A stretch of DNA of 64,000 nt from Geodermatophilus saharensis (GTDB lineage: Bacteria > Actinomycetota > Actinomycetes > Mycobacteriales > Geodermatophilaceae), in NCBI RefSeq assembly GCF_900188205.1, contig NZ_FZOH01000004.1:248001-312000 (forward strand). The letters are read 5' to 3'. A program made the position numbers and the translations under genes. Shown here piece by piece: positions 1-64,000 of this stretch (position 1 is its first letter; every line of letters begins with the position of its first letter). Under the pieces are notes generated by a model. That model was not told where the DNA came from and made no database searches. It was given only the letters and a program-made list of their open reading frames with translations.

Positions 1-1
1 G

Positions 2-2791
2 CGCGCGGGACTCGGGCTGACTGAGCAAGAGCTTCTGGGCCGTATCGACGACAACCTGAAGTCAGAGGTCATCGAGGGCCTGTTCTCCGGCGCCGGCCGG
101 GACTTCGAGTCCCTGGGCCTGGGCTGGCTCACGCTCGCCTCGGATCAGGCTCGGCCCGACCTGGAGCCGGCGTCCATGCCCGCGATCGCCCGGTCGAGCC
201 TCCGGGTCCTCGGCGATCTGCGGCGCTTCTTCGGACTTCGGGATCCCCGAGACAAGGCCCACGCACGATTGACGGCCTACTGGGACGCGGTCGCGCGCAC
301 GCACGGTCTTGACCCCGCGGAGGTCGCCAGCGGCGTCCGCGCCTTCTGGTCCGACGCCGTCCGCGATTACCTCATCGACCCTGCTCGAGTCACGATGCGG
401 CAACCCGGGCAGGAGGCTTGGATCTGCGGGAACTGCCGTCGCCAGCACCTGCATCGAGGTTCCGGCATCTGTACCCGGTGCCGTCAGCTTCTGCCGGTTC
501 AGGGCTCACCGACCCGTCGCGGACAGGACTACTACTCCTGGAAGGCCACGGAGCATCGGGGGCGCTTCCGGCTGAACAGCGCCGAGTTGACCGGCCAGAC
601 GGACAAGGTGGACGCCCAATCTCGCCAGGCACGGTTCCAGGGCGTCTTCCTCGATGAGGGCGGACGGGAGAGCCGCCTGGCCGATGGCATCGACTTGCTC
701 TCGGTGACCACGACTCTCGAGGCGGGGGTCGACATCGGCGCCCTCGAGCTCGTCGTGCTGGGCAACATGCCGCCCACGCGGTTCAACTATCAGCAACGGG
801 TTGGCCGAGCGGGCCGCCGGACTTCACCGGTGGCTGTCGCACTGACGGTGTGCCGCGGGCGTAGTCATGACGAGTACTACTTCGCCAGGCCCCACTCGAT
901 CACCAACGAGCCGACGCCCAAGCCGTACCTGGCGCTCGATCGCACCGAGATCCTGCGGCGGGCGCTCCGGAGTGAAGTGCTGCGGATGGCATTCGCCGAA
1001 CTGGGCCCGCAGCTCATCAAGACAAAGATCTTGTCCGACCTCACCAACAACCCCCACGGTCAGTTCGGTTTGACCGCCGAGTGGCCAGCGGTCAGACACC
1101 TCGTGCAGAAGTGGATCGACGAGAGGCGCGCCCAGGTCGAGGCGGCAGCCCAGGCTCTGTGCACGTTTGCTCCGGCCGACGTCTCCGCACAGAACTGGGC
1201 GGAGTGGGTACGCGACGACCTGGTGGCAACCATCGACCATGCCTGCAATCCCGCTGGCGGCCACGTCGAGCTCAGCCAGCGGCTGGCCGAGGCTGGCGCG
1301 CTGCCGATGTTCGGTTTCCCCACCCACGTGCGCTATCTCCACCTCAACCCGCCACAGAACTCCCGGCCTTGGCCGCCGTCCGGCGTCATCGACCGCGACC
1401 TGGGCATGGCCGTCTCACAGTTCGCTCCGCTCAGTGAGGTCGTCCGCGACGGACAGGTCTACCCCGTTGTCGGAGTGGCCGCGTTCAAGCCGGTGGGGAA
1501 CAAGCCTGTTCCGGAGGCCGAGCCCCTGGGATCCACGCGGCACCTCGCTGTCTGCCGGTCGTGCGCGCACCTGGCCGAGACAGACAGCAGCGCCGTTGGG
1601 GAGATGGACCCGTGCCCGCGCTGCAGCGCAGCTCCTGGCACCTACCAGGGACTCCAGCTCCGCGAGCCTCTTGGCTTCAGGGCCGGCCGCCCGAAGGACT
1701 TCGACGGCAACTTCTCATGGTCCGCACGCGCCATGGCGGCCCGGGCAATGACGGACCTGTCCAAGCTGATGCGCACGGAGGAGGCGGGCGTGACCGCCTT
1801 CAGCGGGCCGGGCACGCGCTACGTCATCAACGACAACGGCGGCAATCTTCACCGCTTCCGCCCGTCTGGCCCGTCCCCTTGGGGCGGGTACGTGTCGGTG
1901 GAGGCCGTCGAGAAGGGGCTCCTGCCGTCGGCGTTCGCGACGGGGGACGCGATCTCGGTAGCCCTGGGCGCAGTACAGCCCACGGACTTCCTGTTCGTCG
2001 GCTCCCGCCGTCCAGTGATGAGCGATCTCGGCTTGCGCCTGGACCTCGACACCAGCGCGATGCAGCAGAGCGGTGCCCCGGAGAGCGCCAACGCCAGGAA
2101 GGCCGCCTGGTACTCCCTGGCGTTCCTCCTAAGGACGGCCGCAGCGACGTACCTGGACGTCCAGACGCTCGAGCTCAGTGCCGGCATCTACAACGGCCTG
2201 GTGGACGACTCCCCGACCATGATGGCGTTCCTCGCGGACACCCTCGAGAACGGCGCCGGCTTCAGCACACATCTCGGCTCGCCAGACGTCTTCGACAAGC
2301 TCATGGACGGTCAGGTGCGCGAGTACCTCACCAGTCTTGAGGAACCCGCTCATGCGACGGAGTGCTCGGCTTCCTGCTACCGCTGCTTGCGGGACTACTC
2401 CAACATGGCCTATCACGCATTGTTGGACTGGCGTCTGGCACGAGACCTGCTCTCCGTCCTCCAGACCGGCCAACTCCCCATTGATCCCCATCGGGAGCGA
2501 CGGGCCATCACCAGTTGGGCTGAGGCGTACGGTGCTGAGCTGATCGACGAGCTGCCGTGCGCGGCGGCCGTCCTAGACAGTCAGCTCTACGGACGGGCCA
2601 TCGTTGTCGCCAAGCACCCGCTGGAGGCAAGCGAGACCACCTTGATCGCACCCCGTCTCGCTAGCGCGCTCGCTGCCGCGGAGGCCATGGAGCCGCCCGC
2701 GGACGCAATCGTCTTCGCCGACACTTTCACGCTGGACCGCGACCCGGGGGGCGTCATCAAGTCCATCCGCACGGCCACCGGTGGCCGATGA
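2..2791 (+). CDS. DUF1998 (MZB)-domain superfamily-2 helicase, 5'-truncated by window edge
   Basis: The frame is open from the first bases of the window, so the N-terminal part with the Walker A/DEAD motifs lies outside; about 929 codons are visible. The piece carries a zinc-finger-like CxxC-x10-CxxC motif (about nt 425-480), helicase motif V (VTTTLEAGVDIG) and motif VI (QQRVGRAGRR) at about nt 707-830, and near the C-terminus the cysteine cluster ECSASCYRCLRDYSN (about nt 2360-2405) typical of DUF1998/MZB domains of MrfA- and DISARM-type helicases. By family it is an ATP-driven DNA translocase. Its stop overlaps the next start (ATGA), so it is probably translated together with the nuclease gene, and with the NaeI gene behind it forms one operon. 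Role in restriction is inferred from context; it could also be a repair helicase. The last ~110 residues after the MZB domain are unassigned. Confidence 0.85.
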   Translation, partial: RAGLGLTEQELLGRIDDNLKSEVIEGLFSGAGRDFESLGLGWLTLASDQARPDLEPASMPAIARSSLRVLGDLRRFFGLRDPRDKAHARLTAYWDAVARTHGLDPAEVASGVRAFWSDAVRDYLIDPARVTMRQPGQEAWICGNCRRQHLHRGSGICTRCRQLLPVQGSPTRRGQDYYSWKATEHRGRFRLNSAELTGQTDKVDAQSRQARFQGVFLDEGGRESRLADGIDLLSVTTTLEAGVDIGALELVVLGNMPPTRFNYQQRVGRAGRRTSPVAVALTVCRGRSHDEYYFARPHSITNEPTPKPYLALDRTEILRRALRSEVLRMAFAELGPQLIKTKILSDLTNNPHGQFGLTAEWPAVRHLVQKWIDERRAQVEAAAQALCTFAPADVSAQNWAEWVRDDLVATIDHACNPAGGHVELSQRLAEAGALPMFGFPTHVRYLHLNPPQNSRPWPPSGVIDRDLGMAVSQFAPLSEVVRDGQVYPVVGVAAFKPVGNKPVPEAEPLGSTRHLAVCRSCAHLAETDSSAVGEMDPCPRCSAAPGTYQGLQLREPLGFRAGRPKDFDGNFSWSARAMAARAMTDLSKLMRTEEAGVTAFSGPGTRYVINDNGGNLHRFRPSGPSPWGGYVSVEAVEKGLLPSAFATGDAISVALGAVQPTDFLFVGSRRPVMSDLGLRLDLDTSAMQQSGAPESANARKAAWYSLAFLLRTAAATYLDVQTLELSAGIYNGLVDDSPTMMAFLADTLENGAGFSTHLGSPDVFDKLMDGQVREYLTSLEEPAHATECSASCYRCLRDYSNMAYHALLDWRLARDLLSVLQTGQLPIDPHRERRAITSWAEAYGAELIDELPCAAAVLDSQLYGRAIVVAKHPLEASETTLIAPRLASALAAAEAMEPPADAIVFADTFTLDRDPGGVIKSIRTATGGR

Positions 2792-3807
2792 AGGCAGGCG
2801 TCCGGCAATCAGGCGTCCCGTGGCTCTCCCCCACGTCTGCAGCGCGTCTTCTGACGTGCCCCGCGTCGGTGGTCGGGCTGGTGACAGGGCCTCCCCCACG
2901 AAGCCCCGCACCGTCGACGGGCACGTCCGCTGGCGCCCTGGCGCACGCGGCTCTGCAGCGTTGGGTCATGGCCGACGACTGGAGGTACGGCGACCGCGAC
3001 GGTGCGCTGGTCGACCACTTTCACGCTGTGGCCGAGGCTCGCAAGGTCGCTGTTGCCGCAGTCATGAACGGGCGCGTTACGGAGGCGCGACTAGAGCAGA
3101 GGGCGAGTTCACTCGGCGAGCTCATGCGGCAGGCGGGCGCCGACGCGACGGCAGAGGCGGAGGTCACCCTGCACGACAGCGAGCGCCGACTGTGGGGAAC
3201 GCTTGATCTCCTCATCACCTCAGACCGTGGTGTCTGGCTCATCGACTTGAAGTCCGGGATGGATGCTGCGCAGTCGTTGCTTCCGGCGGTCATCCTGAGC
3301 CAGCTTTCGATCTACAGCCACCTCGTCGCGGCAGTTCGCGGGAGGGCGCCAACCTGGGTGGGGGTCTTCAGTCTGCGTCAGGGCGCTAAGCAAGTGCCTG
3401 TGTCCCCGTCAGACCTGGGGTTGCTCGGCCTGCTGGACGAAAGGCGCTCCGCCTGGATGGCACACGACCGCCCCGCGTTGCCGGCGCCAGAGGTCTGCAG
3501 ATACTGCACCCGACGACCCGGATGCGACCCACACTGGATCGCTCTCCGGGCATGGGGAGGCGCGGACGGTGTCGAAGGCCAGCTGCTGCGCGCCCAAACC
3601 GCGGAGAACGGACGCACTGCCCTCCTGGTGCAGAACGCGACTGGCTCGGCATGGGTGTCCAATATGCGCGGTGAGGGTTTCCAGGAACTCGTCGGCCACC
3701 ACGTACGGGTCATGCGGATTCGTCGGCGTACGCCCGCCGGCCAGTCCAGCGACGCAGCGCAGTGGCAGGCAACCGATTCGTCCGCAATAGCTTCCGTTGG
3801 AGACTGA
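2788..3807 (+). CDS. PD-(D/E)XK (RecB/Cas4-like) nuclease with cysteine cluster
   Basis: A 339-residue protein. The middle shows the RecB-type nuclease signature in order: GTLD (about residue 140), LIDLKSG (D-x-K, about 151-157) and Q-x-S-x-Y shortly after. Near the C-terminus CRYCTRRPGC, together with an N-terminal cysteine (RLLTCP), has the layout of the 4Fe-4S-binding cysteines of Cas4/AddB-type nucleases. A further domain of ~70 residues follows. The ATG overlaps the helicase stop as ATGA, and the NaeI start is 2 nt behind the stop, so the product probably works with the helicase as an unwinding/degradation unit. Fe-S binding and partnership are inferences; the nuclease fold call is solid from the motifs. 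Confidence 0.82.
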   Translation: MKAGVRQSGVPWLSPTSAARLLTCPASVVGLVTGPPPRSPAPSTGTSAGALAHAALQRWVMADDWRYGDRDGALVDHFHAVAEARKVAVAAVMNGRVTEARLEQRASSLGELMRQAGADATAEAEVTLHDSERRLWGTLDLLITSDRGVWLIDLKSGMDAAQSLLPAVILSQLSIYSHLVAAVRGRAPTWVGVFSLRQGAKQVPVSPSDLGLLGLLDERRSAWMAHDRPALPAPEVCRYCTRRPGCDPHWIALRAWGGADGVEGQLLRAQTAENGRTALLVQNATGSAWVSNMRGEGFQELVGHHVRVMRIRRRTPAGQSSDAAQWQATDSSAIASVGD

Positions 3808-3809
3808 CG

Positions 3810-4826
3810 ATGCAGGACAGCATCTGGCCCCGCGACCAGCTGGGCATCGAATACGAGCCCATGGCGGAGCACGGGTCGGGCGACGCCGGTTTGAGCCTCG
3901 TCCGCCGCGAGCTTGAAGAGCTCGACCCCGACGGCGATCGCTTCGCTGCCGTCCTCCGTGACACCCTGGACCAGCTCCTGGATGGCCGGCGACGAGGACG
4001 CTTTGACTACCGCGACCTCTACAAGACCGAGAAGACGTACATGGGGACCCTGGTGGAGATCAATCTCCAGCGGGCGTTCGACTTCGAGGACGGCGACGTC
4101 ACCGACTACTCAATCGTCGACGTCGACGTCGACTGCAAGTTCTCGCAGCGGATCGGCGGCTGGGAGCTGGGGCCGGAGATGCTCGACCAGCTGTGCCTCG
4201 TCGTCTGGTGCTCGGACCGTGAAAGCTCGTGGCGGGCCGGCCTCGTCCGGGCGTCCGCAGACGTGCTGCGCGAGACGACCAACCGGGATGCCAAAAGGCG
4301 GCTCAACGACCTCGGCATGAGCCGCATCCAGTGGCTTTGGCCGGACCACGGTCGCCTGGCGGAGAACCTCCTGTTGCACCTCAACCCCGAGGTCCGCGAC
4401 CGGATCATGTCCGCGACCGGGCGAACTCGGCGCGCGAACCCAGTACAGGCACGCGTCAATCAGCTCTTCCGTGAGGTGCAGGGCCGGATCATCCGCCGTT
4501 CGGTCTTGGAGACCGTCGCACACGGAGCCGACGATCCGCTCAAGCGGGCACGCGGGAACGGAGGCGCCCGCGACAAGCTCCGGCCCGAGGGCATCCTCGT
4601 GCTGGGGCACCAAGACAACGATCCGGTGGTGGCAGAAGCCCTCGGCCTTCCCAGGCCGCGGAAGGGAGAGTTCGTCGCGGCTCGCGTAGTTGAGATAGAC
4701 GGTCCGACTTCGTCTAGACCTGCAGCGGAGATTTCGGGCCGCTACTACGCCATCGCCCTGCCTGGCGACGAGGCACAAGAAGGCCCCGAGGTGTCGCGGC
4801 AGCCGCCCACCCCCGCCATTTCCTGA
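3810..4826 (+). CDS. NaeI-family type II restriction endonuclease
   Basis: A 338-residue protein starting at the ATG 2 nt after the preceding stop, with GGAG at nt 3799-3802; an in-frame ATG at 3762 would overlap the nuclease gene by 46 nt and has no clear ribosome site. The catalytic series of NaeI (Glu70, Asp86, Asp95, Lys97) is matched at Glu83 (GTLVEINLQR), Asp99 (VTDYS), Asp108 and Lys110 (DVDCKFS) with identical spacing of 16, 9 and 2. NaeI is a type IIE enzyme that binds two GCCGGC sites and cuts GCC^GGC; the C-terminal half here corresponds to its second DNA-binding (CAP-like) domain. It is the third gene of the helicase-nuclease operon and is convergent with the NgoMIV-family gene. 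No methyltransferase is in the window. Exact recognition of GCCGGC is inferred from the family. Confidence 0.93.
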   Translation: MQDSIWPRDQLGIEYEPMAEHGSGDAGLSLVRRELEELDPDGDRFAAVLRDTLDQLLDGRRRGRFDYRDLYKTEKTYMGTLVEINLQRAFDFEDGDVTDYSIVDVDVDCKFSQRIGGWELGPEMLDQLCLVVWCSDRESSWRAGLVRASADVLRETTNRDAKRRLNDLGMSRIQWLWPDHGRLAENLLLHLNPEVRDRIMSATGRTRRANPVQARVNQLFREVQGRIIRRSVLETVAHGADDPLKRARGNGGARDKLRPEGILVLGHQDNDPVVAEALGLPRPRKGEFVAARVVEIDGPTSSRPAAEISGRYYAIALPGDEAQEGPEVSRQPPTPAIS

Positions 4827-4846
4827 GTCCCCACGAAGCAGCGAGG

Positions 4847-5584
4847 CTAGGAGTGGAGCAACGTATCCACGAGGCTCTCGTAGGGAAGCAGACGCCCTTG
4901 AAGGGTCAACTCCTGCCAGATATCACGTTCGAGATTTCCGGAGGGGAGGGCCATCGCTTCCTTGTGGAGCTCCCAGAAGGCGATGTGGTATGTCGCATCC
5001 ACTTCTCCCGTACCGCGAGCGATGGCCGCAAGACGGCTGGGCAAGGGCTCCGCGGTGACACAAATCAAGTGAGGGGTCCGCGCGCGACGATTATGGACCA
5101 TCTTTAGGAACTCATGGCGCGTGTTCTGCACCCGGTCGGACCGAATAGACCACTTACAGGAGACAGCGGCATGAAGCATGTCACGCGCCGCGTGCGGTAA
5201 AGGGCTCGCGACAGACACTGCAACATCAAGTTTGATGAGGTAATCCATGCCCAGCGCTGTTCGCAAGACTGGATAGCGATCGACGGCCTTCTGAGCTTCC
5301 GCCAAGTGGGCAAATTGATTGAAGTCGCTGATGACCACATTTCGACGGACCCGCCACTCGCTTGACTCATGCCCCTCTTGGAGTTCGGCGCAAAGATCCG
5401 CCCATACCGCCGCCTCGAGGTTACTCCCGAGAGTTTGCCCCTTCTCATGACTGACGCGGGTCACCTCGAGGGAATCGTTCACGCCGGCAGCTAGCTCGAC
5501 ACTAGTCTGGTTATCCTTGTCGGAGACATTGGGATACCCATTAGGACGCCAACCATAGAGTCGCTGCGCAAACGGAGCTGCCAC
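4847..5584 (-). CDS. NgoMIV-family type II restriction endonuclease
   Basis: A 245-residue protein from a GTG start; a stop lies only three codons upstream, so this is the first possible start. NgoMIV itself is about 40 residues longer. The hallmark SCKWSIRSDRVQN segment contains the Ser-Cys-Lys active-site motif (Lys144) followed 14 residues later by Glu158, the same spacing as Lys187/Glu201 of NgoMIV; Glu57 (NLEAAV) and Asp114 or Asp120 fit the other metal ligands. The following stretch VTAEPLPSRLAAIARGTGE is also characteristic. NgoMIV is a tetrameric type IIF enzyme cutting G^CCGGC, the same sequence as NaeI. The gene converges on the NaeI gene with a 20-bp gap. Its codons are less GC-rich than those of the neighbouring chromosome, which suggests recent transfer. 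Confidence 0.9.
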   Translation of the reverse strand: MAAPFAQRLYGWRPNGYPNVSDKDNQTSVELAAGVNDSLEVTRVSHEKGQTLGSNLEAAVWADLCAELQEGHESSEWRVRRNVVISDFNQFAHLAEAQKAVDRYPVLRTALGMDYLIKLDVAVSVASPLPHAARDMLHAAVSCKWSIRSDRVQNTRHEFLKMVHNRRARTPHLICVTAEPLPSRLAAIARGTGEVDATYHIAFWELHKEAMALPSGNLERDIWQELTLQGRLLPYESLVDTLLHS

Positions 5585-5720
5585 GGCTGGAGTTTAGCGG
5601 TTGACCTTACGCCGACCTTCCTGTGGCAACAGAGATGCACTCTTTGGAGGGAGAAGCTAGTCATCGTACCCACTGCGGCACCGGGTCTCGGCTTGCTAGT
5701 GTCACCACATGGTCTAAGCC

Positions 5721-7215
5721 TTGCCGCAGCGCTGCACCGAATGTGGCCACATCTACATCCCAGGAGAGCACGACGGCACCAGCCTGATTGATCTTGCAAA
5801 CTGGGAGTGCCCCGGCAACGGCGCCTTTTGCGGTGCCACCGCCGACAAGTATGAGTTGATCGAGCCCGGAAGCCCCCTCGAGGATGTGGACGAGGTCGAG
5901 GAGCGAGCGTCGTTTACGACGAGTGCAGCACACACGCGCAAGCTGACGGCAGAACGAGCAGATAAGGCCGTCACGGACTTGGCGCGGATGGTAGACGATG
6001 GAGATCTCGTCTTGAGGCCGGACTGGCAGGGATACTACGCCTGGTCCAACAAGCAAGCTTCCCAGCTCATCGAGTCACTTCTTCTGCAGTTGCCGATTCC
6101 GCTGATCTATCTCGCGGAGGAGGAAGACGGGTCATTCTCTGTCGTGGACGGCCAGCAACGTTTAACGGCGCTATATGAGTTTGTGCGTAACAAGCGGATC
6201 GACCCGCTCAAATCGGCACCTGTCACACTGTCCGGCCTCGACGTCTTCGACGAGCTCAATGGAAGGCTCTTCTCGGAGCTAGACCCGGCACAACAGAAGT
6301 TTCTCAAGAATCGCGAACTCCAGATCATTCGCATCAAGAGCGAGTCCGACCCCGACGTGAAGCTTGAGGTCTTCCGCCGGCTCAACACGGGGTCCGTGAA
6401 GCTGAATGCACAAGAGCTGCGAAATGCTGCGTTCCGAGGACCCTATAACGACGAACTCAAGAAGTGGGCGAGGAATCCCACCTTCCTCAAGATGCTCCGC
6501 GCGGACGCCAAGCCAGACATCCGCATGCTGGATGTGGAAATGATGCTGCGCGGAAGTTCTTGGATCAACCGCCGATGGCAGACGCTGACCAGCAAGAATA
6601 TTGGCCACTTCCTTGATGAGGAAATGGTGATTGGTCGTACGTACTCCGCCAAGAAGTTGAGTACGCTGGAGGCAGAAGCTCAAGAACGCCATCGACCTAA
6701 GCTGGCAAACTTTCGGCCCGCATGCGTTTCGTCGGTATATTACCGGCGCGAACGAAGAACCGGATGGTCAGTGGGAGTTGCGCCAGGTGAACAAGGCCCT
6801 CGATGACGTGGTGATGTATGGCTTTTCGTTGCGATCCAAGGCTCAGTATTGGCCTCATCTTGAAGCGATCCGGGAGTCTCTCATCGATCTGATGTCGAGT
6901 GACGCCAAGTTTGTTGACGCGATCACAGCAAGCACAACTGACCCGAAGCGTGTAAATTATCGCTTCACGACATGGCTAGCACGCCTCGAGGACGTAGTCG
7001 GCGACGACCCGCAGGCGCGCAACTTCAGCCAGGAACTCAAGGAGGAGCTATGGAACAAGTCTCCTAAGTGCAAACTCTGCAGTCAGGTCATCCGTTCCAT
7101 CGATGACGCGCACGTGCACCACATTGAGCACTACTGGCGAGGAGGCAAAACGATCCCTGCCAACGCGGCTCTAGCGCACCGCTACTGCACCCTTCATGAG
7201 GGAGGGGGAAAATGA
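5721..7215 (+). pseudogene. DUF262-HNH nuclease (GmrSD-like), interrupted by a +1 frameshift
   Basis: From a TTG start the protein has an N-terminal zinc-ribbon-like CTECGH...C...C segment, then the DUF262 core with SVVDGQQRLTALYEF (about residues 140-155). The frame closes at 6806 with nonsense sequence, while the +1 frame continues without loss of similarity (KNAIDLSWQTFGPHAFRR, then VNKALDDVVMYGF) and ends in an HNH module CKLC...HVHHIEHYWRGG...N-x-AL-x-H...C at 7069-7190. The break lies at 6672-6681; removing A6674 would read EAKLKNAIDLSW continuously. DUF262-HNH proteins are predicted modification-dependent or toxin-like nucleases found in defence islands. It may be a true pseudogene, phase-variable, or a sequencing error. 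GC content is visibly lower than in the chromosome to the right. Confidence 0.85.
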
Positions 7216-7665
7216 TCCGTCGGGACTATGTTCCCCATCTTGGCGTGACGGCAGTTTGCATTCTCGCCGCGTCGGACGCGCGATGAGCTTGAAACCGACC
7301 ATCGTGACGCCTTGTCGCGGCGGCCGACTTGCCCGCGGCCTCCATCTGCACTGCGGCAACGACTGGTCCGCTGCTGGAGTTTCGTGAGGTACTCGGCGTC
7401 TGCTGTAGCGCGTTGGCAGCGTTAAGCACTGAGGGGATGTTCACCGTCAGCAGCAGCCAGGCGTGTCGGCGCACCACCGATTCTCGAGTGTTTCTTGCGG
7501 ACGGGGCAAGCGAGCCGCTTGCGAGAAAGTCTGGAGACCGTGCAATACTACCTCAGTAGAGAGCAGGCGACCGCTAGGGCGCTCCGTGAGCTAGAAGCCC
7601 ACTGGCATGTGCAACGGCTGAGAAGACGAGCACTTCAAGTCCAGCGTTGGTGACGCTAGACGGTT
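7216..7665. other. Non-coding gap at the right edge of the defence island
   Basis: About 450 nt without a convincing gene. The short open frames here have no ribosome site, no recognisable motif and no consistent codon bias. The base composition is lower in GC than the DNA to the right, and the gap ends at the 3' end of the decayed GGDEF gene, so it probably marks the junction between acquired and native DNA. No tRNA, integrase or obvious attachment repeat was seen. Confidence 0.5.
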
Positions 7666-8699
7666 TTAGGCGTCCACCTTGTGAAGCACGCCGCGGCCGC
7701 GCTCCTTGGCGCCGTACATCGCCCGGTCCGCCAGCGGGAGTACCTCGTCCAGCGTCGTCCCGGGCGCAGCCATCGAGGGCCCGACGGCGGCTGACACCCG
7801 CACTGTCCGCCGTCCCACCTCCACCTCGTCCATCGGGCACGGCGGCCAGCCCGTGCCCGATGGCCTCCGCGGCGGCGACGGACACCCCCGGCAGCACCGC
7901 CACGAGATCGTCCCCGCCCGGACGACCGACCACGGCTCCCGGCAGCTTCTTCTCCACGTGCCGGGCGCAGCCGGTCGGCGAGCCGGACGAGCAGCTGGTC
8001 CCCCACCGCGTGGCCGCCGCGGTCGTTGACCTCCTTGAACCGGTCGACGTCCACGAACAGCACCGCTCCCCCGACGGCCAGCGCCGCGCGGCCGGTGTCG
8101 AGCAGGTGGCTGCGGTTGGCCAGCCGGGTCAGCGGGTCCTGCCGCGCCGAGCGCAGCAGCGCCTGGTGCCAGCCGTCGGCCTTGGTCGCCACCGCGGTCA
8201 GCCGGTCCACCGTCTCCTGCAGCCGCCGCGGCTGTTCCAGATCGGCCTCGGCAGCCAGCTCGGCCGTCGAGGAGGTCAGCACCTCGAGCACCGACTCCAG
8301 CGGCAACCCCGCCGCCACGACCTCCAGCGTCCGACCCTGCGCCGCCAGCAGCCCGGCGTCCCAGCAGTGCCCGGCCACCCGGCGCCGCAGCGACAGCACG
8401 CTGCGCACCAGCCGCACCTGGTTCTCCAGCAGCGCCTGTTCCGCGGGCGAGAACGCCCGCGGCTCGTCGTCGAAGACGCCGAGCGAGCCGAGGACGAAGC
8501 CGTCCTCGTCGATCAGCGGCACCCCGAGGTAGGAGCGGATGGCGCCGGCCGCCACGGCCGGGTTGTCGCGTTATACGGGGTGGTCGAGCGCGTCGGTCAC
8601 CTGCAGCGGCGCCCGCAGCGCCACCACGTACGCGCAGAACGACAGCTCGTCGGGCACGTGCAGGTAGGACGGGCGTCGGACGGCGGCGCTCACACGCAA
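7666..8699 (-). pseudogene. Decayed GAF-GGDEF diguanylate cyclase
   Basis: This is a close relative of the intact gene at 19612-20874 but carries many lesions. The ATG has become TTG (8697-8699); about 55 residues of the N-terminal GAF domain are missing between RVSAA and the conserved HVPDE[13 protein letters not shown]; an in-frame TAA stands at 8571-8573 directly after the DHPV motif, where the intact copy has TTC; and the reading frame shifts at least twice between about 7980 and 7800, so the C-terminus ([14 protein letters not shown]) is in a different frame from the GAF part. The active-site GGDEF reads GGDDL. The product cannot be a working c-di-GMP synthase. It sits at the edge of the defence island, so loss may be connected with island insertion. 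Confidence 0.88.
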
Positions 8700-8796
8700 G
8701 ACGTGAGCTGCGGGTCTTCCCTGTGGAATCCAAGCCGTCATGGCAGTGCCCAGTGAATGCCTTGACGGCGCCCACCGACGGCGGGACCGTCCGGCC

Positions 8797-9780
8797 GTGC
8801 GGACGCGCTTCACCGAACTGGTCGGCTGCACGGTGCCGGTCCAGCAGGCGCCGATGGGGCCGGTGTCCCCCCCGGACCTCGCCGTGGCGGTCGCCGACGC
8901 CGGCGGCGTCGGCACCGTCACCGCGCTCGGCACCCCGCCGGAGGCCCTGCTGCGCCGGCTGGACGGGATGCGCCAGCGGACAGCGGGGGCGCTGGCGATC
9001 AACGTCCTCACCACGGACGTCGACGACGACCTGCTCGCCGACCTCGCCCGGAGCGTGCGACTCGTCGACTTCTTCTGGCTCGACCCGTCCCCCCGTCAGA
9101 TCGAGGTCGCCCACGACGCCGGTGCGCTCGTGAACTGGCAGGTCGGGTCGCTCGCCGAGGCGCACGCCGCCGTGGACGCCGGCTGTGACCTGATCACCGT
9201 GCAGGGCGTCGAGGCCGGCGGCCACGTCCGCGGCCGCGAGCCGCTGCTCCCGCTCCTGCGCACAGTGCTCGACGCCGTCGACGTCCCCGTCCTGGCGGCC
9301 GGCGGCATCGCCGACGGTCGGGCACTCGCCGAGGTCCTGGGAGCTGGGGCGGACGGCGCCCGTATCGGCACGCGGTTCATCGCGACCACGGAGTCCGGCG
9401 CCCACCCGGCGTACAAGCAGGCCGTCGTCGACGCAGCCGGCGACTGCACCGAGATCACCGGCGCCTTCGCCACCGACTGCCCGCTGTGCGCCACCAGCGC
9501 CCGGGCGCGGGTGCTGCGCCGCGCGGTCGAGCGGGTCGCCGAGATCGACGACGACGTCGTCGCCCGGGTGGGCCGCGGCCGCATGCCCGTGTGGTGCGGC
9601 TCCGGCATCCCGCCGATGGCCGGCGCGGAGGGCCACGTCGACGCCATGGCGATGTACGCGGGCGCCGGCGTCGGCTCGGTCACCGAGGTCAAGCGGGCCG
9701 CGGAGGTCGTCGCCGAGCTGGTCGCGTTCCTCGATCAGTACGAGAGCACCGGCACTGCTGCACCAGGCACACCGTCGTAG
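8797..9780 (+). CDS. Nitronate monooxygenase-like (2-nitropropane dioxygenase family) FMN protein
   Basis: I choose the in-frame GTG at 8797 (VRTRFTELVG), the usual start of this family, over the ATG at 8740, which would add 19 unrelated residues; a GGCGGGA lies 11 nt upstream. The 327-residue TIM-barrel protein shows QAPMGPVS near the N-terminus, the EAGGHVRG flavin-binding turn in the middle, VLAAGGIADGRAL and GADGARIGTRF phosphate-binding strands, and EITGAFATDCP later on, typical of class I NMO/2-NPD enzymes. Members oxidise alkyl nitronates such as propionate-3-nitronate using FMN and O2. It is convergent with the GYD gene, so it is probably a single transcription unit. Confidence 0.82.
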   Translation: MRTRFTELVGCTVPVQQAPMGPVSPPDLAVAVADAGGVGTVTALGTPPEALLRRLDGMRQRTAGALAINVLTTDVDDDLLADLARSVRLVDFFWLDPSPRQIEVAHDAGALVNWQVGSLAEAHAAVDAGCDLITVQGVEAGGHVRGREPLLPLLRTVLDAVDVPVLAAGGIADGRALAEVLGAGADGARIGTRFIATTESGAHPAYKQAVVDAAGDCTEITGAFATDCPLCATSARARVLRRAVERVAEIDDDVVARVGRGRMPVWCGSGIPPMAGAEGHVDAMAMYAGAGVGSVTEVKRAAEVVAELVAFLDQYESTGTAAPGTPS

Positions 9781-9825
9781 CAGCAGGTGCCGTCCGAGGA
9801 GCTGCGCACCTGCCGCCTGACGCGG

Positions 9826-10158
9826 TCAGCTGCCGGGTGGACGGAAGACTTCGCGGCCGGTGCGCACCTTCCCCAGGATCGACTGCAGCTGGTCCTGGTC
9901 GAACAACTGGTGGGTGCCCAGCGTGCGCACCGTGCCGGTGCTGGCCGAGGTGAGCGTCACCGCCGCCGCGGTCTCGGCGTCCGGCGCCTCGAGGACCACC
10001 ATGCCGTCGGCCTCGCCGAGCATCCAGTACAGGGCCTCCAACCGCGCCCCCACGGCCTCGGCCGACGCCCGCACCGCGGCGGTGCGGTCACCGGGCTGCT
10101 GCACCAGCCGGTCCCACGTGTCCGGCAGGTAGGCGAAGAAGATGACGAACTTGGGCAC
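9826..10158 (-). CDS. GYD-domain protein
   Basis: A 110-residue protein (start GTG, MPKFVIFFAY; another GTG lies three codons upstream). It has the ferredoxin-like GYD fold: an opening beta strand, the W-x-x-L-x-x-x-P helix region, then VGARLEALYWMLGEADGMVV and a final hydrophobic strand before VRTLGTHQLF. GYD proteins are small stand-alone proteins of unknown function, distantly related to dimeric alpha-beta barrel proteins. It stands alone on the minus strand, convergent with the NMO gene; a weak inverted repeat GCAGGTGC/GCACCTGC at 9783-9813 between the two may act as terminator. Confidence 0.72.
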   Translation of the reverse strand: MPKFVIFFAYLPDTWDRLVQQPGDRTAAVRASAEAVGARLEALYWMLGEADGMVVLEAPDAETAAAVTLTSASTGTVRTLGTHQLFDQDQLQSILGKVRTGREVFRPPGS

Positions 10159-10405
10159 GGCGTCCACCTCGTCCCGGGTTGTCGGGCCGCCGATTGCACC
10201 AGCGGTCCCCCCGCGGCAGACCGACGCGGACCGCGGCCCCCGGGTCAGCCGAGCGCGCCCGGACGCGCCGCAGCAGGACGGGCACCGTCCGCCGTGTCGG
10301 CGACGCGCCGCCGACACGCTGATCACCGCGCCACCGTCCCCGGTTGCGGTTACGTTTCCGCAGGGTGACGCACGTCACTCCACCGACCCGGGGACAGGCA
10401 GGCCG

Positions 10406-11641
10406 ATGCTCTACACCGCCTACGAGCTCAACCGCCGCGCGAGCGCCCCCGCGGCCGCCGCGACGGCGTTCACCGCCCGGGCGCTGCACGCCCTGCCGGG
10501 CCCGCTCGCCACGAACCCCGCCGTCCGGCACGCCCGTGCCGCCTGCGAGATCCTCGCCAAGGCGCGCCCCACCCACGACCGCCCCGCCTACGGCATCGAC
10601 ACCGTGCGGGTCGACGGCCGCGACGCCGACGTCGTCGAGCGCCCCGCTACGGCCACGCCGTTCGGCACGCTGCTGCACTTCGCCAAGCCGGACGTGCCCG
10701 GCCAGCCCCGCGTGCTCGTCGTCGGCCCGATGTCCGGCCACTTCACCACGCTCATCCGGCCGACCATCCGCACGCTGCTGAGCGACCACGACGTCTACGT
10801 CATGGACTGGCACAACGCCCGCGACATCCCCACCGCCCACGGGCGCTTCGGCCTCGACGAGTACATCGGGCACGTCGTCGACGCGCTGCGCCACCTCGGC
10901 CCCGGCAGCCACGTCGTCGCCGTCTGCCAGCCCGCCGTCCCGGTGCTCGCCGCCGTCGCGCTGCTCGCCGCCGACGACGACCCCGCCCAGCCGGCCAGCC
11001 TCACCCTCATGGCCGGGCCGATCGACACCCGCATCAACCCCAACCGGGTCAACACCGCGGCCGCAACCAAGCCGCTCGAGTGGTTCGAGCGGCGGCTCAT
11101 CGACACCGTCCCCCGCCGCTACGCCGGCGCGGGGCGGCGGGTCTACCCCGGCGTCGTGCAGCTGACGGCGTTCATGTCGATGAACCCGCGCCGGCACTGG
11201 GGCGCGCACGCGCGGATGTACCGCGACCTGGTGCGCGGCGACACCGCCGCCGCCGCGGCCACCCAGGCCTTCTACGACGAGTACGGCGCGGTCATGGACG
11301 TCCCGGCCGAGTTCTACCTGGAGACGGTCGACCGCATCTTCATGCGGCACGAGCTGCCGCAGGGGCGCCTCACCTGGCAGGGCCGGCGCGTCGACCCCGG
11401 CGCCATCCGGCACACCGCGCTGCTCACCGTCGAGGGCGCCAACGACGACATCTGCTCCCCCGGCCAGACCGAGGCCGCCCACCGGCTGTGCACCGGCATC
11501 CCGGCCGAGCGCAAGCGCCACCACCTGCAGCACGGCGTCGGGCACTACGGCGTCTTCAGCGGCTCCCGCTGGGAGGCCGAGATCGCCCCCGTCGTCCGGG
11601 AGTTCATCGCGTCGGCCGACCGGGTCCCCGCCGCACACTGA
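10406..11641 (+). CDS. phaZ: Intracellular polyhydroxyalkanoate (PHB) depolymerase
   Basis: A 411-residue protein from MLYTAYELNRR, the typical beginning of cytoplasmic PhaZ enzymes. The alpha/beta-hydrolase nucleophile elbow reads AVCQPAVPVLA: a cysteine replaces the usual serine, as in the PhaZa1 type of Cupriavidus. Asp in EGANDDI and His in HGVGHYGVFSG complete the triad. It hydrolyses native amorphous PHB granules in the cytoplasm to release 3-hydroxybutyrate units for use as carbon reserve. The frame is open further upstream to 10142, but the family start is clearly at 10406. The FabG and thiolase genes of the same window (54957-57061) could serve the same polymer pathway, an inference. 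Confidence 0.88.
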   Translation: MLYTAYELNRRASAPAAAATAFTARALHALPGPLATNPAVRHARAACEILAKARPTHDRPAYGIDTVRVDGRDADVVERPATATPFGTLLHFAKPDVPGQPRVLVVGPMSGHFTTLIRPTIRTLLSDHDVYVMDWHNARDIPTAHGRFGLDEYIGHVVDALRHLGPGSHVVAVCQPAVPVLAAVALLAADDDPAQPASLTLMAGPIDTRINPNRVNTAAATKPLEWFERRLIDTVPRRYAGAGRRVYPGVVQLTAFMSMNPRRHWGAHARMYRDLVRGDTAAAAATQAFYDEYGAVMDVPAEFYLETVDRIFMRHELPQGRLTWQGRRVDPGAIRHTALLTVEGANDDICSPGQTEAAHRLCTGIPAERKRHHLQHGVGHYGVFSGSRWEAEIAPVVREFIASADRVPAAH

Positions 11642-11666
11642 CCGGCGCGCCGCCGTCGCGCTGGCC

Positions 11667-12593
11667 GTGCTGCTCGCAGCCGGCTGCACGGGCGGCGACG
11701 ACCCGCACGTTCCCCGGGTCCTGGACACCGTCGACCTCGACGCCGCCGTCGGCACCGACGTCGTCGTCCACGACCTCGCCGGCTCCCTCGTGCTCGTCGG
11801 CGACGCCGGCCGGCGCTGGCTCGTCCCGCTCGACGGCGGCGCCCCGACCCCCATCGACCCGGACAGCGAACTCGTCATCGGCGACGGAACGCCGCTCGTC
11901 GTCGGCACCGCGCTGACGCCGGTCGGTGGCGCGGCCCTCCCGCTGCCGATCGACGGGCCGCCCACCGCCGCCCTCCTCGACGGCGAGGCGCTCGTGCTCG
12001 CCCGCGACACCCGGCTGGCCGCCGTCGACCCCGGCACCGGCGCCGTCCGGGCCACCGCGGAGGCGCCCGCGCCGGTCACCGAAATCGCCCGCGCCCCCGA
12101 CGGCGACCTCGCCGCGCTGGCCGACGACCCGGCGGACGGCGTCCTGCTGCTGCGCCTCACTCCCGACCTGCGGCCGGAGGGCGACCCGCTCACGGTCGTT
12201 CCCGAGCGCACCAGCACGCCCACCGCGCTGCAGGTGACGGAGGACGGCACCGTCGTCGTCACCGCCTACGTCAACGAAGCGCGCGACGCCGGGCGGCTGG
12301 TCACCGTCGCCGGCGGCCGGGTGCGGACCGTCGCCGAGCTACAGGGCACCGACGCCACCGCCCTCGACGTCGCCGTGGTCGGCCGGATCGCCTACCTGGT
12401 GCTGTCGGCCTCGTACCACCCGGCCGAGCTGACGGCGGTCGACCTCACCACCGGCGCACGCACCGCTGTCGTCGGGCTGTGCGGCGGCGCCGGCGCCTTC
12501 GGTGCCCTCGCAGCGGACGGCACCACGGTGACCGTCGTCGGCTCCTGCATCGACGCCGACGGGCCGACGACCACCGCCTTCGTCATCGGCTGA
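11667..12593 (+). CDS. Beta-propeller-like lipoprotein, start uncertain
   Basis: About 309 residues made of repeated short beta strands with D-P-G-T-G-A-V-type turns, like WD40/NHL-style propellers. It is a clear paralogue of the protein at 21803, sharing the ordering of segments and the end VVGSCI...TTAFVIG. A lipobox LLAAGC occurs only seven residues after the GTG, too short for a signal peptide; upstream codons (GCCGCCGTCGCGCTGGCC) would complete a hydrophobic signal but contain no ATG/GTG/TTG. Translation may start at CTG 11661 or inside the depolymerase gene, or the start has been lost by mutation. Expected to be anchored outside the membrane; binding partner unknown. Confidence 0.7.
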   Translation: MLLAAGCTGGDDPHVPRVLDTVDLDAAVGTDVVVHDLAGSLVLVGDAGRRWLVPLDGGAPTPIDPDSELVIGDGTPLVVGTALTPVGGAALPLPIDGPPTAALLDGEALVLARDTRLAAVDPGTGAVRATAEAPAPVTEIARAPDGDLAALADDPADGVLLLRLTPDLRPEGDPLTVVPERTSTPTALQVTEDGTVVVTAYVNEARDAGRLVTVAGGRVRTVAELQGTDATALDVAVVGRIAYLVLSASYHPAELTAVDLTTGARTAVVGLCGGAGAFGALAADGTTVTVVGSCIDADGPTTTAFVIG

Positions 12594-12668
12594 CCGGGCC
12601 GTCCGCCTCTGTCGGCGCGGCCGCCGTCGGCGCCACGATCCGGACCCACCCGATCGGAGGCCAGCGCC

Positions 12669-14213
12669 GTGTACCTCACCCAGGGTCTGCACCGTCACGT
12701 CCAGCAGCGACCGGACGACGTCGCCACCGTCTGCGCCGGCCGCACCCGCACCCACGCCGAGTCGGTCGACCGCATCGCCCGGCTCGCGGCCGCCCTGCAG
12801 CGGCTCGGCATCCGCGACGGCGAGCGCGCGGCGATCCTGTCGCTGAACTCGGACCGCTTCCACGAGTTCCTCGGCGCGACGCTGTGGGCCGGCGGCGTCG
12901 TCGTGCCGGTCAACATCCGGTGGAGCGTGCCGGAGATCGCCGAGTCGCTGGTCGAGGTCGACGCGCAGGTGCTCGTCGTCGACGACCTGTTCGCCGGTCA
13001 CGTCGACGGCATCCGGGCGGCCCACCCCTCACTGAGGGAGGTCGTCCACGCCGGCGACGGCCCCACGCCCGACGGCATGCTCTCCTTCGAGGAGCTGGTC
13101 GCGTCCCACGAGCCGGTCGAGGACGCCCGCCGCGGCGGGGGCGAGCTCGCCGGCGTCTTCTACACCGGCGGCACCACCGGCCGGTCCAAGGGCGTGATGC
13201 TCAGCCACGACAACCTGCTGACGTCGTCCATGGGCGGGCTGGCCACCGAGCACTTCACCCGCGACGGCGTCCTGCTGCACGCCGCGCCGATGTTCCACCT
13301 CGCCGCCTTCTCCACCTGGGTCAGCGGCGGCGTGCTCGGCGGCACGCAGGTGATGATCCCGGTGTTCGACCCGGTCGCGGTCCTCACCGCCGTGCAGGAG
13401 CACGCCATCACCGACCTGCTCCTGGTGCCCACGATGATCCAGCTGGTGGTCGACAACCCCCGGGTCGACGAGTTCGACCTGACCAGCGTCCGCCGCGTGA
13501 TGTACGGCGCCTCCCCCATGTCCGACGCGCTGCTCGGCCGGGCGGTGAAGACGCTGCCGAACGCCCGCTTCCTGCAGGCCTACGGCATGACCGAGCTGGC
13601 CCCGGCCGCCACCCTGCTCACCTCCGAGGACCACGAGGACCCGAGGCACCGCCGCTCGGTCGGCCGCGCCGCCCCGCACGTCGAGGTGCGCGTCGTCGGC
13701 CCGGACGACGCCGAGCTGCCGCGCGGCGAGGTCGGCGAGATCGTCGTCCGCGGCGGGAACGTCATGCTCGGCTACTGGAACCGGCCGGAGGAGACCGCGG
13801 AGGCGCTGCGCGGCGGCTGGATGCACACCGGCGACGCCGGCCGGATGGACGACGCCGGCTACGTGTACCTCACCGACCGCATCAAGGACATGATCATCTC
13901 CGGCGGGGAGAACGTGTACTCGGTCGAGGTGGAGAGCGTCGTCGCCCAGCACCCGGCGGTGGCCACGTGCGCGGTCATCGGGGTCCCCGACGAGACCTGG
14001 GGCGAGCGCGTGCACGCCGTCGTCGTCCCGGCGTCGGGTGCCACCGTGACGCTCGAGGAGCTGCACGACTTCTGCGAGGAGCGCATCGCCGGCTACAAGG
14101 TGCCGCGGTCGATGGAGCTGGTCGACGCGCTGCCGCTGTCGGCCGCCGGGAAGGTGCTCAAGCGCGAGCTGCGGAAGCCGTACTGGGCCGGGCAGGAGCG
14201 CGCCGTCCACTGA
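12669..14213 (+). CDS. Acyl-CoA synthetase (AMP-binding, fatty-acid--CoA ligase)
   Basis: A 514-residue protein from GTG with GGAGG at 12656-12660. It has the ANL-superfamily motifs in order: P-loop YTGGTTGRSKGVMLSH (about residues 166-181), AYGMTEL (about 303-309), HTGDAGRMDDAGYVYLTDR (about 385-403), IISGGENVYSVEVE and the C-terminal lysine region LSAAGKVLKREL. It activates a fatty acid to acyl-AMP and transfers it to CoA in the cytoplasm. The exact chain length cannot be read. It follows the propeller lipoprotein by 75 nt and is followed by paired palindromes, so it may be monocistronic. Confidence 0.88.
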   Translation: MYLTQGLHRHVQQRPDDVATVCAGRTRTHAESVDRIARLAAALQRLGIRDGERAAILSLNSDRFHEFLGATLWAGGVVVPVNIRWSVPEIAESLVEVDAQVLVVDDLFAGHVDGIRAAHPSLREVVHAGDGPTPDGMLSFEELVASHEPVEDARRGGGELAGVFYTGGTTGRSKGVMLSHDNLLTSSMGGLATEHFTRDGVLLHAAPMFHLAAFSTWVSGGVLGGTQVMIPVFDPVAVLTAVQEHAITDLLLVPTMIQLVVDNPRVDEFDLTSVRRVMYGASPMSDALLGRAVKTLPNARFLQAYGMTELAPAATLLTSEDHEDPRHRRSVGRAAPHVEVRVVGPDDAELPRGEVGEIVVRGGNVMLGYWNRPEETAEALRGGWMHTGDAGRMDDAGYVYLTDRIKDMIISGGENVYSVEVESVVAQHPAVATCAVIGVPDETWGERVHAVVVPASGATVTLEELHDFCEERIAGYKVPRSMELVDALPLSAAGKVLKRELRKPYWAGQERAVH

Positions 14214-14231
14214 CGGCTACCTGCTAACCCC

Positions 14232-14294
14232 GTCGAGATCGCGCGATCTCGGCGCCCGGGGCCGCCTGAAGGGTCGAGATCGCGTGATCTCGAC
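14232..14294. repeat. Two near-identical palindromes between acyl-CoA synthetase and ABC1 kinase genes
   Basis: The perfect 16-bp palindrome GAGATCGCGCGATCTC (from 14235) is followed about 40 nt later by TCGAGATCGCGTGATCTCGA (14274-14293), a near-perfect copy with one substitution. Both are preceded by G/T and could form short hairpins. They lie just behind the synthetase stop and touch the possible GTG start (14284) of the next gene. They may be a dispersed intergenic palindromic repeat, a dimeric regulator site, or part of a terminator. Confidence 0.6.
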
Positions 14295-14298
14295 CGAC

Positions 14299-15669
14299 AT
14301 GGGTGCGCCTCAGCGGCGCTACCGTCCCCCGGTGGACCAGCCCGGCACCGGCCGTCCGACCCGCAGCCGCCTCGCCCGCACCGCCCGGCTCGCCGCCCTG
14401 CCCGCGGCCTACGCCGGCCGGACCGCCGTCGGTCTCGGGAAGCGGATCGGCGGCCGCCCCGCCGAGGCGGTCGCGGCGCAGGTGCAGCAGCGCACCGCCG
14501 AGCAGCTGTTCGTCACCCTCGGCCAGCTCAAGGGCGGCGCGATGAAGGTCGGGCAGGCGATGTCGGCGATGGAGGCCGCCCTGCCCGACCAGCTGGTCGG
14601 CCCCTACCGGGAGGCGCTGGTCCGGCTGCAGGAGGCGGCGCCGGCGATGCCGACGGCGATGGTGCACGAGCAGCTCGCCCGGTCCCTCGGCGGAGGCTGG
14701 CGGGGCCTGCTCGGGGACTTCGACGACCGGCCGGTCGCGGCGGCCAGCGTGGGGCAGGTGCACCGCGCCACCTGGTCCGACGGCAGCCCGGTGGCGGTCA
14801 AGGTCCAGTACCCGGGAGCCGGCGAGGCGCTCGTCGCCGACCTGGGGATGCTGCAGAAGGCGGCTCCGCTCATGCAGACGGCCATGCCCGGCCTCGACGC
14901 CCGGCAGCTGCTGCAGGAGCTGCGCGACCGGCTGGTCGAGGAGGTCGACTACGCGCGGGAGGCCGACGCCCAGACGGCGTTCGCCGAGGCCTACCGGGAC
15001 GACCCGGACATCTGCGTCCCCGACGTGCTCGCCGCCGAGGACCGCGTGCTGGTCACCCGGTGGATCGACGGGACTCCCCTGTCCCGGGTGATCGCCGACG
15101 GCAGCCAGGACGACCGCGACCGCGCCGGCCTGCTGCTCGTGCGCCTGCTCGCGTCGTCCCCCGTGCGCGCCCGCCGGCTGCACGGCGATCCCCACCCCGG
15201 CAACTTCCGGCTGCTGCCCGACGGCCGGCTCGGCGTCCTGGACTTCGGCGCCACCGAGGCACTGCCGTCCGGCTGGCCGGCCCGGCTCGGACCGCTGCTC
15301 GCCGCCGGACGGGACGGCGACGCCGCGGCCCTGCACCGCGTCGCGGCGTCGGCAGGCCTGCTCCGGCCGGACCAGGTTCCCCCGCAGGCGCTGCTGGCGC
15401 TGCTCGACCCGTACCTGCAACCGCTGCGCACCGACGCCTACCGGTTCACCCGGGCCTGGATGCAGGAGCAGACCAGGGTCGTCTCCGACCCGTTCAACGC
15501 CGCCTCGAAGACCCAGCGCCGGCTGACCATCCCGCCGCGCCACCTCCTCCTGCAGCGCGTGGCCGCCGGGCTGGCCGGCGTCCTCTGCTCGCTGGGCGCC
15601 ACCGTGGCCGTCGACGGCGAGGTCCGGCGCTGGCTGCCCGGCTACGACAGTGGACCGCCGACGCCGTGA
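14299..15669 (+). CDS. ABC1/AarF/UbiB-family atypical kinase
   Basis: Start taken at ATG 14299; GTG 14284 lies inside a palindrome and GTG 14332 is another candidate. The ~456-residue protein has the UbiB-family KxGQ motif (GGAMKVGQAMS), the alanine-rich loop AAASVGQVHRA, the VAVKVQYPG lysine, then the catalytic loop LHGDPHPGNF and the metal-binding VLDFGAT. Such ATPases/kinases act at membranes in isoprenoid-lipid (quinone) metabolism; in actinobacteria their substrate is usually unknown. No transmembrane segment is obvious at the C-terminus. Confidence 0.85.
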   Translation: MGAPQRRYRPPVDQPGTGRPTRSRLARTARLAALPAAYAGRTAVGLGKRIGGRPAEAVAAQVQQRTAEQLFVTLGQLKGGAMKVGQAMSAMEAALPDQLVGPYREALVRLQEAAPAMPTAMVHEQLARSLGGGWRGLLGDFDDRPVAAASVGQVHRATWSDGSPVAVKVQYPGAGEALVADLGMLQKAAPLMQTAMPGLDARQLLQELRDRLVEEVDYAREADAQTAFAEAYRDDPDICVPDVLAAEDRVLVTRWIDGTPLSRVIADGSQDDRDRAGLLLVRLLASSPVRARRLHGDPHPGNFRLLPDGRLGVLDFGATEALPSGWPARLGPLLAAGRDGDAAALHRVAASAGLLRPDQVPPQALLALLDPYLQPLRTDAYRFTRAWMQEQTRVVSDPFNAASKTQRRLTIPPRHLLLQRVAAGLAGVLCSLGATVAVDGEVRRWLPGYDSGPPTP

Positions 15670-15690
15670 CCGCTCGACCGGCCGGCGTCC

Positions 15691-16002
15691 TCAGGTGCCG
15701 GTGCGCGCGGCCGCCGAGCTCGGCCAGCCGGGCCCCGGCCGGAAGCCGCCGCGCCGGGACGGCGCCCGGTCGGCTCCCCCACCGGCGACGACCCGTAACG
15801 GCGCCGTGTGCGGCCGCTTCGGACGCGGCGGCAGGTTGTCGCGGCACCACCGCTCGCAGTCGGCCAGCAGGTTCCCTGTGGACGGTGCGCGGAGAGGCCT
15901 ACCGGAGGACGTGCCGGACAACGCTGCGGGCTCCCTGGACGAGGACGGAGGTCGCGGGGTCCTCGATCCGGCACGGGCGCGCGGCGAGGACGACCGGCTC
16001 AC
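15691..16002 (-). CDS. Possible small hypothetical protein
   Basis: This fills most of the ~480-nt gap between two plus-strand genes. The frame from GTG 16002 gives about 103 residues. Only the middle segment (LLADCERWCRDNLPPRPKRP) uses codons with the strong third-position G/C of real genes; the rest is Arg/Ser/Pro-rich with mixed codon quality. No family recognised and no clear ribosome site. It could be a short gene or the remnant of one. Confidence 0.28.
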   Translation of the reverse strand: MSRSSSPRARAGSRTPRPPSSSREPAALSGTSSGRPLRAPSTGNLLADCERWCRDNLPPRPKRPHTAPLRVVAGGGADRAPSRRGGFRPGPGWPSSAAARTGT

Positions 16003-16149
16003 GCTAGGCCACGTCGCCCGTCCGACCGTGGCACGAGCGCCCCGGCGCGCCCCGCTAGCGTTCCCCTGGCCCCGCCCGGACGGGACCGGCAGAGTGGGCC
16101 GCGCGGCGGCGCCGTAGGGGCGTCCCGTTCCATCGCGAGGAGCGGCGGC

Positions 16150-16773
16150 ATGCACGCACGGTCGACCAGCATCCGGGGCAACCCCGCCCACCTCGACGCC
16201 GGCATCGGCTACGTGCGCGACGAGGTGCTCCCGGCCTCCGAGCAGGCCGAGGGCTGCGTCGGCCTCTCGCTGCTCGCCGACCGGGAGGCCGGCCGCTGCA
16301 TCGTGGCCACGGCCTGGCAGGACGAGCGGGCCATGCGGGCGACGGCCGCGGAGGACCGCACCGTCCAGCACCGCCTGCTGCACGCCCTCGGCGGCGAGCA
16401 CGCCGACGTCCAGGAGTGGGAGATCGCCGTCCTGCACCGGGACCGCCCGGCCGGGGACGGCGCCGGCGCGCAGGTCACCTGGGCGCGCATCCCGAACAAC
16501 CACGTCGACGACCTGCTCGACGCCTACCGGCACAACCTGCTGCCCAAGCTGCGGGAGCTCCCCGGTTTCTGCAGCGTGAGCATGCTGGTGGACCGGCGCG
16601 CCGGCCGGACGGTCAGCGTCACGAGCTTCGAGAACCGCGACGCCGCCGGGCTGGTGCGCCGGCACGCCCGCTCCCTGCGCGAGCAGTTCGCCCAGGCCAT
16701 GGGCGCCAAGATCGTCGACGTCGCCGAGATGGACCTCGTCCTCGCCCACCTCCGGGTCCCCGAGACCGTCTGA
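16150..16773 (+). CDS. Tandem dimeric-alpha/beta-barrel (ABM-like) protein
   Basis: A 207-residue protein (MHARSTSIRG start). It consists of two similar halves of about 100 residues, each with the pattern of an antibiotic-biosynthesis-monooxygenase/dimeric alpha-beta-barrel domain: first half GIGYVRDEVLPA...GLSLLADREAGRCIVATAW, second half VDDLLDAYRHNLLPKL...CSVSMLVDRRAGRTVSVTSF. It is a paralogue of the protein at 36930-37550; both end in DLVLAHLRVPETV. Related folds bind small aromatic or heme-like ligands, but nothing here defines a ligand. It is convergent with the AraC gene. Confidence 0.7.
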   Translation: MHARSTSIRGNPAHLDAGIGYVRDEVLPASEQAEGCVGLSLLADREAGRCIVATAWQDERAMRATAAEDRTVQHRLLHALGGEHADVQEWEIAVLHRDRPAGDGAGAQVTWARIPNNHVDDLLDAYRHNLLPKLRELPGFCSVSMLVDRRAGRTVSVTSFENRDAAGLVRRHARSLREQFAQAMGAKIVDVAEMDLVLAHLRVPETV

Positions 16774-16802
16774 CCGGTCCTCCGCCGCAGGAGTCCCTCG
16801 GG

Positions 16803-17591
16803 TCAGGGCGTGCCGCGGCGGACCTCATCCGGCGTGCGCCCGAACGCCGCCCGGAAGGCCCGGCCGAACGTGGCGGGGTCGCCGAAGCCCCACCCGTGCG
16901 CCACCGCGGCCACGGTCACCGCGGTGCCGCGCCGGGCCAGCTCGCGCCGCGCGCCCTCCAGCCGCAGCCGGCGCACGTAGCCGGCCGGGGTCGTGCCGCG
17001 GGCGGCGCACAGCCCGTAGAGCGAGCGCACCGAGACGAACGCCCCCGCCGCGATCGCCGCCGGGGACAGGGACGGCTCGCGCAGGTGGGCGGCGACGTGG
17101 GCGGTCACCCGCGCCCAGGCCGGGTCGTCGTCGACCGGGGTCAGCGCCCCGGCCAGCAGGTCGACCAGCGCGTCGGCCACCGGCTGCCCCAGCCGCCCGC
17201 CGAGCGCGCCGGCGCTCGCCAGCGCCGTCCCCACCAGGGCGGTGAGCAGCCCGGCGGCCGTGGCGTCGAGCGGGCCGCCGGCGGCGGCGGGCAGCCGGGA
17301 CGACGGCGCCAGCAGCGTCCACTCGTGCAGCCGCCCCGGCACCCGGAAGCGCACCGGCTGGTCGCCCCGCCACAGCACCGCCGACCCCGGGCCGGCCACG
17401 ACCCGCGACGCGCCCACCTCGACGACCTCGCGCCCCTCGCGGACGAAGCTCACCCCCACCACGCCGGCGTCGGCCGCCGCCGGCCGCGCGCCCGGGCCGC
17501 ACCGGCGGTCCACCAGCGCCAGGTCGCCGACGCGGTACCGGGTGACCTCGACCCGGCCGGCGGGTGTGCGGAGCTCGGCGGTCGGCGTCAT
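16803..17591 (-). CDS. AraC-family transcriptional regulator
   Basis: A 262-residue protein from ATG 17591, preceded by GGGAGGTCCCC. The N-terminal ~150 residues form a cupin-like sensor part resembling the AraC-binding-like domain. The C-terminal ~100 residues hold the double helix-turn-helix: SPAAIAAGAFVSVRSLYGLC, then VAAVAHGWGFGDPATFGRAF and the AFGRTPDEVR ending typical of the family. It is transcribed away from the alpha/beta-hydrolase gene across 121 nt, so it most likely controls that gene and itself from this shared region. The inducer is unknown. Confidence 0.85.
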   Translation of the reverse strand: MTPTAELRTPAGRVEVTRYRVGDLALVDRRCGPGARPAAADAGVVGVSFVREGREVVEVGASRVVAGPGSAVLWRGDQPVRFRVPGRLHEWTLLAPSSRLPAAAGGPLDATAAGLLTALVGTALASAGALGGRLGQPVADALVDLLAGALTPVDDDPAWARVTAHVAAHLREPSLSPAAIAAGAFVSVRSLYGLCAARGTTPAGYVRRLRLEGARRELARRGTAVTVAAVAHGWGFGDPATFGRAFRAAFGRTPDEVRRGTP

Positions 17592-17712
17592 GGGGACCTC
17601 CCGCGGCGCAGCCAACTCCCGGCCGGGCGGGGCGGCAAGACCTGCAGGCATCGCCGCGGGACGTGCAGGGACCGCCGCGACGCCGCGTACGTCAGCGGCC
17701 ACGGTCGGCGGC

Positions 17713-18621
17713 ATGCGAGAGGACATCGAGTTCAGGACCGAGGACGGCGTCACCCTGCGCGGCTGGCACCACGCCCCCGACGACGGGCCGGCCGACACGC
17801 GCCGCCCTCTCGTCGTCATGGCGCACGGCTTCTCCGCCGTCAAGGAGATGTTCCTGGACGACTTCGCCGACCACTTCGCCGCCGGTGGGCTCGGCGTGCT
17901 GGTCTACGACAACCGCAACCTGGGCGGGTCCGACGGCGAGCCGCGCGGGGAGATCGACCCGTGGCAGCAGGTCCGCGACTACCGGACGGCGATCACCTGG
18001 GCGCAGACCCAGCCGTGGTGCGACCCCGACCGCATCGGGATCTGGGGGTCCTCGTACTCCGGCGGCCACGTGCTCGTCGTCGGGGCGATCGACCGCCGCG
18101 TCAGGTGCGTCGTCTCCCAGGTGCCCCTGGTGAGCGGGCTGGCCAACGCGCGGCGGCTGATCCGCGCCGACCAGTTCGCCGACCTGCGGGCGATGTTCGA
18201 CGCCGACCGCGCCGCCCGCTACGCGGGCAAGCCGCCGGAGATGATGCAGGTGACCTGGGAGAAGGACCCGGCCGAGGTGTGCGCGCTGCCCACGGCCGAC
18301 ACCTCGGAGTTCTTCTTCGGCCCGATCCAGGAGCGGGCCAGCACCTGGCGCAACGAGGTCACGCTGCGCTCGGTGGAGATGTTCGTCGAGTACGAGCCCG
18401 GCGCCTACATCGCCGACATCGCGCCGACGCCACTGATGGTGGTGGTGGCCGCGCAGGACCACCTGACCGTCGCCGACCTCACCCTCGAGTACTACGAGCG
18501 GGCCCGGCACCCGAAGGAGCTGCTCGTGCTTCCGGTCGGCCACTTCGAGGCCTACACGGGCGAGGCGTTCGCGCGCTCGGCGCCCGCGCAGCTGGACTGG
18601 TTCCGCCGGTACCTGACCTGA
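17713..18621 (+). CDS. Alpha/beta hydrolase
   Basis: A 302-residue cytoplasmic protein from ATG 17713. It shows the oxyanion strand VVMAHGFSAVKEMF, the strand GVLVYDNRNLGGSDG, the nucleophile elbow IGIWGSSYSGGH, and near the C-terminus Asp in VVAAQDHLT and His in PVGHFEAYTG. This layout is that of the YcjY/DUF4440-neighbour type of single-domain serine esterases; substrate unknown. It is divergent from the AraC regulator, suggesting substrate-induced expression. Confidence 0.82.
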   Translation: MREDIEFRTEDGVTLRGWHHAPDDGPADTRRPLVVMAHGFSAVKEMFLDDFADHFAAGGLGVLVYDNRNLGGSDGEPRGEIDPWQQVRDYRTAITWAQTQPWCDPDRIGIWGSSYSGGHVLVVGAIDRRVRCVVSQVPLVSGLANARRLIRADQFADLRAMFDADRAARYAGKPPEMMQVTWEKDPAEVCALPTADTSEFFFGPIQERASTWRNEVTLRSVEMFVEYEPGAYIADIAPTPLMVVVAAQDHLTVADLTLEYYERARHPKELLVLPVGHFEAYTGEAFARSAPAQLDWFRRYLT

Positions 18622-18681
18622 CCGACGGCGGCCTGTGGAAAACCCGGGGGTGCGTCCTCCGGGGCTGCCACGGTGTGCCGC

Positions 18682-19134
18682 GTGACCACACCCGCGCTCG
18701 CCGACGTCCCCGTCCGTTCCTCCCTGGCCCTGACCCGTCGCTGGGTCGCCCTGCTCACCCCGCTGACCTTCGGCCGCCGCAGCCTCTGGCTGACCTGGCT
18801 GGGCGCCGACGGCCGGCAGTCCCCGGTCGTGCTCCCCGTCGACGACGTCCCGGTCGAGCCCGACCGGGGACTGCTCAGCAGGGTGCTCGACGTCCACGCC
18901 GAGGTGGGCACCCACCTCACCGGTGACGGCGCCCACCTGGCCCTGGCGCTGTGCCGTCCCGGCGAGCCGGTCGAGACCGACGACGACGGCGAGTGGATGG
19001 GCGCCCTGCACGAGGTCCTCGACGGCGCGCTCGACGGCACCTGGAGCCTGCACCTGGCCGCCGGGGGCCGGGTCGAGCCGCTGGTCGACGTGCCGTCCTC
19101 GTTCCTGCGCCGGGCCGGGAACGGCCGGCGGTGA
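18682..19134 (+). CDS. Hypothetical protein, ~150 residues
   Basis: Start set at GTG 18682 (VTTPALADVP); another GTG lies nine nt upstream. The protein of 150 residues is soluble with no signal peptide or membrane segment. It has a strand-rich pattern around LWLTWLGADGRQSPVVLPVD and a long middle helix containing LSRVLDVHAEVGTHL. No family recognised. Its stop overlaps the next start (GTGA), so it is coupled to the membrane-anchored gene behind it, which is frameshifted. Confidence 0.6.
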   Translation: MTTPALADVPVRSSLALTRRWVALLTPLTFGRRSLWLTWLGADGRQSPVVLPVDDVPVEPDRGLLSRVLDVHAEVGTHLTGDGAHLALALCRPGEPVETDDDGEWMGALHEVLDGALDGTWSLHLAAGGRVEPLVDVPSSFLRRAGNGRR

Positions 19135-19615
19135 CGGCGCCGAACGGCTGGTCCCCCGGCCCGGGCGACTGGGTCGTCGACCCGCACGCCCGCACCAGGC
19201 GCTCCCCCGCCCTCGCGGTCGCCGGCGCGGTGCTGCTCGCGCTGCTGCTCGCCGCGGCCGGCGTCCTCACCCACCGCGTCCTCACCCACCGCGCCCTCGC
19301 CCCGACCCCGGCCTGCCAGCTCGGGCGGTCGAGGAGCACCCGGCCGGCCGGCGCCCCGACCGGCTGCTCTCCTGGCGGGAGCTGTGCGCCGCCACCCAGC
19401 GGCAACCGGGGGCGGCCGGCCGGCCCGTCCGCATCGAGGACGCCGTCGAGGCGGTGGTCGAGGAGGTCGACGCCGGCCTGACGGTCACGGTCGGGGAGGT
19501 CCGGCGGACCTCGTCGCAGACCTGGGCCGTCGACGTCGGGATCGGCCGGGACGGCGACACCCACCACGTGGACCGGCTCGTCGTGGACGACGGCGGGGAC
19601 TCCCGCGGCTGCTAG
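19131..19615 (+). pseudogene. Small membrane-anchored protein, frameshifted
   Basis: The frame starts at GTG 19131 overlapping the previous stop and gives a short soluble part (GWSPGPGDWVVDPHAR), one strong transmembrane helix (LAVAGAVLLALLLAAAGVL) and then Ser/Arg-rich nonsense after about 19315. A different frame from about 19320 has good coding character (VEEHPAGRRPDRLLSWREL, then VRIEDAVEAVVEEVDAG) and runs to the stop at 19615. One base gained or lost between about 19300 and 19325 explains the break. Either a real pseudogene or a sequence error. The reconstructed protein is single-pass with an outer domain of ~95 residues. Its end overlaps the GGDEF gene end by 4 nt. Confidence 0.6.
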
Positions 19616-20874
19616 CCGGCCAGGCCCTCGGGCTCGACGACGTGCAGCACGCCGCGGCCGCGTTCCTTGGCGCCGTACATCGCGCGGTCGGCCAGCGCGA
19701 GGACGCTGTCCAGCGTCGCCCCCGGCGCGGCCATCGCCAGCCCGATGCTGGCCGACACCCGCACGGTCCGCCGTCCGACGTCGACCTCGTCGACCAGCGC
19801 GGCGGCCAGTCCGTGCCCGAGGGCCTCGGCCGTGGCCGCGTCGACCCCGGGCAGCACGGCGACGAACTCGTCCCCGCCGAGCCGGCCGACCACGGCACCC
19901 GGCAGCTCCCGCTCCACGTGCCGGCGCAGCCGCTCGGCCAGCCGCACCAGCAGCGCGTCGCCCACCGCGTGCCCGCCGCGGTCGTTGACCTCCTTGAACC
20001 GGTCGACGTCGACGAACAGCACCGCGCCGCCGAGCGCCAGCGCCACCCGGCCGCTGTCGAGCAGGTGGCTGCGGTTGGCCAGCCCGGTCAGCGGGTCCTG
20101 CCGGGCCGAGCGCAGCAGCGCCTGCCGCCAGCCGTCGGCCCGGCTCGCCACCGCGGTCAGCCGGTCGACCGCCTCCTGCAGCCGCACCTGCTGTGCGGCG
20201 TCGGCGCCGGCGGCCGGCCCGGCCACCGCGCCGGCCAGCACCTCGAGCACCTCGGTCAGCGGCAGCCCGGCCGCCACCGCCTCCAGCACGCGGCCCTGCG
20301 CGGCCAGCAGCTCGCCGTCCCACCGGTGTGCGGCCACCTGCCGCCGCAGCGACAGCACGCCGCGCACCAGCCGGACCTGGACCTCCAGCACCTCCTGCTC
20401 GGCCGGCGTGTACTCCCGCGGGACGGCGTCGAAGACGGCCAGCGCGCCGAGCACGAAGCCGTCCTCGTCGATCAGCGGCACCCCGAGGTAGGAGCGGATC
20501 ACGCCCTCGGCCACCGCCGGGGTGTGCCGGAACACCGGGTGGGCCATCGCGTCGGGCACCTGCAGCGGCGCCCGCAGCGCCACCACGTACGCGCAGAAGC
20601 TCTGCTCGTCGGGCACGTGTGAGTACGGCACGTCGACACCACGCTCGGCCGGGTAGCACTGCTCGTCGGTGCCGACCAGGTTGATCAGCGCGATGGGGGC
20701 GTCCACGGTCCGCGCCATGTACGACACGACCGCGTCGAGGTCGCCGATCCCGGCGTGCCCGGGCACCCGGTAGCTGTCGAGCGCGGCCAGCCGTCCGGGG
20801 TCGGCGACGGCGGGACGGGGGTCGGGGAGCACCGACCCGGACGGGCGGGGCGTCGGGGCGGCGCTCACACGCAT
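19612..20874 (-). CDS. GAF-GGDEF diguanylate cyclase
   Basis: A 420-residue soluble protein from ATG 20874 ([10 protein letters not shown]). Residues ~25-180 form a GAF domain of the type with [15 protein letters not shown] and [17 protein letters not shown] helical linker follows, and the C-terminal ~165 residues form a GGDEF domain: [25 protein letters not shown] and the intact active site [13 protein letters not shown], ending [14 protein letters not shown]. It should convert two GTP to the second messenger c-di-GMP in response to a ligand or redox state bound by the GAF domain. No RxxD inhibitory site is obvious before GGDEF. A decayed paralogue lies at 7666-8699. Confidence 0.9.
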
Positions 20875-20933
20875 GGACTGTAGTTGCCGACCGTCACGGA
20901 CGGAGCACGCAGCGGCGCGGGCCCCAGGCCGGA

Positions 20934-21683
20934 TCAGTCCTGGCGGGCCTGGCGGCGCATCGACCACATCTGCGCCGGGCGCTCGAACTGGGTGGCGACC
21001 TCCCAGCTCACCGCGCCGTTGACGACCTCCTTGCGGAAGTTGCCCACGGCCACCCGCGCGAGCTCGGGGTCGGCGGCCACCCGGCGGGCCAGCTCGAGCG
21101 CGCGGTCCTCCACGGCGGCGTCGTCGTGCGACTCCCACGCCAGCCCGAGCTCCACCGCGCGGCGCCCGTCGACCTCCTCGCCGAACAGCGCCATCGCCGC
21201 GGCGGCCTCCCGGCCGATGAGCCGCGACAGGATGACGAAGTGCCCGCCGCCGGGGTGCATGCCGCGCTTGAGGAAGCCGGCCAGCAGCCGGGCGTCGTGC
21301 GCGACGATCCGCAGGTCGGTGGCCAGCAGCATGTTCATCCCGGCGCCCACGGCCGATCCGCGCACGGCGGCGATCGTGGGGACGCGGACCTGCCCGAGCC
21401 GGTAGAAGGAGTCGTAGATCCGGCCCATGCCCTCGTAGGCGTCGGGCGCAGCCGGGTCCCTGCCGGCCCACGTCAGCGTGCCCACGTCGCCGCCCGCGCA
21501 GAACGACCGCCCCACCGCCCGCACCACGAGCGCGCCGACCTCCGGCTGGGCGTCGACCTGCTCGAAGACGTCGATGAGCTCGCCGGCCATCTGCGGCGTC
21601 AGCGCGTTGCGGCGGTCGGGCGCGTTGAGCGTCACGACCGCCACGCCGCCGTCGACCTCGAGCAGGACCTCGGCGTCAGCCAC
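20934..21683 (-). CDS. Enoyl-CoA hydratase/isomerase family protein
   Basis: A 249-residue crotonase-fold protein from GTG 21683, with GGAGGTGC just upstream. The first oxyanion-hole motif reads [10 protein letters not shown] and the second [21 protein letters not shown], with the catalytic-loop region [20 protein letters not shown]. Where classical hydratases have Glu the loop has a His/Pro-Gly-rich sequence, so hydratase chemistry is not certain and isomerase or other crotonase activity is possible. Probably part of fatty-acid or branched-acid breakdown. Confidence 0.82.
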
Positions 21684-21802
21684 CAGCGCACCTCCGGACT
21701 CCGGGCCGGCACCGGCGCCGGCTCCATCGCCCAGCATCAGACCACGCGGTTGCCGCGCCGGTCCGGGCGGCCGGACACTCGGCTCCCGACCCCGGAGCCC
21801 GC

Positions 21803-22867
21803 ATGCCGTCCACCCGCCGCGCCGCCCTCGGTGCCTTTGTCGCGATATTGGCCGTCTCGGGGTGCACGGACGTCCAGGGCGACACCGCCCCGGCACCGCG
21901 GACGTTCGGCGAGCTGCGGGCCATCGTCGACCTCGACGCCGTCGCACCGGCCGGCGTCGACGTCCTCGACCTGGCGGCCGGGCCCGACGGGGCGGTCGCC
22001 CTGCTCGCCGACACCGCCGACCCGGCCGTCACCTACCTCGCCCCGGTCGACGAGGACGGCGTCGGCGGGCTCCGGCCGCTCGCCGGCCCCGCCGACCAGC
22101 TGTTCGTCACCGACGACGGCACCGCCGTGGTCACCGCACCCGGCCGGCTGACCACCCTCCCGCCCGGCGGGGAGCCGGCGGTCACCCAGCTCGACGTCGC
22201 CGGGGACACCGCCGCGCTCTCCCCTGACGGGCGCACCCTCTACCTCGCCACGCAGAGCCGGCTCGCGGCGGTCGACCCCGCCACCGGCGACGTGCGGGCC
22301 ACCGCCGACCTCGACGCCGGCCTCACCGTCCGCGCCCTCGCCGTCGGCCCGGACGGCGGACCCACCGCGCTGCTCAGCGACGCCCGCGCCGTCGACCTGG
22401 CCGACGTCGCCGTGCTGGGCACCTGGTCGGCGGACCTGGCGCCGGGCGACCTCGTCGAGCTGGCGCCCGACCGCCCGGCCAGCATCCCGTCCGCGCTGCG
22501 GATCGCCGACGAGGGCACCGCGGTGGTCACCCTCACCGCGGGCTCGGGCGAGGACCCCTTCCGCGTCGTCACCGTCTCCGACGGCGAGGTGACGGCGTCC
22601 CACCGCATCCCCGGCACCGACCGCCCGCTCGCCGACCTCGCCGTCTCCCCCGACGGGCGCGTCGCCTACCTGCCGGTGGCCGGGTTCGAGGTGGAGTCCG
22701 GCGTCGTCACCCTCGACCTTGCCAGCGGTGAGCAGCTCGGTGCGGTGCGGGTGTGCGAGGGCCAGGCGAGCTTCGGCCGCGTGGCGCTGACCGGTGACCG
22801 GCTCACCGTGATCGGGTCCTGCATCTCCGCCGCGCCGTCGTCGTCGACCGCGTTCGTCGTCGCCTGA
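21803..22867 (+). CDS. Secreted beta-propeller lipoprotein
   Basis: A 354-residue protein from ATG 21803. The N-terminus is a lipoprotein signal (RRAALGAFVAILAVSGC, lipidated Cys21). The mature part is a run of short beta strands with repeats such as DPATGDVRATADL and SPDGRVAYLPVAG, as in six- or seven-bladed propellers. It is paralogous to the protein at 11667 and more distantly to that at 50191. Expected on the outer face of the membrane; ligand unknown. It is divergent from the enoyl-CoA hydratase gene. Confidence 0.78.
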   Translation: MPSTRRAALGAFVAILAVSGCTDVQGDTAPAPRTFGELRAIVDLDAVAPAGVDVLDLAAGPDGAVALLADTADPAVTYLAPVDEDGVGGLRPLAGPADQLFVTDDGTAVVTAPGRLTTLPPGGEPAVTQLDVAGDTAALSPDGRTLYLATQSRLAAVDPATGDVRATADLDAGLTVRALAVGPDGGPTALLSDARAVDLADVAVLGTWSADLAPGDLVELAPDRPASIPSALRIADEGTAVVTLTAGSGEDPFRVVTVSDGEVTASHRIPGTDRPLADLAVSPDGRVAYLPVAGFEVESGVVTLDLASGEQLGAVRVCEGQASFGRVALTGDRLTVIGSCISAAPSSSTAFVVA

Positions 22868-22946
22868 GGGTGGGGCCTGGGGGCATGGCCTCCGGGGTGT
22901 GACGTGCACCACTATGGGCCCCATCCCCGACCCGAGGAGGACCCTC

Positions 22947-24125
22947 ATGGACCGGCTGCGTTTCGGCACCTTCCTGGCCCCGTTCCACCCGCCGGGGGAG
23001 AACCCGACGCTGGCGTTGCAGCGCGACCTCGAGCTCGTCGAGCACCTCGACCGGCTCGGCTACGACGAGGCCTGGATCGGTGAACACCACTCGGCCGGCA
23101 CCGAGATCATCGCCTCACCGGAGATCTTCATCGCCGCGGCCGCCGAGCGCACCCGCCACATCAAGCTGGGCACCGGCGTCACCTCGATCGCGTACCACAA
23201 CCCGCTCTGGGTGGCCGAGCGCATGGTGCTGCTCGACCACCTCACCCGCGGGCGCGCGATGCTCGGCTGCGGGCCCGGCTCGCTGCCCACCGACTCGATG
23301 ATGCTGGGCCTGACCCCCACCGACACCCGCGAACTGCTCGAGGTCGACCTCGACATCATCATGCGGCTGCTGCGCGGCGAGACGGTCACCGAGCAGACCA
23401 AGACCCACAACCTGGTCAACGCGCGGCTGCACCTGCGGCCCTACACCCAGCCCTGCTTCGAGATCGCCGTCGCCGCCGTCGCCTCCCCCACCGGGCCGCG
23501 CATGGCGGGCCGGCACGGCGTCGGGCTGCTGTCGATCGGCGCCACCCTGACCAAGGACGGCTTCGACGCGCTCGCCCACCACTGGAACGTCGTCGAGGAG
23601 CGGGCGGCGCACTACGGCCAGACCGTCTCGCGGCGCGACTGGCGGCTGGTCGGGCTCATGCACATCGCCGAGACGCGCGAGCAGGCCTACGCCGACGTCC
23701 AGTTCGGCATCGAGACCTGGTTCCGGTACTTCCAGAAGACGGCGGCGTTCCCGCAGATGGCGGTCGAGGGCGGTGACGCCAAGGAGATGATCGACTTCAT
23801 CAACGAGGCGGGCATCGGCGCGATCGGCACCGTCGACGACGCCCGCGCGCAGGTGCAGCGGCTGTGGGACCAGTCCGGCGGCTTCGGCGCCATGCTGCTG
23901 CTCGGCCACGAATGGGCCAACCCGCAGGCCACGAAGCGGTCGTGGGAGCTGATCGCGCAGCACGTGATGCCGCACTTCCAGGGCGGCGAGGTCAGCCACG
24001 CGCAGCAGACGCTGGGCGCCAAGGAGTACGCCATGGGCAAGCGCGAGGACTACGCCGCCGCGCAGCTGCAGGCCGTAGCCACCATGACCGAGCGCTACGA
24101 GAAGGAGAAGGCGGGACAGGCCTGA
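22947..24125 (+). CDS. LLM-class F420/flavin-dependent oxidoreductase
   Basis: A 392-residue protein from ATG 22947 with GAGGAGG 7 nt upstream. It has the bacterial luciferase-like TIM barrel: DRLRFGTFLAPFHPPGENP at the start, YDEAWIGEHHSAG, HIKLGTGVTSIAYHNPL, RAMLGCGPGSLPTDS and TGPRMAGRHGVGLLSIG. These are hallmarks of class A flavin-dependent monooxygenases or limonene-monooxygenase-like members (FMN or F420 cofactor). Substrate unknown. It ends in front of a strong palindromic terminator shared with the convergent SGNH gene. Confidence 0.85.
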   Translation: MDRLRFGTFLAPFHPPGENPTLALQRDLELVEHLDRLGYDEAWIGEHHSAGTEIIASPEIFIAAAAERTRHIKLGTGVTSIAYHNPLWVAERMVLLDHLTRGRAMLGCGPGSLPTDSMMLGLTPTDTRELLEVDLDIIMRLLRGETVTEQTKTHNLVNARLHLRPYTQPCFEIAVAAVASPTGPRMAGRHGVGLLSIGATLTKDGFDALAHHWNVVEERAAHYGQTVSRRDWRLVGLMHIAETREQAYADVQFGIETWFRYFQKTAAFPQMAVEGGDAKEMIDFINEAGIGAIGTVDDARAQVQRLWDQSGGFGAMLLLGHEWANPQATKRSWELIAQHVMPHFQGGEVSHAQQTLGAKEYAMGKREDYAAAQLQAVATMTERYEKEKAGQA

Positions 24126-24130
24126 GGACG

Positions 24131-24162
24131 GCGGTGGGGTGGCGGCGCCGCCACCCCACCGC
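24131..24162. terminator. Perfect 32-bp palindrome, bidirectional terminator
   Basis: GCGGTGGGGTGGCGGC is followed immediately by its exact reverse complement, filling the gap between two convergent stops (24125 and 24163). The very stable hairpin suits a factor-independent or pausing terminator for both genes, although there is no T-tract, as is usual in GC-rich actinobacteria. Confidence 0.75.
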
Positions 24163-25005
24163 TCACCTGGCCAGGGTGGCGTAGAGCTCCTCGGCGATCA
24201 CCTCGTGCCCGGAGGGATCGGGGTGCAGGCAGTCGCGTCCGCCGACGTAGTCCGCCGGACCGAGCGCGCCGTACAGGTCGGTCACCTGGGCTCCGGTCTC
24301 CGCGGCGACCCGGCGGATGACGTCGTTCAGGCCGCCCTGCAGCGACAGCACCCCGGGGATGGTCCCGCCCTCCAGGACGACGTCCGCGATCGCCGGGGCG
24401 GCGGGGTTGACCCCGGTCAGGAAGCAGGAGCCGATCGGGTTGTAGTACGTCGTCACCACGACCTCGGCGTCGCGGCCCGCGGCGGCGACCAGCTCCCGGA
24501 GGATCGTGGTGAGCCGGTCCTCGACGCCGGCCAGCACGGCGTCCACCGTGGCCTGGCAGCCCGCCGGCGTCGCGGTGGCGATGCACGCCTGCGCGATCGG
24601 GGTGAAGACGTCGTTGCCGCCGATGGTCACCGTGACGACCTCGACGTCGTTCTTCGGGTCGCGGTCGGCGTCGCGCGCCTCGATCAGCTGCACCGCCGGA
24701 CGGAGCTGGTACTCGATCAGGGTTGCGGTCGTCGCGCCGGGCACCGCCAGGTCGACGAGCTCGAAGTCCGCGAGCGACCGCCCCGTCGCCTTATCCGCCG
24801 CCGGGTTGTAGTCGGCGTCGAGCAGCTCCTCGAGCAGCTGCGGGTAGCCGGGGGCGGCGGGCACCGCGCCGATGCCGGCGGCGACGGAGTCACCCAGGGC
24901 GAGGTACACCGGCGTCCCGAGCGGGGAGTCCTCCTGGGCGGCGGCCGGTGCGACCGCCACGAGCGGCAGCAGCGCCGCGATCCCGACCATCAGCTGCCTG
25001 CGCAC
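24163..25005 (-). CDS. Secreted SGNH/GDSL-type lipase/esterase
   Basis: A 280-residue protein; GTG 25005 is preceded by AGGGGGA and directly begins a Sec signal peptide (RRQLMVGIAALLPLVAVAPA-AAQ). The mature enzyme has the SGNH blocks: block I ALGDSVAAGIGAVP, block II Gly in DLAVPGATT, block III Asn in VTVTIGGNDVF, block V His in DCLHPDPSGHE with Asp three residues before. It would hydrolyse esters or lipids outside the cell. An upstream in-frame ATG (MHTGGQ) would bury the signal peptide. Convergent with the LLM gene. Confidence 0.87.
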   Translation of the reverse strand: MRRQLMVGIAALLPLVAVAPAAAQEDSPLGTPVYLALGDSVAAGIGAVPAAPGYPQLLEELLDADYNPAADKATGRSLADFELVDLAVPGATTATLIEYQLRPAVQLIEARDADRDPKNDVEVVTVTIGGNDVFTPIAQACIATATPAGCQATVDAVLAGVEDRLTTILRELVAAAGRDAEVVVTTYYNPIGSCFLTGVNPAAPAIADVVLEGGTIPGVLSLQGGLNDVIRRVAAETGAQVTDLYGALGPADYVGGRDCLHPDPSGHEVIAEELYATLAR

Positions 25006-25075
25006 GGTGTCCCCCTGTCCCCCGGTGTGCATGCACCTCAGCACCCCGCTGCGGAACCGGCCAGGGTCGAAGGGC

Positions 25076-25681
25076 TCAGCCGGGCGGCCGCCAGGACGGG
25101 TCACGGCCGGTGGCGCCGAGCAGCCGGTGCAGCGCCGGGGCGTCGGCCGGCACCGGCACGACCGGCCCGTAGAGCCCCGGCGGGCGGTCGTCGCCGAAGG
25201 ACTCGGCGAACGCGCGGCACGCCTCGGCCGCGGCGTCGTCGACGTCGTAGGGCTGCCCGGTGGCGACGGCGAGGTCCCAGCCGTGCACGACCACCTCGTC
25301 GAGGGCGACGACGGCCGCGACGCCGGCGGGCATGTCCACTCCCCCGGCCCGCGCGGTGCCCTCGTGCGCCGCCGGGTCGCGCCAGGCGGCGGCCAGCGCG
25401 TCGAGCTGCGCGGGGATGCGGGTGCGCCAGTCAGCGGGCAGGTGCCCCGGGTCGGCGGAGGCGGCGCCCTCGACCGGCGTCTTCTCCGCCGCCATCCGGA
25501 ACGCGTGGGTGAGCCCGGTGAGGTGGTCGAGGAGCCCGGCGACGGTCGTGCCCTCGCACGGGGTCGGCGCGGTCAGCTGCTCGTCGCGGATGCCGGCCAC
25601 GACGCGCGCCACCTCGGCGGTCGCCGGCCCCAGGTCGATCGTCTGCACGTCGGTGGGACCGCCTAGCACGCCCGGACTCAT
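25076..25681 (-). CDS. TIGR03086-family DinB/maleylpyruvate-isomerase-like metal-binding protein
   Basis: A protein of up to 201 residues (GTG 25648, VQTIDLGPAT, may be the true start rather than ATG 25681). The N-terminal half is a four-helix DinB-like domain with TPCEGTTVAGLLDHLTGLTHAF, where the His is one of three metal ligands; a second His is in VVALDEVVVHGWDLA, the usual actinobacterial signature of this family. Some relatives are mycothiol-dependent isomerases or transferases; specific activity is unknown. It lies in a minus-strand series with neighbours of unrelated type. Confidence 0.78.
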   Translation of the reverse strand: MSPGVLGGPTDVQTIDLGPATAEVARVVAGIRDEQLTAPTPCEGTTVAGLLDHLTGLTHAFRMAAEKTPVEGAASADPGHLPADWRTRIPAQLDALAAAWRDPAAHEGTARAGGVDMPAGVAAVVALDEVVVHGWDLAVATGQPYDVDDAAAEACRAFAESFGDDRPPGLYGPVVPVPADAPALHRLLGATGRDPSWRPPG

Positions 25682-25700
25682 CGGCGCCGGGCTCCCGGTG

Positions 25701-26210
25701 TCAGACCACCTCGGCGCCGAGGGCTCCGCACAGTGCGGCGTTGAACTCCTCGAAGGTGTTGTTCCCGGCGGCCACCTCGACGTCCTGCGTGCCGAGGTCG
25801 AGCACCTGGCGACCCGCGGTCAGCACGAGCTCGCCGCCGTCGGGCAGCGTGGTCCGGCCGACCAGTCCCTGCCGGACGGAGACGCCCTCGTCGAACAGGT
25901 CGACGACCCGGAAGTGGCCCTCGTAGGTCGTCTGCGTCCCCGTCGGACCGGTGAGCGTCCCCGTGTAGGAGACGTTGCGCACCTCCTGGACGACGCGGTC
26001 GCCGTCGCTGAACGTCTGGATCCTGAGACGGATGTCGAAGTCGCTGACGGTCACGTCCGGGCAGGGCCCGTAGGGGAAGGTCAGGTCCTCGATGACGACC
26101 GTCGTCGGCTTGCTGGGCGTCAGTGGCGCCGCCCAGGCCGGGGCAGCCAGCGCCGTGACGAGGCCGGCGGCCACGGCCGGGACCAGGACGAGACGACGCA
26201 GGCGGGCCAT
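25701..26210 (-). CDS. Secreted beta-rich protein of unknown function
   Basis: A 169-residue protein from ATG 26210 with GGAGGTCCCC. A Sec signal peptide (LVLVPAVAAGLVTALAAPAWA) ends with AxA cleavage. The mature part is a beta-strand-rich single domain with two cysteines (GPCPDVTV near the start, AALCGALG at the end) that may pair. Comparable small exported proteins are frequent in actinobacteria. No catalytic motif. Confidence 0.68.
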   Translation of the reverse strand: MARLRRLVLVPAVAAGLVTALAAPAWAAPLTPSKPTTVVIEDLTFPYGPCPDVTVSDFDIRLRIQTFSDGDRVVQEVRNVSYTGTLTGPTGTQTTYEGHFRVVDLFDEGVSVRQGLVGRTTLPDGGELVLTAGRQVLDLGTQDVEVAAGNNTFEEFNAALCGALGAEVV

Positions 26211-26342
26211 GGGGACCTCCGGCAGGGACGACCGCGGGCTCGGACCCGGGAAGGGGAGCCTGCTCCCGCTCCGGTGGTCCGCCCAGTGTCCTTGGACCCG
26301 GTCCCGCCATCCGTCCCACGGCCACCCCGGAACGGGGTAGTA

Positions 26343-27119
26343 ATGACAGACGTGACAGCGGGACGAGGGGGCGGCGCCGCCCTCGTCCTCCCGAGCGCCG
26401 GACCCGACCCGATCCCGCTGCCGACCGCGCTGGCCGCCGTCCTCGGGTACGCGCGGGGCCGCCGTCCGCTGTTCTTCCGCTCCCCCAGCCACCCGCACGG
26501 CCGGTGGGTGCAGGTGCTCGCCTTCGCCCACGACCGCTTCGACGGGCAGCCGCCCGAGACCGCCGGCTCCCCCACCGATCGCGACGTCCTCGTGGCCGAG
26601 GGCCTGCACGGCCGACTCGACCCGGCCGGGTGGCGCCGGGTGCGCACGGCGCTCGACGACGTCTGGCCGGTGGTGGGGACACTGGTCGACCGGGCGGCCG
26701 GGCGCGCGTTCTGGGAGCTGCCCGCCGACGAGTTCTCCGTGCTCATGGAGCCGGGGACCGTGGGCGCGGCGCTGCGCGAGGTGGGTGACCGGCACGTGCG
26801 GGCGGCGCTGCACTCCCGGTACCCGGCGCTGGTGCCACTGCTCGACGGCGTCACGCGGCGGCAGCTGTACGGGCACGTGGGCGAGGGCGACAGCGGACCC
26901 GAGGCCGTCGTCCACCGGGAGCTGACCGCCAACGCCGCGGCGTTCACCGCGCTGGAGACGGCGACGGCGACCCTGCTCGGGCGCCCGCTGACGCGGCTGC
27001 GGCTGCACGACGTGCTGCTGTGGCTGGCCGGGTCGCTGCGGATGACGCACGCGGTCGCGGTCGGGCGGGCGCTGGCGGCCGACTCGGAGCAGGGGTTGGA
27101 CTCACTGCTTCCGGCATGA
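26343..27119 (+). CDS. Hypothetical protein, 258 residues
   Basis: Starts at ATG 26343 (TDVTAGRGGG), preceded by in-phase stop-rich, lower-GC sequence. The protein is soluble with mixed alpha/beta pattern and no signal. Notable segments are LFFRSPSHPHGRWVQVLAF and RRQLYGHVGEGDSGPEAVVH. Codon bias is fully typical of the chromosome. No family recognised. It is divergent from the secreted protein gene across about 130 nt. Confidence 0.62.
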   Translation: MTDVTAGRGGGAALVLPSAGPDPIPLPTALAAVLGYARGRRPLFFRSPSHPHGRWVQVLAFAHDRFDGQPPETAGSPTDRDVLVAEGLHGRLDPAGWRRVRTALDDVWPVVGTLVDRAAGRAFWELPADEFSVLMEPGTVGAALREVGDRHVRAALHSRYPALVPLLDGVTRRQLYGHVGEGDSGPEAVVHRELTANAAAFTALETATATLLGRPLTRLRLHDVLLWLAGSLRMTHAVAVGRALAADSEQGLDSLLPA

Positions 27120-27135
27120 GGGGCTGGCTCGACTG

Positions 27136-27205
27136 TTGATCATCGGGTTGTTGCCGCTGACACGCGCGGACACGCCGGCGCGGAGGGCAAGGACTCGATG
27201 ATCAA
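27136..27205. repeat. Inverted repeat upstream of the first toxin-antitoxin pair
   Basis: TTGATCATCG (27136-27145) and its exact reverse complement CGATGATCAA (27196-27205) are 50 nt apart. They are AT-richer than the surroundings and lie between a plus-strand stop and the antitoxin promoter. They could form a weak long-loop terminator or be a paired protein-binding site. Confidence 0.5.
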
Positions 27206-27229
27206 AATCTTCCCGTGCGCCTACGTGGC

Positions 27230-27235
27230 TACAAT
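27230..27235 (+). promoter_or_regulatory. Candidate -10 box of the first VapBC-type operon
   Basis: TACAAT at this position fits the sigma-70/HrdB-type consensus TANNNT; the -35 region (about 27208-27213) is weak. It lies 36 nt upstream of the antitoxin ATG, which itself has an unusually strong ribosome site AAGGAGG at 27260-27266. Weak -35 boxes with strong ribosome sites are common for autoregulated antitoxin operons. Confidence 0.4.
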
Positions 27236-27270
27236 CAGCCATCGCGTGATGGGCACAACAAGGAGGTCCG

Positions 27271-27528
27271 ATGTCCTGGGTCGGAATCCGTGAGCTCCGC
27301 GACGGGCTCAGCCGTCACATCGCCTCCGTCCGTGACGGCGGCACGGTCACCGTCACCGACCACGGACGGCCCGTGGCGCGCATCGTGCCGGTCAACCGGC
27401 CCACGACGCTGGAACGACTGATCGCAGAAGGGCTCGTTCAGCCGCCTCGGACCTCCAAGCGGGCCGCTCCAGAGCCCCTGGTCGTCGACGGCACGGTGTC
27501 CGACCTGGTGACCGACCAGCGTCGGTGA
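27271..27528 (+). CDS. Phd/YefM-type antitoxin
   Basis: An 85-residue protein. The N-terminal ~50 residues have the Phd/YefM fold signature GIRELRDGLSRHIASVRDG followed by VTVTDHGRPVARIVPV; the C-terminal ~35 residues are the Pro/charged tail that binds the toxin. The stop overlaps the toxin start (GTGA), the usual arrangement. It should neutralise the PIN toxin and repress the operon by binding its promoter. Confidence 0.88.
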   Translation: MSWVGIRELRDGLSRHIASVRDGGTVTVTDHGRPVARIVPVNRPTTLERLIAEGLVQPPRTSKRAAPEPLVVDGTVSDLVTDQRR

Positions 27529-27950
27529 TCGCCTACTTCGACACCTCGGCCCTCGTCCCGCTCATCGTCGCGGAACCCACGAGCGTGCGCTGCCGACGGG
27601 TGTGGGACCAGGCCGAGGCCGTGCTGACCGTGGAGCTCACCTACGTGGAGGCGGCGGCAGCCCTCGCTCGCGCGCAGCGCCTCGGCCGGCTCACCGGAAC
27701 GCAGCACGCCGAGGCGCTGCAGCGTTGGGACGCCCTGTGGGACCAGGTGGTCTCCCTCTCCGTCGACACCCAGCTCGTCCGCAGCGCCGCTGGGCTGGCT
27801 GCGACGTACGGACTGCGCGGCTACGACGCCGTGCACTGCGCCGCCGCGGTCGGGCACGCCGACTCCACGGTCGTGGCCACCGCCGGCGACGGCGACCTCC
27901 TGGAGGCTTGGCGCACGGCCGGCCTCGCCGTCGTCGACACGACCGGCTGA
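27525..27950 (+). CDS. VapC-like PIN-domain toxin (ribonuclease)
   Basis: A 141-residue PIN domain from GTG 27525. The acidic metal-binding residues are visible: Asp in IAYFDTSALVPL, Glu in LTYVEAAAAL, Asp in LRGYDAVHCAAA and Asp in TAGDGDLLEAW. VapC toxins are Mg-dependent RNases that cleave tRNA or rRNA when not held by antitoxin. Translationally coupled to the antitoxin gene in front. Confidence 0.88.
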   Translation: MIAYFDTSALVPLIVAEPTSVRCRRVWDQAEAVLTVELTYVEAAAALARAQRLGRLTGTQHAEALQRWDALWDQVVSLSVDTQLVRSAAGLAATYGLRGYDAVHCAAAVGHADSTVVATAGDGDLLEAWRTAGLAVVDTTG

Positions 27951-28020
27951 GCAGCCGTTCGGGTGGCTCGTCCACAGGGGTGACCGGCGTTCGCCTCCGT
28001 TCTGGTTATCGTCCCCAGCC

Positions 28021-28611
28021 GTGCGTATTCACCGCGGGGGGATGCGACTGACGGCGGCGGCCGTAGCGCTCGGGACGACGCTGCTCACCGGCTGCGGCAG
28101 TGCCGACGCCGAGGCCCCCAGCACCAGCCTGCCCTCGGCCACCTCAGCCGCACCGACCACCGAGGCGCTCCCCGTGGTCGGGCCCGCGGACTTCCCCGTA
28201 CTGCCGGAGGCGCGCACCCAGGACGCCGCCGGCGCCGAGGCCTTCCTCCGCTACTGGATCGACCTGCTGAACCGGCAGCGAGCGATCCCCGCCGGACAGC
28301 CCCTGCGTGATCTCGGTCCGGACTGCGGCGAGTGCCAGCGCATCGCAGGCGCCTACGACGAAACGGCGGCCGCAGGCGAGCGGTATGAGGGCGGTGAGCT
28401 AGAGCTCAACGACGTTACGACTCCGCGGCTAGCTGAAGACACCGCTGCCTTCGGTTTTGGCGTCCGGCAGGAGGCTGTGCGCCTAGTAGATGCAACAGGA
28501 GCGGTCGTCGACCCTGGACAAGAGCTCAAGACCAACGCCGCTGGCGGGATTGATTTGCTCTGGTCAGCCAGTGATCGGACTTGGCTCGTCACAAGCTTTG
28601 GCATTGGATGA
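28021..28611 (+). CDS. DUF6318-family lipoprotein
   Basis: A 196-residue protein from GTG 28021 with a lipoprotein signal (AAAVALGTTLLTGC) followed by a Ser/Thr/Pro-rich linker. The conserved domain contains DAAGAEAFLRYWIDLLNRQ and GPDCGECQRIAGAYDE (CxxC pair), characteristic of DUF6318 of actinobacteria; function unknown. The last third (28400-28600) is distinctly AT-richer in codon choice than the first part. The stop overlaps the next start (ATGA). Confidence 0.8.
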   Translation: MRIHRGGMRLTAAAVALGTTLLTGCGSADAEAPSTSLPSATSAAPTTEALPVVGPADFPVLPEARTQDAAGAEAFLRYWIDLLNRQRAIPAGQPLRDLGPDCGECQRIAGAYDETAAAGERYEGGELELNDVTTPRLAEDTAAFGFGVRQEAVRLVDATGAVVDPGQELKTNAAGGIDLLWSASDRTWLVTSFGIG

Positions 28612-29510
28612 CTCGCCTAATCACTCTTCTCCTTGCCACCCTTTGCGCGCTTGGCATGTGTCTCCTCGGCAGCGCCAGCGTTGCCAATGCCGATTGCCGG
28701 TTCGAGAGCTGCCCCGAGACGGGACTTGACGATGGTGCTGTTACGACGGCGTTCTCCGGGGGACGCGTCGGCGAGGTAGTCGGCGCCGTTGGCGCAGCAG
28801 CCGTCGACTATGTCTGGCGATTGCGCCAGCCGTGTGTGCTGGCGGACGAGCGCGACGGCTTCTGTGGAGTCTTCGACTTCCAGGACTGTCCTGCTGAGCC
28901 GGGCCAGGTCGTTCGCTTCCTCACCGTTCAGCAGCGCCCGGTCGTCCGTCCGGACGGGACCGCCGTCGTCGAGGTACCAGCGGGGTTCGCCCCCGGGGAC
29001 CTGCTGGAGGACTGGGCCGACGTCCGCACCGCCTGCATCGACATCACGGCGCTCAACCCGCCGCCGTCGCCCGACGAGGTCTTCACCTACTTCCAGCGCC
29101 TCCCGCTCCCGCAGCTGACCACCCAGCACGCGCCGCCGGGCGACGGCCTGTCCGGGCTGCCGGTGGTCTTCTGGACCGACTCGCCGGCCACGCAGACCTT
29201 CACCGTGGACATCCGCGGCTTCACCGTCGTGATCGTCGCCCGGGCCGAGCAGTACACCTGGCGCACCGGCGACCCGGCAGCCCCGACGCTCACCAGCACG
29301 GAGCCGGGCAGCGCCTACCCCGGCCACGCCGCCGAGCACCTCTACCGGTCCGGCACGTACTCGGCGAGCCTGACGGTGACGTGGGGTGCGACGTTCACCG
29401 TCGACGGCAGCGCGCCGGCCGACGTCCCCGGGACCACCACGACCGACGGCCCGCCCGTGACGTTCGACGTCGTCGAGGCGACCGCCGTCCTGACCGACCC
29501 CTATGACTGA
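28608..29510 (+). CDS. Secreted protein of unknown function coupled to the DUF6318 gene
   Basis: A 300-residue protein from ATG 28608, overlapping the previous stop. A Sec signal peptide (LITLLLATLCALGMCLLGSA) with ASVANA cleavage site opens it. The mature part begins with a Cys-containing stretch (CRFESCPETG), has a middle beta domain with PGQVVRFLTVQQRP, and a C-terminal beta-sandwich-like segment with RSGTYSASLTVTWGATF reminiscent of PKD-like domains. The first 150 nt share the lower-GC codon usage of the end of the preceding gene. The pair is probably exported together. Confidence 0.72.
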   Translation: MTRLITLLLATLCALGMCLLGSASVANADCRFESCPETGLDDGAVTTAFSGGRVGEVVGAVGAAAVDYVWRLRQPCVLADERDGFCGVFDFQDCPAEPGQVVRFLTVQQRPVVRPDGTAVVEVPAGFAPGDLLEDWADVRTACIDITALNPPPSPDEVFTYFQRLPLPQLTTQHAPPGDGLSGLPVVFWTDSPATQTFTVDIRGFTVVIVARAEQYTWRTGDPAAPTLTSTEPGSAYPGHAAEHLYRSGTYSASLTVTWGATFTVDGSAPADVPGTTTTDGPPVTFDVVEATAVLTDPYD

Positions 29511-29518
29511 CTGCGTAT

Positions 29519-29532
29519 TGCTTGCTGCTTGC
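29519..29532 (+). promoter_or_regulatory. Tandem heptamer TGCTTGC x2, candidate antitoxin operator
   Basis: TGCTTGC occurs twice back to back and is followed by TAGCAT (29533-29538), a possible -10 box; the antitoxin ATG is at 29547, giving a very short or absent leader. The repeat placed over a promoter suits autorepression by the ribbon-helix-helix antitoxin. Confidence 0.4.
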
Positions 29533-29546
29533 TAGCATCGTGCGAC

Positions 29547-29768
29547 ATGCGGACCCTCTACCTGCGCAACGTCCCGGACGACGTGGTGGAGCGCCTGGAG
29601 CGGCTGGCCAAGCGCGAGTCCATGTCGGTCGGCGCCCTCGCCGTCCGCGAACTGAGCGCAGCAGCGCGCCGGGCCGACAACCCGGCTCTCCTCGCAGCGC
29701 TACCCGACCTCGACGTCCCCGTCGCGGACCTGGTCGGCGCCCTCGACGCCGACCGCGCGGGACGGTGA
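29547..29768 (+). CDS. FitA-like ribbon-helix-helix antitoxin
   Basis: A 73-residue protein from ATG 29547 (a TTG 18 nt upstream lies in the putative operator and is less likely). The N-terminus [20 protein letters not shown] is the typical FitA/VapB ribbon-helix-helix, followed by a helix with [16 protein letters not shown]; the tail [18 protein letters not shown] would wrap the toxin. The GTGA overlap couples it to the PIN gene. Confidence 0.86.
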
Positions 29769-30148
29769 TCGTCGCCGACGCCTCGGCCGTGGTCACCGCC
29801 CTGCTGAACGACGGTCCGGCACGTGCCTCCCTGTCCCGGGAACAGGTGCACGTGCCGCACCTGGTGGACGCCGAGGTGGCCAGCGCGCTGCGTCGTGTCG
29901 TGGCGGCCGGCCACGTGTCCCCTGAGGACGGGTGGACCGCACTCGACACGTGGCGGCGCCTCGGCGTCGTCCGTCATCCTGCAGGCGGCCTCCTGGAGCG
30001 CGTCTGGGAGTTGCGGGAGAACCTCACGGCCTACGACGCCGTCTACGTCGCCCTGGCCGAGGCACTGGACTGTCCGGTCGTCACCGGCGACGGACGGCTG
30101 GGCCGCGCACCGGGTGTGCGGTGTCCCGTCACGGTCCTCCCCCGGTAG
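29765..30148 (+). CDS. VapC-like PIN-domain toxin (ribonuclease)
   Basis: A 127-residue PIN protein from GTG 29765. Conserved acids: Asp in [13 protein letters not shown], Glu in [13 protein letters not shown], Asp in [15 protein letters not shown] and Asp in VVTGDGRLG. The ending PVTVLPR is typical of the FitB/VapC group. It is a separate toxin class from that at 27525, with only fold-level similarity, so cross-neutralisation is unlikely. Confidence 0.87.
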
Positions 30149-30197
30149 CGGCCGGCGTCCGTCGCGCGATCGGGACCGGCCAGCCATCCTGCATCCC

Positions 30198-30620
30198 GTG
30201 ACCGACGACCCGTACCGGCTCGCCCGCTTCGTCGTCGCCCAGGACGGCACCTACCCACAGGCCCTCGCCGAGCTGCGGGCCGGACGCAAGAGGAGCCACT
30301 GGATGTGGTTCGTCTTCCCGCAGGTGGCCGGGCTCGGCCGCAGCCCGACGGCGCAGCACTACGCGCTCAGCGGCCTCGACGAGGCCCGCGCCTACCTCGC
30401 CCACCCGGTGCTCGGCCCGCGCCTGGTCGAGTCCGCGCAGGCGCTCACCGAGATCGACCAGAGCGACCCGGAGGCGGTGCTCGGCACCGTCGACGCGGTC
30501 AAGCTGCGCTCGTCGATGACGCTCTTCGCCCGCGCCGACCCGGAGCAGCCGGTCTTCCGCGCGGTCCTCGACCGGTACTTCGGCGGGCAGGAGGACGAGG
30601 CGACGACGTCCCGGCTGTAG
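30198..30620 (+). CDS. DUF1810-family protein
   Basis: A 140-residue protein from GTG 30198. It shows the family signatures YRLARFVVAQDGTYPQAL, RSHWMWFVFPQVAGLGRSP and the middle segment YLAHPVLGPRL. DUF1810 proteins are calpastatin-like helical proteins; in related systems YbiA/DUF1810-like members have been linked with NAD-derivative metabolism, but no activity can be assigned here. It stands 50 nt behind the toxin gene, probably in a unit of its own. Confidence 0.85.
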   Translation: MTDDPYRLARFVVAQDGTYPQALAELRAGRKRSHWMWFVFPQVAGLGRSPTAQHYALSGLDEARAYLAHPVLGPRLVESAQALTEIDQSDPEAVLGTVDAVKLRSSMTLFARADPEQPVFRAVLDRYFGGQEDEATTSRL

Positions 30621-30664
30621 GTCCTGCCGCGCGGTGGCACGCGGTGTCGGCGAGGCTTGATCGC

Positions 30665-31720
30665 GTGAGTGACAACAGCGGGTCCGGATACGTCAGCAGC
30701 GGCCAGGAGTACAGCCGCGACACGAACTACATCACCGACCGGATCACCGCCGACGGCTCGAGCCCCTGGCCGGTCGAGGTCGGCCGCTACCGGCTGGTCA
30801 TCGCGCGTGCCTGCCCGTGGGCCAACCGCGCGGCCATCGTGCGCCGGCTGCTCGGCCTGGAGCCGGCGTTCTCGATGGGCATCTGCGGGCCCACGCACGA
30901 CGAGCGCAGCTGGACCTTCGACCTCGACCCCGGCGGTCGCGACCCGGTGCTGGGCTACGAGCGCCTGCAGGAGGCCTTCCTCGCCCGCGACCCCGAGTAC
31001 CCGCGCGGCATCACGGTGCCGGCGATGGTCGACATCCCGACCAAGGCCGTCGTGACGAACGACTTCATGCAGATGACGCTGGACTTCTCCACCCAGTGGA
31101 CGGCGCACCACCGCGACGGCGCCCCCGACCTCTACCCCGAGCACCTGCGCGACGAGATGGACGACGTCATGCAGCGGGTCTACACCGAGGTCAACAACGG
31201 CGTGTACCGGTGCGGGTTCGCGGGCTCGCAGCGCGCCTACGACAAGGCCTACGACCGGCTGTGGACGGCGCTGGACTGGCTGGAGGAGCGCCTCACGACG
31301 CAGCGCTACCTCATGGGCGACACGATCACCGAGGCCGACGTCCGGCTGTTCACCACGCTCGCCCGCTTCGACGCCGTCTACCACGGCCACTTCAAGTGCA
31401 ACCGGCAGAAGCTGTCGGAGATGCCGGCGCTGTGGGGCTACGCGCGGGACCTGTTCCAGACGCCGGGGTTCGGGGACACCACCGACTTCCCGCAGATCAA
31501 GGAGCACTACTACGTCGTCCACGCCGACATCAACCCGACGCAGGTCATCCCGATGGGCCCGGACACCCGCAACTGGCTGACCCCGCACGGCCGCGAGGAG
31601 CTCGGCGGCTCCCCCTTCGGCGACGGCACCCCGCCCGGCCCGGTGGCCTCCGGCGAGGAGGTGCCGGCCGACCACGGTCCCGGCGGCACCGGTCACCGAC
31701 CCGACGACGAGCGGCGGTGA
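30665..31720 (+). CDS. Glutathionyl-hydroquinone reductase-like (Xi/omega GST family) protein
   Basis: A 351-residue protein from GTG 30665. The thioredoxin-fold half has the catalytic cysteine in VIARACPWANRAAIVRRLLG, the Xi-class motif, and the C-terminal helical half has YLMGDTITEADVRLFTTLARFD and the late segment YYVVHADINPTQVIP. Xi-class enzymes reduce glutathionyl-hydroquinones; actinobacteria mostly lack glutathione and use mycothiol, so the physiological thiol is probably different. The last ~35 residues are a disordered Gly/Pro extension. Confidence 0.85.
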   Translation: MSDNSGSGYVSSGQEYSRDTNYITDRITADGSSPWPVEVGRYRLVIARACPWANRAAIVRRLLGLEPAFSMGICGPTHDERSWTFDLDPGGRDPVLGYERLQEAFLARDPEYPRGITVPAMVDIPTKAVVTNDFMQMTLDFSTQWTAHHRDGAPDLYPEHLRDEMDDVMQRVYTEVNNGVYRCGFAGSQRAYDKAYDRLWTALDWLEERLTTQRYLMGDTITEADVRLFTTLARFDAVYHGHFKCNRQKLSEMPALWGYARDLFQTPGFGDTTDFPQIKEHYYVVHADINPTQVIPMGPDTRNWLTPHGREELGGSPFGDGTPPGPVASGEEVPADHGPGGTGHRPDDERR

Positions 31721-31741
31721 CCGTCCGGCGCTGAGGGGCGG

Positions 31742-31984
31742 TCAGTCGCCGCCGCCACCTCCACCGCCGTCCCCACAGCCGCCGTCGCCTCCCCAGCCGC
31801 CGGAGTCGGAGTGGCCGCCGTGGTGACCGTCGGACCAGGAGGAGTCGCCGTACGACCCCCCGTCGGCCCCGGCGGCCCGTGCGTGCCGGCCGGGCGGACG
31901 GGACCGGCCCAGCCGTGAGCTGAGCACCATCAGGAACGCCCCCACCAGCACGGTCACGATCACGAACGCCGTCACGGGCGGCAC
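31742..31984 (-). CDS. Small single-pass membrane protein with Gly-rich tail
   Basis: 80 residues from GTG 31984. Residues 5-22 (TAFVIVTVLVGAFLMVLS) form one transmembrane helix; the remainder is Ser/His/Gly-rich, ending in a Gly run with one Cys (GGCGDGGGGGGGD). Similar tiny proteins with glycine tails occur in actinobacteria without known function. The tail could be coded on either strand by composition alone, so the call rests on the hydrophobic start. Confidence 0.5.
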   Translation of the reverse strand: MPPVTAFVIVTVLVGAFLMVLSSRLGRSRPPGRHARAAGADGGSYGDSSWSDGHHGGHSDSGGWGGDGGCGDGGGGGGGD

Positions 31985-32303
31985 TGTGCACGACGTCGAG
32001 CCCGTGCGGGAGTGGTCGCCGCGCGGCGGTGTCCCCCGCGTCGTGAGGTCAGGTCGACGGGGGCGGAGGCGATGGTGTCACCACCGCCCCCGTCGTCCTG
32101 GGGTGTGGGCGGGGAAGTCAGGGGTGCCGGGCTGACGGCCGGCCGTCGCGCGGAACCCCCAGCCCCGATACCTCCCCGCCCGGTGGCCCCGGCCCAGTTC
32201 TGGCCAGGTCGGGGTCACGCCCGGGAGGGCGACGCACGGCCGGCGGTGCGGTGCGGGGTGGCCCCGACCTCGCCCGGCGGCTGGTGCGCGCCCGGCAGGG
32301 AGG
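31985..32303. other. Gap without a supported gene
   Basis: About 320 nt of C/G-rich sequence between two minus-strand genes. It contains imperfect inverted repeats around the run CACCGCCCCCGTCGTCCTGG but no clean hairpin, and no frame with a ribosome site. It probably holds the terminator of the upstream Pro-rich gene and the promoter of the small membrane protein. Confidence 0.4.
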
Positions 32304-34355
32304 TCAGTCGGGAGAGAAGGACGGGTCGCGCAGGTGGGCGGCCACGACGGCGGCGGCCGCCGTCGGTGCCGGGACGAGCGAGAAGGCCGCCGGCGGTGCC
32401 GCGGACGGGCAGACCGCCGCGACGGCGGCGAGCGAGGTCGACGACGACAGCGTCGGCGCGGCGGGCGCGGCCGGAGTGGAGTCCGGCGACGTCGGGCGGC
32501 CCGGGTCCGGGAGGCGCGGGGTCAACGGCAGGTTGCCGGCCGCGGGGGTCGACGCCGGGCTCGAGCCGGTCACCGGCTGGGTGCGCGCGGCGTCTTCACC
32601 GCGGGCCGACCGGGTGGGCGGTCCGACCAGCGCCGCGGTGGCCGACCCGCACCCCGTCTCGTCCGCGGAGACGGTCGGCGCAGGGGTGCCGACGACGGCG
32701 GCGACGGCGGACAGCGCTGCCCCGACCACGACGTCGGCGGCCGCGACCGTGGCGGTCGGGGGCGTCGCGGTCGGGGTGGTCGCGGTCGGGGTGGTCGCGG
32801 TCGTCGTGCTCACGGCGCCCGACGCGACGATCTCGTCGGACGGGACGGCCGACTCGGCCGGGGCATCGGCGGTGTCGGTGACCGGCGGGGTCACGGGTTC
32901 TGCGATCGGCTCGGCGACGGGTGGTGCGACGACCTCGACCACCGGCTGGACGACCTCGAGCACCGGCACGAGGACGTCGGGGACGACCGGCGGGAGGACG
33001 GGGTCCACCACCGGAGGCACCGCATCGACCACCGGCCCGACCACGTCGGGCAGGAGGACCTGGACGACGGGCACCACCGGGTCCACGACGGGCACCACCG
33101 GCGGCAGCCCCGGCTGCCCGGGGTCGGCCGGCACGTCGACGACCGGGGGGACGGCCGGCGGCACGACGTCGGGCAGGGGCACCGGGACGGCGGGGACCAC
33201 CGGATCGACGGCCGGGGGGACGGCCGGCGGCACGACGTCAGGCAAGGGAACCGGGACGGTGGGGACCACCGGGTCGACGATCGGGACCACGGGCGGCAGC
33301 TCGGGCAGGCGGGGCGTCTCCGGGAGCACGACGACGGGCGGGACCCCGGGATCGACGACCGGCCCGACGACGTCGGGGACGACGTCCGGGACGGGGACCA
33401 CGACCGGCGGCAGCACCGGCGGGTCCACGGGGGTCTCGACCGGCGGCAGCACCGGCGGATCGACAGGGAGCACGACCGGCGGCAGGTCGACGACCGGGGG
33501 CAGCTCGACGACCGGGGGCACCTCGACGACCGGCGGGACGTCGACGACCGGGGGCACCTCGACCACCGGGGGCACCTCGACGGGGGGACCCACCACCACC
33601 GGCGGCAGCTCGACGACCGGAGGCAGCTCGACAGGGGGACCCGCCACCACCGGCGGCACCTCGACCACAGGCGGCAGCACGGGGCCGCCGGGGGATCCCG
33701 GGCCACCGGCGGCCGGCGGCAGCTCCGGACGACCGGCCGGCGGTCCCGGACGCGCCTGCGGTCCGACCCCGGGAGCGGCCGCGCCGACGACCGGCTCGGC
33801 GACCTCGGCGACGGGCGGCGCGGGCTCCACGACCGGCTCGACCACCTCGGGCACCGGCTCGGTCACGGGCTCGACGACCGGCTCCACGACCTCGGAGACC
33901 GGCTCGGTCACGGTCTCGGTCACCGGGGACACAGGGTCGGCGGGCGGCTCCGGCGTCTCCGCGGGAACGTCGACGGCCGGAGCAGACGTCTCCGCGGGGA
34001 CGTCGACGGCCGGAGCGGGCGGCTCCACGGGAGCAGGCGGCTCCACCGGAGCAGGCGGCTCGACCTCTGGAGCAGGCGGCTCGACCTCTGGAGCGGGCGG
34101 CTCCTCCGCGACCGCCTCCGGCACGACCTCGGCGACCGGCTCCACCACCTGCGCGGCGTCGTCGACACCCGCCGTGACCCCGTCCACCGCGCCACCGACG
34201 GGAGCGAGCGGGTCCTCGGCACGCGCCGGGGAGGACGCCAGGAGCGCCACGGCGTACAGGCCGGTCACCAGGCAGGCGAGCAGGAGGATCCTCTGCAGCC
34301 ACGCCACGGCGACTGCGGGATCCGCAGTCGCCGGTGCCGAGTCTGCTCCCCGCAC
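32304..34355 (-). CDS. Exported Pro/Val/Glu-repeat surface protein
   Basis: A 683-residue protein starting with a signal or anchor helix (RILLLACLVTGLYAVALLA) and the cleavage-like sequence SSPARAED. Residues ~60-170 are runs of (E/V)PPAP and PVxEVVEPVVEPV; residues ~215-520 are degenerate tandem units of 5-7 residues around PPVVEVPPVV and DPVVPxVPVPLPDVV; the last ~160 residues are Ala/Ser/Thr/Pro-rich with two Cys and no LPXTG or membrane anchor. Such repeats give an extended rod through the cell wall. The opposite strand is also open for 705 codons over the same DNA, but its Gly/Thr/Ser product has no sensible start region; the signal peptide decides the strand. Confidence 0.72.
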   Translation of the reverse strand: MRGADSAPATADPAVAVAWLQRILLLACLVTGLYAVALLASSPARAEDPLAPVGGAVDGVTAGVDDAAQVVEPVAEVVPEAVAEEPPAPEVEPPAPEVEPPAPVEPPAPVEPPAPAVDVPAETSAPAVDVPAETPEPPADPVSPVTETVTEPVSEVVEPVVEPVTEPVPEVVEPVVEPAPPVAEVAEPVVGAAAPGVGPQARPGPPAGRPELPPAAGGPGSPGGPVLPPVVEVPPVVAGPPVELPPVVELPPVVVGPPVEVPPVVEVPPVVDVPPVVEVPPVVELPPVVDLPPVVLPVDPPVLPPVETPVDPPVLPPVVVPVPDVVPDVVGPVVDPGVPPVVVLPETPRLPELPPVVPIVDPVVPTVPVPLPDVVPPAVPPAVDPVVPAVPVPLPDVVPPAVPPVVDVPADPGQPGLPPVVPVVDPVVPVVQVLLPDVVGPVVDAVPPVVDPVLPPVVPDVLVPVLEVVQPVVEVVAPPVAEPIAEPVTPPVTDTADAPAESAVPSDEIVASGAVSTTTATTPTATTPTATPPTATVAAADVVVGAALSAVAAVVGTPAPTVSADETGCGSATAALVGPPTRSARGEDAARTQPVTGSSPASTPAAGNLPLTPRLPDPGRPTSPDSTPAAPAAPTLSSSTSLAAVAAVCPSAAPPAAFSLVPAPTAAAAVVAAHLRDPSFSPD

Positions 34356-34408
34356 ACGAGAAGACTAGAGCGGCCGAGTTCCGACCGCTCGTGGAGCACA
34401 AACCCGGG

Positions 34409-35143
34409 TCACACGATGCGGATCCGGATCCGGCGGAACCCCCGCCCCTTGTTCTCCAGCTTGACCACCTCGACCCGGCCGACCATCGCCGTCGACGCGA
34501 CGTGCGTACCGCCGTCGGCCTGCAGGTCGAGGCCGACGATGTCGACCACACGCACCTGCTCGATGTCGGGCGGCAGCAGGTCGGTGGCCGTGCGGATGAG
34601 GTCGGGGATCGCGTAGGCCTCCTCGCGCGGCAGGGTGCGCACCTCGATCGGCCGGTCGGCGGCGATCTCGGCGTTCACCGCCTCCGCGATGCGGTCGCGG
34701 AAGTCGGCGGGCACCTCCGGCAGGTCGAAGTCCATGCGCGCGGTCAGCGGCTCCATGTTGCCGCCGGTGACCTTCGCGCCGAAGTCGCGCAGCACCACGC
34801 CGGTGAGCACGTGCAGCCCCGAGTGGGTGCGCATGAGCGCGGTGCGCCGCTCGTCGTCCAGCGCGCCGCGCACCGCCGTCCCCGGTGGCGGGACGGGGTC
34901 GCCCTCGACGGGGACCAGGTACAGGTCGTCGCCCTTGACCGTGCCGGCGATGCGGGTGCGCACCCCGCCCCACAGCAGCACGCCCTCGTCCGGCGGCTGC
35001 CCGCCCCCGCCCGGGTAGAAGGCCGACCGGTCGAGGACGACGCCCCGCTCCAGGTCGACGGCGACCACCGTCGCGTCCCACTCGCGGACGGTCGGGTCGG
35101 CCAGGTCGAGGCGGTGGGTGTGGCCGTGCCGGTCAGCGCTCAC
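34409..35143 (-). CDS. Alanyl-tRNA editing protein (AlaX-type)
   Basis: A 244-residue protein from GTG 35143, 4 nt behind the amidotransferase stop, so the two are one operon. It is a free-standing editing domain homologous to that of AlaRS: FYPGGGGQPPDEG, the zinc motif H-x3-H in THSGLHVLTGV and the second motif around DLQADGGTHVAST. In canonical AlaX this last motif is C-x3-H; here the Cys position is Asp, leaving only His. Function by family is hydrolysis of mischarged Ser-tRNA(Ala) or Gly-tRNA(Ala). Confidence 0.86.
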   Translation of the reverse strand: MSADRHGHTHRLDLADPTVREWDATVVAVDLERGVVLDRSAFYPGGGGQPPDEGVLLWGGVRTRIAGTVKGDDLYLVPVEGDPVPPPGTAVRGALDDERRTALMRTHSGLHVLTGVVLRDFGAKVTGGNMEPLTARMDFDLPEVPADFRDRIAEAVNAEIAADRPIEVRTLPREEAYAIPDLIRTATDLLPPDIEQVRVVDIVGLDLQADGGTHVASTAMVGRVEVVKLENKGRGFRRIRIRIV

Positions 35144-35147
35144 GGGG

Positions 35148-35882
35148 TCATGCTGCCGGTGCGGCGGCCGGTCCGGGCAGCGCGTCGGCGCGGGCGAGGA
35201 ACGCGGCGACCAGCCGGGCGCACGCCGCGGCCGCCTCGGGCGCCCGCTCGGCGATCTCCCGCCGCAGCCCCGGGACCAGCGCGGCCGCCTCCGGCGGCGG
35301 CGGGCCGGTGAGCGCCCAGGTCTCCTCCCACGCCGCGAAGGCGCCCGGGTCGATCTCCGGGTGGAACTGCACGCCCAGGTGCGGGCCGGAGGTGAACGCC
35401 TGCACCGCGCGCCCGGTCCGCGCGACCTCGACCCCGCCGGGCGGCACGGTGAACCGGTCGCCGTGGTACTCGAACCACGGGCCGGCCGGCACCAGTGCGG
35501 GGTCGGCGGTCTCGACGTCGAGGAACCCGTGCTCGCCGGCCGGGGCCTGCGACACCTCCCCGCCGAGCACCCGCGCCAGCGCCTGCCCGCCGAAGCAGAC
35601 CCCGAGCACCGGCGTCCCGGCGTCGACCGCCCGCCGCAGGTAGGCCAGCTCCGCACCCAGCCACGGCACCGTGTCGTCGTAGGCGGCGGCACCCGAGCCC
35701 ATCACCACCAGCGTGCGCAGGCCGGCGGGATCGGGCAGGTCGGTGAGCAGCGGGGACGGCCCCACGGTGGTGCCGACGACGACCGCCAGCCCCTGCGCCT
35801 CCAGCGCGGGCCGCAGCGTGCCGGGCAGCCGGGCGCCGCGGGAGGGGTCGGCGTCGTGGACGAGGACGAGCGCGGTCTGCAC
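35148..35882 (-). CDS. Class-I glutamine amidotransferase-like protein
   Basis: A 244-residue GATase1 domain from GTG 35882. The nucleophile elbow GVCFGGQALARVLGG, the strand HLGVQFHPEIDP with catalytic His-x-Glu, and the gap region FEYHGDRFTVPPGG fit the GMP-synthase-like amidotransferases (PF00117) that stand alone. The substrate to be amidated or deglutamylated is unknown. It precedes the AlaX gene by 4 nt and is divergent, with only 2 nt between start codons, from the glycosylase gene; promoters must therefore lie inside the opposite coding regions. Confidence 0.82.
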   Translation of the reverse strand: MQTALVLVHDADPSRGARLPGTLRPALEAQGLAVVVGTTVGPSPLLTDLPDPAGLRTLVVMGSGAAAYDDTVPWLGAELAYLRRAVDAGTPVLGVCFGGQALARVLGGEVSQAPAGEHGFLDVETADPALVPAGPWFEYHGDRFTVPPGGVEVARTGRAVQAFTSGPHLGVQFHPEIDPGAFAAWEETWALTGPPPPEAAALVPGLRREIAERAPEAAAACARLVAAFLARADALPGPAAAPAA

Positions 35883-35884
35883 GG

Positions 35885-36829
35885 GTGCAGTATCGGCGGG
35901 TGCCCGCCGCCCCCCGACCGTCCGTCCGCGTGGTGCCGACCGGGGACGTCGACCTCGCGGCCACCCTGCGTTCGGTCGTCTGGCTGCCGCGCGACCCGAC
36001 GGCGCGACTGTCCCCCGGGCGGTTCGAGCGGGCCACCTGCACACCCGAGGGCGCCGGGACCGTCGTCGTCACCTGGGAGCCGGGCTCGGGCACCGCCCGG
36101 GTGGAGGCGTCCGGGGACGGCGCCGGGTGGCTGCTCGAGCGCGCGCCGCGGCTGCTGGGCTGCGAGGACGACGTGACCGGCTTCGACCCCGCCGGCCCGC
36201 CGCTGCGGGACCTGTGGCGGCGGCACGGCCGGCGGCGGATCGCCCGCACCGGCACGCTCTGGCACGACCTGAGCTGCCTGGTCGTGCAGCAGCGGATCAG
36301 CCGCCTCGACGCCGCCGAGCAGTGGCGCCGCCTGGTCACCACCCACGGCTCGCCCGCCCCCGGCGTCGACGGGCTGTGGGCGCCGCCGGCACCGGCCGCC
36401 CTCGCCCGGCTGTCCTCCGCCGCCCTGCACCCCCTCGGCCTGGAGCGCCGGCGGGCCTCGACGCTCGTGGCCGCCGGCGCCGCGCTGGCCGGGCACCAGG
36501 ACCTCGCCGACGGCGACGTCGCGGCCGGCACGGCGGCGCTGCGCGCCCTCCCCGGCGTCGGCCCGTGGACCACCGGCTGCCTGGCCGCGCTCACCTGGGG
36601 CGACCGCGACGCCGTGGTGCCCGGCGACAGCGGCATCCCGTCGCTGGTGACGTGGGTGCTGGCCGGCCGGCCGCGCGGCGACGACGTGGCGATGCTCGAG
36701 CTGCTGGCGCCGCACCGGCCGCACCGCTACCGCGTGCTCGGCCTGGTGGTGGCCAGCGGCCGCCGCCCGCCGCGGACCTCCCCGCGCGGCCGACGCGAGG
36801 ACATCAGCGAGGACATCACCCGCCGCTGA
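35885..36829 (+). CDS. DNA-3-methyladenine glycosylase II-like (HhH-GPD) protein
   Basis: About 314 residues; start GTG 35885 or GTG 35900. The C-terminal half has the helix-hairpin-helix of the family, LRALPGVGPWTTGCLAAL, followed by the catalytic-loop Asp in VVPGDSGIPSLV; the N-terminal half is the AlkA-like beta domain, and LWHDLSCLVVQQRIS corresponds to the conserved helix A region. The enzyme should excise alkylated purines in base-excision repair. The C-terminus contains a short Arg-rich extension. Confidence 0.83.
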   Translation: MQYRRVPAAPRPSVRVVPTGDVDLAATLRSVVWLPRDPTARLSPGRFERATCTPEGAGTVVVTWEPGSGTARVEASGDGAGWLLERAPRLLGCEDDVTGFDPAGPPLRDLWRRHGRRRIARTGTLWHDLSCLVVQQRISRLDAAEQWRRLVTTHGSPAPGVDGLWAPPAPAALARLSSAALHPLGLERRRASTLVAAGAALAGHQDLADGDVAAGTAALRALPGVGPWTTGCLAALTWGDRDAVVPGDSGIPSLVTWVLAGRPRGDDVAMLELLAPHRPHRYRVLGLVVASGRRPPRTSPRGRREDISEDITRR

Positions 36830-36929
36830 CCGGCCGGTCCCGGCGGGGGCTTCCGCTGACACCCCCACCCGAGGAAGCTGAGGCACGCGGCGGTGCCGCG
36901 CGGGCGCCGCCGTCCGACAGGAGGACGGC

Positions 36930-37550
36930 ATGTACGCACGCTCGACCACGCTCACCGGCACGCCCATGACCGTCGACGACGGCATCGCCTACGTCTGCGA
37001 CGAGGTCATGCCGGCGATCACGGGCATGCCGGGCAACGTGGGCCTGTCCATGCTGGCCGACCGCGAGACCGGGCGCTGCGTCGTCACCTCCTCCTGGCGC
37101 GACCGCGAGGCGATGGCCGCCAGCGAGGACGGGGTGAAGGGGCTGCGGGAGCGGGCCGGCAGCATCTTCGGCGGCCCGCCCGAGGTGCACGAGTGGGAGG
37201 TCGCGGTCATGCACCGCCGCTCCGAGGCGCCGACGGGCGCGTGCACCCGGGTGACGTGGACGCGGGCCGACCCCGCCGACGTCGACCGCATCCTCGACGC
37301 CTACCGGACGATCATGGTGCCGCGGATGGAGGGCTACGGCGGCTTCTGCAGCGTGAGCCTGTTCCTCGACCGGGAGCAGGGCCTGGGCGTCTCCGCGGTG
37401 ACGTTCGAGGACCGCGAGTGCATGGCCGCCAGCCGCACGCACGCCCGCGCCAGCCGGGACGACTTCGCCCGCCTCATGCGGATGGAGATCGTCGACCACG
37501 ACGAGTTCGACCTCGTCCTCGCCCACCTGCGCGTCCCCGAGACCGTGTGA
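36930..37550 (+). CDS. Tandem dimeric-alpha/beta-barrel (ABM-like) protein, paralogue
   Basis: A 206-residue protein from ATG 36930 with AGGAGG 6 nt upstream. Two homologous halves: GIAYVCDEVMPAITG...LSMLADRETGRCVVTSSW and VDRILDAYRTIMVPRM...CSVSLFLDREQGLGVSAVTF. It shares the entire layout and the exact ending DLVLAHLRVPETV with the protein at 16150-16773. No metal or heme ligand pattern is evident. It ends at a long hairpin shared with the convergent dehydrogenase genes. Confidence 0.72.
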   Translation: MYARSTTLTGTPMTVDDGIAYVCDEVMPAITGMPGNVGLSMLADRETGRCVVTSSWRDREAMAASEDGVKGLRERAGSIFGGPPEVHEWEVAVMHRRSEAPTGACTRVTWTRADPADVDRILDAYRTIMVPRMEGYGGFCSVSLFLDREQGLGVSAVTFEDRECMAASRTHARASRDDFARLMRMEIVDHDEFDLVLAHLRVPETV

Positions 37551-37551
37551 G

Positions 37552-37606
37552 GGCCCTCCTGCCCCCCACCACTCGCAGGCTCGCGGCGGGCCCCTGCAGG
37601 AGGGCC
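37552..37606. terminator. Inverted repeat, probable bidirectional terminator
   Basis: GGCCCTCCTGC (37552-37562) pairs exactly with GCAGGAGGGCC (37596-37606); the 33-nt loop is GC-rich and partly self-complementary. It lies between the convergent ABM-like and acyl-CoA dehydrogenase genes. Confidence 0.6.
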
Positions 37607-37609
37607 GGA

Positions 37610-38686
37610 CTACAGGACGCGGGTGAAGGCCGGCCAGACGTCGTCGGGAGCGGCGGCGACCAGGCCGGCGCCGAGCGTGCGCGCCCAGGTCAGCTCCGTG
37701 CCCGCCTCGTCACGCCACGACCAGCAGCGCCGGGTGAGGTGGTGCAGCCGGTGCTCCTGGGTGAAGCCGATGGCGCCGTGCACCTGGTGGGCGAGCTTGG
37801 CGACGGTCTCCACCGCCTCCCCCGCGCGCACCTTCGCGGCCGCCGCGGCGAGCACCACGGTGTCCGCGCCGCGGTCGAGCGCCTGCACGGCGGCGTCGAC
37901 GAGCGCGGCGGTGGCGGTGACCTCACCGGCCATCTGCGCGAGCTCGACCTGGATCGCCTGGAACTTGCCGAGCGGCCGGCCGAACTGCACCCGCTCGCCC
38001 GCGTACTGCACCGTCCAGGCCAGCACCTGCTCGAGCGCGGCGGAGATCTGCACCGCGCGCGCCAGCGCCGCGCGGGCCCGCACGAGGTCGACGGCGGCCG
38101 GCGGCAGCAGCGCGCCCGGTACGCCGACGCCGTCGAGCACCAGCGAGCCGCGCGGCTCCCCGGCGAGGTTGACCGCCCGGGAGGCGTCCAGGCCGGCGGC
38201 GTCGACGACGGCGAGCACCGCGCCCTCGATGCCGGCCGGCGGCGCGGCGAGCACCGCGACGTGCCGGGCGACGCCGGCCCACGGGACGTCGGTGGCGGTG
38301 CCGGTGAGGACGAACCGGCCGGGGCCGTCGCCGTCGTCGGAGGGCTCGGCGGTGACCGCGCCGTCCAGGGCGACCGTCAGCGGCTCCTCCGGGGCGGGCA
38401 GGTCGAGGTCGGCGGCCAGCACCGCGGGCCCGGCGACGAGCAGCTGCTCGGCCACCGGCACCGCACCGGCGCCCGCGGCCAGCGTGCGCACCACCGCGAC
38501 GGCGTCGGCCAGCTCCCCGCCGGAGCCGCCGGCCTCCTCGGGCAGCCCGACGCCGGTCAGCCCGGCGTCGGCCAGGTCGGCCCACAGGCCCTCGTCCCAC
38601 GGCCGCTCGGCGGTGAGCACGAACGGCTCGTGCCCGGCGAGGATCTCCCGGACGGTGGCGACCACCAAATCCTGGTCGGATGCCAT
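37610..38686 (-). CDS. Acyl-CoA dehydrogenase family subunit (FadE-like, second subunit)
   Basis: A 358-residue ACAD-fold protein from ATG 38686, whose start overlaps the stop of the other subunit (TGATG). It is shorter and more divergent than standard ACADs. The FAD-binding arginine helix VQYAGERVQFGRPLGKFQAIQ region is present, together with HQVHGAIGFTQEHRLHH near the C-terminus, but the N-terminal active-site part is degenerate. Pairs of this kind, e.g. FadE28-FadE29 in mycobacteria, form alpha2beta2 enzymes where only one half carries the catalytic Glu; sterol side-chain or branched acyl-CoA substrates are typical. Substrate not assignable here. Confidence 0.84.
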   Translation of the reverse strand: MASDQDLVVATVREILAGHEPFVLTAERPWDEGLWADLADAGLTGVGLPEEAGGSGGELADAVAVVRTLAAGAGAVPVAEQLLVAGPAVLAADLDLPAPEEPLTVALDGAVTAEPSDDGDGPGRFVLTGTATDVPWAGVARHVAVLAAPPAGIEGAVLAVVDAAGLDASRAVNLAGEPRGSLVLDGVGVPGALLPPAAVDLVRARAALARAVQISAALEQVLAWTVQYAGERVQFGRPLGKFQAIQVELAQMAGEVTATAALVDAAVQALDRGADTVVLAAAAAKVRAGEAVETVAKLAHQVHGAIGFTQEHRLHHLTRRCWSWRDEAGTELTWARTLGAGLVAAAPDDVWPAFTRVL

Positions 38687-39855
38687 CAGCGCAGCCCCAG
38701 CCCGCGCGCCACGATCCCCTTGAGGATCTCGTTGGTCCCGCCGCGCAGCGTGTAGCCCGGCGCGTGCAGCTGCGCCTCGGCCAGCGCCCGCCCCAGCGGG
38801 TCGGGGCTGTCCAGCGACGCCGGCACGTCGACCACCCGCCGGACCTCGTCGACGACGTCCTGCTCGAACGTCGTCCCCACGTCCTTGACCAGCGCGGCCG
38901 GGATGTCGGGCAGCTCCCCCCGGTCGAGCGCGGCGGCGATGCGCAGCGACAGCTGCCGCAGCGCCAGCGCCCGCGCCGACAGCCGGCCGAGCACCGCCAG
39001 CTGCCCGGGGTCACCGGAGGCGGCGGCGCGGCGGCCGAACTCGGCCAGCAGCGGCCAGGTGGACAGGAACCGCTCGGGCCCGGACCGCTCGTAGGCCAGC
39101 TCCGCGGTCACCTGCTGCCAGCCGGCGCCCTCGACGCCGAGCAGCATGTCGCCGGGGACGACGACGTCGTCGAAGACGACCTCGTTGAAGTGGTGGCCGC
39201 CGTCGAGGATGCGGATCGGGTTGACCGTGATGCCCGGCAGCGACAGGTCGACCAACAGCTGGGTCAGCCCCTGGTGCTTGCCGCGCGGGCCCTCCCCGGG
39301 CGGGGCGGTGCGCACCAGCACGATGCCGTAGTGGGAGTGGTGGGCGTTGCTCGTCCACACCTTCGCGCCGTTGACCACCCAGTCGCCGTCGCCGTTGCGG
39401 GTGGCGCGGGTGCGGATGGAGGCGAGGTCGGAGCCGCTGTCGGGCTCGCTCATGCCGATGACGAAGTAGCACTCGCCCGCGGCGATGCGCGGCAGGATCT
39501 CCTTGCGCTGCGACTCGGTGCCGTAGCGCAGCAGGTTCGGCCCCGACTGCCGGTCGGCGATCCAGTGCGCGGCCACGGGTGCGCCGGCGGCGAGCAGCTC
39601 CTCGGTGACGGCGTAGCGCTCCTGCGCCGTGCGCTCGTGCCCGCCGTACTCCTTCGGCCAGGTCATGCCCAGCCAGCCGCGGGCGCCGAGCTTGCGGGAG
39701 AAGCCGGGGTCGACGCCGGACAGCCAGGTGTCGACGTGCGTGGTGAAGGTGCCGGCGGCGAGCTCCTCGGCGAGGAACTGCCGCACCTCGAGGCGGACCT
39801 GCTCGGCGGCCTCGGACGGTGGCGCGGGCGCCAGGGTCAGCTGGTCGGTGCTCAT
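38686..39855 (-). CDS. Acyl-CoA dehydrogenase family subunit (FadE-like, first subunit)
   Basis: A 389-residue protein from ATG 39855. It is a full-length ACAD: WLGMTWPKEYGGHERTAQE in the N-terminal helices, IGMSEPDSGSDLASIRTRA (flavin contact), VVNGAKVWTSNAHHSHYG and the C-terminal YTLRGGTNEILKGIVARGL. It shares a 1-nt stop/start overlap with the downstream subunit, strongly implying one complex. It oxidises an acyl-CoA to the enoyl-CoA and passes electrons to ETF. Confidence 0.9.
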   Translation of the reverse strand: MSTDQLTLAPAPPSEAAEQVRLEVRQFLAEELAAGTFTTHVDTWLSGVDPGFSRKLGARGWLGMTWPKEYGGHERTAQERYAVTEELLAAGAPVAAHWIADRQSGPNLLRYGTESQRKEILPRIAAGECYFVIGMSEPDSGSDLASIRTRATRNGDGDWVVNGAKVWTSNAHHSHYGIVLVRTAPPGEGPRGKHQGLTQLLVDLSLPGITVNPIRILDGGHHFNEVVFDDVVVPGDMLLGVEGAGWQQVTAELAYERSGPERFLSTWPLLAEFGRRAAASGDPGQLAVLGRLSARALALRQLSLRIAAALDRGELPDIPAALVKDVGTTFEQDVVDEVRRVVDVPASLDSPDPLGRALAEAQLHAPGYTLRGGTNEILKGIVARGLGLR

Positions 39856-39937
39856 GTGGACTCCGGTCCCCCCACGTCGGCGTGGCAGTGCTCCGCCACG
39901 GTTGTACAGCGCGCCGGCCGGTGCGCGCCCGGCAGGG

Positions 39938-40264
39938 TCAGCGGCGGTCGTCGCCCGGGAGGCGGTCGGCGGCGAGCTGGCGCAGCTCCGCCACGGCGTC
40001 GCCTGCGACCGTGGCCAGCCGGGTGGCCACGCCGGACACCACCCGGCGCAGGGCGGCGGCGTCGAAGCCGAGGAACTCCCCGATGCCCACCGCGACGTCG
40101 ATGCCGGGCAGCCCGCGCGGCGGTGCCGGCGTCGCCACCTGGTCCGGCGACCAGCGCATCGCGTCGGCGGAGACGGTGAGGTCGCCGCCGGCCCCGTCGA
40201 GGGCGTCGGCGAGGTCCTCCCCGGGCGCGCGCCGCGGGGCGTCGTCCTCGTCGCCAGGTCCCAC
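39938..40264 (-). CDS. Small hypothetical protein
   Basis: A 108-residue protein from GTG 40264 preceded by GAGGAGG at good spacing, which supports a real gene. The N-terminal half is charged and disordered; the C-terminal half (FDAAALRRVVSGVATRLATV) is an amphipathic helix pair. No cysteine, membrane segment or known domain. It sits between the ACAD pair and the RsbP-like phosphatase on the same strand. Confidence 0.55.
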   Translation of the reverse strand: MGPGDEDDAPRRAPGEDLADALDGAGGDLTVSADAMRWSPDQVATPAPPRGLPGIDVAVGIGEFLGFDAAALRRVVSGVATRLATVAGDAVAELRQLAADRLPGDDRR

Positions 40265-40327
40265 GGCCGCCTCCTCGGTGTCGGCTACGGGGATGGTCCG
40301 CCCGGCCGGGCCCGACCGCCAGGGGTC

Positions 40328-42589
40328 TCAGGCCAGCCGGGTGAGGGCCAGCAGCGCGACGTCGTCGGCCCGGCGGGGCCCGGTCAGCGCGGCCAGCAGC
40401 CGGTCGCAGAGCTCGTCCGGGTCGGCCGGGTCGCTGCCGGCGCCCTCGACGGCGACGGCCCGCAGCCGGGCCAGGCCGGTGTCGAGGTCGGCGGTGCGGC
40501 TCTCGACCAGCCCGTCGGTGTAGAGCACCAGCGTGGCGCCCACCGGCAGCTCCCCCGACCACTCCGGCGCCGGGCCGGGCGGCGCGCCCAGCAGCCGGCC
40601 GGGGGCGACGGCGAGCAGCTCGGCCCGGCCGCCGCCCACCAGCAGCGGCGGCAGGTGCCCGGCCGAGGCGATCCGCAGCGCCCCGGTGGCCGGGTCCAGC
40701 CGCGCGAACAGCGCCGTGGCCATGCGGGGCAGCCCGAGCAGCGGCCAGCTGCCGTGCAGCCGCTCGACCAGCTCCGCCGGGCCCGGCCGGTCGGCCAGCA
40801 GCGCCCGGTGCACGCTGCGCAGCTGGCCCATGGTCGCCGCGGCGGTGACGTCGTGGCCGACGACGTCCCCGACGGCCAGCGCGACGTCGCCCTCCGGCAG
40901 CGGGACGACGTCGTGGAAGTCACCGCCGACGTCGGCGCCGCGGCTGCCGGGCAGGTAGCGCACGGCCAGCGCGAGGCCGGGCACGTGCGGCGGCGCCGGC
41001 GGCAGCAGGCTGGCCTGCAGCGCGTGCGAGGTGCGCGACTCCAGCTCGACGCGGGCGGCGACCTCCAGGCCCTGCGACATCTGCAGGGCGAGCTGCTCGG
41101 CGGTCTCGACGTCGGCCTCGGTGAACGGCCCGCGGCGGGTGTCGTTGCCCAGGGTGATCACCCCGAGCGACCGGTTGTCGGCGACCAGCGGCACGCAGAC
41201 GAGGTCGGTGAGCTCCAGCGCCTGCGTCACCGCCAGGTGACCGGGGCCGGTGACCATGCGCACGAGCCGGCCGGCGTCGACGCCGCGCAGCCACACCGTC
41301 CGCCGCCCGGCCATCGCCTGCACGCTGGGGTGGTTGCCGTCGCGGCGCGGCAGGTGGTGGTCGCGCAGCTGCTCGACCAGGTGCCGGCGAGCGGGGTCGG
41401 CGTGCGCCACCACCGGCTCGACCAGGCCGCGCTCGGTCAGCACGTCGATCACGCAGACGTCGGCCAGCCGGGCCACCGCCAGCGCGGCCAGGCCCTCCAC
41501 CGTCTCGGTCATGCCGTGCCCGGCGGCCATGAGCCGCGCGGCCTCGAGCAGGAACGCCGAGCGGTCGGCCTGCCGGACGGTCTCCTCGTACAGCCGGACC
41601 CGCTCCAGCGCCTGACCGGCCTGCCGGCCCAGCGTCGCGAGCAGGTCGGCGTCGGCCGGGGCCAGCGCGCCGCGGGTGCCGGGCTCGCTCAGGCTGATCA
41701 GCTCGCTGTCGTCGGTGACGCCGAGGACGAGGACCAGCGCCCCCAGGTGCCGGTCGTCGGCGGCCGACACCGGGACGACGACCACCGACTCCTGCCCGGC
41801 CTCGGCCATCGCCGCGGCCAGCTCCGGCCACCGCTCGCGCAGCCCCGGGCCCAGCGGCACCGCCCGCACCCCGCCGGTGCGCACCAGCTCCACGCCGTCC
41901 GCGGCCGCCGTGACCAGGGCGTCCAGCAGCTCGGGGGGCAGGCCGTCGGCGGCGGCGAGCGCGACCGGCAGCGGCCGCCCCTCCGCCGCCGGACCGGGGC
42001 GGGGCACCGCCAGCCACAGCCCGGCGCCGCCGGCCTGCAGCGCGGCTCGGGCGCGGCGGACGACGACGTCGGCGACCTGCTCGGCCGAGGCCGCGGCGGC
42101 GAGCTCGGAGACGACCTGCTGCAGCGTGCGCGCCCGCGCCTCGGAGTCGGCGGCCGCCCGCTGCGCGGTCAGCAGCGCCCGCTCGTAGCGCCGCCGGGAG
42201 GTGGCCTCGAAGACGGTGGCGCGCACCAGCAGCGGCCGGCCGTCGTCGTCACGCACCTCGACGGCGTTGAGCAGGCAGGGCAGCACCGAGCCGTCGTCGC
42301 GGACGACGTCGAGGGCCACCTCGCGCACCGCCCCCTGCAGCCGCAGCAGCGGCGCGAGGTGGGTCTCGTAGTAGACCCGCCCGCCGGCGCTGAGCAGGTC
42401 GGGCAGCCGGCGGCCGAGGACCCGCTCGGGAGGGTGGCCGGTCCACGCGCAGAACGTGCCGTTGACCTTGACCACCCGCCCGTCGGGGACCATCGACAGG
42501 TAGCCGCACGGCGCGTTCTCGTAGAGGTCGGCCGGGTCCTCCTCCAGCAGCCGGGCAAGCCCGGCCGGCCGCTCCTGCTGCTCCCCCAC
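40328..42589 (-). CDS. RsbP-like PP2C/SpoIIE-type serine phosphatase with PAS and GAF domains
   Basis: A 753-residue protein from GTG 42589. Order: a PAS domain (about residues 18-130, ENAPCGYLSMVPDGRVVKVN and CAWTGHPPERVLGRRL), two GAF domains (about 160-310 and 340-490), and a C-terminal SpoIIE/PP2C phosphatase (about 540-753) with metal-binding GADVGGDFHDV, AVGDVVGHDVTAA and RRADDVALLAL. By family it dephosphorylates an anti-anti-sigma factor (STAS protein) and so activates a stress sigma factor. Its gene lies 14 nt behind an RsbQ-like hydrolase gene, exactly the RsbQ-RsbP arrangement of the Bacillus energy-stress branch, but with added GAF sensors. Confidence 0.9.
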   Translation of the reverse strand: MGEQQERPAGLARLLEEDPADLYENAPCGYLSMVPDGRVVKVNGTFCAWTGHPPERVLGRRLPDLLSAGGRVYYETHLAPLLRLQGAVREVALDVVRDDGSVLPCLLNAVEVRDDDGRPLLVRATVFEATSRRRYERALLTAQRAAADSEARARTLQQVVSELAAAASAEQVADVVVRRARAALQAGGAGLWLAVPRPGPAAEGRPLPVALAAADGLPPELLDALVTAAADGVELVRTGGVRAVPLGPGLRERWPELAAAMAEAGQESVVVVPVSAADDRHLGALVLVLGVTDDSELISLSEPGTRGALAPADADLLATLGRQAGQALERVRLYEETVRQADRSAFLLEAARLMAAGHGMTETVEGLAALAVARLADVCVIDVLTERGLVEPVVAHADPARRHLVEQLRDHHLPRRDGNHPSVQAMAGRRTVWLRGVDAGRLVRMVTGPGHLAVTQALELTDLVCVPLVADNRSLGVITLGNDTRRGPFTEADVETAEQLALQMSQGLEVAARVELESRTSHALQASLLPPAPPHVPGLALAVRYLPGSRGADVGGDFHDVVPLPEGDVALAVGDVVGHDVTAAATMGQLRSVHRALLADRPGPAELVERLHGSWPLLGLPRMATALFARLDPATGALRIASAGHLPPLLVGGGRAELLAVAPGRLLGAPPGPAPEWSGELPVGATLVLYTDGLVESRTADLDTGLARLRAVAVEGAGSDPADPDELCDRLLAALTGPRRADDVALLALTRLA

Positions 42590-42603
42590 GGTGCCGGTCC
42601 GCC

Positions 42604-43398
42604 TCAGCGCTCGAGGAACGCCCGGATGGCCGCGACCGTCTCCTCCGGCGCCGACAGGTGCGGGCAGTGCCCGGTCGCGGCCAGCTGCGTGAAGACGCTG
42701 CCCGGGACCTGCTGGTGCACGTAGCGGCCGACCGGCTCGGGGGCGATCGAGTCGTCGGTGCACTGCAGGACGAGCGTGGGCACGCGGACGGCCGGCAGGT
42801 CGGCGCGGTTGTCGGAGAGGAACGTGACCCGGGCGAACTGGCGGGCCACCACGGGGTCGGTGCGGCAGAAGCTCGCGGTCAGCTCGGCGGTCACCTCCGG
42901 GTTGCCCGGCCCGGCGACCACCGGGGCCAGCGCCGCGGCCCACTGGTCGGGGTTGCTGTCGAGGGAGTCCAGCAGCGCGGCGACGTCGGCCCGGCTGAAG
43001 CCGCCGGTGTAGCCCTCGTCGTCGACGTAGCGCGGGCTGGGACCGACCATGACCAGCGCCCCGAAGTGCTCCGGTGCCCGCAGGACGGCGAGCACGCCGA
43101 TCATGGCGCTCACCGAGTGCCCGACGAAGACCACGTCGTGCAGGTCCAGCTCGCGGCAGATCGCGACGACGTCGTCGGCGTAGCCGGCCAACGACGCGTA
43201 CCGCTGCGGGTCGTAGGCACCGAGGTCGGAGCCGCCGGAGCCGACGTGGTCGAAGGTGACCACCCGGTGGTCGACGGCGAACTCCGGCGCGACGGCGCGC
43301 CACATGGTCTGGTCGCAGCCGAAGCCGTGCGCCAGCAGCATCGGCCGGGCCGCCTCCGGACCGCTCACGCGCAGACAGTTCCGCGTGACCACGCTCAC
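42604..43398 (-). CDS. rsbQ: RsbQ-like alpha/beta hydrolase, energy-stress partner of the phosphatase
   Basis: A 264-residue protein from GTG 43398. The whole length resembles RsbQ: LLAHGFGCDQTMWRAVAPEF, FDHVGSGGSDL, catalytic Ser95 in VGHSVSAMIGVLA, VMVGPSPRYVDDEGYTGGF, Asp216 in LQCTDDSIAP and His244 in ATGHCPHLSAPEET. RsbQ is needed for the PAS phosphatase RsbP to respond to energy stress, presumably through a small hydrophobic ligand; its plant relatives are the KAI2/D14 hormone receptors. It is the first gene of the two-gene operon with the phosphatase. Confidence 0.9.
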   Translation of the reverse strand: MSVVTRNCLRVSGPEAARPMLLAHGFGCDQTMWRAVAPEFAVDHRVVTFDHVGSGGSDLGAYDPQRYASLAGYADDVVAICRELDLHDVVFVGHSVSAMIGVLAVLRAPEHFGALVMVGPSPRYVDDEGYTGGFSRADVAALLDSLDSNPDQWAAALAPVVAGPGNPEVTAELTASFCRTDPVVARQFARVTFLSDNRADLPAVRVPTLVLQCTDDSIAPEPVGRYVHQQVPGSVFTQLAATGHCPHLSAPEETVAAIRAFLER

Positions 43399-43514
43399 CG
43401 CTCCGACCGTAACGGACGGAGGCGTCCCTGTCCCCGTCCGGTCCGGCCGCGCCCGGGGACACGCCGGTACGGCCCGCCCGGCCCCGTGCTCCGGGGCCCT
43501 CGCTCCGGGGGCCC

Positions 43515-43646
43515 CTACCAGCGGGAGGTGCCGCAGTCGCGGCAGCGCTTCTTCACGGTCGTGGTCTCGCCGGAGCAGTTCGGGCAGGTCCAGGTGGCCC
43601 GCTCGGCGGTGCGCCGGGTCGTGCGTCCGGTGACGGTGGTGCTCAT
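43515..43646 (-). CDS. Tiny zinc-ribbon protein
   Basis: 43 residues from ATG 43646 with GGGAGAGAC just upstream. After a Thr/Arg-rich N-terminus, WTCPNCSGETTTVKKRCRDC provides two CxxC knuckles 14 residues apart, a standard zinc-ribbon spacing. Small stand-alone ribbons of this kind are frequently overlooked; possible nucleic-acid or protein adaptor. A strong ribosome site supports translation. Confidence 0.6.
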   Translation of the reverse strand: MSTTVTGRTTRRTAERATWTCPNCSGETTTVKKRCRDCGTSRW

Positions 43647-43897
43647 CGGTGTCTCTCCCCTGTCGTCCGGGAGCCCCCGACGGTAGGCCGCCGGGATGAC
43701 GGGGAGGTGTCGATCAGGTAGCCGACGGTGACGGGCCTCCCCGGGCTCGCGGGGCCATCCCGTCACGCGGGACTGGCGGGGCACTGGGACGCGGGTGCAA
43801 GTGGGCCTCCCAGTCGGGCTGCAGTCCCGCGCAGGAGGCGGGCGGGAGCGTCCTCGCAGCGAGCCGGACCGCGGCTCCCCACCGAGGAGGCACTGCC

Positions 43898-44554
43898 ATG
43901 ACCCGCACCCGCCTGACCCGCACGCTGCTCCGCACCGCCGTCCCCACCGCCGCCTTCGCCGCGGTGGTCGCCACCACCGGCACCGCGTCGGCCGACTCCT
44001 ACGCCTACAACGCCTACGACACCGACGCCAACGGCTACATCGACCTCTACGCCTTCGACGACAGCGGCGACGGCTACGAGGACACCTGGGCGGTCGACTG
44101 GGACGAGAACGGCCTGACCGAGCAGATCGCCGTGGACACCGACGGCGACGGCTGGGCCGACACCTTCGCCTTCGACAGCGACGAGGACGGCTACGTCGAG
44201 GAGGTCGGCGTCGACACCACCTACAACGGCCTGCCCGACGTCTGGGGCGCCGACACCGACTACGACGGCTACGTGGACGCGGTGGCCTACGACTACGACG
44301 ACGACGGCTACGCCGACTACTCCGAGCTCGCGTCCTCCGCGTCCTACGCCTACACGTCGGTGAGCTACGTGTTCGCCGAGGCCGACGGCTGGGCCTACTG
44401 GGAGGTCAGCGTCGAGTACGGCTACGGCCTGGTCTCCGAGCAGACCGCGGACAGCGGCATCGACGCGAAGACCAGCGCCCTGACCATCACGGGGAACACC
44501 GCCGACGACGACGCCGGCGACATGGTCGCCGACGCGCTGCGGCAGCTGTTCTGA
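43898..44554 (+). CDS. Secreted Asp-rich calcium-loop repeat protein
   Basis: A 218-residue protein from ATG 43898 with GAGGAGG upstream. Signal peptide LLRTAVPTAAFAAVVATTG with ASA cleavage. The mature part to about residue 145 is six or more repeats of the type DTDANGYIDLYAFD / DDSGDGYEDTWAVD / DTDGDGWADTFAFD, i.e. DxDxDG calcium-binding loops each followed by a beta strand with aromatic residues, similar to thrombospondin type-3/dockerin-like loops. The last ~70 residues are a Tyr/Ser-rich tail without loops. It should bind several Ca2+ ions outside the cell. It ends at a strong hairpin. Confidence 0.78.
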   Translation: MTRTRLTRTLLRTAVPTAAFAAVVATTGTASADSYAYNAYDTDANGYIDLYAFDDSGDGYEDTWAVDWDENGLTEQIAVDTDGDGWADTFAFDSDEDGYVEEVGVDTTYNGLPDVWGADTDYDGYVDAVAYDYDDDGYADYSELASSASYAYTSVSYVFAEADGWAYWEVSVEYGYGLVSEQTADSGIDAKTSALTITGNTADDDAGDMVADALRQLF

Positions 44555-44577
44555 CCCCGCACCGATGACCTGCACGG

Positions 44578-44630
44578 CCGGCGCCGGCCAGGAAGACGGG
44601 GTCCCCCCACCCTCCTGGCCCCGGCGCCGG
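44578..44630 (+). terminator. Strong imperfect hairpin after the calcium-loop gene
   Basis: CCGGCGCCGGCCAGGA (44578-44593) can pair with TCCTGGCCCCGGCGCCGG (44613-44630) with a 2-nt bulge and a C-rich loop. It lies 24 nt behind the stop codon. Confidence 0.6.
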
Positions 44631-44785
44631 CGGGCGCGTGTCCGGCACCGGCACACGACACGCGCGCGGGAGGTGACAACGGCCGGGCGGAGAGCGCAAG
44701 ATGGGCGGTTGCCGCACGGCCCCGGAATGGCACGGGAATGGCGGCGAGAAGTAGATCGGCCACCATTCTAGCAGAGGGAAGTGCA

Positions 44786-47113
44786 TTGCCGGCCACCCCG
44801 TCCGACGTCGTCCCCGACCCCGAACTGGCCCGCGAGCAGGAGTACGTCACCGACCTCTACACCCGCCTGGACGCCGCCCGCGAGCTCGCCGCCCGCCGGA
44901 TGCGCCAGGCGATCACCTGGCCCGCCGTCGACCCGCAGGCGCTGCAGGAGCGCGACGCCACGGTGCGCTTCCACGGCGAGCGGGTCGTCGCCCTCGACGC
45001 CGCCGAGGCCGGGCTGTGCGTCGGCCGCATCGACCGGGCCGACGACGGCGGCGCACTCTACGTGGGCCGGATCGGCCTGCCCGCCGACGACCCGGCCGGC
45101 GACCCGGCGCTGGTCGACTGGCGGGCGCCGGCCGCGCGGCCGTTCTACACCGCCACGCCGGTGCACCCGCTGGGCATCGTGCGGCGCCGGCACATCCGCA
45201 CCCGCGGGCGCACCGTCGTCCGCCTCGACGACGAGGTGCTCACCACCGGCGTCGCGGGCTCCGGGCTCACCGGGGAGGCGGCGCTGCTGTCGGCGCTGGA
45301 CGCCTCCCGGACCGGGCGCATGACCGACATCGTGCGCACCATCCAGGCCGAGCAGGACCGGATCATCCGCAGTGACGCCGCGGGCGTGCTCGTCGTCCAG
45401 GGCGGGCCAGGCACCGGCAAGACGGCGGTGGCGCTGCACCGGGCGGCCTACCTGCTCTACACCCACCGCGAGCGGCTGGCCCGCCGCGGCCTGCTGGTCG
45501 TCGGCCCGACCCCGACGTTCCTGCGCTACATCGCCGACGTGCTGCCCTCCCTCGGCGAGACCGGGGTGCTGCTCGCGGGGCTGGGCCAGCTGCGGCCGGG
45601 CCTCGACGCCCGCGGCGAGGAGTCCCCGGAGGCGGCCGCGGTCAAGGGGCGGCTGGAGATGGTCGACGTGCTGCGCGCCGCGGTCGCCGCCCGCCAGGTG
45701 GTGCCCGAGGCGCCGGTCGAGCTGGAGGTCGAGGGCTACCGGCTGCGGCTGCGACCGGTCGACGTCAGCCGCGCCCGCAACGCCGCCCGCCGGGCCGACC
45801 CGCTGCACAACCTCGGCCGGCCGGTGTTCGTGCAGCGGGTGGTCGACACGCTCACCCGCCGCTACGTCGAGCGGCTCGGTGCCGGCGTGCAGGCCGGCCG
45901 CGACCTGCTCGACCGGGAGGACGTCGCCGCGCTGCGCCGCGAGGTGGCCGGCGACCCCGCCGTGCGGTCGCTGCTGGCCCGGCTGTGGCCGGTGCTCACC
46001 CCCGAGCGGCTGCTCACCGACCTCTACGCCGACCCGGCTCGCATCGCCGAGGCCACGCCCGGGTGGTCCGACGCCGACCGGGCGCTGCTGCACCGGCCGC
46101 GCGGCAGCGCGACGACACCGGCACAGTGGACGCCGGCCGACGTGCCGCTGCTGGAGGAGGCCGAGGAGCTGCTCGGCTTCGACGACAGCGCCCAGCGGGC
46201 CCGCGCCGAGCGCGACCGGCAGCGCGCCCTGCGCCGGGCACAGGAGACCCTCGACGTGCTGCACGGCTCCCGGTCGGTCGACCTGGAGGACGAGCACCTG
46301 GCCGCCGAGGTGCTCAGCGCCGGCGACCTGCTGTCGGCCGAGGACCTCGCCGACCGGCACCGCGAGCTCGACCTGCGCACCACCGCCGAGCGGGCCGCCG
46401 CCGACCGGACGTGGACCTTCGGCCACGTCGTCGTCGACGAGGCCCAGGAGCTCTCGCCGATGGCGTGGCGGCTGCTGGTGCGCCGCTGCCCGACCCGGTC
46501 GATGACCGTCGTCGGCGACGTCGCCCAGACCGGCAGCCTGGCCGGCACCGACCGCTGGGAGGAGGTGCTCGCCCCGCACGTCGGCAACGCCTGGCGGCTG
46601 GAGGAGCTGACGGTCAACTACCGGACGCCGGCGGAGGTCATGGCGGTGGCCGCGGAGGTGCTGGCCGCCACCGGCACCGGCCTGCGCCCGCCGCGGTCGG
46701 TGCGCACCGGCGGCGCGCCCCCCGTCGCGGAGGTCACCGGGGAGGCCGGGCTGGCCGCCCGGGCCGCCGCCGTCGGCGCCGGCCTCGCCGGGCACGAGGG
46801 GACGACGGCACTGGTCGTGCCGCCGAGCCGGCGCGACGACGTCGTCGCCGCGCTGTCGGCGCTGCGGCCGGACGTGCAGTCCGGGCCCGACGCCGACTCC
46901 TCGCTGGGACCGGTGGTGCTGCTGCCGGGCGAGACCAAGGGGCTGGAGTTCGACTCGGTCGTCGTCGTGGACCCGCAGGGGGTGCTCGACGAGGGCGTGC
47001 GCGGCCTCAACGACCTCTACGTGGCGCTGACCCGGGCCACGCAGCGGCTGACCGTGCTCTCCCCCGGCCCGCTGCCGGCGGTGCTGGCCGGGCTGGGCGC
47101 CGTCGCGGCGTAG
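44786..47113 (+). CDS. HelD/HelR-type RNA polymerase-recycling ATPase (UvrD-like)
   Basis: I prefer TTG 44786 (LPATPSDVV) with GAGGGAAG just upstream; ATG 44738 would add 16 residues from low-GC, promoter-like sequence. The ~775-residue protein begins with the antiparallel coiled coil EQEYVTDLYTRLDAARELAA that enters RNA polymerase's secondary channel, then GLCVGRID...YVGRIGL and VDWRAPAARPFYTATP, typical of HelD, the Walker A GGPGTGKTAVALHRAAYLL, and later HVVVDEAQELSPMAWRLL (motif II), VVGDVAQTGS (III) and KGLEFDSVVVVDP (V). HelD-family proteins remove and recycle stalled RNA polymerase; HelR members give rifamycin tolerance. Converges on the P450 gene at double hairpins. Confidence 0.85.
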   Translation: MPATPSDVVPDPELAREQEYVTDLYTRLDAARELAARRMRQAITWPAVDPQALQERDATVRFHGERVVALDAAEAGLCVGRIDRADDGGALYVGRIGLPADDPAGDPALVDWRAPAARPFYTATPVHPLGIVRRRHIRTRGRTVVRLDDEVLTTGVAGSGLTGEAALLSALDASRTGRMTDIVRTIQAEQDRIIRSDAAGVLVVQGGPGTGKTAVALHRAAYLLYTHRERLARRGLLVVGPTPTFLRYIADVLPSLGETGVLLAGLGQLRPGLDARGEESPEAAAVKGRLEMVDVLRAAVAARQVVPEAPVELEVEGYRLRLRPVDVSRARNAARRADPLHNLGRPVFVQRVVDTLTRRYVERLGAGVQAGRDLLDREDVAALRREVAGDPAVRSLLARLWPVLTPERLLTDLYADPARIAEATPGWSDADRALLHRPRGSATTPAQWTPADVPLLEEAEELLGFDDSAQRARAERDRQRALRRAQETLDVLHGSRSVDLEDEHLAAEVLSAGDLLSAEDLADRHRELDLRTTAERAAADRTWTFGHVVVDEAQELSPMAWRLLVRRCPTRSMTVVGDVAQTGSLAGTDRWEEVLAPHVGNAWRLEELTVNYRTPAEVMAVAAEVLAATGTGLRPPRSVRTGGAPPVAEVTGEAGLAARAAAVGAGLAGHEGTTALVVPPSRRDDVVAALSALRPDVQSGPDADSSLGPVVLLPGETKGLEFDSVVVVDPQGVLDEGVRGLNDLYVALTRATQRLTVLSPGPLPAVLAGLGAVAA

Positions 47114-47133
47114 CGGGAGGACCGCCGCACCTC

Positions 47134-47194
47134 CCCGCCGAGGTGTCCTCGGCGGGCGCTCGTGCTCTGCACACAGGTGTGTGCAGAGCACGAG
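47134..47194. terminator. Two tandem perfect hairpins between convergent genes
   Basis: Hairpin 1: CCCGCCGAGG (47134-47143), TGT loop, CCTCGGCGGG (47147-47156). Hairpin 2: CTCGTGCTCTGCACAC (47159-47174), AGGT loop, GTGTGCAGAGCACGAG (47179-47194), a perfect 16-bp stem. They fill the space between the HelR and cytochrome P450 stops and should stop transcription from both sides. Confidence 0.8.
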
Positions 47195-47205
47195 CGTCCG
47201 CGGGA

Positions 47206-48435
47206 CTACCCGTGGGCGGCGGCGGGGCGGAGGACGACGCCGCTGGCCGGGCGGGCCGGGATGCGCCGCAGCGAGATGGTGAGGTCCTGGTCGGCGGGGA
47301 CGTCCAGGGGCAGCCGCGCCAGGCAGGGCGCCAGTGCCGCCAGCAGCGCCACGGTGATCTGCTCGCCGGGGCAGCGGTGGCCGGTGCGGGGGTCCCCGCC
47401 GCCCTGGGGCACCAGGTCGTAGGCGCCGATCTCCCGGCCGAGGAAGCGCTCGGGCCGGAAGGCGTAGGGGTCCTCCCACAGCTGCGCGTCGTGGTTCTGC
47501 CCGTAGAGGTCGAGCAGCACCATCGCGTTGCGCGGGATGGTCTGCCCGCCGAACTCCACGCGCCGCGGCGCCCGGCCGCCGATGAACGGCGCGAACGGGT
47601 AGAACCGCCGGACCTCGTGCGCCCACGCCTCGGCGAACGCCGGGTCGGCGGCCAGCCGCTCCCGGTACTCGGGCCAGCGGGCCAGCGCGTGCCCGGAGAA
47701 GGCCGTGAACCAGGCCACCGCCGTCGTCGGCCGGATGACGTTGAGCAGCTCGACGGCGGCCAGCCGCGGGTCGAGCAGCCCGCCGTCGAGGTCGCGGTGC
47801 GCGGCGACGACCCGCAGCGCCGACCCCGGCGGCGCGTCGAGCTCGCCGGACCGGACCCGCTCGACGATCCCGGCCAGCCACCGCTCGCGCCGTCCCCGGG
47901 CCCGTCGGGCGCGCCAGTGCCGCGGGCCGGCGGTGGCGAAGCCGTCGACCATCGCCCGCAGGTCGGCGGCCAGCGCCGGCACCTCCGCGTCGGACACCGG
48001 CACGCCCGCCCAGCGGGTCACCGCGCCGGCGATCACCTCCGACGACGCGTCGAGGAGCACCACCTGCGGGCGGGTGACCCACTCGCGCGCCGCGTCGTCC
48101 CACGCCGCCGTGGTGCGCCCGACGAGGGCGTCGATGCCGGCGGGGTCCATGAGCACCTGCACGAACATCGCCTTGCGGACGCGGTGCGCCTCGCCGTCGA
48201 GGGTGTGCACCGCGCCCTTGCCGAACAGCGTCCCCTGCACCGGCTCGGGGAGGGCGTGCGAGCGGCGCACGTGGTCCTCGTCGTAGAGGAAGCGGGCCGC
48301 CTCCGGGCCCTCGATCCCCACCGCGGGCAGACCGCCGAGCCGGGTGCCGACCGCTCGCCCGCCGGAGGCGCGGCGCAGGTCGGGCAGCCAGGCGTAGCCC
48401 TTGGCGAGCAGGGCGAGGGAGTTCTCCAGACGCAT
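47206..48435 (-). CDS. CYP152-family cytochrome P450 peroxygenase (fatty-acid hydroxylase/decarboxylase)
   Basis: A 409-residue protein from ATG 48435. The heme loop is PQGGGDPRTGHRCPGE with the thiolate Cys, and the I-helix carries NVIRPTTAVAW (Arg235-Pro236) in place of the acid-alcohol pair, both diagnostic of CYP152 enzymes that use H2O2 without redox partners. The distal side reads TLFGKGAVHTLDG; Phe71, His77 and Arg235 fit Phe79, His85 and Arg245 of the alkene-forming OleT, whereas the hydroxylase BSbeta has Gln at the His position. Fatty acid alpha/beta-hydroxylation or decarboxylation to a 1-alkene is therefore possible. Single gene, convergent with HelR. Confidence 0.88.
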   Translation of the reverse strand: MRLENSLALLAKGYAWLPDLRRASGGRAVGTRLGGLPAVGIEGPEAARFLYDEDHVRRSHALPEPVQGTLFGKGAVHTLDGEAHRVRKAMFVQVLMDPAGIDALVGRTTAAWDDAAREWVTRPQVVLLDASSEVIAGAVTRWAGVPVSDAEVPALAADLRAMVDGFATAGPRHWRARRARGRRERWLAGIVERVRSGELDAPPGSALRVVAAHRDLDGGLLDPRLAAVELLNVIRPTTAVAWFTAFSGHALARWPEYRERLAADPAFAEAWAHEVRRFYPFAPFIGGRAPRRVEFGGQTIPRNAMVLLDLYGQNHDAQLWEDPYAFRPERFLGREIGAYDLVPQGGGDPRTGHRCPGEQITVALLAALAPCLARLPLDVPADQDLTISLRRIPARPASGVVLRPAAAHG

Positions 48436-48473
48436 GGGTCCGCCCGTGCCCCGGACCGGGAGCGGGCAACCGC

Positions 48474-50093
48474 TCAGCCGGGGCGTTGCGACTGCAGCCG
48501 GTCGTCGCGCGGCTCGGTCGCGGTGTCGGCCGGCGCCTCCGCGTCCGGCCGGTCGTCGCGCCGGCCCGCCGAGCGGCCGTGGCCCAGCCGGCGCAGCAGC
48601 GCGGCGACCTCGCCGGCGGCCGACGTCGTCGCCGTGCCCTCCGGCAGCCGGGCGGCGACCTCCTGCAGCGCCTCCGCCAGGCCGCGCTCGTCGGCGTCGA
48701 GCATGCCGCGGTAGGCGGGGTCGAGCAGGTAGCCCGTCGGCGGGGTGGACAGGCAGCCGATGAGGTCGAGCAGCACCTCCAGCCGCCGCGCCGCCTCCGC
48801 CGGGGAGGTGTCCCCGCTGGCCATGGCCACCGTCTCGACGTCCTGCTCCCACAGCCGGCTGCGGGCGACGTCCTCCTGCAGCGCCAGCACGGTGCCCGAC
48901 GGGCGCGACTCCCGCGATCCCTGCACGGCGCTGCGCACCTGGTGGGCGATGCGGATGAGGTCGTCGTCGAGCATCGAGGTGCCCACGAACAGCACGTGCC
49001 GGGTGAGCAGCAGCGAGTGCAGGACGCCGGCCAGCGCGGCCCGCGAGTCGCCCAGCTGCAGGTACTCCTCGCGGGTGAGGACGACGCTGTCGGGGTGCGC
49101 GGCGTCGCCGTGCAGCTTGAGCAGCCACGGCCGGCCGGGCCGCGCCTCGTCGTAGGGCAGCACCGACAGGTCGCGGCCGATGTCGGCGGCGGCGAGCTCC
49201 ACCAGCGGGTCGTAGTTCGTCGTCACGAACTCCTGCACCGGCAGGTCGGCGATCAGCGCGTGCGCCAGCGCGTAGGGGCCCGGCCCGAAGCGGTCCTGCA
49301 CGAACTCCTCGAGCCGCTCCCGGCCCAGCTCGCGGGCCAGGAGCGCCGCGGCGTCCTGCGGCGGCAACCGGGACAGGCCCTCGCGCAGGTCCTCGCCCAG
49401 GCCCGAGTGCCCGGCCAGCTCGCCGAGCAGCTGCTCCCACGTGGGCAGGCCGGCGGCGGCGCTCACCCCGGCGCCGATGAACAGCGCCAGCTGGCCGCGC
49501 CGCGCCCGCTCCCCCAGCTGCTCGGCCAGCACGCACAGCGGCTCGGGCAGGTCCCAGCCGGTCCCCTCCCCGCGGCGGATCCGCTGGGCGGCGGCCAGGT
49601 CGCTGGACCCGCGCAGCACCAGCGCGACGTCGAACCCGTGCTCGTCGGCGGCCTCCCGCAGCACCGGCAGCAGCTGCCGGATGAGGTCACCGCGGCGCCC
49701 GGCCGCGCCGCCCCAGCCGGTGCCCAGCGCCGGCAGGCCGACCAGCCGCCGGGCCCGGCCGTGCACCGGCTGCGCCACCTCGCGGGCGGCGACGGCGGCC
49801 AGCGCCTCGCGGGCGCCGTCGAGCAGCCAGTCCAGGCCGCGGCCGTCGTCGTCGACGGTGTCGAGCAGCCACACCTGCCGCGGCCCGCCCCCGGGCACCG
49901 GCAGCACCCGCTCGTCGCCGGACCAGGCGAGGTCGACGCAGACGCCCTGCTCGTCCTCGTCGCTGACCAGGTCGGCGGGCAGGAGATCCCGCCAGCTCGC
50001 GGCCACGCGGAGGCTGCGCCCGGTGGGCACCAGCACGTCGTCGCAGGACAGGCGGGTGAGGTCGGCACCGACCACGAAGACGTGTCCACTCAC
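48474..50093 (-). CDS. Macro-like/SIR2-domain fusion protein, possible NAD-linked defence effector
   Basis: A 539-residue protein. The first ~175 residues have the pattern of a macro (ADP-ribose-binding) domain: FVVGADLTRLSCDDVLVP at the start and GLPALGTGWGG...GDLIRQ in place of the usual phosphate loop. Residues ~200-420 form a SIR2-like NAD domain: FIGAGVSAAAGLPTW, EFVTTNYDPL and LLKLHGD with the catalytic-type His328. The last ~110 residues are a helical, charged tail. SIR2 domains of this non-deacetylase group degrade NAD+ in Thoeris, DSR and related anti-phage systems; macro domains bind ADP-ribose products. A fusion of both suggests sensing or control of NAD products. Single gene with no visible partner; function inferred. 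Confidence 0.78.
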   Translation of the reverse strand: MSGHVFVVGADLTRLSCDDVLVPTGRSLRVAASWRDLLPADLVSDEDEQGVCVDLAWSGDERVLPVPGGGPRQVWLLDTVDDDGRGLDWLLDGAREALAAVAAREVAQPVHGRARRLVGLPALGTGWGGAAGRRGDLIRQLLPVLREAADEHGFDVALVLRGSSDLAAAQRIRRGEGTGWDLPEPLCVLAEQLGERARRGQLALFIGAGVSAAAGLPTWEQLLGELAGHSGLGEDLREGLSRLPPQDAAALLARELGRERLEEFVQDRFGPGPYALAHALIADLPVQEFVTTNYDPLVELAAADIGRDLSVLPYDEARPGRPWLLKLHGDAAHPDSVVLTREEYLQLGDSRAALAGVLHSLLLTRHVLFVGTSMLDDDLIRIAHQVRSAVQGSRESRPSGTVLALQEDVARSRLWEQDVETVAMASGDTSPAEAARRLEVLLDLIGCLSTPPTGYLLDPAYRGMLDADERGLAEALQEVAARLPEGTATTSAAGEVAALLRRLGHGRSAGRRDDRPDAEAPADTATEPRDDRLQSQRPG

Positions 50094-50190
50094 GCCCGGG
50101 CCCTACCCCCGGGACCGGCCCTCCGGAACCGGCTGCGCCCGCAAGTCGCCCGCAGGGCCGGTGCAAGCCCGCCCGGCGAGGGTCGCGACC

Positions 50191-51453
50191 GTGATCCCCC
50201 GCCGCCTCGTGCTGCCCGGCTCCCTGGCCGCCGCGCTGCTGCTCCCGGCCTGCGCCACCGCCGGAACCGGCGCCGGAACCGGCACCGCGACCCCGGCCGG
50301 TCCGGTGACCGTCGCGGCCGCCGGCGTCCCCGACCGGCCCGCCGGCGCGCTCCCGGCGCCGCTGACCGAGGTGCTCGGCTTCGCCGACCTGGGCCCCGAC
50401 GCCGGCCCCGCGGGCGCCGCGGTGGCGCTGGCCGCGGACGGCGGCAACGGCGTCCTCGTGTGGCTCGACCGCGACCCCTCCGACGCGGCCGCGGGTTCGG
50501 TCCTCGTCGACGTGGGCCCGGTCACCGCCGACGGCGGCGGGGAGGGGTCCCCGGTGACCCCCGAGCCGGTCTCGTCCGTGGCGGTGCCCGCGGTGTCGGA
50601 GCTGGTCGACCTGCAGGCCACTGCCGACGGCGTCCTGGTGGTCGGCGAGCTGACGTGGCCGGACGGGACCGCCGGCTGGGGTCTGCTGCGGGTGGACGGG
50701 AGCGGGCGGGCCGACACCGTCGCCGTCGACTCCCCCGAGCTGGTCGGCAGCCGGACCCGCGCCACCGTCCTCACCGAGGGCGGGGACACGCTGGTGCTCG
50801 CGCTCGGCGCCGCAGCGCCGGCGCCGCACCTGGTGGCGGTCGACGCCGCCGACGGCGGGGTGCGGGCCACCACCGGCCTCGCCGTCCCCGGCGCCACGAC
50901 CGCGCTGCCCCAGGACGTCGCCGTCGCACCCGACGGGGACCTGGTGGTGGCGCTCGACGCCGACGTCGACGTCCGCGGCGCGCGGCCGCGCGCGGTCCTC
51001 ACCACCGTCGACGCCGCGTCGGCCGAGGCGCCGGGCGAGCCGTTCGACCTCGGCTCGGGCGAGGGGGCCAGCGGCGTCGGGGAGGTGGCCGTGGGCGGCG
51101 ACGGGACCGCCTGGGTGACCGTGGCGGGCTGGGACCCGGCCGACCCCGCCGACGTCACGTGGCGCCTGGTCGGCGTGGCCGGCGACGTGCTGCAGGAGAT
51201 CGACCTGCCCGCCGACGCGGTCCCCGGCGGCGACCTCGCCGTCGACCCGGCCGGCGCCACCGCCTACCTGCCGGGCTCGGTCGCGGGCGTGCCGCACCTG
51301 TTCGTCGTCGACCTGGCCGCCGGCACCACCGAGCCGGTGCGGCTGGCCGCCGCCGGGCACACGGCCGACGTGGCGGTGGCCTCCGACGGCGCGACGGTGT
51401 GGGTCAGCGGGACCGACGGCGCAGGCCGGCCGGGGGTGTGGCTGGTCGGCTGA
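50191..51453 (+). CDS. Secreted beta-propeller-like lipoprotein
   Basis: A 420-residue protein from GTG 50191 with a lipoprotein signal (VLPGSLAAALLLPAC, Cys21) and a Thr/Gly/Ala linker. The mature domain repeats short strands with turns such as DAADGGVRATTGL, APDGDLVVALDAD and DPAGATAYLPGSV. It is a distant member of the family at 11667 and 21803 but about 65 residues longer. No catalytic motif. Divergent from the macro-SIR2 gene. Confidence 0.75.
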   Translation: MIPRRLVLPGSLAAALLLPACATAGTGAGTGTATPAGPVTVAAAGVPDRPAGALPAPLTEVLGFADLGPDAGPAGAAVALAADGGNGVLVWLDRDPSDAAAGSVLVDVGPVTADGGGEGSPVTPEPVSSVAVPAVSELVDLQATADGVLVVGELTWPDGTAGWGLLRVDGSGRADTVAVDSPELVGSRTRATVLTEGGDTLVLALGAAAPAPHLVAVDAADGGVRATTGLAVPGATTALPQDVAVAPDGDLVVALDADVDVRGARPRAVLTTVDAASAEAPGEPFDLGSGEGASGVGEVAVGGDGTAWVTVAGWDPADPADVTWRLVGVAGDVLQEIDLPADAVPGGDLAVDPAGATAYLPGSVAGVPHLFVVDLAAGTTEPVRLAAAGHTADVAVASDGATVWVSGTDGAGRPGVWLVG

Positions 51454-51480
51454 GGTCCGAGGCGCGGGGTCGGACGCCGG

Positions 51481-52125
51481 TCAGGCCCCGCAGCCGCCGC
51501 CGGAGCAGGCGCAGCCGGCGCACCCGAGCGGGCGGGGCGGCGCCGGGCGGCGGGCCACCTCGCGCAGTCCGGCGGCGGCCACCAGCAGCGGCACGGCCGC
51601 CAGCCCGGTCACGAGCGCGGCGACCACGGCGGCGACGTCGGCGGCGCGGCCGGTCCCCTGGGAGGCGGCGGTGGCGGCCACCAGGCCGCCGACCAGCACC
51701 GCCCACACCAGCAGCGCGGTGCCGGCGCGGCGGGCGGCACCACCCCGCGCGAGGGCGATCCCGGCACCGGCGAGCAGGACGAGCGGCACGCCGAGCAGCA
51801 GCACCCAGCCGGTGGCGGCGGCCGACACCGCGGCCGCCGCGGCCGCCGCGACCCCGCCGGCCACGGCCGCGGCACCCGCAGGCACCGACCCCGCCCGCAG
51901 CAGGGCGGCGCCCCGGCCGGCGGCGAGCAGCCCGAGGCCGCCGAGCAGCAGCCGGGCACCGAGGTCGCCGGTGACGACGGCGGCCACCGCGAGTCCGACC
52001 AGCACGACCCCGAGCGCCGCCCGCACCGGCCAGGCCCGGCGGGCCGTCTCCTGCTCGGTGGCGGCGCGCGCCGCCGTCCGTGCCGGGGTCCGTGCCGTGG
52101 TGCGTGCTGTCGTCGGTGTCGCCAC
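51481..52125 (-). CDS. Polytopic membrane protein with Cys-rich tail
   Basis: About 214 residues from GTG 52125; longer starts are possible. A Thr/Ala/Arg-rich cytosolic start precedes six or so hydrophobic helices (e.g. AALGVVLVGLAVAAVVTG, GWVLLLGVPLVLLAGAGIAL). The last 16 residues are a cysteine tail (CAGCACSGGGCGA) that could bind metal. No family recognised. Divergent from the DUF1206 cluster. Confidence 0.6.
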   Translation of the reverse strand: MATPTTARTTARTPARTAARAATEQETARRAWPVRAALGVVLVGLAVAAVVTGDLGARLLLGGLGLLAAGRGAALLRAGSVPAGAAAVAGGVAAAAAAAVSAAATGWVLLLGVPLVLLAGAGIALARGGAARRAGTALLVWAVLVGGLVAATAASQGTGRAADVAAVVAALVTGLAAVPLLVAAAGLREVARRPAPPRPLGCAGCACSGGGCGA

Positions 52126-52243
52126 GGGCCCAGTGTCCCGCACCCGCGACCGGCGCCGCCGCCACGCCCGGCGGCGGGCCGCGGCGCGTGCGACCCTCGG
52201 CGGCACCGCCGGCGCGCGCCGGCGGCACGGGGACGGGGGCGGC

Positions 52244-53086
52244 GTGGCCGACGACACGGCGCGGGCGGTGCAGCGTGCCGCCCACAGCCCCGCGCTGCGG
52301 CACGCCGCCCGCGCCGGGCTGCTCGGCTACGCGCTGATCCACCTGCTCGTCGCCTGGCTGGCGCTGCAGCTCGGCTGGGGCACCCCCGGCCTGAGCAGCC
52401 CCGCGGAGTCCACCGACTCCGCCGGCGCGCTGGCGCTGCTGGCCGCCACCCCGCTGGGCAACGTCCTGCTGTGGGTCCTGGCCGCCGCGCTCGCCGGGCT
52501 GTGTCTCTGGCAGGCGGTCGAGGTCCTCCGGCACCACTCCCGGCTGCCCCCGGCCGGTCCCGGCCGGCGGCAGGCACTCGTGCAGGTGGTCAAGACCGTG
52601 GGCACCGCGGTCCTCTACGGCTACCTGGCGGTGTCCGCGGTCCGGCGGGCGCTCGGGGACGAGCAGCGCCCCGCCGAGGACCGCCAGGTGGTCCGCGGCG
52701 TGCTGTCCTGGCCGGGCGGGCAGCCGCTGGTGGTCGCGGTCGCGGCCGTCGTCGCCGGCATCGGGGTCTACCACGTGCAGAAGGGCCTGCGTTCGGGCTT
52801 CGCCGGGGAGATCGACCTGAGCGGCGTCCGCCCGTCCCTGCGCACGCTCACCCACCGGCTGGCGCAGACCGGGTTCGTGCTCAAGGGGGTGGCGCTGGTC
52901 CTCGTCGGCGGCGTCGTCGGCTGGGCCGCGGCGACCTTCGACCCCGAGCGGGCGACCGGTCTGGACGGGGCGCTGCACGCCGTCGCGGCCGAGCCGTACG
53001 GCCGGTGGCTGCTGCTCGTCGTCGCCGTCGGGCTGGCCACCTTCGCCGTCTACCTGCTGGCCCGGGCGCGGCACCCGGTCGGTTGA
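52244..53086 (+). CDS. DUF1206 membrane protein 1
   Basis: A 280-residue protein from GTG 52244. It holds three repeats of a two-helix hairpin, visible at AGLLGYALIHLLVAWLALQL, at TVGTAVLYGYLAVSAVRRAL and at TGFVLKGVALVLVGGVVGW; each repeat is separated by a GVYHVQKG- or LWQAVEV-type linker. DUF1206 proteins are six-helix membrane proteins of unknown function, mainly in actinobacteria. First of three homologous genes in a row; compare the two following entries. Confidence 0.85.
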   Translation: MADDTARAVQRAAHSPALRHAARAGLLGYALIHLLVAWLALQLGWGTPGLSSPAESTDSAGALALLAATPLGNVLLWVLAAALAGLCLWQAVEVLRHHSRLPPAGPGRRQALVQVVKTVGTAVLYGYLAVSAVRRALGDEQRPAEDRQVVRGVLSWPGGQPLVVAVAAVVAGIGVYHVQKGLRSGFAGEIDLSGVRPSLRTLTHRLAQTGFVLKGVALVLVGGVVGWAAATFDPERATGLDGALHAVAAEPYGRWLLLVVAVGLATFAVYLLARARHPVG

Positions 53087-53170
53087 CGACGGCGCGGCGT
53101 TCGACCCGCGCGGTGATCGCAACCGTGCCACGCTGATCACCACACGGGGGGTGCGCACGGGAGGGCGGCG

Positions 53171-54013
53171 ATGAGCGGAACCGGGTCGGTCACGGGTGCT
53201 GCCGGGCGAGCGGGCGACAGCGACACGCTGCAGAACCTCGCCCGCGTCGGCCTGGTCGCCTACGGCGTGGTGCACCTGCTGATCGCGTGGCTGGCGCTGC
53301 AGCTGGCCTGGGGCGGCGGCAGCGGCCAGTCCGCCGACCAGTCCGGCGCGCTGGCCACGCTGGCGGAGTCCCCGGTGGGCAAGCCGCTGCTGTGGATCCT
53401 CGCGATCGGACTGGTGGCGCTGGCGCTGTGGCAGGCCGCCGAGGTGCTGCGCTGGCGGTCGGGCTGGTCGGCGACCGGAGAGGCGCGGAAGAAGGCGCTG
53501 GGCAGGTCGGGCAAGGCGGTGGCGAAGGCGGTCGTCTACCTGGTGCTGGCGGTGCTGGCGTTCCGGTTCGCCACCGGCGGTGGCCAGTCGAGCTCCGGAC
53601 AGCAGCAGCAGACCGCCGCCGGCGTCTTCGGCTGGCCGGCCGGGCGCTGGCTGGTCGGCCTGGTGGGGCTGGTGGTGATCGGCGTGGGGGTCTACCACGT
53701 GGTCAAGGGCGTGACGAAGAAGTTCCTGGAGCAGGTCGACCTCGCCTCCGCGCCGCAGAGCGCCCGGCGGGCGGTGACCCGGCTCGGCCAGGTCGGCTAC
53801 CCCGCCAAGGGCGTCGCGTTCGGCGTCGTCGGTGCGCTGCTGGTGTACGCGGCGGTCACCTTCGACCCCGCCAAGGCCTCCGGGCTCGACGGCGCCATGC
53901 GGACCATCCTCGACGCGCCGTTCGGGAAGATCCTGCTCACCCTGGTGGCCCTCGGCATCGCGGCGTTCGGCGCCTACTGCTTCGTGCGGGCGCGCTACCC
54001 CGAGCGCACCTGA
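53171..54013 (+). CDS. DUF1206 membrane protein 2
   Basis: A 280-residue protein from ATG 53171, 84 nt behind the first. It has a short Gly/Ala-rich N-terminus, then VGLVAYGVVHLLIAWLAL, AKAVVYLVLAVLAFRFATG and VGYPAKGVAFGVVGALLVY as the three hairpin starts. The middle loop contains a Gln/Ser run (GQSSSGQQQQ) absent from its neighbours. The next gene begins 2 nt after its stop. Confidence 0.87.
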   Translation: MSGTGSVTGAAGRAGDSDTLQNLARVGLVAYGVVHLLIAWLALQLAWGGGSGQSADQSGALATLAESPVGKPLLWILAIGLVALALWQAAEVLRWRSGWSATGEARKKALGRSGKAVAKAVVYLVLAVLAFRFATGGGQSSSGQQQQTAAGVFGWPAGRWLVGLVGLVVIGVGVYHVVKGVTKKFLEQVDLASAPQSARRAVTRLGQVGYPAKGVAFGVVGALLVYAAVTFDPAKASGLDGAMRTILDAPFGKILLTLVALGIAAFGAYCFVRARYPERT

Positions 54014-54015
54014 GC

Positions 54016-54882
54016 GTGCCGCGCCCGCGCGGCGTCCTCGGCCGGGTGCAGCGGGCGGTCCGGGCCGCGCGGGGCGTCACCGACCACCCGGTGCTGCGTG
54101 CCCTCGCCCGCGTCGGGCTGGTCGCCTACGGCGTGGTGCACCTGCTCATCGGCTGGCTGACCTGGCGGGTGTCCCGCGGGTCGGAGGGCACCGACGCCGA
54201 CCAGACCGGTGCGCTGCAGACGGTGGCCGCCGGCCCCGGCGGTGCGGTGCTGCTCTGGGCGATCGGGCTCGGCCTGCTGGCGCTGGCGCTGTGGCAGGGC
54301 GGGGAGGTGCTGCTGTGGTGGCACGGCCTGCTCGACCCCGCGCACCGGACCCGCACCGCGGTGGTCTGCGCCAAGTGCCTGGCCAAGGCCGCCGTCTACG
54401 CCGTCCTCGGGGTCACCGCGCTGCTGTTCGCCGTGGGCGCGGAGTACGAGGCCGACGAGCGGCTGCGCGAGGTCACCGGGGAGACGCTGGAGGTGCCCGG
54501 CGGCGCGGTGGCGGTGGGCGCCGCCGCGGTGGGCGTCGTTGCGGTCGGCGCCTACTCGCTGTGGCGGGGGGCCACCGGCGGCTTCATGCGCGACGTCGAC
54601 CTGCCCGCCGCGCCCGACCGGTGGGAGCCGGTGATCGAGGCGGTCGGGCGGGTGGGGTACGCCGCGAAGGGCGTGGCGTTCGGCGTCGTCGGCGTGCTGC
54701 TGTTTCGCGCCGCGACGACCGCCGACGTCTCGACCGCCACCGGCCTCGACGGCGCGATGACCACGATCGGCCGCTCCGGCGCGGGGCCGGCGCTGCTGAC
54801 CGTGGTCGCGGTCGGGTTCGCGGCGTTCGGCGTCTACGCGCTGGCCCGTGCCCGCTACCCCGACCGCGACCCGTCGTCCTGA
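54016..54882 (+). CDS. DUF1206 membrane protein 3
   Basis: A 288-residue protein from GTG 54016, 2 nt behind the preceding stop, hence in the same operon. Same three-hairpin layout: VGLVAYGVVHLLIGWLTWR, AKAAVYAVLGVTALLFAVG and VGYAAKGVAFGVVGVLLFR. It is the most polar of the three in the loops. The shared segments show the cluster arose by tandem duplication. Confidence 0.87.
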   Translation: MPRPRGVLGRVQRAVRAARGVTDHPVLRALARVGLVAYGVVHLLIGWLTWRVSRGSEGTDADQTGALQTVAAGPGGAVLLWAIGLGLLALALWQGGEVLLWWHGLLDPAHRTRTAVVCAKCLAKAAVYAVLGVTALLFAVGAEYEADERLREVTGETLEVPGGAVAVGAAAVGVVAVGAYSLWRGATGGFMRDVDLPAAPDRWEPVIEAVGRVGYAAKGVAFGVVGVLLFRAATTADVSTATGLDGAMTTIGRSGAGPALLTVVAVGFAAFGVYALARARYPDRDPSS

Positions 54883-54897
54883 CCGGGCCCTGACCGG

Positions 54898-54950
54898 GCA
54901 CTTCCGCGGAAGTGCGCAGGAGGTCCGTGCACTTCCGCGGAAGTGCACGG
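54898..54950. terminator. Two palindromes sharing one core between DUF1206 and reductase genes
   Basis: GCACTTCCGCGGAAGTGC (54898-54915) is followed after 9 nt by a perfect 26-bp palindrome (54925-54950) with the arm CCGTGCACTTCCG. The core ACTTCCGCGGAAGT is thus present twice. It sits between convergent genes and is a good bidirectional terminator, or a dispersed repeat. Confidence 0.7.
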
Positions 54951-54956
54951 CGTGGG

Positions 54957-55718
54957 CTAGGTGCGGGGGCCGCCGGCGACGTAGACGACCTGCCCGGAGA
55001 CGAAGCCGGCGCCCTCGCTGACGAAGAACGAGACGGTGTGCGCGATGTCCTCGGGCACACCGGCGCGGGCCACCGGGATCGCCGCGGCCCGCTCGGCGAC
55101 GTACTCCTCCCAGTTCCGGCCGATGCGCTCGGCGGTCGCCTTCGTCATCTCGGTCTGGATGAAGCCCGGGGCGATGGCGTTGGCGGTGACGCCGAAGCGG
55201 CCCAGCTCGATGGCGAGGGTCTTGGTGAACCCCTGCAGCCCGGCCTTGGCAGTGGCGTAGTTGGCCTGGCCGCGGTTGCCCAGCGCCGAGGTGCTCGACA
55301 GGTTCACGATCCGGCCCCACCCGGCGTCGACCATGTGCTTCTGGCAGGCGCGGGTCATGAGGAACGAGCCGCGCAGGTGCACGGTCATGACCAGGTCCCA
55401 GTCGGCGTCGGTCATCTTGAACAGCAGGTTGTCGCGGGTGACCCCGGCGTTGTTCACCAGCACCACGGGCGGGCCGAGCTCGGCGGCGACCCGGTCGACG
55501 GCGGCCTGCACCTGCCCGGCGTCGCCGACGTCGGCCCCCACCGCGAGCGCGCGCCCACCGGCGGCCTCGATCGCCTGCACGGTGCCGGCCGTCGACGCCT
55601 CGTCGAGGTCGAGCACCGCGACGGCGAAGCCGTCGGCGGCCAGCCGCACGGCGGTGGCCGCGCCGATGCCGCGGGCGGCTCCGGTGACGACGGCGACGCG
55701 GGCGGGGGACTCGCTCAT
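54957..55718 (-). CDS. FabG-type 3-oxoacyl-ACP/CoA reductase (SDR)
   Basis: A 253-residue short-chain dehydrogenase from ATG 55718 with GAGGAGA upstream. Rossmann motif TGAARGIGAATAVRL, NNAGVTRDN, and the catalytic Ser/Tyr/Lys in NLSSTSALGNRGQANYATAK. The segment GNRGQANYATAKAG and ending VVYVAGGPRT are typical of FabG4/PhaB-like NADPH enzymes. It lies about 130 nt in front of (transcriptionally after) a thiolase gene, so acetoacetyl-CoA reduction or fatty-acid oxidation are both possible roles. Confidence 0.87.
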   Translation of the reverse strand: MSESPARVAVVTGAARGIGAATAVRLAADGFAVAVLDLDEASTAGTVQAIEAAGGRALAVGADVGDAGQVQAAVDRVAAELGPPVVLVNNAGVTRDNLLFKMTDADWDLVMTVHLRGSFLMTRACQKHMVDAGWGRIVNLSSTSALGNRGQANYATAKAGLQGFTKTLAIELGRFGVTANAIAPGFIQTEMTKATAERIGRNWEEYVAERAAAIPVARAGVPEDIAHTVSFFVSEGAGFVSGQVVYVAGGPRT

Positions 55719-55846
55719 GGCCGTTCTCCTCGGGTGGGGGGCTGCCTGGTGACGTGCCGGAACGGCCATCCTTCAGGGTCCCGCGCCGAGCGCGCGAGGC
55801 GTGGGGGGAAGGGTGGTCCTCCGTCTGCCCACCGGGGCGGTCCGCG

Positions 55847-57061
55847 TCAGGCGACCCGCTCGAGGACGGCGGCCAGGCCCTGCCCGCCGCCGATGCACAT
55901 CGTCTCCAGGCCGTAGCGGGCGCCGCGGCGGTCCATCTCGCGGGTCAGCGTGGCGAGGATCCGCGCTCCGGTGGCGCCGACCGGGTGGCCCAGCGAGATG
56001 CCCGACCCGTTGACGTTGGTGCGCTCGAAGTCGGCCTCGGTGAAGCCCCACTCGCGGGTCACCGCCAGCACCTGGCTGGCGAAGGCCTCGTTGAGCTCGA
56101 TGAGGTCGATGTCGGAGAGCTTGAGGCCGGCGAGGTCGAGCGCCTTCGCCGTCGCCGGCACCGGGCCGATGCCCATGGTCCTCGGCGGGACGCCGGCCAC
56201 CGCCCAGGAGACGACGCGGGCCAGCGGGCGCAGCCCGAGCTCGGCGGCCTTCTCCGGCGAGGTGACCACGCACGCCGCGGCGCCGTCGTTCTGGCCGCTG
56301 GCGTTGCCGGCGGTGACGGTGGCCTCGGGGTCGTCCTTGCCCATGATCGGCCGCAGCTTCGCGAGGGTCTCGACGGTCGAGTCGGGACGGATGTGCTCGT
56401 CGCGGTCGACGACGGTGTCGCCCTTCCGGCCGCTGATGGTCACCGGGACGACCTCGTCGGCGAACCGGCCCGCCTCGGTGGCCGCGGCGGCGCGCCGGTG
56501 GCTGCGGACGGAGTACTCGTCCTGCTCCTCGCGGCTGATCGAGTACTCGCGGCGCAGGTTCTCGGCGGTCTCGAGCATGCCGCCGGGCACCGGGTGGTGC
56601 TTCCCGCCGGCGGTGACGCGGCCGCGGGCCAGGCCGTCCTGCAGCAGGACGCCGGGGCCGGCCTTGACGCCCCAGCGCATCGCGGTCGAGTAGAACGGCG
56701 CGTTGCTCATCGACTCGGCGCCCCCGGCCAGGACCACCTCGGCCGAGCCGCTCTGCACCTGCATCGCGGCGTAGAGGACCGCCTGCAGGCCCGAGCCGCA
56801 GCGGCGGTCGACCTGGATGCCGGCGGCGGTGACCGGCAGGCCCGCGTCGAGGGCGGCGACCCGGCCGAGCGCCGGCGCCTCCATCGTCGGGTAGCAGTGG
56901 CCGAGGACGACGTCGTCGACCGACTCCGGCGGCAGCCCGGTGCGCTCGACCAGGGCGCGCAGGACGGTCGAGGCGAGGTCCTGCACCGGCACGTCCCGCA
57001 GGGATCCCCCGAAGCCCCCCACCGGGGTCCGCAGCGGCTCACAGATGACCGCGTCACGCAC
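55847..57061 (-). CDS. Acetyl-CoA acetyltransferase (thiolase)
   Basis: A 404-residue thiolase from GTG 57061 with GAGGAGG upstream. The nucleophile Cys is in QVDRRCGSGLQAVLYAA; NEAFASQ and GSGISLGHPVGATGARI give the His, and MCIGGGQGLA the second Cys. It condenses or cleaves acetoacetyl-CoA or longer 3-ketoacyl-CoA. The FabG gene follows on the same strand, an arrangement of PhaA-PhaB or of a beta-oxidation pair. GTG is used as start because the family begins MRDAVI. Confidence 0.9.
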   Translation of the reverse strand: MRDAVICEPLRTPVGGFGGSLRDVPVQDLASTVLRALVERTGLPPESVDDVVLGHCYPTMEAPALGRVAALDAGLPVTAAGIQVDRRCGSGLQAVLYAAMQVQSGSAEVVLAGGAESMSNAPFYSTAMRWGVKAGPGVLLQDGLARGRVTAGGKHHPVPGGMLETAENLRREYSISREEQDEYSVRSHRRAAAATEAGRFADEVVPVTISGRKGDTVVDRDEHIRPDSTVETLAKLRPIMGKDDPEATVTAGNASGQNDGAAACVVTSPEKAAELGLRPLARVVSWAVAGVPPRTMGIGPVPATAKALDLAGLKLSDIDLIELNEAFASQVLAVTREWGFTEADFERTNVNGSGISLGHPVGATGARILATLTREMDRRGARYGLETMCIGGGQGLAAVLERVA

Positions 57062-57198
57062 GGCGTCCTCCTCGGCTCGTGGGTGCCGGCCCGCGTCCGG
57101 GCGGCTCGACGAGCAGTCTGCTCCCCCGCCGTGAGCAGCACCCGACGTGCCCAGGGGCTGGTGTGCTGGGACGACGGCCCCTGCCGGAGGGGCCTCCG

Positions 57199-57564
57199 TT
57201 ACGCGGCGCCGGCGCCCGGTACGACCAGCTCGACGCCGAGCAGGTCCCACAGGCCGGTGACCTGCAGGGCGCGGCTGACCGCGCGGGTGCCGACGAGGAC
57301 GCGCATCGGCGAGCCGGCCTGGTCGGCGGTGCGGTGCGCCACCGCGAGCACCGACAGGCCCGCGGAGTCGAGGAAGGTGACGGCCTCCAGGTCCACCACG
57401 ACCGCCCGCGGCGCGCCTGCGAAGGCGTCGTCGAGCGCCCGGCGCAGGGCCGGGGCGGTGGAGCAGTCCACCTCGCCGGCGCAGACGACGCGCACGGCGC
57501 CGTCGGCGGGGACGGTCTCGACGGTCAGCAGGTCGCTCGTGGGACGGGGGGAGACAGTGGTCAC
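57199..57564 (-). CDS. STAS-domain anti-sigma factor antagonist
   Basis: A 121-residue protein from GTG 57564. It has the STAS fold of SpoIIAA/RsbV: VVCAGEVDCSTAPALRRAL, and the phosphorylatable Ser in DLEAVTFLDSAGLSVLAVA. When dephosphorylated such proteins free a sigma factor by binding its anti-sigma kinase. The RsbP-like phosphatase of this window (40328-42589) is a candidate for its activation, an inference only. No kinase or sigma gene is adjacent. Confidence 0.87.
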   Translation of the reverse strand: MTTVSPRPTSDLLTVETVPADGAVRVVCAGEVDCSTAPALRRALDDAFAGAPRAVVVDLEAVTFLDSAGLSVLAVAHRTADQAGSPMRVLVGTRAVSRALQVTGLWDLLGVELVVPGAGAA

Positions 57565-57810
57565 GGTGCGCCTCTCGGCTGAGGGCGGGCCCGTGCGTAG
57601 GACAGCAGGTGGTGAGCCGTACCAAGCGCGGAGTCCGGCAGGACGTGCACGGCTGGTCGTTGAACCGCACCCCGGACGGTAGGCGTGGGGCAGGTGGGGC
57701 GCAAGGCCCCGACGGTGTGTCCGCGCACGTGGGAGCGCCGTTTCCGCCCGGTCGCGTGCCACATCTCACGGCCGCGGACGGAGGTCCGCGGAGCGGGGAT
57801 ACTCGAGCGC

Positions 57811-58098
57811 GTGAACAGGCGGCTGGTGCTGGCGGGCGTGATCTGGGCAGCGGCGTCGGTCCTGGCCTTCGTGGCCGGCGGCAACGCGCTCCTCGCGCTC
57901 GGCCTGGCCGTGTTCGGGCTGGTCCTCCTCGTCGTCCTGGCGATGGCGGGGGACTGGGACGACCACCCCGACTTCGAGGAGCGGGAGATGGCGCGGGCGC
58001 GCCGCCGCCGGGAGAAGTGGGAGCGCAACGCCGGGGCGCGGGCCCGGGACCGCGCGCGCTGGGAGGCCCACCAGGCGCGCAAGGCCGGCCGGGACTGA
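57811..58098 (+). CDS. Small two-helix membrane protein with charged tail
   Basis: A 95-residue protein from GTG 57811. Two transmembrane helices (LVLAGVIWAAASVLAFVAG and LALGLAVFGLVLLVVLAMAG) are followed by a long Arg/Glu helix (REMARARRRREKWERNAG) in the cytosol. Similar proteins are scattered in actinobacteria without function. Divergent from the STAS gene across ~245 nt. Confidence 0.65.
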   Translation: MNRRLVLAGVIWAAASVLAFVAGGNALLALGLAVFGLVLLVVLAMAGDWDDHPDFEEREMARARRRREKWERNAGARARDRARWEAHQARKAGRD

Positions 58099-58309
58099 GG
58101 GACGGCCGAAAACCCGTCGACGGCGGAGGCACGCCGCCCTACCGTCGTCGACGTGCGCCTCTGAGTTCTCCTCGTTCCGTCGCCCGCGTCCTCCGCTGAC
58201 GCCCGCGGGTCGAGCCCCCGGCTCCCCGCTCCCCTCCCGCCTGTCCCCGGGCGTCCTCTCCTGGCTGCCGGCTGTCCGCGGCCGGTCCGACCTCCCTCCG
58301 GAGGCCCTC

Positions 58310-58684
58310 ATGTCACGTCCCGTGCGTTCCACCTCCCCTGCGGCCGCCGAGGCCCGCGCCACCCTGTCCGCCGACGACGCCGCCGCCTTCGACCGGCTGA
58401 CCGCGGGGGTGCTCGCCGCGCCGTCGGCGGCCCTGGGCGCCGTCCTGCGCGCCTGCCTGCCGGGGATGTCCGGCGTGCGGTGGCTGCGCACCGCCGGGTT
58501 GCCGCCCGCCGCCCGGGCCGGGGCGCTCACCACCGAGCAGTGGCTGTCGCTGTACCGCTGCTGGTCGGCGGAGACCGCCGGCGCCCGCTCCGCCCGCGCC
58601 CGCGGCGGGGCCCCGCAGCGGGCCGGCCGCCCGTCGGCGCACGGCCACGCGCCCGGCGCGCTGGCCGCTCCCCGCTGGCAGTAG
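58310..58684 (+). CDS. Hypothetical protein, 124 residues
   Basis: From ATG 58310 with GGAGG at 58299-58303. The first ~85 residues are helical and Ala-rich (DDAAAFDRLTAGVLAAP, then ALTTEQWLSLYRCWSA); the rest is a disordered Arg/Gly/Pro tail. No family recognised. Codon bias supports coding. Converges on the sacsin-like gene. Confidence 0.5.
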   Translation: MSRPVRSTSPAAAEARATLSADDAAAFDRLTAGVLAAPSAALGAVLRACLPGMSGVRWLRTAGLPPAARAGALTTEQWLSLYRCWSAETAGARSARARGGAPQRAGRPSAHGHAPGALAAPRWQ

Positions 58685-58743
58685 GAGGACCTCCGCGCGG
58701 GGTCCCGGCAGGGATGCCGTTTCCCCACCTGACCTGGCCGGGC

Positions 58744-61700
58744 TCAGCCGACCGCGTCCTCCGCGGCGAGGTCGGCGGCCCGGCCGGGCTCGGCGAACGC
58801 CTCGGCCAGCGCCTGCCGCAGCGGCCAGGCGCCGGCCCGCCAGGCCAGCGCCCGGCCGAGCGCGGCCGGGGTCCCGTCCACGTGGTCGACCGCGCCGTCG
58901 GGCCACCAGGCCACCGGCCGGTCCCCGGCCAGCAGCCGCCCGTGCACGGCGACCTCCGCCGGGAGGGCCGGCAGGCCGAGCCGGGCGGCGGCGAGGTCCG
59001 CGCCGGGCACCGCGGCCCACGGCCCGCGCCGCACCGGGGTGCTGGTGACCGTGGCCTGGACCCGCTCGCTGAGCAGTGGCAGGTCGAGCAGGTCGGCGAC
59101 CGGCCCGGGGGTGCCGCCGGCGGGTACCAGCGGGCCGTCGGCCAGCGGCTGCAGCCAGGGCGCGTCGAGCACGGCGACCGGGTCGCGGGCCGGGTCGGCG
59201 ACCCGGTCGGGCGCCACCCGCACCCGCGCCGGCGGGTCGACGTCGAGACCGTCGAGGGCGACCGCCAGCCGCGCGTACACGGTGCGCAGCACGGCCGGCA
59301 GCACCGTGCAGGCGGAGTCGCCGAGGCGGTCGAGCAGGTCCAGCGCGGCGTCGGGGTCGGCGAGCACGTCGTCGACCGTGGCGGCCGGCCGCAGCCGCGC
59401 GAGCACCTCCGGCGGCGCCTGCGCCGGCTCGTAGAGCCCCGCCAACTCCCCGCCGTCCGGTGCCCGCAGCCGGTCGGGACGCCGCCCGCCCAGCACCGGG
59501 TGGGTCGACAGCCACCAGCGCAGGTGGCAGGGCGCCGGTACCCCGTCGAGGACGACGTCGGCCCAGACCTCGTCGGGCAGCGCGGCCAGCAACGGCAGCG
59601 CGCCGGCCCAGTCGGCGACCAGGTCCAGGTCGCGGACGGCGGTCAGCGGCGGCCACGACGGCGGCGGCCCGGGCGGCAGGCGGTCCAGGACGGCGTCGGC
59701 CCAGGCGTCGGCGCCGTCGACGTCCAGGTCGTCGGGGTCCTCGGCGCGCACCGGCGCGAAGGTGGTGAGCACGCCGACCGCCTGCAGCACCGCGGGGTCG
59801 TGGGCGGCCGCGACGTCGGGGGCGAGCAGGCCGAGGGCGCCGTCCTCCAGCACCGCGGCCAGCGGCGCCCCGGGCAGCAGCAGCTCCCCCGCCGGCGCCC
59901 ACGCGCCCTCGGCGTCGGGCAGGGCGAGCTCGGCCAGCCAGGGCAGCTCCCCGGGTGCGAGGCGGGCGGTGGCCACCAGGGCGAGCACCGCGGTGGCGAG
60001 GTCGGCGGGGTCGGCGTCGTCCCACCCGTCGTCGACCGCGTCGACCGACCGCTCGACGACGGCCCGCACCGCGGGGTCGGCCAGCACCGCGGCGGCGGTG
60101 GCCGGGCGCGCGCCGAGCCGCTCCAGCAGCCGCCGGGCGGCCGGCGGCGCCACCGCCTCGGGGGCGGCGATGCGCAGGGCGAGCGGGCCGAGCCGGTCGA
60201 CCGGCAGGCCCTCGTCGGGCAGCAGCACACCGCCCGGGCCCGGCGCGGTGCGGCCGTCGGCCAGCGGCACCGGGAGCGCGCCGAGCTCCTCCCGGTCGGC
60301 GTGCTCCAGCGCGGTGTAGAGCCGCGCCCACCACGACGGCGGCCGGGCGATGCCGGTGACCGCCTCCACCACCTGCGCGGTGCCCACCCGCCGGACGCCG
60401 AGCGCGGCCAGCGCGGGAGCGCCCTCGCGCCGCGACCACTCGGCCGGCAGCAGCCCCGGCAGCACGCCGGTGAGGACGCCGACCAGCTCGTCGGTGCCCG
60501 CGTCGAGGACGGTGGCGCGCGCGGGCGTCAGGCGCTCCCCCTCCTCCGGATCGGTGGCGGGCAGCCACGCCGTCGCGCGCAGCCGGTCGAGGACGGCCGA
60601 GCCGAGGGCGGCGTCGAGCTCGGCGGCGGCCAGGCCGACGCGGGGCACGAGGGCGAGCACCGCGGGGTCCGGGGACAGCGCGGCCAGCAGGTCGGCGTAG
60701 ACCTCCGCGGCGACGGCGGTGAGCGCGTCGGTGACCGGGCCGGGGGCGACGTGCCGGCGGTCGGAGCCGAGCGGGAACGGCGCGATGAGCCGCACCGGCA
60801 GCGACAGCGGCTCGTCGCTGGGTGTGGGGGCGTGCAGCACCTGCCGGTCCGGCAGCGGGCGGGGGCGGCCGTCGTCGTCGAGGGGCACCGCCCAGGTGAG
60901 CGTCCAGCCGCGGCGGGCGCGCTCCTCGACCGGGCGGTCGGCGAGCAGCTCCTCGGGCAGCTGCCCGCTGCGCTCGGCCAGCCGCCAGGGAGTGGTCGTG
61001 TCGCCGTCGCGCAGCCGCACCAGCGGCGGGGTGCGGGTGCAGGAGAGGGTGCGCGCGGCGCCGTCGACGACGACCTCGACCTCGGTCAGCCCGGGGAGGG
61101 CGAGCAGCAGCCCGGCGTCGAGCGCCGCCAGGGCCGCGCGGACGGCGGCCCGCGACCCCGCGCGCAGGGGCAGCACGACCTCGGTGGCGTACCCGGCCGG
61201 CGGCGGGCCGTCGGCCGGCCACGGCAGCCGGAGCACCGGGACGACGCCCTCGCGGCGGGCGACCTCGCCGGCCAGCGCGTCGACCCCGGCCACCTCGGCG
61301 CGGGTGCGGGCGGCGCTGAAGCGCACCCCGCCGTGCAGCGAGTGCACCGCCGGCTCGTCGCTGACGGCCAGGACGGCTGCGAAACCGACCCCGAAGCGGC
61401 CGACCGTGCCGTCCTGGTCGCGCTTGGCGGAGGCACGCAGGCTGGCCAGCCCGGCGACGCCGGCGGCGTCCAGCGGCGCCCCGGTGTTGGCGGCGTGCAG
61501 CACCTCTCCCCCGCCGCCCACCTCGGTGAGCTCCAGCCGCAGCCGGCCCGGGACCCCGGCCCGGAGGGCGGCGTCGGCGGCGTTCTGCGCGAGCTCGACG
61601 AGCAGCCGGTCGCGGTAGCCGCCGCGGACCAGGTCCTCCTCGGCGTTGGCGTCCTCCCGGAACCGCGCCGGGGAGTCGCTCCAGGCCGCCAGGACCCGCC

Positions 61701-61746
61701 GGCGCAGCTCCGCGGTGTCGAAGGGGTCGGCCACGGCGGTCAGCAT
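58744..61746 (-). CDS. Sacsin-N-terminal-ATPase-like (HSP90/GHKL) large protein
   Basis: A 1000-residue protein from ATG 61746 (a GTG four codons later is possible). The N-terminal ~200 residues are a GHKL ATP-binding domain: LLVELAQNAADAALRAG (N-box, Asn55), then DGTVGRFGVGFAAVLAVSD (G-boxes, ~112-130). The remaining 800 residues are Ala/Leu/Asp-rich, with recurrent phrases such as PLADGRTAPGPGGVLLP and LPDAEGAWAPAGELLLP that resemble sacsin-repeat segments. Actinobacterial members of this size are thought to be chaperone-like, but no client is known. Divergent from the aldehyde dehydrogenase. Confidence 0.82.
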   Translation of the reverse strand: MLTAVADPFDTAELRRRVLAAWSDSPARFREDANAEEDLVRGGYRDRLLVELAQNAADAALRAGVPGRLRLELTEVGGGGEVLHAANTGAPLDAAGVAGLASLRASAKRDQDGTVGRFGVGFAAVLAVSDEPAVHSLHGGVRFSAARTRAEVAGVDALAGEVARREGVVPVLRLPWPADGPPPAGYATEVVLPLRAGSRAAVRAALAALDAGLLLALPGLTEVEVVVDGAARTLSCTRTPPLVRLRDGDTTTPWRLAERSGQLPEELLADRPVEERARRGWTLTWAVPLDDDGRPRPLPDRQVLHAPTPSDEPLSLPVRLIAPFPLGSDRRHVAPGPVTDALTAVAAEVYADLLAALSPDPAVLALVPRVGLAAAELDAALGSAVLDRLRATAWLPATDPEEGERLTPARATVLDAGTDELVGVLTGVLPGLLPAEWSRREGAPALAALGVRRVGTAQVVEAVTGIARPPSWWARLYTALEHADREELGALPVPLADGRTAPGPGGVLLPDEGLPVDRLGPLALRIAAPEAVAPPAARRLLERLGARPATAAAVLADPAVRAVVERSVDAVDDGWDDADPADLATAVLALVATARLAPGELPWLAELALPDAEGAWAPAGELLLPGAPLAAVLEDGALGLLAPDVAAAHDPAVLQAVGVLTTFAPVRAEDPDDLDVDGADAWADAVLDRLPPGPPPSWPPLTAVRDLDLVADWAGALPLLAALPDEVWADVVLDGVPAPCHLRWWLSTHPVLGGRRPDRLRAPDGGELAGLYEPAQAPPEVLARLRPAATVDDVLADPDAALDLLDRLGDSACTVLPAVLRTVYARLAVALDGLDVDPPARVRVAPDRVADPARDPVAVLDAPWLQPLADGPLVPAGGTPGPVADLLDLPLLSERVQATVTSTPVRRGPWAAVPGADLAAARLGLPALPAEVAVHGRLLAGDRPVAWWPDGAVDHVDGTPAALGRALAWRAGAWPLRQALAEAFAEPGRAADLAAEDAVG

Positions 61747-61809
61747 GGCAGCGTGCGGGACCCGCGGTCGGCTCCGGAGGAGGAGCTACGCGCGGGTAAC
61801 CTGCGCCAC

Positions 61810-63318
61810 ATGTCGCTCGCCGAGCAGCTGGATCCCGCCGCCGACGCCACCGAGACCTTCGAGTCGACCGACCCGGCCACCGGCGCCGTCGTCGGCGTCT
61901 TCCCGGTGCACGACGCGGCCGCCGTGCGGGAGGCCGTGGAGCGGGGCCGCGGAGCCGCGCAGCGGTGGGCCGCGCTGGGCTTCGACGGCCGCCGGCAGCG
62001 GCTGGCCGCCTTCCGCGGCCACCTCGCCCGGGAGCTGCACGGGCTGGCCGACCTGGTGCACCGGGAGAACGGCAAGCCGCACGCCGACGCCGTCCTCGAG
62101 ATCACCCTGGCGATCGACCACCTGGCCTGGGCCGGCGCGCACGCGCGCAGGGCGCTGGGCCCGCGCCGCGTGCGCGCCGGGGTGCTGGCGGCCAACCACG
62201 CCGCCTACCTGGAGTACCAGCCCCTGGGCGTCGTCGGCGTCATCGGCCCGTGGAACTACCCGGTGTTCACGCCCATGGGCTCGATCGCCTACGCGCTGGC
62301 CGCCGGCAACGCCGTCGTCTTCAAGCCCTCGGAGTACACCCCCGCCGTCGGCACGTGGCTGGCCGCCGCGTGGCGGACCGCCGTCCCCGACGCGGCCGAC
62401 GTCCTCCAGGTGGTCACCGGCTTCGGCGGGACCGGCGCGGCGCTGTGCCGGGCCGGCGTGGGCAAGCTCGCCTTCACCGGCTCGGCGCCCACCGGGCGCA
62501 AGGTGATGGCGGCGTGCGCCGAGACGCTCACCCCGGTGCTCATGGAGCTCGGCGGCAAGGACGCGATGATCGTCGACGACGACGCCGACGTGGCCGCCGC
62601 CGCCGACGCCGCCGTCTGGGGCGCGATGAGCAACGCGGGGCAGACCTGCATCGGCATCGAGCGGGTGTACGTGACCGCCCCGGTCTACGACCGGTTCGTC
62701 GCGGAGGTCGGCGAGCGGGTGCGCGACCTGCGCCCCGGCTCCGACGACGGCGCCGCCTACGGCCCCATGACGATGCCCTCGCAGGCCGACGTCGTCCGGC
62801 GCCACCTCGACGACGCCACCTCGGCCGGCGCGCGGACGCTGACCGGCGGCACCGTGCAGGGCGTCTTCGTCCCCCCGACCGTGCTGCTCGACGTCCCCGA
62901 GGAGTCGGCCGCGGTGCGGGAGGAGACCTTCGGGCCCACGCTCACCATCACCCGCGTGGCCGACGCCGAGGAGGCCCTCGAGCGCACCAACGCCACCTCC
63001 TACGGCCTGGCCGGGGCGGTGTTCTCCCGCTCGAGGGCGCGCGCGATGGACCTCGCCCGCCGGATGCGCAGCGGCATGACCAGCGTGAACTCGGTGCTGA
63101 CCTTCGCCGGCGTGCCGTCGCTGCCCTTCGGCGGCGTCGGCGAGAGCGGCTTCGGCCGCATCCACGGCGAGGACGGGCTCAAGGAGTTCACCCGCGCCAA
63201 GGCCATCACCCGCCAGCGCTTCCCGCTGCCGGTCGACCTCATGTCCTTCAGCCGCCCGCCGGCCGCCGCCGACGCGCTGGCCCGCGTCATGAGGCTGGTG
63301 CACGGCCGCCACCGCTGA
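61810..63318 (+). CDS. Aldehyde dehydrogenase family protein
   Basis: A 502-residue NAD(P)-dependent ALDH from ATG 61810. Motifs: IGPWNYPVFTPMGSIAYAL, Lys172 in VFKPSEYTP, Glu246 in LMELGGKDAMIVDDDADV, nucleophile Cys280 in NAGQTCIGIERVYV, REETFGPTLTITRV and PFGGVGESGFGR. It belongs to the broad-substrate group (succinate-semialdehyde/long-chain aldehyde type), oxidising an aldehyde to the acid. Divergent from the large ATPase gene with 63 nt between. Directly followed by the 42-bp repeats. Confidence 0.9.
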   Translation: MSLAEQLDPAADATETFESTDPATGAVVGVFPVHDAAAVREAVERGRGAAQRWAALGFDGRRQRLAAFRGHLARELHGLADLVHRENGKPHADAVLEITLAIDHLAWAGAHARRALGPRRVRAGVLAANHAAYLEYQPLGVVGVIGPWNYPVFTPMGSIAYALAAGNAVVFKPSEYTPAVGTWLAAAWRTAVPDAADVLQVVTGFGGTGAALCRAGVGKLAFTGSAPTGRKVMAACAETLTPVLMELGGKDAMIVDDDADVAAAADAAVWGAMSNAGQTCIGIERVYVTAPVYDRFVAEVGERVRDLRPGSDDGAAYGPMTMPSQADVVRRHLDDATSAGARTLTGGTVQGVFVPPTVLLDVPEESAAVREETFGPTLTITRVADAEEALERTNATSYGLAGAVFSRSRARAMDLARRMRSGMTSVNSVLTFAGVPSLPFGGVGESGFGRIHGEDGLKEFTRAKAITRQRFPLPVDLMSFSRPPAAADALARVMRLVHGRHR

Positions 63319-63344
63319 GCTTCGGAGCGCCTTCAGCGCGCTGT

Positions 63345-63441
63345 TGGCACCTCGGGGCTCGTCCCCTGGTGCCTTTGTCGCGCTAATGGCACCTCGTGGC
63401 TCGTCCCCTGGTGCCTTTGTCGCGCTAATGGCACCTCGTGG
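63345..63441. repeat. 42-bp tandem repeat, two full copies and a partial third
   Basis: The unit runs TGGCACCTCGTGGCTCGTCC...GTCGCGCTAA (63345-63386 with one mismatch, 63387-63428 exact) followed by 13 nt of a third. Each unit contains GGTGCC and, at the start of the next unit, GGCACC, so every junction can fold into a hairpin. 42 is a multiple of three, so the repeat adds 14-residue units to the minus-strand protein. Confidence 0.85.
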
Positions 63442-63741
63442 GACCGGCGGCGGATGCGCTGCGGGCTCGAGCCCGGTGCCCGCTCTATCTCCCCGCGCGC
63501 CTCGAGGTCGACCTCGGTGTCGGTGCAGCAGTTGCGCACCCGCCCCTTCGGCAAGAGCGGGTGCGTGGCGTAGCGCTCCTGGGCGGTGGCGACGACGTCG
63601 CGCAGCAGCACCCAGCCGTCCGGGCCGGCGAGGTCGTCGAGGGTGTCGAGGACGTGCGCCCGCACGAGCTCGTACTGGGCCAGGTCCGTCGTCCAGCCGT
63701 CCAGCCCGCCGGGACGGGTCGCGTCGAAGACCTGCACCCGG

Positions 63742-63767
63742 CCGCGGCTCCGCGCCGCGGCTCCGCG
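63742..63767. repeat. Exact 13-bp tandem duplication CCGCGGCTCCGCG x2
   Basis: The two copies (63742-63754 and 63755-63767) are identical. The unit is itself partly palindromic (CCGCGG/CCGCG), a context that favours replication slippage. It shifts the frame of the DUF6958-like gene by one base. Confidence 0.85.
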
Positions 63768-63949
63768 CCCCGGCGTCGGCGTCGGCGTCCCAGGCCGACT
63801 GCGGCACCGGCGCGCTGTGCGGGTCGGTGCTCACCGGACCGCCGGGCGCTCCTCGGAGCGGTGCACGGGCAGAGGGAAGCACGTCCCCGGACCGGACGCT
63901 GCCGTCTGACGCGGCGCCCCTTCCCCGGCGCCTCCGTCGCGAGGACCGC

Positions 63950-64000
63950 TCAGGCCGCCGCCAGGGCGGCACGGATGCGCGCGACCAGCGCCTCGACGTC
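63950..64000 (-). CDS. 3' end of an unidentified gene, cut by the window edge
   Basis: Sixteen codons and a TGA are visible: DVEALVARIRAALAAA. The Ala/Arg helix with perfect G/C third positions looks like the C-terminus of a real protein, but the family cannot be told. Confidence 0.4.
   Translation of the reverse strand, partial: DVEALVARIRAALAAA

Follow-up and report, generated by a model that had tools for sequence, protein, structure and literature searches.

The window, a stretch of 64,000 nt from Geodermatophilus saharensis (GCF_900188205.1, NZ_FZOH01000004.1, positions 248,001-312,000), opens with the 3' part of a gene for a DruE-type Druantia helicase (1..2791, + strand; PADLOC DruE4 with E-value 0 on both parts, Pfam Helicase_C 1.2e-06). 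Its start lies outside the window at G000:C16:245308, which is position 13309 of L002, a stretch that reaches further upstream. The next gene encodes a DruK-like PD-(D/E)XK nuclease (2788..3807, + strand; PADLOC DruK 2.5e-118, Pfam PDDEXK_1 2.3e-13). Both genes are located upstream of a NaeI-family endonuclease gene and on the same strand (3810..4826, + strand; Pfam NaeI 5.1e-102, PDB 1ev7 7.3e-106), whose open frame also carries a GTG at 3762. A gene for a short NgoMIV-family endonuclease is found at 4847..5584 on the opposite strand. The first-pass annotation had described two adjoining endonucleases of these families, and the open reading frames and family matches confirm this: both genes are intact and lie tail to tail with a spacing of 20 bp. 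The GC content of the NgoMIV-family gene is lower than that of its neighbor (0.583 vs. 0.670). Over the first 8 kb of the window (positions 1-8000) GC amounts to 55-69%, compared to 74-76% over positions 8000-12000, a pattern as in an acquired island. Downstream of the pair, at 5721-7215, DUF262/GmrSD_N and HNH parts are encoded in two reading frames and matched by one PADLOC model (NsnA); either gene decay or an error in sequencing would account for the split. In Klenkia a different GmrSD gene is present near the pair (L053:5652-7541).

The gene pair closes a Druantia-type cluster, in which PADLOC models for DruF, DruL, DruE4, DruK and DruM2 are matched. Moving away from DruE, the upstream genes are DruL, DruF, a Vsr gene located between DruF and M2, the C5-methylase gene M2 (L002:8242-9594, - strand, outside the window and roughly 10.2 kb upstream of where NaeI starts), a gene for an HNH_2 nuclease (L002:7233-8240, + strand), the C5-methylase gene M1 (L002:5568-6668, - strand) and, left of the island, a TmtA-like gene (L002:1-3342). 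With a DruE-type helicase and neighboring partner genes, the cluster belongs to Druantia by its gene set, and its role is predicted to be anti-phage; the Druantia proteins of L080 show just 30-48% identity to those of the window. M1 and M2 alike have DruM2 models as their best PADLOC matches, M2 scoring 732.6 bits with the DruM2 model vs. 594.9 with a type II model. M2 could therefore be Druantia's own methylase, which would count against a restriction-modification (R-M) unit with two endonucleases. The abstract of PMC13192584 describes the DruE protein of Druantia III as a helicase-nuclease that works on DNA intermediates; by analogy, it is plausible that the Druantia-type proteins process restricted DNA ends.

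The NaeI-family protein matches Pfam PF09126 at near full length (profile positions 3-286 of 288). The catalytic residues E70, D86, D95 and K97 are all present, in line with the first-pass annotation, which had listed them as E83, D99, D108 and K110, and they are intact in all 22 NaeI rows aligned from paired loci. In L056 the catalytic Glu is replaced by Arg, and no methylase was detected in this stretch. The recognition site of NaeI is GCC^GGC (one review passage prints GCC|CCG, apparently a misprint). The NaeI protein of L047, from a genome of the order sample described below, is identical to PDB chain 1ev7 over 304 residues (1.00 when rounded to two decimals). According to a passage of PMC4081073, NaeI and other type IIE enzymes bind a second site through an effector domain and are thereby stimulated. 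Transferred from the prototype, type IIE behavior and blunt cleavage of GCCGGC would be expected for the window protein as well. Other arrangements of NaeI-family genes were also observed: in L043 (6783-10887) two of them, one strongly diverged, flank Vsr and one M1-type methylase, and on the Rhodococcus opacus B4 plasmid pROB02 (L150, 5655-16885) an M2-type methylase, an HNH endonuclease, NaeI and Vsr form a row that adjoins DUF1998, helicase and NERD genes.

The short protein belongs to the NgoMIV fold. The active site residues E70, D140, K187 and E201 of NgoMIV correspond to E57, D120, K144 and E158, which bears out the claim that this active site is preserved, and the CCGG-reading R-(D/E)R motif is represented by R148, D150 and R151. 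The roles of these residues, the site G^CCGGC and the reading of its CCGG core by R191, D193 and R194 are given for NgoMIV in passages of PMC6344858 and PMC4652773; the outer G:C pair is read by Q63, S192, D34 and R227 (PMC4652773). The outer contacts D34, Q63, S192 and R227 are D22, Q50, S149 and R184 in the window protein. Across 84 unique NgoMIV sequences D34 is conserved in 83, R227 in 83 and S192 in 82; the minor-groove contact Q63 is present in the window, yet in just 21 of the 84. Since one of two patterns used for the search included R191-S192-D193-R194, the invariance of this segment is partly due to selection, and the specificity argument is carried by D34 and R227, which lie outside these patterns. 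The identity of the outer-contact residues predicts GCCGGC specificity without proving it. With only a GCCGGC methylase for protection, an enzyme of looser specificity, such as RCCGGY, should be lethal. The active site is intact in 24 of 25 paired NgoMIV rows (duplicates included); the row of the paired locus L134 shows gaps at D34 and Q63, and Ser replaces E70. About 20 residues fewer separate the catalytic Asp and Lys in the window protein than in prototype NgoMIV; because of this shortening a type IIF tetramer is not to be assumed, and the short enzyme may differ from NaeI in its site needs. Tandem NgoMIV-family paralogues, one of them diverged, lie beside an M1-type methylase in L061 (8788-10471), a stretch that is the same as L112 of Mycobacterium sp. 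GA-0227b.

The same gene pair was sought in other actinobacterial genomes, as the first-pass annotation had proposed. Using the short NgoMIV alignment as query and one genome per species, we found 452 relatives; the best 80 loci were kept, and 21 of them also have NaeI within the stretch. Eleven of these paired loci are from Streptomyces, two from Catellatospora and one each from Klenkia, Nocardiopsis, Kibdelosporangium, Phytomonospora, Glycomyces, Micromonospora, Actinoplanes and Jiangella. Both genes of the 11 Streptomyces loci share a strand, and 15-88 bp separate their aligned parts; Vsr comes next and then a convergent methylase, which in L082 and L083 is about 5 kb more distant. Vsr is present in 20 of the 21 paired loci, and 19 of the 21 stretches contain exactly one detected methylase, a count that refers to methylases found by M1/M2 similarity in stretches of up to 10 kb per side, some of which end at contig ends. 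The exceptions are L136 with two and L063 with none, the M2 gene of the latter being located just outside the stretch, in L143. In a sample of 298 genomes of the order, 16 carry NaeI, 10 NgoMIV and four both (Fisher p 0.00097; p 0.0073 without the window's genome), and all four co-occurrences lie within 3 kb. A sample of 394 genomes of the class, which has some genomes in common with the order sample, contains 26 with NaeI, 12 with NgoMIV and five with both (p 0.00049; p 0.0031 without the window's genome); four of the five pairs lie within 2 kb, and in the fifth (G563) the families are on different contigs. Co-occurrence above expectation in two samples, together with pairing in 21 of 80 loci, shows that the pairing is not due to chance. 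Searches of mobile elements with the NgoMIV query yielded 16 plasmid records and one phage record, those with the NaeI query, against plasmids only, three plasmid records; no plasmid record was matched by both queries.

Which site M2 modifies can be approached through its relatives. Over aligned columns M2 shows 55% identity both to the methylase beside NaeI in L047, which we infer to be M.NaeI, and to the NgoMIV-adjacent methylase of Neisseria gonorrhoeae (L149); M.NaeI and M.NgoMIV are both placed in the M2 half of the methylase trees. The segment PT[IL]VGGSKKHGGADLGPTR[AS]KRAW is common to M2, Klenkia M2, M.NaeI and M.NgoMIV and occurs with small changes in two Streptomyces methylases of paired loci; we take it to lie within the target-recognition part of C5-methylases. 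These similarities argue strongly that M2 reads GCCGGC. The observed/expected ratio of GCCGGC was calculated over 200 kb per genome and is 0.95 in the window's genome and 0.99 in Klenkia, while two relatives that lack both endonuclease genes have ratios of 0.94 and 1.05; no depletion signal is visible across the four genomes, which counts neither for nor against GCCGGC as the site.

Four PF00145 matches were found in the window's genome: besides M1 and M2, contig C17 carries one further gene of each type. On that contig (L153, G000:C17:235500-255400) the second M1-type methylase (75% to M1) and an HNH_2 nuclease next to it lie at 7967-10106, and the second M2-type methylase (14371-15672, 54%) follows at a distance of about 4 kb; L153 has no NaeI or NgoMIV match. 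M1 also adjoins the HNH_2 nuclease in the island, and neither has a counterpart in Klenkia. The two may thus form a separate unit, a guess from their position here and on C17. In the flanks examined for three close relatives of the HNH_2 nuclease (L198-L200) no close M1 relative was found (best 34%, L200).

Klenkia marina (G064), which belongs to the same family as the window's genome, has an identical gene order at the locus, with NgoMIV, NaeI, DruK, DruE, DruL, DruF, Vsr and M2. Identities to the window proteins are 92% for NgoMIV, 91% for NaeI, 88% for DruK, 96% for DruE and 94% for M2. We searched for the methylase families PF00145 and PF01555: the only PF00145 match in this genome is M2, there is neither a PF01555 methylase nor an HNH_2 relative, and the locus stretch itself has no M1 or HNH_2 match. 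M2 would therefore have to protect Klenkia against both endonucleases if both are active, barring a methylase of another family. In Glycomyces harbinensis (G105), which has both endonucleases, the single PF00145 match is of the M1 type and lies beside the pair; one PF01555 methylase is encoded elsewhere in this genome. G216 has three PF00145 matches. The first-pass claim of one shared methyltransferase thus stands for relatives, with one PF00145 match each in Klenkia and Glycomyces and one methylase in 19 of 21 paired stretches, and is weakened for the window's genome, where four C5-methylases mean that sharing is not forced; one methylase serving the pair is likely there, too.

The relationship between methylase and endonuclease was followed on a methylase tree of 96 rows, 93 of them with a partner state (60 NgoMIV only, 23 both, 10 NaeI only). 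Trees were calculated with FastTree only, after removal of the aberrant methylase rows L077 and L096 and of six duplicate loci. At least 20 partner changes are needed over the 93 rows; 200 label shuffles required 30 changes on average and never fewer than 24, so the observed states are more clustered than shuffled ones, a point against the reading of one common site. Partner states are locally conserved but often exchanged, in the M1 and M2 halves alike. The M1 half contains 27 NgoMIV-only, one NaeI-only and six cases with both, and the M2 half 31, eight and 14, respectively. One M1-type group includes all three states (NaeI only in L043, both in L131, NgoMIV only in L109), with methylases that are 66%, 65% and 68% identical to M1, respectively. 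Exchange of endonucleases under related methylases is predicted by one common recognition site and makes it likely that M1-type methylases read GCCGGC, too.

Could the two genes instead belong to independent R-M units of different specificity that are merely neighbors, M2 serving NaeI and M1 serving NgoMIV? M1 and M2 are both present in the window's genome, M1-type methylases accompany 27 of the 62 NgoMIV-only loci, and the NgoMIV-family gene differs from its neighbor in GC content and strand. Klenkia marina, however, retains both endonucleases at 91-92% identity without M1 or any PF00145 methylase besides M2. The M2 type accompanies NgoMIV-only loci (31) as often as the M1 type does, NaeI also occurs with the M1 type (one NaeI-only locus, six with both), and NgoMIV proteins from both methylase settings retain the outer G:C contacts. 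We therefore regard independent units as unlikely.

It is still less probable that both proteins act in one complex with one specificity and one cutting subunit, for which LlaJI is the two-subunit precedent (PMC11779793). The tight same-strand tandem of the 11 Streptomyces loci would suit such a heteromer, but each protein has a full active site and each occurs alone: among 94 loci, 62 have NgoMIV without NaeI and 11 NaeI without NgoMIV, and a methylase was detected in 58 and nine of these, respectively. Equally improbable is that one of the genes is a hitchhiking, non-functional remnant. Decay does occur in the island if the split DUF262/HNH gene is taken as an example, and the NgoMIV row of L134 has lost E70 and is gapped at two DNA contacts; both open reading frames are nevertheless intact in the window and in Klenkia, as are the catalytic residues in the paired rows (22/22 for NaeI, 24/25 for NgoMIV).

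The locus is thus best explained as a type II R-M unit in which two non-homologous endonucleases probably share one site. That both enzymes cut the same site, as the first-pass annotation had proposed, is well supported by the comparative evidence, namely the kinship of M2, the Klenkia locus, the NgoMIV contacts and the swapping of partners. For these particular proteins this site would be GCCGGC, as judged from sequence comparison. Vsr family proteins repair T:G mismatches left by deamination of 5-methylcytosine. In the proposed mechanism, M2 would methylate a cytosine in GCCGGC of the host, and Vsr would limit mutation at the methylated cytosines through mismatch repair. NaeI and the short NgoMIV would each cleave unmethylated GCCGGC of invading DNA and, judging from the prototypes, leave blunt ends and 5' overhangs, respectively. 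The Druantia-type cluster (DruF, DruL, DruE, DruK) could take up the cut ends, and M2 may serve both this cluster and the R-M unit. A possible benefit of keeping two different endonucleases for one target would be that the two cutters differ in the sites they require, in the ends they leave and in how readily they are inhibited.

A unit with two such endonucleases would be a novel form of type II R-M for which we found no prior paper in the open PubMed Central (PMC) literature. Searches there returned no paper on the NaeI-NgoMIV gene pair (none by title for NgoMIV with NaeI), none on two endonucleases and one methyltransferase sharing one recognition sequence, none on the NgoMIV tetramerization loop, none on Druantia together with NaeI and, among the papers listed for Druantia with a methyltransferase and restriction endonuclease, none with such a pair in its title; a search on two endonucleases of the same recognition sequence in a gene cluster brought up PMC11779793, discussed below; the papers listed for DruK, DruL and Druantia type IV were unrelated word matches. 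The pair may be present in REBASE as predicted genes.

Compared to known systems, the unit resembles the NaeI R-M system in its endonuclease family, with a near full-length match, in its active site and in the related methylase, which lies next to the gene in the prototype. The prototype locus L047, however, contains NaeI, Vsr and a methylase, with no NgoMIV match in 19.9 kb. The type IIF NgoMIV R-M system of N. gonorrhoeae is not paired with NaeI as is the case here. Two endonuclease genes per R-M locus are described for LlaJI and for a type II cluster of Clostridium cellulovorans (PMC11779793); the two LlaJI proteins form one heterodimer according to the same source, whereas here each protein appears from its sequence to be a complete enzyme and is also found alone. 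The upstream genes fit the Druantia models DruF, DruL, DruE4, DruK and DruM2, and the locus differs from Druantia in carrying two attached type II endonucleases.
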